In this document: piece after piece, positions 1 to 41,111 of the stretch
Position numbering within the stretch: position 1 is the stretch's first letter
How the letters are laid out: each line of letters begins with the position of its first letter
Assembly (NCBI GenBank): GCA_016792565.1
Contig: JAEUMK010000034.1
Span: forward strand, 1-41,111
Direction: 5' to 3'
DNA from: Alphaproteobacteria bacterium
GTDB lineage: Bacteria > Pseudomonadota > Alphaproteobacteria > Micropepsales > Micropepsaceae
DNA: 41,111 bases
Notes under the pieces: generated by a model
What the model saw: only the letters and a program-made list of their open reading frames with translations
Databases searched by the model: none
What the model was told of the DNA's origin: nothing
Position numbers and translations under genes: made by a program

Positions 1-509
1 GCCGGGTCGCGGAAGGCGGCGATGTCGGCATCCGCGAAGGGGAAGCGGAAGAAATGTACCGACGAGGTCTTGCCGTCCGGGGTGGTGCGGTCGGCGTCGT
101 CGGTCGCTTCGCCCTGGATGCGCCAGGCGCCGCCGGGACCCTGGATCTCGATGAAGACATGCGATTCGACGCCGCCGAGGCGCCGCAGCACCTTGTCGCG
201 GCGGCCGGGCTCGTCGATCTCCAGCATCATCGTGGCGACCAGCTCGCGGCCCTGGGGAATGAGCGGGTTGTAGGCCTCCAGCTCGCCCGCCACCTGCTCG
301 GCGCCGCCCTTTTCAATGCACAGCATCTCGTGCACCTGCAGCCACATCGTCTCATAGTTCTCGAAATAGAAGGTCGCGAAGGGGCCGACCTCGATCCGGC
401 GCAGCTTCTTGACGGGCAGCAGCGCGGCGCGGCGCGCCTTGCGCTGCGCCTGATAGGCCTCCATCGGGAGAATGTCGGCCGCGTCGAGGCGGCGGGCGGC
501 TTCAGGCAT
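1..509 (-). CDS. DUF3501 family protein (partial, C-terminus beyond left edge)
   Basis: A reading frame runs leftwards from an ATG at 509 to the window edge without a stop, giving about 169 residues (begins [20 protein letters not shown]). The composition, the early basic stretch ([17 protein letters not shown]) and the position directly after an Fe-S oxidoreductase and a rubrerythrin match the DUF3501 family, whose biochemical role is unknown. Its start codon overlaps the TGA of the upstream Fe-S gene (TGATG), so the two are probably translationally coupled. No membrane segment or signal peptide is visible. The family call rests on recall of the sequence pattern and context; function is not inferred beyond membership of this three-gene unit. 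Confidence 0.8.
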
Positions 510-1870
510 CACAGCAACCCATAGCTTTGAGCAAGGAGTTCGATCGGGTGTTCGGCGAGCTTGACGTTCGCCGTCTCGCCCTTGCCGGCGGCCAGCGCCA
601 TGGTTCCCGCGACGAGGTGCTGCGCGGCGAGCGGACATTCGCTGACGAGGTGCGCGTTGTTCGCCTTCAGCGCGGCGCGGAAGGCGGGCGTGCCGACCTT
701 CACCGCGCAGACCCTGGTTTCCTTCAGCACGCCGAACGTGCCGCCATGCCCGGCGCAGCGCTCGATCACGTCGACCTTCTGCCCCGGTATGAGCCGCAGC
801 ATCTCGGCGGCCTTGGGGCCGACGTTCTGGGCCCGCGCATGGCAGGCGAGATGGACGCTGACGCCGCCCTCGATGGGCTTCAGCCCCTCGGGCAGCCCGT
901 GCTTGCGGGCGACGTCGACGACGTATTCGTCGATGTCGAAGGTCGCCTGGGCCAGCGCCTTGACGTTCTCGTCGCCGGGAACGATCAGCGGCCACTCGAA
1001 CTTGAACATGAGGCCGCACGAGGCGATGGGCGTAATGATGTCGTAGCCGGCGTCGATGAGCGGGCGCAGCTTCGCCGACACCGTCCTCGCCTGTTCGGCG
1101 ACCCTGGCGAGGTCGGCCTGTTCGAGAAACGGCATGCCGCAGCAGCCCGGATATTCGACCAGCGTCTCGACGCCGATCTTGTTGAGCACCTTCAGCGCCG
1201 CCTCGCCGATCGGCGGCTTGTTGTAGTTGACGAAGCAGGTGGCGAAGATCGCCGCCTTGCGCTGGCCGAAGGCCGGGGCCGCGGCGTTGACGCCGCCCTT
1301 CATCGTCTTGGCGCGCTTCACGAAGGTCCGGCGATTGAACTCCGGCAGCTCGGCGTCGCGGTCGATGCCGAGGGTGCGCTCCATCGCCGCGCGTGCGGGA
1401 CGGTTCGATTTCTTCGAGGCCCAGTTGGCGAGCGGCGCCACCGCGCCCGCCAGGCGTCCGTTGCGGTCCATGCGCGCCAGCTGGCGCGCCGTCCAGTTCG
1501 ACTTGCCGGCCTTCACCTCGGCCATCCGGGCGCGCAGCATCAGATGCGGGAAGTCGATGTTCCACTCGTGCGGCGGCACATAGGGGCACTTCGTCATGAA
1601 GCACATGTCGCAGAGCGTGCAGGCCTCGATCACCGGCGCGAACGCCTCGGACTTCACCTCGTCGAGCTCGCCGGTCGGCGAGGCGTCGATCAGGTCGAAG
1701 AGGCGCGGGAAGCTCTCGCACAGATTGAAGCAGCGCCGACAGGTGTGACAGAGATCGAACACCCGCCGCAGCTCCTCGTCGAGCTTGGCGGGATCGAGAA
1801 AATCGGCGTCCTGCCACGCGATTTCGTGACGGACGGGCGCGCTGAGGCTGCCTTCGCGCATGTGGGACAT
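509..1870 (-). CDS. Heterodisulfide-reductase-like Fe-S oxidoreductase (GlpC/HdrD type)
   Basis: A 453-residue protein. The N-terminal ferredoxin-like part has two cysteine clusters: C41-x2-C44-x2-C47-x3-C51 and C84-x2-C87-x2-C90-x4-C95. These should bind two 4Fe-4S clusters. Two CCG-type domains follow, with a canonical GCCGMP at about 242-247 and a second, degenerate copy (HLACHA at about 340, then CAGHGG at 372). Proteins of this build move electrons between flavoproteins or quinones and thiol/disulfide or redox partners; the partner here is unknown. The frame is open 78 bases further upstream, but I chose the ATG at 1870 because AGAAAGG lies just before it and the upstream residues are low-complexity Arg/Pro. 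It lies between rubrerythrin and DUF3501, so it may supply electrons to rubrerythrin, which lacks a rubredoxin domain; that is inference. Confidence 0.85.
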
Positions 1871-1972
1871 GCCTTTCTTCGCAGGCGTCTGGCGGCGGGA
1901 CGGCCGGCGGCCGGGCCCGCGAATGGCCGGACGGGCGGTCGGCCGCACGCCGGACCGCCGGGAGAGCGGCCG

Positions 1973-1997
1973 GGGGCCCGCTTGCTGCGGGCGCCCC
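1973..1997 (-). terminator. GC-rich hairpin between rubrerythrin and Fe-S gene
   Basis: GCCCGC (1976-1981), a TTGCT loop and GCGGGC (1987-1992) form a 6-bp stem, with more G/C pairing possible on both sides. It lies 27 bases after the rubrerythrin stop. There is no T-tract on the minus strand, so it could be a weak attenuator or an mRNA 3'-end stabiliser rather than a true terminator. The rest of the 150-base gap (1871-2023) is GC-rich and shows no gene. Confidence 0.3.
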
Positions 1998-2023
1998 GGT
2001 GACGGCAGGAGGAGCGGCGTGCG

Positions 2024-2443
2024 TCAGGCGAGCGTGTCGAGGGCCTTCTGGAAGCGCCCGGCATGGCTCTTCTCGGCCTTGGCGAGCGTCTCGAACCAGT
2101 CGGCGATCTCGTCGAAGCCTTCCTCGCGCGCGGTGCGCGCCATGCCCGGATACATGTCGGTGTATTCGTGCGTCTCGCCGGCGATGGCGGCCTTCAGATT
2201 GTCCGAGGTCTCGCCGATCTTGTGGCCGGTCGCAGGGTCGCCGACTTCTTCCAGGAAGGCGAGGTGGCCGTGCGCGTGGCCGGTTTCGCCTTCGGCGGTG
2301 GAGCGGAACACGGCGGCGACGTCGTTGTAGCCCTCGACGTCGGCCTTCTGCGCGAAATAGAGATACCGCCGATTGGCCTGCGACTCGCCTGCAAAGGCTG
2401 CTTTCAGGTTCTCGTGCGTCTTGGATTCGGCCAAACCGCTCAT
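2024..2443 (-). CDS. Rubrerythrin (ferritin-like, no rubredoxin domain)
   Basis: A 139-residue single-domain rubrerythrin. It carries the di-iron four-helix-bundle ligands expected of the family: E20 (AGESQAN), E53-x2-H56 (EGETGH), E90/E93 (AGETHEY) and E124-x2-H127 (AEKSH). Rubrerythrins reduce hydrogen peroxide at a di-iron site, normally taking electrons from a rubredoxin domain or protein. The C-terminal rubredoxin domain with its two CxxC pairs is absent, so another electron donor is needed; the downstream Fe-S protein is the obvious candidate. A strong Shine-Dalgarno (AGGAGA) lies 7 bases before the ATG. A promoter-like sequence (2504-2531) and a 9-bp inverted repeat (2536-2562) lie upstream. 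Irr, a haem/iron-responsive regulator, is the next gene upstream. Confidence 0.93.
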
Positions 2444-2503
2444 CGATCTTCTCCTGTGTGTGGCGCTGGATTCCCGGGTGCGCCGCCTTCCCCTGATGAC
2501 GGG

Positions 2504-2531
2504 ATCGTAGAACGCAGACGGGCATCGTCAA
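2504..2531 (-). promoter_or_regulatory. Candidate sigma70-type promoter of rubrerythrin
   Basis: On the minus strand TTGACG (2531-2526) and TACGAT (2509-2504) are separated by 16 bases, about 60 bases before the rubrerythrin ATG. The match to -35 is good and to -10 moderate. It sits immediately downstream of the inverted repeat at 2536-2562. Confidence 0.45.
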
Positions 2532-2535
2532 GGTG

Positions 2536-2562
2536 TTAGATCAAAGCCTGGAATTGATCTAA
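2536..2562. promoter_or_regulatory. Perfect 9-bp inverted repeat, candidate operator
   Basis: TTAGATCAA at 2536-2544 and its exact reverse complement TTGATCTAA at 2554-2562 are separated by 9 bases. The AT-rich arms stand out in a GC-rich genome. The element ends 4 bases upstream of the -35 hexamer proposed for rubrerythrin and 22 bases after the irr stop. It is poorly suited as a terminator (weak AT stem, no T-tract). It does not match an FNR/FixK box (half-sites are in the opposite order) or a standard Irr box, although TTAGA recalls an Irr half-site. The binding protein is unknown. Confidence 0.55.
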
Positions 2563-2584
2563 TAATGCGTCGCAAACCCAGGGG

Positions 2585-3016
2585 TCAGGCTTCGCGCAGC
2601 CGGACGACGATCTCGACCGATGCGATGGCCAGCCCCTCGGGGGCCGACGGGAAGGCGGCGATCTCGACGGCGCCCGCGGGGATATCGAGCGGCCGTCCCG
2701 ACGGATCGACGAAGTGATGGTGCGGCGCGGTATGCGTGTCGAACCAGGTCCGCGTGCCGTCCACGGCCACTTCGCGCAACAGGCCGGCGCCGGCGAAGGC
2801 ATGAAGCGCGTTGTAGATCGTGGCCAGCGACAGCGTCGCGCCCTGCGCCGCGGCTTCCTCGGCGAGCAGCTCCGCCGTCAGGTGGCGGTCGCGGCCGTCG
2901 AACAGCAGGCGGGCCAGTTGGAGACGCTGGCGCGTCGCCCTGAGGCCCGCGCCTTCCAGAAGGCGCTGGGCCGCCTCGAAGGGCCGGCTGCCGGGACGAT
3001 CATGTGACGCGCTCAT
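2585..3016 (-). CDS. irr: Irr, Fur-family iron response regulator
   Basis: A 143-residue Fur-superfamily protein. The N-terminal winged helix contains GLRATRQRLQLARLLF and the recognition segment SLATIYNALHAFAGAGLL, followed by the VAVDGTRTWFDTHTAPHHHF block. The HHH triplet is the haem/metal-binding signature of Irr, which in Rhizobiales controls haem synthesis, iron uptake and storage genes according to haem status. There is no cysteine in the protein, so the Cys-Pro haem regulatory motif of Bradyrhizobium Irr is absent; this is common in other Irr proteins. The frame is open well upstream, but the ATG at 3016 (MSASHDRPGS) gives the normal family length. It is divergent from fabA, an arrangement conserved in many Rhizobiales. 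The spacing upstream (TTGAAA...TAGCAT, 15 bases apart) is only a weak promoter candidate. Confidence 0.92.
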   Translation of the reverse strand: MSASHDRPGSRPFEAAQRLLEGAGLRATRQRLQLARLLFDGRDRHLTAELLAEEAAAQGATLSLATIYNALHAFAGAGLLREVAVDGTRTWFDTHTAPHHHFVDPSGRPLDIPAGAVEIAAFPSAPEGLAIASVEIVVRLREA

Positions 3017-3148
3017 GACGCACAATGCTATGCGATCGCGCCGGATTTCAAGCCGCCCCCGCCTTGCCTTGCCGTCCGGCCGCATGGCTGCTACCTGACA
3101 ATCGACACTTGAGCGGGCTTTCCGGCCCCGGCAAATGGACCTGGCAAG

Positions 3149-3706
3149 ATGGGCGAGAGCGGATTGGCGGCGAACCTGATCAAGCGCGCGGCGAGCTTCG
3201 ACTTTCAGAGCCTGATCGACTGCGCCAAGGGCAAGCTGTTCGGGCCCGGCAACGCGCAGCTGCCGATGCCGCCGATGCTGATGTTCGACCGCATCACCCA
3301 GATCTCGGACAACGGCGGCGCGCACGGCAAGGGGCAGATCGTCGCCGAGTTCGACGTGAAGCCGGACCTCTGGTTCTTCAAATGCCATTTCGAGGGCGAT
3401 CCGGTGATGCCGGGCTGCCTGGGGCTCGACGCGCTGTGGCAGATGGTCGGCTTCTTCCTGGGCTGGATGGGGGCGCCGGGCCGCGGCCGGGCGCTGGGCG
3501 TGGGAGAGGTGAAATTCACCGGCATGGTGCTGCCGGACGCCAAGCTCGTCACCTACATCATCGACCTGAAGCGCGTCATCATGCGCAAGCTGGTGCTGGG
3601 CATCGGCGACGGGATCATGCAGGTCGACGGCAAGACCATCTACGAGGCCAAGGACCTGCGGGTCGGCCTGTTCACCACGGGCGGGCCGGCCGTCGCACCG
3701 GCCTGA
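3149..3706 (+). CDS. fabA: 3-hydroxydecanoyl-ACP dehydratase/isomerase FabA
   Basis: A 185-residue hot-dog-fold enzyme. FabA dehydrates 3-hydroxydecanoyl-ACP and isomerises trans-2- to cis-3-decenoyl-ACP, the branch point to unsaturated fatty acids. The catalytic His80 ([14 protein letters not shown]) and Asp94 (LGLDALWQ) have the 14-residue spacing of His70/Asp84 in E. coli FabA. The length is about 14 residues more than the E. coli enzyme, mainly at the N-terminus. Only a weak ribosome binding site precedes the ATG. The 132-base gap to irr must hold the promoters for both divergent units; no convincing Irr box is visible. It is followed by fabB after 34 bases. Confidence 0.96.
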
Positions 3707-3740
3707 TCGTGCGGCAACTCAAGCTGGAAAAGGACCGCCC

Positions 3741-4964
3741 ATGAGACGCGTCGCCGTCACCGGTCTGGGCATCGTCTCCTCGATCGGCAACAACGCGCAG
3801 GAAGTGACCAGCAGCCTGCACGACGCCCGGTCGGGGATCGTGCGGGCGCCGGAATATGCCGAGCTCGGCTTCCGCAGCCAGGTCCACGGCAGCCTGAAGA
3901 TCAATCTCGACGAAGCGGTCGACCGCCGCGCCCGGCGCTTCATGGGCGACGGCGCCGCCTATGCCTGGATCGCGATGGAGCAGGCGATCCGCGACGCCGG
4001 GCTGGAGCCGGGCGAGGTCTCGAACGAACGCACCGGCCTCATCGTCGGTTCGGGCGGGCCTTCGACCAAGGCGATCGTCGCGGCCGCCGACGTGACTCGC
4101 GAGCCCGGCAAGGGGCCCAAGCGGGTCGGCCCGTTCGCAGTGCCCAAGGCGATGTCGTCGACCTGTTCGGCCAACCTCTCCACCTGGTTCAAGACCAAGG
4201 GCGTCAACTACTCGATCTCCTCGGCCTGCTCGACCTCGGCCAACTGCATCGGCAACGCCGCCGAGATGATCCAGTGGGGCAAGCAGGACATCATGTTCGC
4301 CGGCGGCGGCGAGGAGCTGGACTGGACGCTCTCGGTCCTCTTCGACGCGATGGGCGCGATGTCGTCCAAGTACAACGACACGCCCGCCACCGCCTCGCGC
4401 GCCTACGACAGGAACCGCGACGGCTTCGTCATCTCCGGCGGCGGCGGCATCCTGGTGCTCGAGGAGCTGGAGCACGCCAAGGCGCGCGGCGCAAAGATCT
4501 ACGCCGAACTCGCCGGCTACGGCGCGACGGCCGACGGCGCCGACATGGTCGCCCCGTCCGGCGAGGGCGCGGTGCGCTGCATGAAGATGGCGCTGGCGGG
4601 CGTCAGAGAGAAGATCGACTACATCAACCCGCACGCGACCTCGACGCCGGTCGGCGACATTCCCGAGATCGAGGCGATCCGCGCCGTGTTCGGCGACGAC
4701 ATGCCGCCGATCTCGGCGACCAAGTCGCTGTCGGGCCACAGCCAGGGCGCGGCCGGCGTGCACGAGGCGATCTACACCCTGCTGATGATGCAGGGCGGCT
4801 TCATCGCCGAGAGCGCCAACATCGAGGATATCGACCCGGCGGTCGCCAGCGCGAACATCGTGCGCAAGCGCATCGACGGGGCGGCGATCAACACGGCCAT
4901 GTCGAACTCGTTCGGCTTCGGCGGCACCAACGCATCGCTGGTCTTCCAGCGCCATCACGGCTGA
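3741..4964 (+). CDS. fabB: 3-oxoacyl-ACP synthase I FabB
   Basis: A 407-residue thiolase-fold condensing enzyme. FabB elongates cis-3-decenoyl-ACP from FabA and so commits chains to unsaturated fatty acid synthesis. The triad is Cys163 ([10 protein letters not shown]), His298 ([11 protein letters not shown]) and His333 ([11 protein letters not shown]), plus Lys328, all at the same numbers as in E. coli FabB. The ATG at 3741 is preceded by AAAGGA with good spacing. It ends 11 bases before fabI. Pairing with fabA directly upstream distinguishes it from the FabF-type synthases, which normally sit with acpP and fabG. Confidence 0.97.
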
Positions 4965-4975
4965 GGGGAGCCCCG

Positions 4976-5824
4976 ATGACCGCTCAAGGACTGATGTCCG
5001 GCAAACGCGGCCTCGTCATGGGGGTCGCGAACGACCATTCGATCGCCTGGGGCATCGCCCAGGCCTGCGCCGCCCAGGGGGCCGAACTCGCCTTCACCTA
5101 CCAGGGCGAGGCGTTCGGCAAGCGCGTCAAGCCGCTGGCGGCGACGCTGGGCGCCAAGCTGGTGCTGCCCGCCGACGTCGAGGACGAGCAGTCCATGGAG
5201 ACGCTGTTCGGCGAGATCGAGCGGCAATGGGGCAGCCTCGATTTCGTCGTCCATTGCATCGCCTTCGCCGACAAGAGCGAGCTGAAGGGCCGCTATTGCG
5301 ACACCAGCCGCAAGAACTTCGCCCGGGCGCTCGACATTTCCTGCTTCTCGTTCACCGACATCGCCCGCCGCTCGGCGCCGCTGATGAAGCGGGGCGGCTC
5401 GCTGGTGACGCTCTCCTACATGGGCGCGGTGCGGGTGATCCCGAACTACAACGTCATGGGCGTCGCCAAGGCGGCGCTCGAGGCGAGCGTGCGCTATCTC
5501 GCCGCCGACCTCGGGCCGGACGGCATCCGCGTCAACTGCATTTCGGCCGGGCCGATGCGGACCCTCGCCGGCTCGGCGATCGGCGATGCGCGCCTCATGT
5601 TCCGCTGGAACCGCATGAACGCGCCGATGAAGCGCAACATCGAGCTGGAGCATGTCGGCAATGCCGGGCTCTATCTGCTGAGCGACCTCTCGGGCGGCGT
5701 GACCGGCGAGATCCACTATGTCGACAGCGGCTACAACATCGTCGGCATGCCCTCGACGGCGGACCTGAAATCGATGGGTCTGCCGGACGAGAACGGCGAG
5801 GCGAAGGCGCGCGCGGCCGAATGA
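4976..5824 (+). CDS. fabI: Enoyl-ACP reductase FabI
   Basis: A 282-residue short-chain dehydrogenase-type protein. FabI uses NAD(P)H to reduce trans-2-enoyl-ACP, the last step of each elongation cycle. The N-terminal nucleotide-binding segment is GLVMGVANDHSIAWGIAQ, and the family-specific Tyr158-x6-Lys165 pair lies in PNYNVMGVAKAALE. The reading frame is open far upstream inside fabB, but the ATG at 4976 gives the family length and follows GAGGGGAGCC. The residue aligned with E. coli Gly93 in the triclosan pocket is Ala96 (HCIAFADK). The TGA stop overlaps the next start (ATGA), coupling it to the GST-like gene. Confidence 0.96.
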   Translation: MTAQGLMSGKRGLVMGVANDHSIAWGIAQACAAQGAELAFTYQGEAFGKRVKPLAATLGAKLVLPADVEDEQSMETLFGEIERQWGSLDFVVHCIAFADKSELKGRYCDTSRKNFARALDISCFSFTDIARRSAPLMKRGGSLVTLSYMGAVRVIPNYNVMGVAKAALEASVRYLAADLGPDGIRVNCISAGPMRTLAGSAIGDARLMFRWNRMNAPMKRNIELEHVGNAGLYLLSDLSGGVTGEIHYVDSGYNIVGMPSTADLKSMGLPDENGEAKARAAE

Positions 5825-6462
5825 GCTATGTTCTCTACGGCGACCCGGACTCCGGATCGTTCACCCCTGAGGCGCTGCTCGCCGAGATCGGCGCCCCGGT
5901 CGAGTTGCGCGACATCTCGCTCGACAGGTTCGAACAGACCGAAGACGCCTACAAGGCGGTGAACCCGGCCGGCAAGCTGCCGGCGCTGGTGCTGCCGGAC
6001 GGCACGCTGGTGACGGAATCTGCGGCGATCCTGCTCGCGCTCTGCGCCCGCCATCCGGAAGCGAAGCTGTTTCCCGACCTTTCGACAAGCGACGGCGCCT
6101 GGGCGCTGCGCTGGCTGATGTTCGTCTCCAGCAACATCTACGAAGCGATCGGCCGCATCGATTTCCCGAACCGCTACACCTCCAACTACTACGACCGCGC
6201 CTCGGTCGAGGCCTCGGCCCGCTCGGAGATCCGCTGGTTCTGGATCCTGTTCGAGCGCGAGCTGGCGGCCCGCGGCCGTCCGGGTCCGTTCGCGCTCGGC
6301 GAGACGTTCTCGGCGCTCGACGTCTATGTCGCCAACCTCGCGGGCTGGGACAACCCGATCGAGTGGCGCGCGCCCAACGCGCCGCGGATCGAGGCGATCC
6401 GCCAGGCCGTCAAGGCACGGCCGAAGATCGCCCCGGTCTGGGCGCGCCATTTCGGCGGGTGA
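5821..6462 (+). CDS. Glutathione S-transferase family protein
   Basis: A 213-residue protein with the two-domain GST layout. The N-terminal thioredoxin-like half has the conserved cis-proline segment (GKLPALVLPDG) and the glutathione-binding LVTESAAILLAL; the all-helical C-terminal half contains a buried FALGETFSALDVYVANLAGW motif. The likely catalytic position near the N-terminus is serine (GDPDSGSF), not cysteine or tyrosine. The substrate is unknown. Its ATG overlaps the fabI stop by 4 bases, so it is made with the fatty-acid enzymes; a role in lipid peroxide or acyl detoxification is possible but unproven. It ends 6 bases from the convergent gene on the other strand. Confidence 0.88.
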   Translation: MSYVLYGDPDSGSFTPEALLAEIGAPVELRDISLDRFEQTEDAYKAVNPAGKLPALVLPDGTLVTESAAILLALCARHPEAKLFPDLSTSDGAWALRWLMFVSSNIYEAIGRIDFPNRYTSNYYDRASVEASARSEIRWFWILFERELAARGRPGPFALGETFSALDVYVANLAGWDNPIEWRAPNAPRIEAIRQAVKARPKIAPVWARHFGG

Positions 6463-6468
6463 GGCCGA

Positions 6469-6828
6469 TCAGGGCTTGCTGAGGGTGCGCGTTTCGTAGT
6501 TGGCGTTCAGCACGTCGAAGGCGGCGCTTTCGAGCATCTTGTCGGGGTTGGCGGCGCAGTCCGCCTGGACGGCCGTGTAATAGGCATCGATGCCGCCCTC
6601 GCCCATGAGATCCCAGGTATCGGCGGTCTGCCGGTTGGTCGCCGTCGAATAGCCCATCAGCCAGGCGGCGATCTGCGGCGCGGCCTGCGGATCGGAGGCG
6701 ATGTCGGCGGTGATCTGGCTGCAGGCGATGGCCCCCGCGCCGGTGATCCGGTATTCGCCGTCGGCCGAGGCGGCGGCGGCGGTGGAGGTGAGCAGGGCGG
6801 CGGCGGCGATCAGGACGGAGAGGCGCAT
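6469..6828 (-). CDS. Small exported protein with two cysteines, function unknown
   Basis: A 119-residue protein with a clear Sec signal peptide (MRLSVLIAAAALLTSTAAAASA, cleavage probably after residue 22). The mature part has Cys36 and Cys91, which could form one disulfide in the periplasm. The pattern of a first Cys, then AAWLMGYSTATN, then a second Cys followed by NPDKMLESAAFDVL recalls small HdeA-like or Rap1a/Tai-like periplasmic proteins, but the resemblance is too weak to assign. AAGGGAAA precedes the ATG. It is transcribed alone, convergent with the fab operon. Confidence 0.75.
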   Translation of the reverse strand: MRLSVLIAAAALLTSTAAAASADGEYRITGAGAIACSQITADIASDPQAAPQIAAWLMGYSTATNRQTADTWDLMGEGGIDAYYTAVQADCAANPDKMLESAAFDVLNANYETRTLSKP

Positions 6829-6922
6829 CGGGATTTCCCTTTAGTGAGGTCCGGACTTCGCCCTGCATCCGCGGGGTCCGCCAAGGGGACCAAATGCCGC
6901 GCCCGCACGAATCCCGGGCAAA

Positions 6923-6950
6923 CGAAAAGGGCGGCCGCGAGGCCGCCCTT
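6923..6950 (-). terminator. Intrinsic terminator of pnp
   Basis: A perfect 10-bp stem, AAGGGCGGCC (6927-6936) and GGCCGCCCTT (6941-6950), with a 4-base loop. On the minus strand it is followed by TTTTCGTTT. It lies 22 bases after the pnp stop codon, a textbook rho-independent terminator. The rest of 6829-6971 contains no gene and should hold the promoter of the small exported protein. Confidence 0.88.
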
Positions 6951-6971
6951 CCGCCAGTTCTTCGAAGAGGC

Positions 6972-9122
<2,151 letters not shown>

Positions 9123-9192
9123 GGTTTTCTCTTTCGGTTCAGCAGCGCCGGCCCCGCCGGACGCTCATACGGCACGCGCTTTTTCGGATAAA

Positions 9193-9226
9193 CGAAACGC
9201 CCGGGCGCGCGCGGCCGGGCGTTTCG
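9193..9226 (-). terminator. Intrinsic terminator between rpsO and pnp
   Basis: CGAAACGCCCGG (9193-9204) pairs exactly with CCGGGCGTTTCG (9215-9226), a 12-bp stem around a 10-base loop. On the minus strand the right side runs on as CGTTTCGTTTATCC, a moderately T-rich tail. It follows the rpsO stop by 32 bases and precedes pnp by 70. It probably ends part of the transcripts from the upstream operon and lets pnp be tuned separately. Confidence 0.8.
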
Positions 9227-9258
9227 CTGGACTTGAACTCAGGGACGGCGTGCGCCCG

Positions 9259-9528
9259 TCAACGGCGCAGGCCGAGCTTGGCGATGAGGGCCGCGTAGCG
9301 GTCCTTGTCCTTGCTCTTCAGGTAGTCGAGAAGGCTGCGGCGGCGCGAGACCATCTTGATCAGGCCGCGGCGCGAATGGTTGTCCTTGGCATGGGCCTTG
9401 AAGTGGTCCTGCAGGGCGGTGATGCGCTCCGACAGGATGGCGACCTGGACTTCCGGCGAACCGGTATCGCCCTGGGTGTTGGCGTTCGCCTTGATGACTT
9501 CGGCCTTGCGTTCGCTCGTGATCGACAT
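9259..9528 (-). CDS. rpsO: 30S ribosomal protein S15
   Basis: An 89-residue S15 of exact family length. It binds 16S rRNA helices near the three-way junction and helps assemble the platform of the 30S subunit. The conserved core [35 protein letters not shown] and [13 protein letters not shown] is intact. A strong Shine-Dalgarno (AAGGAG) precedes the ATG. Only 17 bases separate it from the truB stop, so it is read from the operon promoter upstream. Confidence 0.98.
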
Positions 9529-9545
9529 CGGGTGCTCCTTCAGCT

Positions 9546-10490
9546 CTAGAGGTTGAACACGCGCAACGGGTGGAATGCGCCGAGCTTCAGCTCGGCCATC
9601 GCCACGGGCCGTCCCGATTGCTGCGATGTCAGCAGGAGCACGGGCGGTGTCTCGCCTGCGTCCTTCAACATCGCCTCTGCCATCGCGAAGGCTGGACCGC
9701 GCACCGGGGCGGCCTGTCCGGATCGGATCCTGGCCGCGTCCGCCTCGCCGATGGCCAGTGCCGGGATGTCGTCCAGCGCGGTCTCGACGGGGTGCAATTG
9801 CTTTTCAGCGGCGCCGCTATACGCCAATTCCGACAGGGCTTCTAGGGAAATCGCCCGATCTTCGCCGAAGGCGCCCGAACGGGTGCGGCGCAGCGTGCCG
9901 ACATGGCCGACCGTGCCCAGGCGGCGGGCGAGGTCGCGCACAAAGGCGCGGACATAGACGCCCTTGCCGGTCGTCATTTCGAAAACGGTATGGTCGGCGT
10001 CCGGGGTGTCCAGAACCTCGATCCGCTCGATATAGGCGGGGCGGGACTTCAGGTCGACCGCCTCGCCCTCGCGGGCGAGGTCGTAGGCTCGCTCGCCATC
10101 GACCTTGACCGCGCTGTAGGCGGGCGGGGTCTGCCGGGTCCAGCCGAGAAAGGCGGGCAAGGCCGCCAGCACCGCTTCCCGCGCGGGGCGCACGTCGCTG
10201 GTCTCGATCGTCCTGCCCTCGGCGTCGTCGGTGTCGGTCGCGGCGCCCCAGACGGCGGTGAAGCGGTAGGTCTTCAGCGCATCCATCGCGTAGGCGACCG
10301 TCTTGGTCGCCTCGCCGAAGGCGATCGCCAGGATGCCGGTCGCCATCGGGTCGAGCGTGCCGGCGTGGCCGGCCTTCTGGGCGTTGAAGAGGCGCCGGGC
10401 GCGGTTGACGCAGTCGGACGAGGTCAGGCCGGCGGGTTTGTCGAGGATCAGCCAGCCGTCGATCTTCTCGCCCTTGGGCTTGCGCGCCAT
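9546..10490 (-). CDS. truB: tRNA pseudouridine(55) synthase TruB
   Basis: A 314-residue enzyme that makes pseudouridine 55 in the T-loop of tRNAs. The catalytic Asp47 lies in the family motif [14 protein letters not shown]. Other conserved parts are the N-terminal [36 protein letters not shown], and [17 protein letters not shown] near the RNA-binding surface. The open frame continues upstream in the rbfA region, but the ATG at 10490 shares its A with the rbfA TGA (TGATG) and starts exactly where TruB proteins do. It is coupled to rbfA upstream and followed by rpsO. Confidence 0.97.
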
Positions 10491-10903
10491 CAGGCGCTCT
10501 CGTCCTCGTCGCGGGGCTTCAGGTCGCGCATCACCGCCTTGGAGCGCAGCAGCGCGTCGATGTGCTGGGCCTCGTCGAACGAGCGGTCGAGTTCGAAGCG
10601 GATCTGCGGCACGACGCGCAGATGGTTCAGCGCATGGCCGAGTTCGCCGCGGACATAGGCCTTGGCGAGGTTCAGCGCGGCGACGATCTCCTCTTCCTTC
10701 TCGCCGCCGAGCGGCGTCACGAAGAGGGTGCAGTTGTGGAGATCGGGCGAAATGCGCACGCCGGTCACCGTCACGGTCGCCCCCATCAGGAGCGGCTCGC
10801 GCCAGTTCGCCCGCGCCAGGATGTCGTGCGCGGTGCGACGGATTTCCTCCGCGACGCGCAGCTGGCGCTGCGTCGGGCCGGTCTTGGGCTGTTTGCGGGT
10901 CAA
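10490..10903 (-). CDS. rbfA: Ribosome-binding factor A
   Basis: A 137-residue KH-like protein that binds the 30S subunit late in maturation and is needed for 16S processing and cold growth. The conserved pieces are GPTQRQLRVAEEIRRTAHDIL, VTVTGVRISPDLHNCTLFVT and LRVVPQIRFELDRSFDEA. The only usable start is TTG at 10903: an in-frame stop lies 3 codons upstream and the next Met is internal. TTG starts are rare, and translation probably depends on re-initiation after infB, whose stop is 20 bases upstream. Its own stop overlaps the truB start. Confidence 0.95.
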   Translation of the reverse strand: MTRKQPKTGPTQRQLRVAEEIRRTAHDILARANWREPLLMGATVTVTGVRISPDLHNCTLFVTPLGGEKEEEIVAALNLAKAYVRGELGHALNHLRVVPQIRFELDRSFDEAQHIDALLRSKAVMRDLKPRDEDESA

Positions 10904-10923
10904 ATCGTCTCAAGCCGCGCGGA

Positions 10924-13581
<2,658 letters not shown>

Positions 13582-13601
13582 CAACCGCCTGAATGTCTGT
13601 A

Positions 13602-14297
13602 CTAGTCGTTCGTCAACTCGCGCGACCAAGCCGCGGGCGCCATCGCCCGGAACCCGGCCGTCCGCCCGATCTCTTCGAGAAAGCGCGCATGGAGCCTGCC
13701 GGTGCCTGCCGACAGGAGGCAGGCGTGTATCACATTCGCGTCGCCCAAGGCCATGCTCAATTCGTCGGACGTGAACTGCCCGCAGAGCGGGGCGTCCAGT
13801 TCGATCGCCTTGGCCTTGGCCAGAACCGAGCGGCGGCCGTCCGCGGCGCCGTCGCTGGCCTCGATCATGGCGGCGATTTTCGGGCCGCCCTGCTCGTGGA
13901 CGTCGAGGGCCTGCTTCACCCGCTCGAAGCCCGTCACCACGATCCCCGCCCGCTTGGCGATGCCCAGCATGTCGAGCGCCCGCTTCAGCAGGAGCTTCTC
14001 GACCAGCGCCGGCAGGCCGGGATCGGCCTTGGCCTCCAGCGCCCGCGCCAGCAGGCCCTTGGAAACCGCCTTGGCGAGCGCCTTGGCGTCGGCGCTGACC
14101 CAGGCCCCCCGTCCGGGCAGCTCGTTGCCGGTGTCGGGTACGATCGTGCCGTCCGGTCCGGCGACGAAACGGACCATCTTCTCCTTGGGCCATACGACGC
14201 CGGTCGCCAGGCATTTGCGGGTCGGCTCGGCGCCCTTGGCGTCATGCTCGCCGCCGCGATTGCGGTCGCGCCGCTCCTGGGCGGCCTTGCGGCTCAT
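13602..14297 (-). CDS. YlxR-like (DUF448) protein fused to an L7Ae-like RNA-binding domain
   Basis: A 231-residue two-domain protein. Residues 1-90 are a YlxR/DUF448 domain (RKCLATG at 28-34, [10 protein letters not shown] at 61-70). Residues from about 105 to 200 resemble an L7Ae/L30e fold ([23 protein letters not shown]). In Gram-positive bacteria the two occur as separate adjacent genes (ylxR, ylxQ) between nusA and infB; the fused form is usual in alphaproteobacteria. A role in RNA binding near transcription and ribosome assembly is likely from domains and position, but no reaction is known. Its ATG overlaps the nusA stop (ATGA). Confidence 0.9.
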
Positions 14298-15898
14298 GCT
14301 TCTTCGACCGCCTCCGCTTCGTCCTCGCCGCCCGCTTCGGGAATTTCTTCGGGGGCCTCGACCCAGCCCATCATGATGCGGGCGTTCATGACGATCGCCT
14401 CGGCGTCCTCCTTGGAGATGCCGGTGCCTTCCAGGATGCCCTTCACATGGAAGCGCTCGCCCTTCTTGGAATCGTCGTAGCCCAGCAGATCGTCGCCCGA
14501 GCAGCCGGCGAGATCCTCCAGCGTCTTCACATCGTTTTCGCCGAAGGCGACGAGCATCTGCGGCGTGACGCCGGGAACCTCGCCGACCTCGTCGAGGACG
14601 CCCAGTTCGCGGCGCTTGGCGTCGGCCTCGCGGTTGGCCGCCTCGATCACGTCCAGGGCGCGGCGCTGCAGCTCGGCGCCGGTCTCCTCGTCGATGCCGT
14701 CGATCGAGCTGAGCTCGTGCGGCTCGACATAGGCGAGCTCTTCCAGGTTCGAGAAGCCTTCCGAGGCGAGCAGCTGCGCCAGCACCTCGTCGACGTCGAG
14801 GGCTTCCATGAAGATCTGGGTGCGGGCCCGGAATTCCTTCTGGCGGCGCTCCGATTCCTCGGCCTCCGTCATGATCTTGATGTCCCAGCCGGTCAGCTGC
14901 GAGGCGAGGCGCACATTCTGGCCGCGGCGGCCGATGGCGAGGCTGAGCTGGTCTTCCGGCACCACCACGTCGATGCGGCCGGCGTCCTCGTCGAGCACGA
15001 CCTTGGAGACTTCGGCCGGCTGCAGGGCGTTGACGATGAAGGTGGCGGCGTCGGCCGACCAGGGAATGATGTCGATCTTCTCGCCCTGGAGTTCCTGGAC
15101 GACGGCCTGCACGCGGCTGCCGCGCATGCCGACGCAGGCGCCGACCGGGTCGATCGAGGAATCCTTCGAGATCACCGCGATCTTGGCGCGGCTGCCGGGG
15201 TCGCGCGCCACGGCGCGGATCTCGATGATGCCGTCATAGATCTCGGGCACTTCCTGGGCGAACAGCTTGGCCATGAACTGCGGGTGGGTGCGCGACAGGA
15301 AGAGCTGGGGCCCGCGGGCCTCGCGGCGCACGTCGTAGAGATAGGCGCGGATGCGGTCGTTGGGCCGGAACACCTCGCGCGGCAGTCCCTCGTCGCGGCG
15401 CACGATCGCCTCGGCGCGTCCGAGATCGACGATCACGTTGCCGTATTCGACGCGCTTGACGATGCCGTGGATGATCTCGCCGATGCGGTCCTTGAACTCC
15501 TCGAACTGGCGCTCGCGCTGGGCGTCGCGCACCTTCTGCATGATGACCTGCTTGCCGGTCTGGGCGGCGATGCGGCCGAAGTCGAAGGGCGGCAGAGGGT
15601 CGAGGATGGTGTCGCCGGCCTGGGCGGCGGGGTTGCGGCGCTGGGCCGCCTCGACCGAAATCTCGGTCGCGTCGTTCTCGACCTTGTCGACGACCAGCAG
15701 CACGCGGTGCAGGCGGGTCTCGCCGGTCTTGGGATCGAGTTCGGCGCGGATCTCGCTGGAGGTGCCGTAGCGCGAGCGCGCTGCCTTCGCCATCGCGTCT
15801 TCCATCGCGGCGATCACGATCTCCTTGTCGATCAGCGCTTCGCGCGCCACGGCATCGGCGATCTGCAGCAGTTCCAGTCGGTTGGCGCTGACGGCCAT
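14294..15898 (-). CDS. nusA: Transcription termination/antitermination factor NusA
   Basis: A 534-residue protein of normal length for the group. NusA binds RNA polymerase and nascent RNA, stimulating pausing and intrinsic termination and taking part in rRNA antitermination. Order: N-terminal polymerase-binding domain (from [19 protein letters not shown]), S1 domain ([19 protein letters not shown]), KH1 ([19 protein letters not shown]), KH2 ([19 protein letters not shown]), then C-terminal helix-hairpin-helix-like repeats and an acidic tail. It lies 20 bases after rimP with a purine-rich GAGAGGGA site. If the terminator-like hairpin before rimP works, NusA could regulate its own operon, as it does in E. 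coli. Confidence 0.98.
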
Positions 15899-15918
15899 GG
15901 GCAGTCCCTCTCGTGTGA

Positions 15919-16419
15919 TCAGTGCGCCGGGCCGCGTGCGGCCCGGGCTTCGGCGATAAGGCGATCGGTCATGACGAGCTTGGCCTCGCCGATCGCGGAA
16001 TAGGGTACGGTCAGCCGCTCGTCGGCGCTGATCTCCAGCGTCACGGTGCTGTCGTCGGCGGCGGCGATGACCACCGCGTAGCGGCGGCGGCCCTTGGCGT
16101 CGGGCGCCACCAGTTCGATCTTGGCCTTGTGCCCGGCATAGCGGACGAAGTCCCTGGGCCGGGTCAGCGGGCGGTCGATGCCGGGCGAGGAGACTTCGAG
16201 ATCGTAGTCCTCGGCGATCGGATCCTCGACATCCAGCATCTCGGAGATGGCCCGCGACAGGCGGGCGCAGTCGTCCACGTTCATCGAGCCGTCGGGGCGC
16301 TCGGCCATCACCTGCAGCGTCTTGTGGCCCGAGCCGGTCAGGCGCACGCGCACCAGTTCGAACCCCTCGCGTTCGGCGATGGGGGCGATCAGCGCAATCA
16401 GGGCCTCTGGCGTCGCCAT
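15919..16419 (-). CDS. rimP: Ribosome maturation factor RimP
   Basis: A 166-residue protein needed for 30S maturation. The conserved segments are REGFELVRVRLTGSG, VDDCARLSRAISEMLDVEDP and the signature YDLEVSSPGIDRPLTRPRDF. A TTG seven codons upstream is in frame, but the ATG at 16419 (MATPEALIAL) is preferred because GGAGCAG lies at proper distance before it, while the TTG falls in the T-tract of the terminator hairpin. It is the first gene of the rimP-nusA-ylxR-infB-rbfA-truB-rpsO run. The hairpin just upstream suggests attenuation control. Confidence 0.95.
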   Translation of the reverse strand: MATPEALIALIAPIAEREGFELVRVRLTGSGHKTLQVMAERPDGSMNVDDCARLSRAISEMLDVEDPIAEDYDLEVSSPGIDRPLTRPRDFVRYAGHKAKIELVAPDAKGRRRYAVVIAAADDSTVTLEISADERLTVPYSAIGEAKLVMTDRLIAEARAARGPAH

Positions 16420-16438
16420 GTCTGCTCCGCCGGTCAAC

Positions 16439-16466
16439 AAAAAAGGCGGCCCGTCGGGGCCACCTT
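16439..16466 (-). terminator. Intrinsic terminator after trmB, directly before rimP
   Basis: On the minus strand AAGGTGGCCC, a CGAC loop and GGGCCGCCTT form a 10-bp stem (one G-U pair), running straight into a run of T (16444-16439). This is a strong rho-independent terminator. It ends only 20 bases before the rimP ATG and 77 bases after the trmB stop. No room is left for a normal promoter between it and rimP, so transcripts for rimP-nusA must pass through it. Confidence 0.85.
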
Positions 16467-16469
16467 CTT

Positions 16470-16494
16470 CCGGTCTTTCGACCGGCAGACCGGT
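16470..16494 (-). promoter_or_regulatory. Two mutually exclusive hairpins in the rimP leader
   Basis: CCGGTC (16470-16475) pairs with GACCGG (16480-16485); on the minus strand the loop is GAAA, a stable GNRA tetraloop. ACCGG (16481-16485) can instead pair with CCGGT (16490-16494). The two structures share one arm, so only one can form. They lie just upstream of the terminator but do not share its stem, so they are not a classical antiterminator. Confidence 0.4.
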
Positions 16495-16542
16495 TAGTTG
16501 GACCGCTATATGCGCCCGAAACCCCGGAGGATCAAGAGGCGT

Positions 16543-17229
16543 TCACGGGCGCGCGAATTCCAGATAGGCCGGCACCCGCCCGGCGGCGAGGGCCTTGGCC
16601 TCGTAGCGGGTGGCCGGCCAGTCGGCGGGGCGCAGGCGCCAGTCAGCGGCTTGGCGGGCCCGCCAGAGAAAGGCGTCGCCGTTCGCGCGGTTGAAGCGGG
16701 CGATCTCGATGAGGGTCCAGCGGACATAATCGGCGATGTCGGAAGCGACGCGGAAGACGCCGCCGGATTTGAGTACCCGGGCGATCTCGCCCAGATTCGC
16801 CTGCGAAACGAAGCGGCGCTTGTGATGGCGGGCCTTCGGCCAGGGGTCGGGAAAGAGCAGGAAGACGGCGTCGAGGCTGGCGGTTGGCAGCCGCTCCAGC
16901 ACGTCACGGGCGTCGCCGTGATGGATGCGCAGATTGGCGAGATCGCGGGCCGCCAGCGCCAGCTTGGCGACGCCGTTGAGGAAGGGTTCGGCGCCGATGA
17001 AGCCGGTGTCCGGACGGGCGGCGGCCTGGGCGGCGAGATGCTCGCCGCCGCCGAAGCCGATTTCGAGGGCCAGCCTGCCGAGGCCGGGAAAGAGCGCGGC
17101 AGGATCGCCGAGCCGCTCGAGCGGCAGGGCAAGACGGGGCAGGTCGGCGTCGAACGCCGCGCGCGCGCCGGTCTTCAGCGGCCGGCCCTGGCGGCGGCCG
17201 TAGATCAGCCGCCGCTTGTCCTCGGTCAT
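16543..17229 (-). CDS. trmB: tRNA (guanine-N7)-methyltransferase TrmB
   Basis: A 228-residue SAM-dependent enzyme that methylates G46 of tRNA at N7. The SAM-binding motif I is LEIGFGGGEHL. The family's catalytic/RNA-binding motif is FPDPWPKARHHKRR, and a C-terminal PATRYEAKAL segment helps bind tRNA. The ATG at 17229 follows metK by only 7 bases, so it is co-transcribed with metK, which makes its cofactor SAM. The unit ends at the terminator 16439-16466. Confidence 0.96.
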   Translation of the reverse strand: MTEDKRRLIYGRRQGRPLKTGARAAFDADLPRLALPLERLGDPAALFPGLGRLALEIGFGGGEHLAAQAAARPDTGFIGAEPFLNGVAKLALAARDLANLRIHHGDARDVLERLPTASLDAVFLLFPDPWPKARHHKRRFVSQANLGEIARVLKSGGVFRVASDIADYVRWTLIEIARFNRANGDAFLWRARQAADWRLRPADWPATRYEAKALAAGRVPAYLEFARP

Positions 17230-17236
17230 GGGCGGA

Positions 17237-18403
17237 TCAGAACGCGCCTTTCAGCGCGTCGACGAGATCGGTCTTCTCCCACGAGAAGCCGCCATCGGCC
17301 TCGGCCGCGCGGCCGAAATGGCCGTAGGCGGCGGTGCGGGCATAGATCGGCCGGTTGAGGTTGAGGTGCTCGCGGATCGCCCGGGGAGAAGCGCCGCCGA
17401 CGAGTTCGGGCAGGATCTTCTCCAGCTTCGCCGGGTCGACCTTTCCGGTGTCGTGCAGGTCGACATAGAAGCTGAGCGGCTTGGAGACGCCGATCGCGTA
17501 GCCGATCTGGATGGTGCACTTGTCGGAAAGACCGGCGGCGACGACGTTCTTGGCGAGGTAGCGGCTGATATAGGCGGCCGAGCGGTCGACCTTGGTCGGG
17601 TCCTTGCCCGAGAACGCGCCGCCGCCGTGCGGGGCGGCGCCGCCATAGGTGTCGACGATGATCTTGCGCCCGGTCAGGCCGCAATCGCCGTCCGGGCCGC
17701 CGATGACGAAATTGCCGGTCGGGTTGATGTGCCACTCGGTCTCGGCCGTGACGAAGCCTTCGGGCAGGACCTTCAGGATATAGGGCTTCACCATGTCGGC
17801 GATGTCGGCCGGGGTGAGGCCGGCCTTGTGCTGGGTGGAGAGCACGATCGAGGTCGCGCGCACCGGCTTGCCGTTCTCGTAGAGCAGCGTCACCTGGCTC
17901 TTGGCGTCGGGTTCGAGGCCCTTCTCCTTGCCCGAATGGCGGGCCTCGGCCAGCACCTTGAGGATGTTGTGCGAGTATTGCAGCGTCGCCGGCATCAGCT
18001 CGGGCGTCTCGTTCGTCGCGTAACCGAACATGATGCCCTGGTCGCCGGCGCCCTCGTCCTTGTTGCCGGCCGCGTCGACGCCCATCGCGATGTCGGCCGA
18101 CTGGGCGTGCAGGTGGCACTCATAGTGCGCGGTCGCCCAGTGGAAGCCGTTCTGCTCGTAGCCGATGTCCTTCACCGCGGCGCGGATCTTGGTTTCCAGC
18201 CCGGCGATGACCTCGCCGGGGCCGCGCACTTCGCCGGCGATGATGATGCGCTGGGTCGTCACCATCGTCTCGCAGGCGACGCGGGCATAGGGGTCGGCGC
18301 CCAGAAAGGCGTCCACGACGGTGTCCGAGATCCGGTCGGCCACCTTGTCGGGATGGCCTTCCGAGACGCTCTCGGACGTGAACAGGTAAGACGACCGCGC
18401 CAT
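17237..18403 (-). CDS. metK: S-adenosylmethionine synthetase
   Basis: A 388-residue enzyme making SAM from methionine and ATP. Signatures: [20 protein letters not shown] (the His of HPDK contacts ATP), the hexapeptide-type [12 protein letters not shown], and the glycine-rich [16 protein letters not shown] near the C-terminal third. The frame is open 81 bases upstream, but the ATG at 18403 ([11 protein letters not shown]) gives the family start, with a G-rich GGGGGCC before it. I looked for a SAM riboswitch in the 139-base leader and could not recognise one. TTGACC and TTGACA occur in the leader, but without a good -10 partner. Confidence 0.97.
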
Positions 18404-18519
18404 TGAGGCCCCCGTTTGAGACGGCAAAGTGGGAAAGACGGTTGCGCCGGGTCGATCCCGCCGCTCGCTGCGACGTTCTGTCAAAGCCGCCCAAAGGGGT
18501 CAAGCGGTCTGCAGCGTCG

Positions 18520-18538
18520 GGGCCCCGTGGCAGGGCCC
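18520..18538 (-). terminator. GC hairpin after the XRE gene, weak terminator candidate
   Basis: GGGCCC (18520-18525) and GGGCCC (18533-18538) form a 6-bp GC stem with a 7-base loop, 4 bases after the XRE stop codon. There is no T-tract, so it could be an incomplete terminator between the XRE gene and metK or just a GC-rich palindrome. Confidence 0.3.
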
Positions 18539-18542
18539 GTCT

Positions 18543-18977
18543 TCAGGCCCCCTGATCGGCGTCCTCGTCGGACCCTGCGATGACCCGCACGAGGTCCAGG
18601 ATGCCGCGGCGCAGCTTGCCTTCCTTGATGCGGGTATAGGCCCGGTTCAGGGCGAGGCCCTCCGAGCTGGAGACGAAATCCATGACGAAGGGCTCGCTGT
18701 CGCCTTCCGAGAAGCCGTGCGGGCGGGCGACCGGACGATCCCCGTCGGCCGGCATGTCGTCGAAGAAGTACTGCACCGGCACGTCGAGGACCCTGGAAAC
18801 CTCGTAGAGCCGGCTGGCGCCGATCCGGTTGGCGCCCTTTTCGTATTTCTGGATCTGCTGGAACGTGACCCCGAGCAGCTCGCCCAGCTTCTCCTGGCTC
18901 ATGCCGATCAACATGCGTCTCAAACGCACACGGGCGCCGACATGTGCGTCGATCGGGTTCATGGAGCGTTTCGGCAT
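18543..18977 (-). CDS. XRE-family helix-turn-helix transcriptional regulator
   Basis: A 144-residue regulator. The HTH lies at residues 12-70: VGARVRLRRMLIGMSQEKLG, then GVTFQQIQKYEKGANRI (recognition helix), then ASRLYEVSRVLDVPVQYFF. The C-terminal part (residues 75-144) is typical of the rhizobial PraR/PhrR-like group, which has been linked to biofilm, surface and stress genes; the exact orthologue is not certain. Its place between lnt and metK is conserved in Rhizobiales. A TTGACG-17-TTATGC promoter lies 62 bases upstream of the ATG, with two short palindromes beyond it that could be operators for self-regulation. Confidence 0.9.
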   Translation of the reverse strand: MPKRSMNPIDAHVGARVRLRRMLIGMSQEKLGELLGVTFQQIQKYEKGANRIGASRLYEVSRVLDVPVQYFFDDMPADGDRPVARPHGFSEGDSEPFVMDFVSSSEGLALNRAYTRIKEGKLRRGILDLVRVIAGSDEDADQGA

Positions 18978-19039
18978 GGGAAGCTTTCCAGGGACCGGCC
19001 GGGAGACCCGGATTTAAGTATCACGAATGGATCGAACTC

Positions 19040-19068
19040 GCATAAGCGGCTGAATCGGCCTTCGTCAA
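19040..19068 (-). promoter_or_regulatory. Candidate sigma70-type promoter of the XRE gene
   Basis: On the minus strand TTGACG (19068-19063) and TTATGC (19045-19040) are exactly 17 bases apart, in an AT-richer gap between lnt and the XRE gene. This would give a leader of about 55 bases. Both hexamers are reasonable matches. Confidence 0.5.
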
Positions 19069-19086
19069 CTGCGCCTGATATAACTC

Positions 19087-19100
19087 TGACGTTCGCGTCA
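19087..19100. promoter_or_regulatory. Palindrome TGACG-N4-CGTCA upstream of the XRE promoter
   Basis: A perfect 5-4-5 inverted repeat (TGACGTTCGCGTCA on the plus strand), 18 bases upstream of the proposed -35. It could be a regulator binding site. In RNA read from lnt it could also form a short hairpin, but no T-tract follows it on the minus strand. Confidence 0.4.
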
Positions 19101-19113
19101 AAATAACCTGGGA

Positions 19114-19127
19114 TTATCTGACGATAA
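19114..19127. promoter_or_regulatory. Palindrome TTATC-N4-GATAA between lnt and the XRE gene
   Basis: A second perfect 5-4-5 inverted repeat, 27 bases (centre to centre) from the TGACG palindrome. It begins 9 bases after the lnt stop. The AT-rich arms make a terminator role unlikely and a protein-binding site more plausible. Confidence 0.35.
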
Positions 19128-19136
19128 CTCGGCGTT

Positions 19137-20654
19137 TCAGGTTGCGGGACGGCGACGCTGCACCCATCCGCCGGCAAAGGCCAGCGCGATCATGACGAAA
19201 AAGCCGGTGTGGCCGATTCGCGCGAACAGGGTCGGCGGATAGGCGGCCGGCAGGTCGATATCGATCGCCGCGGCGGTCTGCAGGCGGGTGCTGGCGACCA
19301 GCGCGCCGCGCGCGTCGATCGCCGCCGAAATCCCGGTCGTCGCGGCGCGCACCACCGGCAGCCCCTCCTCGATCGCCCGGAAGCGGGCGGCGACGAGGTG
19401 CTGGTGCGGGCCGGTCTGGGTGCCGAACCAGGAATCGTCGGTCAGGTTGACCAGCCAGCGCGGCCGGTCGCCGGGCGCCACCACATCGGCCGGGAACAGC
19501 GCCTCGTAGCAGATCAGGGCGCCGAAGGCCGGGACCCCGGGCAGGCGGATGGTCCGCAGTCCGGGGCCGGGGGTGAAGGCCCCGCCGATGCGGGCCGTCA
19601 GGCTGGCGATGCCGAGCGCCCGGAAGGCCTCGGGGGCCGGCAGATACTCGCCGAACGGCACGAGATGGGCCTTGTCGTACGTGGCAACCACCGTGCCGGC
19701 GCTGTCGATCGCCAGCAAGGCATTGAAATAATGCGTCCCGCCCGCATCGGTCAGCTCCCGCCGCGCCGACCCCGCCAACAGGACCTGACCCGGTTCCATG
19801 CGCGCTCCGATGACCGACAGGGCCTCGGGGCTCTCGTCGAGAAAGGAGATGACCCCTTCTGGCCAGATGAAGACGTCTATCGTCGAGGCGCCTTCATCGA
19901 AAGTGAGCGAGACCAGTCGCTGCCAGAGGCGCCGGAGATATCCAGGCTGCGCCTTGTCGCTCTGCGGGTTGTCAGGCTGCACGATCCGAAGGCGCGTGAC
20001 ATCGCCTGCGGGCTCCGGAGGCGGGCGCAGATGGCTGAAGACGTATGACCCGCCGAGCAGGATCAGCGCGGCAAGAAAGGGGATGAAGCGCGACTTGCTA
20101 CTGTCTCGCAGCAGAGGCGGCAATGAAAAGCCGGCCAGGAGCGCTGCAAACGTGAGGCCGTAGACGCCCATCATCGCCGCGCCCTCGGCGATCCTCGTAT
20201 CGATGAACGACGCGCCGAAGAGATTCCACGGAAAGCCGGTGAAGATGAAGCCTCGGACGAATTCGACCGCCGCGAAGACCGCGGCGAAAACCAATGCGAA
20301 TGCCGCCCCTCGGCGCGGCATGGCGGCGGACAGAGCCGATGCGAGGGCAGGAAACAGCGCCATGCCGGCTGGCATCAGGGTGACGGCGAACGGCATCATC
20401 CAGATCGTCGATGGATCGACATAGAATGCCTCGCCGATCCAATAGAGCCCGCCGCCGAAATAGCCGAACCCAAATGCCCAGCCCGTCCAGGCCGCAGTAC
20501 GAACCGGCCGAGCGCCGTCCAGAGCGCCCTCAACCAGCCAGAAGAGGGTAGCCAGCGCTACGACCACCAAAGGCCAGACATTGAATGGCGCCATTGCGAA
20601 AACCGCGGCGCACCCTGCCAGCGCGGCCAAGGCCATGCGGGTCAGGCGCCTCAT
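19137..20654 (-). CDS. lnt: Apolipoprotein N-acyltransferase Lnt
   Basis: A 505-residue inner-membrane enzyme that adds the third acyl chain to lipoproteins. About six N-terminal membrane segments (residues 10-205) precede a periplasmic nitrilase-like domain with the triad Glu266 (IWPEG), Lys328 (YDKAHLVPFGEYLP) and Cys382 (ICYEALFP), closely matching E267/K335/C387 of E. coli. A last membrane segment (about 480-498) closes the protein. Its ATG overlaps the corC stop (ATGA). The membrane half (about 19,800-20,650) is visibly lower in GC than the catalytic half; see findings. Confidence 0.97.
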   Translation of the reverse strand: MRRLTRMALAALAGCAAVFAMAPFNVWPLVVVALATLFWLVEGALDGARPVRTAAWTGWAFGFGYFGGGLYWIGEAFYVDPSTIWMMPFAVTLMPAGMALFPALASALSAAMPRRGAAFALVFAAVFAAVEFVRGFIFTGFPWNLFGASFIDTRIAEGAAMMGVYGLTFAALLAGFSLPPLLRDSSKSRFIPFLAALILLGGSYVFSHLRPPPEPAGDVTRLRIVQPDNPQSDKAQPGYLRRLWQRLVSLTFDEGASTIDVFIWPEGVISFLDESPEALSVIGARMEPGQVLLAGSARRELTDAGGTHYFNALLAIDSAGTVVATYDKAHLVPFGEYLPAPEAFRALGIASLTARIGGAFTPGPGLRTIRLPGVPAFGALICYEALFPADVVAPGDRPRWLVNLTDDSWFGTQTGPHQHLVAARFRAIEEGLPVVRAATTGISAAIDARGALVASTRLQTAAAIDIDLPAAYPPTLFARIGHTGFFVMIALAFAGGWVQRRRPAT

Positions 20655-21610
20655 AAGGCGGCGCTGGTTTCCGGATCGGGCTGTATCCAGCGGCGCACCC
20701 TCACTCGCTTGACACGGCGCGGGTCGGCGTCGGCAACCTCGAATTCGAGGCCCGAAGGATGACGGAGTATTTCCCCGATCTGCGGAACACGGCCGGCAAG
20801 GGCGGCGATCAAGCCGCCGACCGTATCCATCTCGGCGGGTTCGCCATCGATCGTGAGCCGCACATCGGCCGCCTTCTCCAGATCCTCGATCGCCACGCGA
20901 GCATCTGCCTCGAAACCGCCATCGGGCAACAAAGTCAGGCTCGGCTCCTCGTCGGTGTCGTGCTCGTCCTCGATCTCACCGACGATCTGCTCGACCAGGT
21001 CCTCGATCGAGACGATGCCGTCGGTGCCGCCATACTCGTCAATCACCAGTGCCAGATGGCTGCGGGTCGCCTGCATCTTCAGCAACAGATCGAGGGCCGG
21101 CATCGAAGGCGTAACGAACTGCATGTCACGCTTGAGCTTCATCAGGTCGAAATCGGCGCGCGCCTGAGGATCGGCGATGGCGGCGATCATATCCTTCACA
21201 TGGATCATGCCGAGAGGTTCATCGAGCGTCTCGCGGAAGATCGGCATGCGCGAATGCTGCGCCTCGGCGAAGATCTTGATGACGTCCTCGAACGGCGTCG
21301 AGACCTCGACGCCGACGATATCGGCGCGCGGCGTCATCAGGTCCGATACTTTCAGTTCGCCGAATTTCAGCAGATTGCGCAGCATCGCCCGCTCCTTGGG
21401 CGACAGCGCCTCCTCGGCGTCCTCTTCCTCGAGAATGTCCTCGATGGACTCCTTGACGTCATTGTCACGGCGGCCACCGCGCAGGAAGGACGCCAACCCG
21501 GCAAACAGGCCGCCAAGTAGCGGCCGGGCCGGGACTTCTCTACTCGGAGGCTCTTCGGCAGGCTTCGCAGGCGCAGGCTGCGGCGTCGTCTCGCGGGCGG
21601 CGTCGCTCAT
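20651..21610 (-). CDS. corC: CBS-pair / CorC_HlyC protein (YbeX-like)
   Basis: A 319-residue cytoplasmic protein. After a Pro/Glu-rich N-terminus come two CBS domains (KVSDLMTPRADIVGVEVS, then MQFVTPSMPALDLLLKMQ), the linker VIDEYGGTDGIVSIEDLVE, and the C-terminal CorC_HlyC domain (about 230-310). The membrane DUF21 domain of larger relatives is missing, as in E. coli YbeX/CorC. YbeX is tied to magnesium/cobalt efflux and, more recently, to ribosome metabolism; its constant place between ybeY and lnt is kept here. The ribosome binding site is weak (TAAAGAA). Confidence 0.92.
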   Translation of the reverse strand: MSDAARETTPQPAPAKPAEEPPSREVPARPLLGGLFAGLASFLRGGRRDNDVKESIEDILEEEDAEEALSPKERAMLRNLLKFGELKVSDLMTPRADIVGVEVSTPFEDVIKIFAEAQHSRMPIFRETLDEPLGMIHVKDMIAAIADPQARADFDLMKLKRDMQFVTPSMPALDLLLKMQATRSHLALVIDEYGGTDGIVSIEDLVEQIVGEIEDEHDTDEEPSLTLLPDGGFEADARVAIEDLEKAADVRLTIDGEPAEMDTVGGLIAALAGRVPQIGEILRHPSGLEFEVADADPRRVKRVRVRRWIQPDPETSAAL

Positions 21611-21634
21611 TTCTTTAGCTATCGACCTCTTCCT

Positions 21635-22111
21635 TCAGGCATAGGGATCGCCGATGCCGAACCGGCCCAGCACGCGGCGCTCAAGCATCTCCATGCGCCG
21701 CGCCTCCCCACGCGCCAGATGATCATAGCCCATCAGGTGCAGAATCCCATGCACGATGAGATGGGCGGTGTGGGCTTCCGCCGTCTTGCCCTGTTCCTCC
21801 GCCTCACGCAGCACGGTCTCAAGCGCAAGGATGACGTCGCCGCCTCCCGCAGGAGATGGAAAGGACAGCACGTTCGTGGGCTTGTTCTGATTCCGGAACG
21901 AATAATTCAATGCCTGGACCGTACGATCACCGACGAAGGCGAGCGTGGTTTCGCCGGCAAGCGGGCTAGCCCCGTCGGCGATGGCCTCGGCTTCGGCGAC
22001 GGCAATCAGCCGGCGGGCGAGGCGGGCGAGGCCCGGCACATGCGTTCGCCAGGCGGCCTTGCGGATCGCAACAGCGCGTTCAGATTCCGGCAGCGTCGCC
22101 ATGGCGCTCAT
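21635..22111 (-). CDS. ybeY: Endoribonuclease YbeY (rRNA maturation factor)
   Basis: A 158-residue metalloenzyme of the UPF0054 family, involved in 16S rRNA 3'-end maturation and 70S quality control. The zinc-binding motif HGILHLMGYDH is intact near the C-terminus, and the upstream conserved LNYSFRNQNKPTNVLSFP is present. The frame is open further upstream inside phoH; the ATG at 22111 or the one three codons later (22102) gives a normal length and a 23-32 base overlap with phoH, so the exact start is uncertain. It is coupled to phoH and followed by corC after 24 bases. Confidence 0.94.
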   Translation of the reverse strand: MSAMATLPESERAVAIRKAAWRTHVPGLARLARRLIAVAEAEAIADGASPLAGETTLAFVGDRTVQALNYSFRNQNKPTNVLSFPSPAGGGDVILALETVLREAEEQGKTAEAHTAHLIVHGILHLMGYDHLARGEARRMEMLERRVLGRFGIGDPYA

Positions 22112-23072
22112 AGGCGGTAACGATGCGGCCGACCAGCGGGTGGCGGACGACATCGGCGGCGGCGAAGCGGCGGATGGCGACGCCATCGACACCCTCCAGC
22201 ACCCGCAGCGCCTCGTCGAGGCCCGACATCTGGCCGCGTGGCAGGTCGCTCTGGGTCGGGTCGCCCGTTACCGCCATGCGCGATCCTTCGCCGAAGCGGG
22301 TGAGAAACATGCGCATCTGCATCGGCGTTGCGTTCTGCGCCTCGTCGAGGATGACGAAGCTGTGAGCCAGCGTGCGGCCGCGCATAAACGCGAGCGGGGC
22401 GATCTCGATGTCGCCGACCTCGATGCGGCGCTGCACGTCCTTACCAGGCATGCAGTCGTGCAGCGCGTCATAAAGCGGGCGGAGATAGGGATCGACCTTC
22501 TCCTTCAGATCGCCGGGTAGAAAGCCGAGACGCTCGCCCGCCTCGACCGCCGGGCGCGAAAGAACGATGCGCTCGACCTGGCCGCTGGCGAGGAAGGAAG
22601 CGGCGGCGGCGACAGCGAGATAGGTCTTGCCGGTTCCAGCAGGACCTATGCCGAAGACCATGTCCTCGGTGAGGAGCGCATCGACATAACCGGCCTGCGC
22701 CCTGCCGCGTGCCGCGATCGTGCGACGCGGCGTGCGGATGACACCGGCCGGAACGCCGGCCTCGCCCTGCAGCGCGCCCTTGATCGCCGCATCGACGTCT
22801 GCCATCGCCAGTTCGCCGGTAAGGTCAAGCCGGGTTTCGAGAGCCCGCAGCGCCGCAATGGCGGCATCAGCTTCATGCGCCGCGCCGCTGACCGTGATCT
22901 GGTTGCCGCGCCGGGCGACGCGCACGTCGAGTTTCTGTTCAAGGCGCACGGCGAAGCGGTCGAGTGGCCCCAGCAGGGCGCCGAGCTTGCGATTGTCGAC
23001 GGCCTCGACGCTGCGCTCGACCGTCGCCGGATTCGGCGTGGTGGGCGTCGCGGATTTCGAACGGCGCGTCAT
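22080..23072 (-). CDS. PhoH-like P-loop ATPase (YbeZ)
   Basis: A 330-residue protein with an N-terminal KH-like segment (about 35-90) and a PhoH ATPase core. Walker A is GPAGTGKT (143-150), Walker B is FVILDEAQN, and a helicase-like GDPTQSDLP follows. YbeZ binds YbeY and is thought to act on RNA with it, probably as an ATP-dependent RNA remodeller; the phosphate-starvation name is historical. Its ATG overlaps the miaB stop by 4 bases, and its 3' end overlaps the ybeY start region. Confidence 0.94.
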
Positions 23073-24403
23073 GCGGCCTCCGTGCGGACGAGAGCGCCGC
23101 TGAGCGAGTTCTGTGTGGCGCTCGCCACAGCCACCTGGGCAACCCGTCCGATCAATGCCGCCTCGCCGTCCACGTGCACAGCCTGGAGCCAGGGAGAACG
23201 GCCGGCGATCTGGCCGGGGTGGCGGCCGGGGCGGTCGAAGAGGACCGGGATGCGGCTGCCGATCCGGCTCATATTGAAGGCGGTCTGCTGGCGGACGACT
23301 TCGTCCTGCAGCTCCTTCAACCGCTGATCCTTCTCGGCCTCGGCGACCTGCTTCGGCATCGCCGAGGCCGGCGTGCCGGGACGGCGCGAATATTTGAAGC
23401 TGAACGCTTGGGCAAAACCGATGTCGCGGATCAGACCCATGGTGGCCGCGAAGTCAGTGTCGCTTTCGCCCGGAAAGCCGACGATAAAATCCGACGACAG
23501 GGCGAGATCGGGCCGGGCCGTGCGCAGCCGGTCGATCAAGCGGCGATAGTCGTCGGCGGTGTGCTTGCGGTTCATAGCCGCGAGCATGCGATCGGAGCCG
23601 GACTGCACCGGCAGATGCAGGAACGGCATCAGCGCGGCGACCTCACGATGGGCGGCGATGAGATCGTCGTCCATGTCGCGCGGATGGCTGGTCGTGTAGC
23701 GGATGCGGGCGAGGCCATCGATTTCGGCGAGCGCCCGGACGAGTCGGGCGAGGCCCCAGTCCTTTCCGTCAGGTCCATCGGCCCGGTAGGCGTTGACGTT
23801 CTGGCCGAGCAGCGTGATCTCGCGCGCGCCGGTCTCGGCCATGCGCCGCGCCTCGGCGATGATCGACGCGGCCGGCCGCGAGTATTCGGCGCCGCGCGTA
23901 TAGGGCACGACGCAGAAGGTGCAGAACTTGTCGCAGCCTTCCTGAACGGTCAGAAAGCGCGCGATGCCGTGTTGACCGCTTTCCGCAGGCAAGGCGTCAA
24001 ACTTGTCTAGGGCCGGGAACTCGGTGTCGAGGGCGCGGCCGGCGCCGCGATGGATCTCGGCGATCATCTGCGGCAGGCGATGATAGGCCTGCGGCCCGAC
24101 CACGATGTCGACGGCGGGAGCGCGGCGGGTGATTTCCTCGCCTTCGGCCTGCGCGACGCAGCCCGCGACGGCAATCATCATGCCGTCGCGCTCGCTCTTC
24201 AGCTTCGCCAAGCGGCCCAGTTCGGAATAGACCTTCTCGGCCGCCTTCTCGCGGATGTGGCAGGTGTTGAGGATGACCAGATCCGCGCCCTCCGCCTCGT
24301 CCGATGGCACATAGCCGATGGGCGCCAGGACGTCGGCCATGCGCTGGCTGTCATAGACGTTCATCTGGCAGCCATAGGTCTTGATGTGGACCTTGCGGGT
24401 CAC
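23069..24403 (-). CDS. miaB: tRNA-2-methylthio-N6-isopentenyladenosine synthase MiaB
   Basis: A 444-residue radical-SAM methylthiotransferase that modifies A37 of tRNAs reading codons starting with U. The N-terminal UPF0004 domain has cluster cysteines C12, C48 and C82. The radical-SAM motif is C157-x3-C161-x2-C164 ([17 protein letters not shown]). A C-terminal TRAM domain follows (about 375-440). The start is GTG at 24403, with [15 protein letters not shown] exactly as in the family. The gap to the acyltransferase gene upstream is 66 bases and shows no other feature. The stop overlaps the phoH start. Confidence 0.97.
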
Positions 24404-24469
24404 GAGGCGGAGTTCCCGATCATCAAAGGGCGCGCTTTATGACTCGGATCGGGGGTCCGGCGCAAACCT

Positions 24470-25354
24470 TCAGCCTCGCCCCGCCAGGCTGCGCGCAAGA
24501 GATTCCGAGATGATCGCCTCGCATTTCTGCGTCATCGCCTTGCGGGAGCCGACCTCCTCGACCGTCATCGGCGGGTGAAGGGTGATCTCGCAGTCGATCG
24601 GTCCGAGGCGAAAGGCCTCCCACAGATGCGGGACCAGATCCATGTCGCCGTACCAGGCGAAGAAGGGCCGGAACTCGCGGTTCATCGGCAGGCCCTGAAG
24701 CCTTGTGTAGGCGACCGACATCGGCTGCACTCGAATGGGTCTTTCAACGCCGTCCTTGCCCTTGATGGCCCCCTCGGCAGCGCTCAGAAGCGCGCTCTTG
24801 AAGGGCAGGACCCGATTGCCGTCGCTGGAGGTGCCTTCCGGAAAGAGCACGATCGTGTCACCCCGCCCCAGGCGCTCCTTGATGACGTCGCGCTGTTCGG
24901 CAGTCTTGGAGCGCCGCTCGCGCTCGACGTAGACCGTTTCCTGCAGCCGGGCGAGCAAGCCGAAGAACGGCCAAGTATCGACCTGCTTCTTGGCGATGAA
25001 GCTGATCGGTCCTACGCTGGAAACGGAGACGATATCCAGCCACGATACGTGGTTCGAGGCGATCAGGATTCCGCCGCCGTTCTCGATGGCGCCCGTCACC
25101 TTCACCCGCATGCCGATGATGCGGCACACCAAACGATGGTAGCGAAAGGGTACGGCCTTGCGGCCCGGAAGGCGCAATTTCACCATCGTCCACTGCACGG
25201 GGATGATCAGCAGCGTCAGCAGGACAAAGCCCGTCAGGCGGACATAGCCGCGCAGCCTTTGCGTCGCGGTCAGCGCGTTGATCGGCAGGACATCTTCTCC
25301 CGCGTCGAGGCGCGGGCGGCGGCTTCCCGGAGCGGCGTGGACGGCGTCGTTCAC
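24470..25354 (-). CDS. Lysophospholipid (1-acyl-sn-glycerol-3-phosphate) acyltransferase family protein
   Basis: A 294-residue PlsC-family protein. The catalytic H102-x4-D107 lies in SNHVSWLD, and the substrate-binding VLFPEGTSSDGN follows about 65 residues later. One membrane segment is seen near residues 39-58. PlsC-type enzymes add an acyl chain to lysophosphatidic acid; members at this locus in Rhizobiales may instead use other lyso-lipids such as lyso-ornithine lipid, so the acceptor is uncertain. The start is GTG at 25354, overlapping the fur stop as GTGA, which implies translation coupled to the regulator upstream. Confidence 0.88.
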   Translation of the reverse strand: MNDAVHAAPGSRRPRLDAGEDVLPINALTATQRLRGYVRLTGFVLLTLLIIPVQWTMVKLRLPGRKAVPFRYHRLVCRIIGMRVKVTGAIENGGGILIASNHVSWLDIVSVSSVGPISFIAKKQVDTWPFFGLLARLQETVYVERERRSKTAEQRDVIKERLGRGDTIVLFPEGTSSDGNRVLPFKSALLSAAEGAIKGKDGVERPIRVQPMSVAYTRLQGLPMNREFRPFFAWYGDMDLVPHLWEAFRLGPIDCEITLHPPMTVEEVGSRKAMTQKCEAIISESLARSLAGRG

Positions 25355-25773
25355 GATTTCGGCTTGGCGTCGATGGGCGTGCCGTAGAGCTCAAGCCGGT
25401 GGTCGGCCAGCTTGTAGCCGAGACGCTCGGCGACCAGCCGCTGCAGCCGCTCGATTTCTTCGTCGCGGAACTCGATGACCTTGCCGGTGGTCAGGTCGAT
25501 CAGATGGTCGTGGTGTTCTTCCGGCGCCTCCTCGTAGCGCGAACGGCCGTCGCGGAAGTCGTGGCGCTCCAAAATTCCAGCCTCCTCGAACAGGCGAACC
25601 GTACGGTAGACGGTGGCGATCGAGATACGGCTGTCGATCGCCGCCGCCCGGCGGTGCAGCTCCTCGGCGTCGGGATGGTCCTGGGCCTCCGACAGCACGC
25701 GAGCGATCACGCGACGCTGCTCGGTCATCCTGAGGCCCTTGTCGATGCAGAGCTTCTCGATTCGGTGAGGCAT
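25351..25773 (-). CDS. Fur/Mur-type metal-responsive regulator
   Basis: A 140-residue Fur-family repressor. The winged helix contains LRMTEQRRVIARVLSEAQDH and ISIATVYRTVRLFEEAGIL; the metal-binding part has EEHHDHLIDLTTGKVIEF. The C-terminal CxxC pairs of E. coli Fur are absent, as in alphaproteobacterial Fur/Mur, where the protein often senses manganese; which metal it uses cannot be read here. Two ATGs are in frame 6 bases apart; the second (25773) is chosen because GGAAGGA sits at correct spacing from it and abuts the first. It is in an operon with rimI upstream and a coupled acyltransferase downstream. Confidence 0.93.
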   Translation of the reverse strand: MPHRIEKLCIDKGLRMTEQRRVIARVLSEAQDHPDAEELHRRAAAIDSRISIATVYRTVRLFEEAGILERHDFRDGRSRYEEAPEEHHDHLIDLTTGKVIEFRDEEIERLQRLVAERLGYKLADHRLELYGTPIDAKPKS

Positions 25774-25789
25774 GAGCATTCCTTCCGTC

Positions 25790-26245
25790 TCAGACCACGA
25801 TGTCCGTGAGCGCCGCCCGCATCACGATGGCATCGACCCCATTAGAATAATAGCGCGCCCGGCGCGACATGTCGCCAAATCCGCGCGCCCGGTAAAGGGC
25901 GATGGCAGGCTGATTGTCGGCCGCAACGTCGAGGAACATCGTTTCGGCCCCGACAGCCAGCAGATCGCCCGCCGCCCGGGCGAGCAACGCCTGGCCAATA
26001 CCGGCCCGGCGCAACCCGGGCACCACACCGATGGACAGCAGCTCCGATTCCGGCGGAACGCATTGCAGCAATGCGAAGCCGACATCGCGCCTCCGGTCAC
26101 TGGCGATGAGAGCAAAGCCGCCAGGGCCAGAGATCAGGCGAGCGATCGAGGGCGTATCCCAGCCTTCGGCAAAGCAGGCACGGTGAAGCGCCGCGAGGCG
26201 GCTTGCTTCGGCGGTCCCGGCTCGGGCAATGGCAAGCCTTGTCAT
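25790..26245 (-). CDS. rimI: GNAT acetyltransferase RimI-like
   Basis: A 151-residue GNAT-fold protein. The acetyl-CoA-binding motif is VVPGLRRAGIGQALLARAAG, followed by FLDVAADNQPAIALYRARGF and a C-terminal RRARYYSNGVDAIVM that fits RimI (N-terminal alanine acetylation of ribosomal protein S18). The pairing with tsaB is typical of rimI in many bacteria. Its ATG overlaps the tsaB stop by 4 bases. The true substrate may be broader, as seen for other RimI homologues. Confidence 0.87.
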   Translation of the reverse strand: MTRLAIARAGTAEASRLAALHRACFAEGWDTPSIARLISGPGGFALIASDRRRDVGFALLQCVPPESELLSIGVVPGLRRAGIGQALLARAAGDLLAVGAETMFLDVAADNQPAIALYRARGFGDMSRRARYYSNGVDAIVMRAALTDIVV

Positions 26246-26934
26246 GTTCTCGCCCGGAACCGGGCCGGCGGGGCTTTCAGCGGCCCCGGCAATTTTGCGT
26301 CCGGCGGTCGCAGATAGAGCGGCGCCGGCGGCCCTTCCGGCTCGGGCCCGATCAGCCCGAGCAGCGCCACGAACGCTGCGTCTGGCTGATCCGCCGTCGC
26401 GATGTCATGCGCCGCTGTTCCCAAGATGCCGCCGATCGCGGCCGCAGCCGTTCCCGCAAGCACCAGTCCTGCTCCGCACCCGCGCGCCACGTCCGCCGCC
26501 GCTTCAAGTGCTACCAAGGCGGGAGGCAACAGCGCTGTGCCGTCGGCCGCGAAGGCCTGGACATACGCTTCGCCCCGCCTCGCGTCGCTGGCGACGAGAA
26601 TCGGCCGGCCAGGACTTTCAGTGCGGGCCGCAGCTGCGATGACTTCGAGTGTCGTCAGGCCGACACAAGGGATTCGAAGCGCGACGGCCAGGCCGCGCGC
26701 GAAGGCAATACCGATCCGTTGTCCGGTAAAAGTGCCCGGGCCGGTCGTCACCGCGATCCGGTTCAGCACGGCGAAAGACAAGGGGGCCTCGCGCATCAGG
26801 GCCTCGGTCATCGGAGCGAGCGCCTCCGCATGGCCGGTCGTCATCAGTTCGAAGCGGCGCGCGCGGACACCGCCTTCATCGGCCAGCGCCACAGAACAGG
26901 CGCCAAGCGCGGTGTCGATGCCGAGACAGATCAC
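26242..26934 (-). CDS. tsaB: tRNA threonylcarbamoyladenosine biosynthesis protein TsaB
   Basis: A 230-residue ASKHA-fold protein, the partner of TsaD in the t6A37 tRNA modification complex. Signatures are the N-terminal LGIDTALGACSVAL and VTTGPGTFTGQRIGIAFARG. It has no catalytic metal site of its own, as is normal for TsaB. The start is GTG at 26934 (MICLGIDTA), 15 bases after the nitroreductase stop. It is coupled to rimI downstream. TsaD and TsaE are not in the window. Confidence 0.95.
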   Translation of the reverse strand: MICLGIDTALGACSVALADEGGVRARRFELMTTGHAEALAPMTEALMREAPLSFAVLNRIAVTTGPGTFTGQRIGIAFARGLAVALRIPCVGLTTLEVIAAAARTESPGRPILVASDARRGEAYVQAFAADGTALLPPALVALEAAADVARGCGAGLVLAGTAAAAIGGILGTAAHDIATADQPDAAFVALLGLIGPEPEGPPAPLYLRPPDAKLPGPLKAPPARFRART

Positions 26935-26949
26935 GCCACCACCCGCCCG

Positions 26950-27546
26950 TCAGAGAATCTGACAGGCATCCTCGAACGAGAGCCGCGGCAGGCGGGGAAA
27001 TACCGCCGCCGGATCGCCGACGCCGACCGCGCAGATGAAGTTGGAGCGGAGGGGGGTGTCTTTGAAGAACTCGTTGTCGACACCTGCGTTGTCGAACCCG
27101 GACATAGGGCCGCAATCCAGCCCCAGCGCGCGGGCAGCCACGATGAAGTACGCGCCCTGCAACGAACCATTGCGCGCCGCGGAGACCGCCGCGCCGGCCG
27201 GATCGTTTGCGAACCAGTCGCGGGCAGCGGGCGCATGCGGGAAGAGCTGCGGAATTTTCTCATAGAAAACCGTGTCGGTGGCGATGATGACGATCGCCGG
27301 GGCCTTCATCGTCTTGGCGCGGTTGCCCTCGGAGAGATAGGGGGACAGGCGCTGCTTGCCCGCCTCGCTGGTCAGAAAGACGAACCGGGCCGGGCAGGAA
27401 TTGGCCGCCGTCGGCCCCATGCGCGCCAGGTCGTAGACGGCCCGCAGCATGGTCTCGGAGACCGGCGCGTCGGTCCAGGCGTTCTGGGTCCGGGCGGTGC
27501 GGAAGATCTGGTCAAGCGAGGCGTCGGGCAGCGGCTGGTGCGTCAT
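26950..27546 (-). CDS. Nitroreductase-family protein, malonic semialdehyde reductase (RutE/HadB) type
   Basis: A 198-residue FMN-dependent nitroreductase-fold enzyme. The N-terminal [12 protein letters not shown], the FMN-contacting [16 protein letters not shown] and the C-terminal [16 protein letters not shown] are typical of the RutE/YdfG-like subgroup that reduces 3-oxopropanoate (malonic semialdehyde) to 3-hydroxypropanoate. No rut pyrimidine-degradation genes are nearby, so the physiological substrate is open. A strong Shine-Dalgarno (GAAGGA) precedes the ATG. It lies between the NifU-like gene (30 bases upstream) and tsaB. Confidence 0.9.
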
Positions 27547-27576
27547 GGGGTCCTTCAGGAGCGATTCGCGGCGATC

Positions 27577-28146
27577 CTAGACCGCCTCGACCGTCCTGAC
27601 CTCAGGCACATAGTGCTTCAGCATCTTTTCGATGCCGCCTTTGAGCGTCGCCGAGGACGACGGGCAGCCCGAGCAGGCGCCGCGCATGTTCAGATAGACG
27701 GTGCCGGACGCACTGTCGAAGCCGCGATAGACGATATCGCCGCCATCCTGGGCGACGGCGGGGCGCACGCGGGTCTCCAGCAGCTCCAGAATCTGTTCCA
27801 CCACGTCCTCGTCCCCGGCGGCGGTCTGGCCGAACCCGGCCGCTTCCCCTTCGGGAGCGGCCGCGCCAATCAGCGGACGGCCGAACTGGAAGTGCTCCAT
27901 GATCGCCCCAAGGATCGCAGGCTTGAGGTGCTGCCACTCGCCCTCGGCCTTGGTGACGGCGACGAAGTCCGCCCCGAAGAAGACGCGGGCGACGGGGCCG
28001 GCCTCGAAGATCGCAGCGGCAAGCGGCGAGCGGGCGGCCGCGCCGGCGTCCGGGAAGTCATGGAGCGCGCCCTCGCCGGCGACATCGCGGCCGGGCAGGA
28101 ATTTCAGCGTGGCCGGGTTCGGGGTGGTCTCTGTCTGGATGAACAT
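27577..28146 (-). CDS. NifU-like Fe-S scaffold/carrier protein (Nfu type)
   Basis: A 189-residue protein with an N-terminal Nfu_N domain (MFIQTETTPNPATLKFLPGR) and a C-terminal NifU domain carrying Cys158-x2-Cys161 (RGACSGCPSSSATLKGG). The CxxC holds a 4Fe-4S cluster between two subunits for delivery to client enzymes; MiaB, encoded downstream, is a known type of client. It is the first gene of a long minus-strand run that reaches lnt. The 77-base gap to the divergent cyclase gene holds both promoters; only loose TATA-like matches (CATATA/TATATG near 28180) are visible. Confidence 0.95.
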   Translation of the reverse strand: MFIQTETTPNPATLKFLPGRDVAGEGALHDFPDAGAAARSPLAAAIFEAGPVARVFFGADFVAVTKAEGEWQHLKPAILGAIMEHFQFGRPLIGAAAPEGEAAGFGQTAAGDEDVVEQILELLETRVRPAVAQDGGDIVYRGFDSASGTVYLNMRGACSGCPSSSATLKGGIEKMLKHYVPEVRTVEAV

Positions 28147-28223
28147 AAGCGGGCCTATGGCCGGGATGGGAGGTGAGCCCTATATGGGGCGTCCTGCCGC
28201 CACGAAACAACCACGAGGCGATC

Positions 28224-29477
28224 ATGGCTTTCGTCGAGGACCTGCCCTCCAGCCTGCTCGCCCGGACGCCGGAGATCGGCCAGGCGCGCCGGGCACTGGC
28301 CGTCTGGCTCGCCGATCATGGCGGCCGCCGCACGGTCCTGACCGAACTGATGAGCGATCTGGGCGAACGGCTGATGCAGTCAGACGTGCCGGTGGTGCGG
28401 ATCGCCGTGGCGCTGCGCGACTACCATCCGGAGTTCGTCGGCCGGCAGTACAATTGGCGGCGCGGGCGCGGTTCGGAGCAGGTCGATCGCCGCTACGTGC
28501 AGGTCGTGAACCAGGTCTTTGCCCAGAGTCCCATCCGGGTGATCGCCGAGGGGGCGGACGCCCTGCGCCGCCGCCTGAGCGGTCCCTCGGCCCAGACCGA
28601 CTTCCCCGTGCTGCAGGAACTGGCGGCCGACGGGGTTACCGACTATGTCGCGCTGCCGCTGCTGTTCTCGGACGGTTCGCGCCAGTTCGTCGCCTTCGCC
28701 AGCGACGCCGAAGACGGCTTTCATGCCGACCAGCTCGCCTATCTGGAATCGCTGCTGCCGCAACTGCGCCAGCGCATCGAGGTTGAATATGCCCGCCAGC
28801 TCGCCGACCAGGTGCTGGAGGTCTATCTGGGAGCCTATGCCGCGCCGCGCGTGCTGAGCGGCGAGGTCCGCCGGGTGCGCGGCCAGGCGATCCGCGCCAT
28901 CGTGCTGGCGGTCGATCTGCGCGGCTTCACGCGCCTTACCGACAGCCATGATGCCGATGCGGTGTTCGGCGCGCTGTCGACCTATTACGACGCGGTGAGC
29001 GAGCCGGTTCTGGCGGCGGGCGGCGACATCGTGAAGATGATCGCCGACGGCATCCTGGCCGTCTTTCCCATTGCCGAGGGGAGCGATGCCGCCGCCGAAT
29101 GTGCCATCGCCTGCGGCGCGGCCGAGGCCGTGCGCAAGGCCCATGCAGCGCTGGCGGCGCTGGCGCCCGGCGATCTGCCGGACGGCGTATGGCCGCTGAA
29201 AGCCGGTTTCGCGCTGCATGCCGGTGAAATCACCTTCGGCAATGTCGGCAGCCGGGCGCGGCTGGACTTCACGCTGATCGGTCCAGCGGTGAACGAGGCC
29301 TTCCGCATCGAGGCGATGACCAAGACGCTGGGCCAGCCGATCCTGATGTCGGCGGCCTTCGCGGCGCTGGCCGGCGAAGCCCGCGTCGTCTCGCTCGGCC
29401 ACCACGCGCTGCGCGGGGTGCGTGCGGCGAAGGAGTTGTTCGTGCCGGCCGAGCCGGGCATTCCGCTTAGCGCGTGA
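28224..29477 (+). CDS. Class III adenylate/guanylate cyclase with unassigned N-terminal domain
   Basis: A 417-residue cytoplasmic protein. The C-terminal class III catalytic domain (about 225-400) keeps all key residues: metal-binding D231 (AVDLRGFTRLTD) and D275 (KMIADGILAVF), base-recognising K271 and D348 (RLDFTLIGP), and transition-state N357 and R361 (NEAFRIE). Lys/Asp points to ATP, so cAMP. The first 200 residues (including VALRDYHPEFVGRQYNWRRG and QSPIRVIAEG) form a sensor-like region shared with other rhizobial cyclases, with no identified ligand. A GTG at 28173 would add 17 residues, but the ATG at 28224, after GAGGCG, fits better. The stop overlaps the convergent TSUP gene by 11 bases. 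Confidence 0.9.
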   Translation: MAFVEDLPSSLLARTPEIGQARRALAVWLADHGGRRTVLTELMSDLGERLMQSDVPVVRIAVALRDYHPEFVGRQYNWRRGRGSEQVDRRYVQVVNQVFAQSPIRVIAEGADALRRRLSGPSAQTDFPVLQELAADGVTDYVALPLLFSDGSRQFVAFASDAEDGFHADQLAYLESLLPQLRQRIEVEYARQLADQVLEVYLGAYAAPRVLSGEVRRVRGQAIRAIVLAVDLRGFTRLTDSHDADAVFGALSTYYDAVSEPVLAAGGDIVKMIADGILAVFPIAEGSDAAAECAIACGAAEAVRKAHAALAALAPGDLPDGVWPLKAGFALHAGEITFGNVGSRARLDFTLIGPAVNEAFRIEAMTKTLGQPILMSAAFAALAGEARVVSLGHHALRGVRAAKELFVPAEPGIPLSA

Positions 29478-30216
29478 CCAGCAGCCATAACCCCTGAAGA
29501 AGCGAGAGCGCGCCGACCGCAAGCACGATCGCCCGCGTCCAGCGGCGGAACTGGTCGTTGGAGAGCCTTTCGAGGAGCGGGCCGGCGAGCGTCGTGCCGA
29601 TGAGGGCGGCGAGGATCGCCGCGCCGAAGACGGTTGGACCGGGCATCGCGGCCCCGGTGAGAAGCGCGCCGTAATAGCCGACCTTGGCGACATGGCTGAT
29701 CGCCTGGGTCGCCGCCTTGGTGGCGACGACGACGCGGCGGTCGAGCGCCGAGCGCACGAAGAAGACATCGAGCAGCGGCCCGGCGACGCCCGCCAGGAGC
29801 TGGGTCCCTGCGACGAAGAAGCCGCAGAGCACGGCATGAACGGGCCGCGAAGCGTCGAGCTTCGCGGCTTCCGGCAGCGCCAGCGCCGCATAGGGCACAA
29901 GGCCCAGCAGGATCAGCATCGTCGCCTTGTCCGGCACATAGGCGACGACCAGCGGCAGGAGGATCGCCGGAGCCGCCCCCAGCGCATAGAGTCCGACGAT
30001 CCGCCAGGCGATCCAGCGCCGCCACAGCACCGCGCGCCAGCCGTTGGAAACGAACTGGGTGACGCCGTGCAGCACCATAGCCGGCGCGACGGCGACGAAC
30101 TGGGCGAGGATCAGCATCAGGATCAGCCCGCCGGCCATCCCGAAAACTCCCGAGATCGCCGAGGTGACGATCACCGCTCCGAAAATCCAGACCCCAAGGG
30201 GAAGTGCCGCCAGCAT
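29467..30216 (-). CDS. TSUP (TauE/SafE) family membrane permease
   Basis: A 249-residue protein, hydrophobic throughout, with about eight membrane segments. The repeat start SAISGVFGMAGGLILMLIL and the matching second-half QLLAGVAGPLLDVFFV mark the TauE/SafE (DUF81) family, which exports or imports sulfite, sulfonates or other organic anions. The substrate is unknown. It is divergent from a LysR regulator 98 bases away, which is a common sign that the regulator controls it. The 3' end overlaps the cyclase gene on the other strand by 11 bases. Confidence 0.9.
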   Translation of the reverse strand: MLAALPLGVWIFGAVIVTSAISGVFGMAGGLILMLILAQFVAVAPAMVLHGVTQFVSNGWRAVLWRRWIAWRIVGLYALGAAPAILLPLVVAYVPDKATMLILLGLVPYAALALPEAAKLDASRPVHAVLCGFFVAGTQLLAGVAGPLLDVFFVRSALDRRVVVATKAATQAISHVAKVGYYGALLTGAAMPGPTVFGAAILAALIGTTLAGPLLERLSNDQFRRWTRAIVLAVGALSLLQGLWLLVTR

Positions 30217-30314
30217 CGCGCGCCCTCATCACATAAGGCGCTGATACGCCCGATTTCCAATGGTTGCGCGCAGAGAGAGCGAAGGCGTAGGCTCAGGAAA
30301 ACTGCGGGTCGATC

Positions 30315-31187
30315 ATGCCTCTTCCGCCGCTCAACGGATTGCGCGCCTTCGAGGCCGCAGCGCGCACCGGCAGCTATGTCGCTGCCGGGCGCGAATTGAA
30401 CGTGTCGCCGTCCGCCGTCAGCCGCCTGGTGCGGCTGCTGGAGGAGCGGCTGGGGGTCCGCCTGTTCCGCCGCCTGCCCAACGCACTGGCGCTGAGCGAG
30501 CGGGGGGCGGCCTATCTGGCCGAGGTGACGGCCGCCTTCGCGCGGATCGGCGAGGCGACGCAGCGCCTGACCGCCGGCCCGCGCCGGGCGCTGGTGGTGG
30601 GAGCCGGGCCGACGCTGGCGATGCGCTGGCTGATCCCGCGCCTCACCGCCTTCCATGCCGCCGAGCCGGAGATCGACGTGCGCCTGTCGACAGCGATCGC
30701 CGGGGCCGAGCCCATGCGGCCCGACTGGGATGCGGCGATCCGGCTGGGCGACGGCGCGTGGCCTGGCTTTCCCGCGCACTTCCTCTTCACCGCCGATCTC
30801 TTTCCGGTGTGCGCGCCCGACCTCGCGGCCGGGCTGAAGACCATGGACGATCTGAAGCGCGTACCGATCCTGCAGGCGGCGAGCGCGGCAGGCGACTGGC
30901 GGCTATGGACCCAAGCGGCCGGCGTCGAGCTCGATCTCGGCCGGGCGGTGCAATTCGACTATCCGGCCTTTGCGCTGCAGGCGGCGCTCGATGGCTTAGG
31001 CGTCGCCATCGCCCGCGGCCCGTTCGTCGCCGACGATCTGGCGGCGGGACGGCTGGTGCGGCCCTTCGCGCTGTCGGTGCCGAACGGGCGGGGCTGGTAC
31101 CTGATCCACCGGCCCGAAGCGGCCGACGACGCCGCGCTCGCCGCCTTCCGGACCTGGGTGACGGAGGCCGCGCGCCTTAAGAGTTGA
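30315..31187 (+). CDS. LysR-family transcriptional regulator (GcvA-like)
   Basis: A 290-residue regulator. The N-terminal winged HTH is clear (LRAFEAAARTGSYVAAGREL, then SPSAVSRLVRLLEERLGVRL). The C-terminal periplasmic-binding-like effector domain includes RPDWDAAIRLGDGAWPGF, a phrase usual in the GcvA/AmpR subgroup. The divergent TSUP permease gene is its likely target; no clear T-N11-A box could be fixed in the 98-base gap. Its stop overlaps the convergent maeB gene by 11 bases. Confidence 0.92.
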   Translation: MPLPPLNGLRAFEAAARTGSYVAAGRELNVSPSAVSRLVRLLEERLGVRLFRRLPNALALSERGAAYLAEVTAAFARIGEATQRLTAGPRRALVVGAGPTLAMRWLIPRLTAFHAAEPEIDVRLSTAIAGAEPMRPDWDAAIRLGDGAWPGFPAHFLFTADLFPVCAPDLAAGLKTMDDLKRVPILQAASAAGDWRLWTQAAGVELDLGRAVQFDYPAFALQAALDGLGVAIARGPFVADDLAAGRLVRPFALSVPNGRGWYLIHRPEAADDAALAAFRTWVTEAARLKS

Positions 31188-33435
31188 TGTCGTAAGCGGC
31201 CATCGCCGCCATGTTGACGATGTCCGACATCTTGGCGCCGATCGGGCAGATCTGGACCGACTTCTCGAGGCCGACCAGAAGCGGGCCGATGACCGTCGCG
31301 CCGCCGATCTCCTGCAGCATCTTGGTCGAGATCGAAGCCGAATGGATGGCCGGCATGACGAGGACGTTGGCCGGGCCCTTCAGGCGGCAGAACGGATAGA
31401 GCGCCATGGCGTGCGGGTTCAGCGCCACGTCGGCCGACATCTCGCCGTCGAACTCAAAATCCACGTCGCGCGATTCCAGGATCTCGACCGCCTCGCGCTG
31501 GATCGCCGAGCGCTCGCCGGTCGGATAGCCGAAGGTCGAATAGGCGAGCAGGGCGACGCGCGGCTCGAAGCCCATCCGCCTTGCGACGCCCGCCGCCATC
31601 TGCGCGATATCGGCGGTTTCGACCGCGGTCGGCATGTCGTGGACGTTGGTGTCGGCGACGAAGACGGTGCGGCCGCGGCTGAGGATCATCGAAAGGCCGA
31701 TGACCCGCTGGCCGCGCTTGGTGGCGAGCACCTGACGCACGCCTTCCAGCGCCACAGAATAGTTGCGCGTGTAGCCGGTCAGCATGGTGTCGGCGTCGCC
31801 CGCCGCCACCATCGAGGCGGCGAAGACGTTGCGGTCGAAGGTGACCATGCGGCTGCAGTCGCGATGCAGCGCGCCGCGCCGCTGGAGGCGCGCATAGAGG
31901 CGGTCGGTGTAGCCGGCGCTGAGCGTCGACTCGATCGGGTTGATGATCTGGATGCCGGGATCCTCGATGCCGGCGGCGCGCATCGTCGTCTGGATGCGCT
32001 CCGGCCGGCCGATGAGGATCGCGGTGCCGAGGCCGTTGCCTTCGTAGGCGATGGCGGCGCGGATGATCGGTTCTTCCTCGCCCTCGGCGAAGACGATGGT
32101 CTTGGGGTTGGCGCGCACCACAGACACGAGGCGCTGGATGACGCTGGCGATGGGATCGAGCCGGGCGGAGAGCGCGTGGCTGTAGGCTTCGAGATCCTCG
32201 ATCGGCTTCTGGGCGACGCCCGAGTCCATCGCCGCCCTGGCGACCGCCACCGGAATGCGGCTGATGAGGCGCGGGTCGAACGGCACCGGAATGATGTAGC
32301 CCGGCCCATAGACCGGGCGCGGCCCGGCATAGGCGGCGGCGACCTCGTCGGGCACGTCCTCTCTGGCGAGCGCGGCGATCGCCTCGGCGGCGGCGATCTT
32401 CATTTCCTCGTTGATGGTCGAGGCGCGCACGTCGAGCGCGCCGCGGAAGATGTAGGGAAAGCCGAGAACGTTGTTGACCTGGTTGGGGTAGTCGGAGCGC
32501 CCGGTCGCGACGATCGCGTCGCCGCGCACCGCCGCGACTTCCTCCGGCGTGATCTCCGGGTCGGGGTTGGCGCAGGCGAAGATGATGGGGTTCGCGGCCA
32601 TCGCCTTGACCATCGCCGGCGTCATCGCGCCTTTGGCGGAAAGGCCGAGGAAGATGTCGGCGCCCTCGACCGCTTCCTGCAGCGTGCGGGCCCTGGTCTC
32701 GACCGCGTGGGCCGATTTCCACTGGTTCATGCCCTCGGCGCGGCCGCGCCAGATGACGCCCTTGGTGTCGCAGAGGATCGCGTTCTCGTGCGGCATGCCC
32801 ATCGCCTTGATGAGTTCAAGGCAGGCGATGCCGGCCGAACCCGCGCCGTTGACGACCATCTTCGCGGTGCGGATGTCGCGGCCGGTGAGGTGCAGCGCGT
32901 TGATGAGGCCGGCGGCGGTGATGATCGCGGTGCCGTGCTGGTCGTCGTGGAAGACCGGAATGTTCAGAAGCTCGCGCAGCCGCTGCTCGATGATGAAGCA
33001 GTCGGGGGCCTTGATGTCCTCAAGGTTGATGCCGCCGAACGAGGGGCCGAGATAGCGCACCGCGTTGACGAAGGCGTCGACGTCGTAGGCGTCGAGTTCG
33101 AGGTCGATGGAATCGACGTCGGCGAAGCGCTTGAAGAGGACGGCCTTGCCTTCCATCACCGGCTTGGAGGCCAGCGCGCCGAGATCGCCGAGGCCGAGGA
33201 TCGCCGTACCGTTCGAGATGACGGCGACGAGATTGCCCTTGGACGTATAGTCGTAGGCCTTGGAGGGGTCCTCGGCGATCGCCCGCACCGGCACGGCGAC
33301 GCCCGGCGAATAGGCGAGGGAGAGGTCGCGCTGGGTGGTCATCGGCTTGGAAGCGATGATCTCCAGCTTTCCGGGCTTGCCCTGGCTGTGAAAGTCGAGG
33401 GCGTCTTGGTCGGTGAAGGGGCGGCGCTTGGACAT
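31177..33435 (-). CDS. maeB: NADP-dependent malic enzyme with phosphotransacetylase-like domain
   Basis: A 752-residue protein. The N-terminal malic domain ([40 protein letters not shown]) and NAD(P)-binding domain ([20 protein letters not shown]) decarboxylate malate to pyruvate. The C-terminal third, from about residue 430, is a phosphotransacetylase-like domain that usually binds acetyl-CoA and controls activity rather than catalysing. The frame is open 34 codons upstream, but the ATG at 33435 ([20 protein letters not shown]) is the usual family start; no good ribosome binding site is seen. It is divergent from mutS. Confidence 0.96.
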
Positions 33436-33543
33436 AAGGCGGGCGTTGTGCCCGATGGCGGCGATCTTCTCAACAAGATTGCGTAGAACAGGCCATCTAC
33501 AGAATATCGTTGCGGAACGCCCGGGCATCGCGGCCATGGGCGC

Positions 33544-33560
33544 AGCGCGCCGGGCGCGCT
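33544..33560. repeat. 8-bp perfect palindrome in the mutS leader
   Basis: AGCGCGCC (33544-33551), one G, and GGCGCGCT (33553-33560) are exact reverse complements, ending 13 bases before the mutS ATG. It could form a GC hairpin in the leader or bind a protein. In such GC-rich DNA chance is a fair explanation. Nothing else stands out in the 138-base maeB/mutS gap. Confidence 0.35.
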
Positions 33561-33573
33561 AGAACCGACGCCG

Positions 33574-36264
33574 ATGAACGACCTGACGCCCAACCAGCCC
33601 GACGCCCGCGTGACGCCGATGATGGCCCAGTATCTGGCCATCAAGGCGGATCACCCCGAGGCGCTGCTGTTCTATCGGATGGGCGATTTCTACGAGCTGT
33701 TCTTCGAGGATGCCGTAAAGGCAAGCGCGGCGCTGGACATCGCGCTGACCAAGCGCGGTCAGCATCTGGGCGCTGACATCGCGATGTGCGGCGTCCCGGC
33801 CGTCGGGGCCGAGCCCTATCTGGAAAAGCTGATCCGCAAGGGCTTCAAGGTCGCGGTCTGCGAGCAGACCGAGGATCCGGCGGCGGCGAAGAAGCGCGGG
33901 GGCAAGTCGGTGGTGGCGCGCGCCGTCGTGCGGCTCGTCACGCCCGGCACACTGACCGAGGACGCGCTGCTGGACGCGCGGCGGCGCAACTACCTCGCGG
34001 CGCTCGCCAAGGCGGGCGGCGAGATGGCGCTCGCCTATGCCGACCTGACGGACGGGGCCTTCGCGGTGCTGCGGCTCGCGCCCGGCGAGGCGGCGGCGGC
34101 GCTGGCGCGGATCGATCCCGCCGAACTGCTGGTGAGCGAGGGGCTGGCGGCCGAGGGGGCGCTGCAGGGCGCGGTGAGGGCGCTGGGGGCACGGGCGACG
34201 ATCCTCGCCGGGGCGCGCTTCGACAGCGCCAATGGCGAAGCGGCGCTGATGCGGCTCTATGGCGTGGCGACGCTGGACGCCTTCGGGGCCTTCGGGCGGG
34301 CCGAACTGGCGGCGGCCGGGGCGGTCGCCGACTATATCGCGGTGACGCAGAAGGGCCGGGCGGCGCGGCTGACGCCGCTGCGCGCCGAAACCGAGAGCGC
34401 CGTGGTGCAGATCGATCCGGCGACGCGGCGCAACCTCGAAATCTCCGAGACGCTGGCGGGCGGGCGCGAGGGGGCGCTGCTGGCGGCGATCGACCGCACG
34501 GTGACGGCGGCGGGGGCGCGGGCGCTGGCCGACCGGCTGGCCGGTCCCTCGACCGATCCCGCGCTCATCGGGCGGCGTCTGGACGCGGTCGCCTATCTGG
34601 TCGAAGGCCGCGAGCTGCGCGACGCCTTGCGGGCGGCCCTGCGCCAGGCTCCCGACATGGCGCGGTCGCTGTCGCGGCTGGCGCTGCTGCGGGGCGGGCC
34701 GCGCGATCTGGCCAGCCTGCGCGACGGCCTGGCGGCGGCGGCATCGATCGGGCGCATGCTGGAGGCCGAGACCGCGCCGTCGGCCGAACTGGAGGAGATC
34801 GCGGCCGCCCTGCGCAGCGGCGGCGACGCCCGCGCCGCCTTCGCGGGGCGGCTCGCGGCGCTCTTGAGCGAGACGCTGCCACTGCAGGCGCGCGACGGGG
34901 GCTTCATCGCGGCGGGGGCGGATGCGGCGCTCGACGAGGCGCGGGGACTGCGCGACGACGCCCGGCGGGTGATCCTCGCCCTGGAAGCGCGGCTGCGCGA
35001 GGAGACCGGGATCGCCTCGCTGAAGATCCGGCACAACAATGTCGTGGGCTATCACGTCGAGGCGACGGGGGCGCACGCGCCCAAGCTGCTCGCCGAGCCG
35101 CTGAGGTCGCACTTCATCCACCGCCAGACGCTACCCAACGCGGCGCGCTTCACGACGGCCGAGCTGTCGGAGCTCGCCACGCGCATCCTGGAGGCGGGAG
35201 CACGCACGCTGGAGCTGGAGCTCGCGCTCTTCGAAAGCCTTGCCGCCGAGGCGCGGGGCCTCGCCGACGACATCGGCACGATCGCCGCCGGGCTGGCGGC
35301 GCTGGACGTGACGGCGGGTCTTGCCGAACTCGCCGACCGCGAAGGCTGGACGCGGCCGGAGGTGGACGCGAGCGCCGCCTTCGCCGTCGTGGGGGGCCGC
35401 CATCCGGTGGTTGAGGCGGCGCTGAAGCGCGAGGGGCAGACCTTTACGCCGAATGATTGCGACCTGTCGGACGCAGGGCGCGGGCGGCTATGGCTCGTCA
35501 CCGGTCCCAACATGGCCGGCAAGTCGACCTTCCTGCGCCAGAACGCGCTCATCGCCATCCTCGCCCAGATGGGCAGTTTCGTGCCGGCGACACGCGCCCA
35601 TATCGGCGTCGCCGATCGCATCTTCAGCCGGGTCGGTGCGGCTGACGATCTGGCGCGCGGGCGCTCGACCTTCATGGTGGAGATGGTGGAGACGGCGGCG
35701 ATCCTGACCCAGGCGGGGCCGCGCGCGCTGGTCATCCTCGACGAGATCGGGCGGGGCACGGCGACCTTCGACGGCCTCTCCATCGCCTGGGGGACGATCG
35801 AGCATCTGCACGACGTGAACTGCAGCAGGGCCCTGTTCGCAACCCACTATCACGAGCTGACCAGCCTCGCCGCCAAGCTGCCGGCGCTCGCCTGCGTCTC
35901 GATGCGGGTCAAGGAATGGAAGGGCGACGTCGTCTTCCTGCACGAAGTGGCGCCGGGGGCCGCCGACCGCTCCTATGGCATCCAGGTGGCCAAGCTCGCC
36001 GGCCTGCCCGCCGCCGTGGTGAAGCGCGCCGAGACCGTGCTGAAGGCACTGGAAAAGGGCGACACCGGGCGGCGCGCCAGCACGCTGATCGACGATCTGC
36101 CGCTGTTCAGCGCGGCAGCAGAGAGGGCGGGGGCCCCCGATGCTGCGCCTTCTTCCCCCGCTCTTGAACGGCTCAAGGCGGCCGAGCCGGACACCCTGAC
36201 ACCGAAGGAGGCTCTCGATCTGGTCTACGAACTCAAGCGGCTGGCGGGCGATCAGCAGGCCTGA
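33574..36264 (+). CDS. mutS: DNA mismatch repair protein MutS
   Basis: An 896-residue mismatch-recognition ATPase. The N-terminal mismatch-binding domain carries the Phe-x-Glu motif in [13 protein letters not shown]. The connector, core and clamp domains follow, then the ATPase with Walker [10 protein letters not shown] (644-652), Walker [18 protein letters not shown] and [10 protein letters not shown]-terminal tail ends in a dimer/tetramer-type segment ([16 protein letters not shown]). Length is normal for alphaproteobacteria. No Shine-Dalgarno is seen before the ATG. MutL is not in the window. It overlaps the convergent small membrane gene by 13 bases. Confidence 0.97.
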
Positions 36265-36560
36265 TCGGGCAGGAGCATCAGCAGGTCGAGCAGGCCGGCA
36301 TTGACGCCCAGATAGATGAAGAGCGCGGCGAGGTAGGCGAGCCCGAGACAGGCATTCAACCAGCGCCGCGGGCTGAGAAGCGGGATCAACACCGGGACGG
36401 CCGCGCAGAAGGCGAGAAGCGCGTGCGTCTGCGGGAACGATCCGGTGCAGCTTGAGATCTGAAGCCCCGCGCGGACGAGGCCGATCGCCAACAAGGCCGA
36501 CAACGTCACCGGGACGAGCTGCGCCCAGCCGCCGCGCCCCAGTCCAAATGGGTTGGTCAT
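36252..36560 (-). CDS. Small hydrophobic membrane protein, function unknown
   Basis: A 102-residue protein with about three membrane segments (roughly 13-33, 47-63 and 70-95). It has no recognised family motif. An in-frame ATG at 36596 exists, but the one at 36560 is preferred because GGAGG lies 7 bases before it; the extra residues of the longer form are Gly-rich. It lies between mutS and the divergent glnD gene and overlaps the mutS 3' end by 13 bases. Coding potential is supported by the coherent hydrophobic pattern and ribosome binding site. Confidence 0.65.
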
Positions 36561-36625
36561 GCCGCCGCCTCCGCCGGCCTTGGAAGGATTGGGCATAGCT
36601 TCGCAAACCCACTATCCTGAAGTCC

Positions 36626-39424
36626 ATGAACTTGCCGGCCACCCCCATTGTCCCCTCAGCGCCCATCGACGGCGTGGCGCTGCGCCACAGCCTGACCGCG
36701 GCGGCTCACGCGTCCGACAGCACCGACGCCCAGATCCTGCGCAAGGCCGCCGTCGCCGTCCTGAAGCAGGCGCTGAGCGAGGCACGCGAGGCGGCGCGAG
36801 CGCTGCTGGAGGCCGGCGGTTCCGGCCTCGACGCCGCGCGGGGGCTCGCGGCCGCCGAAGACGAGATCATCGGGGCGCTCTACGACTTCACCGTCAAGCA
36901 CGTCTACTATGCGCAGAATCCCTCGACCGCCGAGCGCATCGCGATCGTTGCCGTGGGTGGCTATGGCCGGGGTCCGCTCGCTCCTGGCTCGGACATCGAT
37001 CTGCTGTTCGTGCTTCCCTACAAGCAGACTGCCTGGGGCGAGAGCGCGGTCGAGTTCATGCTCTATGCGCTGTGGGATCTGGGGCAGAAGGTCGGTCATG
37101 CGACGCGCTCGGTCGACGAGTGCATCCGCCTTGCCCGGTCGGATATGACCATCCGCACCAGCGTCCTGGAGGCCCGCTATCTGTGGGGCGACCGGGCGCT
37201 CTTCGACCAACTGAAGACGCGCTTCGAGAAGGACATCATCGGCCAGGGCGGGCTGGACTTCGTGGAGGCGAAACTGGCCGAGCGTGACCAGCGCCACACG
37301 CGGGCCGGCGAGAGCCGCTATCTGGTGGAGCCCAACGTCAAGGAGGGCAAAGGGGGCTTGCGCGATCTCAACACGCTGTTCTGGATCGCCAAGTATATCT
37401 ACCGGGTCGAGGATACGAGCGAACTCGTCGCCAAAGGCGTCTTCACCGCCGACGAGCTGGCCGCGTTCCAGCGCGCCGAGGCCTTTCTCTGGACCGTGCG
37501 CTGCCACCTGCACTTCCTGACCGGGCGGGCCGAGGAGCGCCTCAGCTTCGACGTACAGCGCGAGATGGCGCGGCGGCTCGGGTATGGCGAGGACGGCACC
37601 GCCGCCATCGAGCGCTTCATGAAGGACTACTTCCTTGCCGCGAAGGAAGTCGGCGACCTGACGCGCATTTTCTGCGCCGTGCTGGAGGACCAGCACAAGA
37701 AGAGCGCGCCGGGCCTCGGCCGGCTGCTCGGCTTCGGCAACCGGCGGCAGGCGGTGGCGCCGGGCTTCCTGATCGACGGCGGCCGCCTGACCATCGAAAG
37801 CGACGACGTCTTCCGCCGCGATCCGGTCAATCTGCTGCGGCTCTTCCATCTGGCCGACCAGAAGAACGTCCACATCCATCCTGTCGCGTTGAAGGCCGCG
37901 ACGCGTTCGCTGCACCTGATCGACGATGCCTTGCGCGCCGACCCCGAAGCCAACCGGCTGTTCCTGGAGGTGCTGTCCTCGCGCGCCGATCCGGAGCCCG
38001 AACTGCGTTGGATGAACGAGTGCGGCGTGTTCGGACGCTTCGTGCCCGATTTCGGACGCATCGTCGCGCTGATGCAGTTCAACATGTACCACCACTATAC
38101 GGTCGACGAGCACCTGATCCGCGCCATCGGCAACGTCTCCAAGATCGAGCGCGGCCTGTCGAAGTCCGAACACCCGCTGGCCGCGCAGGTGATCCACAAG
38201 ATCAAGTCGCGCGAGGCGCTCTATGTCGCCATGCTGCTGCACGATATCGCCAAGGGGACCGAGCGCGACCATTCCGAAGAGGGCGAAGACATCGCCCGCG
38301 CGCTTTGCCCGCGGCTCGGTCTCAGCGAGGGCGATACAGAAACGGTCGCCTGGCTGGTGCGTAACCATCTGGTGATGAGCGACGTCGCCCAGAAGCGCGA
38401 TCTCGCCGATCCCAAGACGATCGAGGATTTCGTGGCGATCGTGCAGACGCCCGAGCGGCTGCGCCTCCTCCTCGTGCTGACCGTCGCCGACATCCGCGCG
38501 GTCGGCCCTGGGGTCTTCAACGGCTGGAAGGGGCAATTGCTGCGCGATCTCTATGCGGCCGCCGAGGAACAGATGCTGGGCGGGCGGATCGAGGTGTCGC
38601 AGAGCGCCCGCGTCCGCGCCGCCCGCGACAGGCTGGGCGCGGCGCTGGCCGGCTGGCCCGAGGCGGCGCGCGAGCGGGCGCTCGGCCGCCACTACGCCTC
38701 CTACTGGCTGACCCTGCCGGCCGAAATGCACGTCCGCCATGCCCACTTCGTCGCCCAGGCCGAACAAGCCTCCGAGATGCTGGCCCTGGAGGCGCGCGCC
38801 GATCCGTTCCGCGCGGTGACCGAGATCACCATCTATACGGGCGACCATCCGGGCCTCTTCTCGCGCCTTGCCGGCGGCTTCGCGGTGGCCGGCGCGTCGG
38901 TCGTCGATGCCAAGATCTTCACTACCACCGACGGCATGGCGCTGGATGTCTTCTGGGTCCAGGACGCGGACGGCCAGGCCTTCGACCTCAGCCGCGTCGG
39001 GCGGCTGAAGGAGACGCTGATCAAGACTTTGAAGGGCGAGATCCTGCCCCGTGCGCAGATCGATGCGCGACGCGTGAAGAGCCGCGACGAGGCCTTCGCC
39101 GTCGCCCCGCAGGTCGTCTTCGACAACGAGGCATCGAATGTCTGCACGGTGGTCGAAATCGTCGCCCGCGACCGGCCGGGCCTGCTCAACGATCTGACGC
39201 GTGCGCTCAACGCCGCGCAGCTCTCGATCCATTCTGCGGTGATCGCCACCTATGGCGAACAGGCGGTGGACGTGTTCTATGTGAAGGACCTGTTCGGCCA
39301 TAAGATCGCGCACAAGGGCAAGATCGCCTCGATCGAGCGCGCCCTGCTGGCCGCAATGGGCGGCGGTGGCATCAAGCCGGCGCGCCAGGCGGCGAGTTCC
39401 CAGACGGCTTCATCGAAACCCTGA
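36626..39424 (+). CDS. glnD: PII uridylyltransferase / uridylyl-removing enzyme GlnD
   Basis: A 932-residue bifunctional nitrogen sensor that adds UMP to PII proteins when glutamine is low and removes it when high. The N-terminal nucleotidyltransferase motif is GGYGRGPLAPGSDIDLLFV (about 111-129). The HD domain has H539-D540 (MLLHDIAKG) for the removing activity. Two ACT domains (EITIYTGDHPGLFSRLAGGF at about 733, then VEIVARDRPGLLNDLTRAL at about 844) bind glutamine. All four parts are present. The ribosome binding site is weak. murJ follows after 13 bases. Confidence 0.97.
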   Translation: MNLPATPIVPSAPIDGVALRHSLTAAAHASDSTDAQILRKAAVAVLKQALSEAREAARALLEAGGSGLDAARGLAAAEDEIIGALYDFTVKHVYYAQNPSTAERIAIVAVGGYGRGPLAPGSDIDLLFVLPYKQTAWGESAVEFMLYALWDLGQKVGHATRSVDECIRLARSDMTIRTSVLEARYLWGDRALFDQLKTRFEKDIIGQGGLDFVEAKLAERDQRHTRAGESRYLVEPNVKEGKGGLRDLNTLFWIAKYIYRVEDTSELVAKGVFTADELAAFQRAEAFLWTVRCHLHFLTGRAEERLSFDVQREMARRLGYGEDGTAAIERFMKDYFLAAKEVGDLTRIFCAVLEDQHKKSAPGLGRLLGFGNRRQAVAPGFLIDGGRLTIESDDVFRRDPVNLLRLFHLADQKNVHIHPVALKAATRSLHLIDDALRADPEANRLFLEVLSSRADPEPELRWMNECGVFGRFVPDFGRIVALMQFNMYHHYTVDEHLIRAIGNVSKIERGLSKSEHPLAAQVIHKIKSREALYVAMLLHDIAKGTERDHSEEGEDIARALCPRLGLSEGDTETVAWLVRNHLVMSDVAQKRDLADPKTIEDFVAIVQTPERLRLLLVLTVADIRAVGPGVFNGWKGQLLRDLYAAAEEQMLGGRIEVSQSARVRAARDRLGAALAGWPEAARERALGRHYASYWLTLPAEMHVRHAHFVAQAEQASEMLALEARADPFRAVTEITIYTGDHPGLFSRLAGGFAVAGASVVDAKIFTTTDGMALDVFWVQDADGQAFDLSRVGRLKETLIKTLKGEILPRAQIDARRVKSRDEAFAVAPQVVFDNEASNVCTVVEIVARDRPGLLNDLTRALNAAQLSIHSAVIATYGEQAVDVFYVKDLFGHKIAHKGKIASIERALLAAMGGGGIKPARQAASSQTASSKP

Positions 39425-39437
39425 TCCGAAACATCCC

Positions 39438-41024
39438 ATGAGCCTTCTGCGCGGCGCATTCACGGTCGGCGGCTGGACCCTCGTCAGCCGCATTCTCGGC
39501 TTCGCCCGCGACATGGTGATCGCCCGCGCAATCGGAACGGGCTGGGTCGCCGACGCCTGGGCCGTCGCATTCCGCTTTCCCAATCTCTTCCGCCGCCTGC
39601 TCGGCGAGGGCGCGCTCAATTCCGCCTTCGTACCGATGTACGCCAAGCGCCTGGAAGGCGACGGCAGGGGCGCGGCCGACCGGCTGGCGGAAGAAATCCA
39701 GAGCGTCATGCTGCCGATCCTCTTTGCGATCTCGGCGCTCGCGATGCTGACCATGCCATGGATCATGCAGGTCTATGCGCCGGGATTCGCCGGCGACCCG
39801 GCGAAGTTCGCCCTGGCGACCGACATGACCAAGATCGCCTTCCCGTATCTGATGTTCATGTCGATGGTGGCGCTCTATTCGGGCGTCCTCAACACGCATG
39901 GCCGCTTCGCGGCGGCGACGGCGGCGCAGAGCCTGCTCAATATCGGGCTGCTCGCAGCGGCTCTGGTCGCCCAGTTCGCGCTCGATCCAGCGCCGGGCGA
40001 TCCGATCTGGGGCATGGCGCTCGCCTATGGCTGCGTCGTCGCGGGGGCGATGCAGTTCCTCTATCTGATGTGGATGCTGGCGCGGGGCGGCATACGGCTG
40101 CGCCTGCACATGCCGCGCCTCTCGCCTGACGCAAGGCGCATGTTCGTGCTGATGGTGCCCGGCATCATCGCCGGCGGCGTCAGCCAGATCTCGATCTTCG
40201 TCTCGACCATCGTGGCGAGCCTGGAGGCCGGCGCGCCGGCGATCCTCTATTTCGCCGACCGCATCTACCAGTTCCCGCTGAGCATCGTCGGCACGGCGAT
40301 GGGCGTCGTCCTGCTGCCGACCCTCGCCCGGCACCTGCGCAGCGGGCGCGAGGATCTGGCGCTCTACTGGCAGAATCGCGGCATCGAGCTCGCGATGCTG
40401 CTCACGCTGCCGGCCGCGGTGGCGCTGGTCATCATCTCGACGCCCATCTCGATCGCCCTCTTCGAAGGCGGTGCCTTCGACCGCGCTTCGTCGCTGGCGG
40501 TCGGCCATGTGCTGGTCGCCTTCGGCGTCGGCCTCCCGGCCTTCATCCTCAACAAGGTCCTGACGCCGGCCTTCTTCGCCCGCGAGGATACCGCGACGCC
40601 GATGAAGTTCGCCGTCATTACGCTGATCATCGACCTCGCGCTGGCGGTCGGCCTCTTCTTCGCCTTCGGCGTCATCGGCATCGCCATCGCGACGGCGGCG
40701 GCGGCGTGGATCAATTGCGGCCTGCTGGCCTCGGCCCTGAGGGCGCGGGGTCTTTTCCGCGCCGACGCGCGCACGCTGTCGCGGATCGGCCGCATCGTGC
40801 TGGCCAGCCTTGTGATGGGGGCGGCGCTGATCGGACTTCTCCTGGTCGTCGGGCCCTGGCTCGACATGGGAACGACGCGCAAGGCCGCGGCGCTCGCGGT
40901 GCTCTGCCTCGGCGGCCTCGCCGTCTATGCGGCCGCCGCCTTCGCGCTGGGGGCGACGAGTCTTGGCGAGCTGAAGGAGCAGTTCCGCCGCGAACGGGCC
41001 AAGCCGGCGGCGGACACGGCTTGA
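39438..41024 (+). CDS. murJ: Lipid II flippase MurJ (MviN)
   Basis: A 528-residue MOP-superfamily membrane protein that moves lipid II across the inner membrane for peptidoglycan synthesis. The N-terminus MSLLRGAFTVGGWTLVSRIL and FRFPNLFRRLLGEGALNSAF are the family hallmarks (the RRLLGEGA loop is essential in E. coli). About 14 membrane segments are seen. The frame is open upstream within glnD, but the ATG at 39438 is the family start. It is in an operon with glnD, an arrangement conserved in Rhizobiales. Confidence 0.96.
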   Translation: MSLLRGAFTVGGWTLVSRILGFARDMVIARAIGTGWVADAWAVAFRFPNLFRRLLGEGALNSAFVPMYAKRLEGDGRGAADRLAEEIQSVMLPILFAISALAMLTMPWIMQVYAPGFAGDPAKFALATDMTKIAFPYLMFMSMVALYSGVLNTHGRFAAATAAQSLLNIGLLAAALVAQFALDPAPGDPIWGMALAYGCVVAGAMQFLYLMWMLARGGIRLRLHMPRLSPDARRMFVLMVPGIIAGGVSQISIFVSTIVASLEAGAPAILYFADRIYQFPLSIVGTAMGVVLLPTLARHLRSGREDLALYWQNRGIELAMLLTLPAAVALVIISTPISIALFEGGAFDRASSLAVGHVLVAFGVGLPAFILNKVLTPAFFAREDTATPMKFAVITLIIDLALAVGLFFAFGVIGIAIATAAAAWINCGLLASALRARGLFRADARTLSRIGRIVLASLVMGAALIGLLLVVGPWLDMGTTRKAAALAVLCLGGLAVYAAAAFALGATSLGELKEQFRRERAKPAADTA

Positions 41025-41082
41025 TTGTCGGCGCCGGGCGCGCGATAGAGCCCGCCCCGTCCCCTCCAACAGGACACGACAC

Positions 41083-41111
41083 GTGACCGACCAGGCCGTC
41101 CAAACGCCCGC
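41083..41111 (+). CDS. trpS: Start of a gene cut by the right edge, probably trpS
   Basis: A GTG at 41083 preceded by AACAGGA opens a frame (MTDQAVQTP) that runs to the end of the window. The nine residues are too few to identify a protein. In many alphaproteobacteria trpS (tryptophanyl-tRNA synthetase) follows murJ, which is the only reason for the name. Confidence 0.4.

Follow-up and report, generated by a model that had tools for sequence, protein, structure and literature searches.

INTRODUCTION

Irr is a dimeric regulator of the Fur family. Its apo form binds DNA, and whether it represses or activates a gene depends on the position of its box, the ICE (PMC7762939). In Rhodobacter sphaeroides, Irr binds boxes at ccpA and at the rubrerythrin-related gene mbfA in vitro, and it represses mbfA, which is upregulated about eightfold in an irr mutant under iron limitation (PMC3413700). 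In most orthologous irr-rbr promoters of other Alphaproteobacteria, we found a textbook Irr box, TTTAGAAnnnTTCTAAA, with TTGAC 3 to 5 nt downstream.

Here, we describe the irr-rbr locus in a 41,111-nucleotide stretch of DNA (the window). Like known alphaproteobacterial ICEs, it has a palindrome of TTAGA-type halves near or abutting the promoter of an iron or peroxide gene, with irr adjacent. It shares genes, gene order, strand, and promoter type with a canonical locus such as L020 (TTTAGAATAGTTCTAAA-3-TTGACA), whose ICE is intact and lies 10 to 12 nt closer to the -35 element. Unlike a standard ICE, the candidate box in the window fits just 9/14 consensus positions, lies 15 nt from the -35 element, and is accompanied by an extra half-site at the ancestral position. 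Our analysis indicates that positions 2547 to 2563 are very probably a degenerate Irr operator, displaced by about one helical turn and associated with a leftover or accessory half-site, that would control rbr and the Fe-S protein gene behind it.

RESULTS

Genes around the repeat

The irr gene lies upstream of rbr, and both are on the minus strand (Table 1), an order found in most of the alphaproteobacterial orthologues that we fetched. The product of irr matched the IrrA profile at 163 bits against a cut-off of 150. In the alignment, its recognition helix (SLATIYN) is near standard and the HHH motif is kept; together with the Irr proteins of its genus, it forms a long, well-supported branch. 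Two other Fur-family genes were found in the genome: fur at 25384-25740 and one more on contig C44.

The rbr product has no C-terminal rubredoxin domain, as the NCBIfam profile is covered over 1-143 of 194 only. The GlpC-like Fe-S gene is the same-strand neighbor behind rbr in 78/80 loci (median identity, 58%), usually at a distance of 50 to 250 nt in related loci, and in the window it is probably on the same transcript as rbr. The Fe-S protein may supply electrons to the rubredoxin-less rubrerythrin or share its task. Elsewhere in the window, near pnp, a small secreted-looking protein (6469-6828) weakly matches the HdeA/HdeB acid chaperone family.

Table 1. Features of the irr-rbr region, in window coordinates
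Feature	Position	Strand	Basis
Fe-S protein gene, CCG domain, GlpC-like	509..1864	-	PF02754; downstream of rbr
rbr, rubrerythrin, 139 aa	2024..2443	-	Pfam PF02915, 111 bits; NCBIfam rubrerythrin profile
rbr promoter, TTGACG-16-TACGAT	2504..2531	-	sigma-70-type site search
9-9-9 inverted repeat, TTAGATCAA-AGCCTGGAA-TTGATCTAA	2536-2562	.	sequence
Promoter-proximal arm, half-site, TTGATCTAA	2536..2544	-	sequence; genus comparison
Candidate degenerate Irr box (ICE), ATTAGATCAATTCCAGG	2547..2563	-	72-site matrix; register in relatives
Possible Fur-like box, weak, overlapping the Irr box, TTGCGACGCATTATTAG	2559..2575	-	small Fur-like matrix, 10.1 bits
irr, Fur-family iron response regulator, HHH motif	2585..3016	-	NCBIfam NF045678 IrrA; alignment

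An AT-rich inverted repeat in the irr-rbr intergenic region

A preliminary description of this DNA had pointed to a perfect 9-9-9 inverted repeat just upstream of the rubrerythrin promoter, ending 4 bases before a likely -35 element. All of this was borne out. The repeat is exact and lies between irr and rbr; TTGACG follows at the distance claimed, and TTGACG-16-TACGAT, which we call a good promoter, is the only sigma-70-type site detected in the region. The AT-rich arms had also been thought unlikely by chance, and our counts agree. Perfect 9-bp arms on their own are not unusual in the GC-rich window, which has 17 maximal cases. Those with no more than three G/C, however, are confined to 2536-2562, and they averaged 0.0 per window in 30 simulated first-order Markov windows. 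When the 142-nt irr-rbr intergenic region was shuffled, any perfect 9-bp-arm repeat appeared in 152/20,000 sequences (<1%).

The rarity of the arms is what one would expect if an unrecognised dimeric regulator read TTAGATCAA-N9-TTGATCTAA, an option raised in the preliminary description, as was the remark that the half-sites run in the reverse order of FNR/FixK. An FNR/FixK box reads TTGAT-N4-ATCAA. The arms are indeed ordered ATCAA...TTGAT and do not fit it, and no TTGAT-N4-ATCAA occurs in 2536-2575. The RirA iron-rhodo box, TGA-N9-TCA, was rejected as well, since against this consensus the 27-mer has TCA-N11-TGA only. However, the 27-bp repeat occurs once in the 3.07-Mb genome, where we found no second copy with up to three mismatches. 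Among 96 genomes of the family, 3-mismatch matches occurred in 4, and reversed-pattern controls likewise gave 4. Moreover, it is the ICE register described below, not the 9-9-9 register, that is conserved before orthologous rbr genes. We therefore consider an unrecognised regulator very unlikely. Most probably, the repeat is a known switch in an unusual local form, a worn and slightly displaced Irr site.

The repeat overlaps a degenerate match to the Irr box

We built a symmetric weight matrix from 72 ICEs in orthologous irr-rbr promoters, each with at least 12/14 consensus matches, a cut that leaves out the window and its close relatives. TTGAC lies 3 to 5 nt downstream of the box in 67/72 of these promoters, and in the remaining 5/72 our script found none within 40 nt. 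The best match in the whole window was at 2547-2563, with 12.7 bits; the next best scored 0.16. Two positions reached 12.7 bits when 4 Mb of sequence with the window's composition was simulated by a first-order Markov model, or about 0.02 expected per window. The score lies below the training range of 22 to 38 bits. The core of the match is TTAGATC-n-ATTCCAG, and on the minus strand the order is ATTAGATCAATTCCAGG-CTTTGATCTAACACC-TTGACG. The match to the TTTAGAAnnnTTCTAAA profile stands well above background, an Irr box is conserved at most orthologous irr-linked promoters, and irr is encoded in the genome.

Related genera share the register of the box

We then compared the position of the best match across relatives. 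We sampled six genomes from the window's genus and two related genera (L002, L003, L004, L005, L007, and L013), none of them in the matrix. In 6/6, the best match among about 180 positions per promoter is separated from the -35 element by exactly 15 nt. The sister SO-S41 (L003/L041) has a less worn box in the same register, CTTAGAGTAATTCCAAG-TATTCACCTAACCGC-TTGACC, at 20.1 bits, and G001, also of the window's genus, has TTTGAAGCCGATTCAAA-TTTGCCCCTAAGTGC-TTGACG at 0.4 bits. In the other two genera, the sites are CTTGAAATGATTCCAGA (G006, g3; 11.6 bits), ATTCGAACAAATACAAA (G012, g4; 8.8 bits), and CTTGGAATCGCTACAGT (G007, g4; 1.7 bits). The scores of the G001 and G007 sites mean little alone, and their assignment as boxes would rest mainly on the shared position. 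Two further genus members, G002 and G004, are uninformative, as their assemblies have no irr or rbr and the contigs end nearby.

Relative to the common 3- to 5-nt spacing, the box is displaced by 10 to 12 nt, about one helical turn. In families outside the window's own (e.g., L011, L019, L024, L029, and L202), the box lies 3 to 5 nt from the -35 element, and the 15-nt spacing therefore looks derived. We considered a single origin of the shift and set it aside: the PNPase tree fixed neither how the three genera branch nor whether they form one clade, and no PNPase was matched in g3. We also rejected a change in the Irr recognition helix (YNTL to YNAL or YNSL) as a partner of the shifted box, because it occurs in 6/6 shifted loci but also in about 17/84 canonical ones. 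This 6/6 comes from reading the alignment; the script's class count gave four shifted rows, with the window duplicate merged and L004 misassigned via a loose -35 pattern. Other palindromes were seen in the rbr promoters of these relatives: a perfect 10-bp inverted repeat, AACCGCTTGACCTCAAGCGGTT, over the -35 element in SO-S41 and CTAATATCATTATTAG between -35 and -10 in G007 (L005).

The search upstream of orthologous rubrerythrin genes that the preliminary description had proposed thus gave a divided answer. The exact 9-9-9 repeat is not conserved there, the outcome that the description had named as its refutation, and an Irr box is present in most irr-linked orthologues. The suggestion of an unrecognised regulator found no support, and that of an unusual Irr site is strongly supported by the matrix score, the register, and the Irr box in orthologous promoters.

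The promoter-proximal arm as a putative separate half-site

The 9-9-9 register is misleading: the predicted box consists of the promoter-distal arm plus the "spacer", which leaves the promoter-proximal arm as a putative half-site of its own. The CTAA of TTGATCTAA lies 4 nt before the -35 element, where a canonical ICE has its right half. CTAA-N4-TTGAC is found in 3/3 genus members, and canonical promoters have CTAA(A) at the same register. This half-site is probably either left over from the ancestral box or accessory. In the window, by coincidence or by later change, it perfectly mirrors the left half of the box, hence the striking 9-9-9 appearance.

It is also possible, although doubtful, that the whole 27-bp repeat functions in this species as an expanded Irr operator, bound by two Irr dimers or by one that reads half-sites one extra turn apart. 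The outer arms pair at 9/9 positions in the window and 6/9 in SO-S41, the proximal CTAA is kept throughout the genus at the canonical right-half register, and, given TTAGA/TCTAA, the chance of four further pairs is about 0.006. However, 4/9 positions pair in the remaining genus member and 3, 4, and 2 of 9 beyond the genus, close to the 2.4 of 9 that other promoters average in this register. Complete symmetry was seen in the window alone among the compared promoters, and the ICE matrix gives the proximal 17-mer -15.7 bits. The perfect outer arms also count against the Irr reading itself, since a different dimer could conceivably read them. A broader scenario, which we regard as rather improbable, is that in this genus the operator read by Irr has widened to 27 bp, with two dimers or a stretched one, after a stepwise one-turn shift in the common ancestor of the three genera, perhaps accompanied by a change from repression to activation.

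A hairpin or a chance palindrome without regulatory role is very improbable. The strand folds at -8.1 kcal/mol (z, -2.6), and the extra pairing could be luck if TTAGA/TCTAA were kept for other reasons. However, its position upstream of the promoter keeps the repeat out of the rbr mRNA, neither a terminator nor an Rfam family was found there, and this reading leaves the matrix score and the register unexplained.

A possible Fur-like site overlapping the box

We asked whether the window's own Fur (25384-25740) could instead be the protein that reads the site, either as a Fur site or as a composite operator of Fur and Irr. Directly upstream of the box, TGCGA-N2-CATT is common to the three genus members. 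Some relatives have clear Fur-like boxes (ATGCGAGTCATTCTCAT in L020 and CTGCGAGACATTCGCGA in L004), and Sphingomonad rbr promoters have TTGCGAATTATTCGCAA in place of the ICE. However, a search for a Fur box (TTGCGAATnATTCGCAA or a TGAGAATnATTCTCA-like palindrome) returned only a partial site overlapping the Irr box, whose score is below that of every training site and ranks sixth in the window, and the repeat itself, at 3.9, is not Fur-like. A role for Fur therefore seems unlikely. In the Sphingomonad-type loci L068, L113, L118, and L119, which have no adjacent irr, TTGCGAATTATTCGCAA-like boxes occupy the place of the ICE, an apparent exchange of regulators.

DISCUSSION

The sequence, conservation, and register of the box are observed, and from them we infer binding by Irr, the number of dimers, the sign of control, and its signal. 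In the working that we propose, Irr made from the neighboring irr gene would bind the 17-bp ATTAGATCAATTCCAGG and thereby set the activity of the promoter at 2531-2504, from which rbr and the Fe-S gene would be transcribed. The box would act from about one helical turn further upstream than in most relatives, where it abuts the -35 element, so that the same DNA face would be offered to RNA polymerase. Within the genus, the CTAA half-site would have stayed where the right half of the old box was. When iron or haem is scarce, apo-Irr would hold rbr down; haem binding or peroxide would remove Irr, and rubrerythrin would be made for peroxide defence.

Assuming that transcription starts 7 nt behind the -10 element, the box centre in the window lies near -58. 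Direct repression from so far upstream is less usual than from a box at the -35 element, and activation is therefore conceivable. If Irr is the regulator, we lean toward repression of rbr in low iron, with activation by Irr bound at the displaced box as the chief, though less expected, alternative. In R. sphaeroides, the mbfA transcript starts inside the box (PMC3413700), whereas the predicted box in the window lies upstream of the -35 element.

These results probably remove a supposed unknown regulator and would make the locus a clear natural example of how an operator drifts, in which the gene pair and the regulator are the same, the box has moved by about one helical turn, and a relic half has stayed. 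They suggest that Irr controls a widespread unit of rbr and Fe-S protein and, in this genome, katG as well.

The genome has one intact ICE, TTAGAATAATTCTAA, 32 nt before katG, which encodes a catalase-peroxidase (L033 1501-1515; G000:C7:5563-5577), and it overlaps the likely katG -10 element. Recognition of the canonical ICE has thus presumably been kept. As with mbfA and ccpA of R. sphaeroides, where Irr boxes lie on two peroxide-defence genes (PMC3413700), predicted ICEs are found here at rbr and katG, and Irr may therefore serve mainly peroxide defence in this organism. A box over the -10 element is in a repressor position, and Irr may control catalase-peroxidase in this genome. In another genome, two irr genes were found in tandem (G082:C162:24416-25293).
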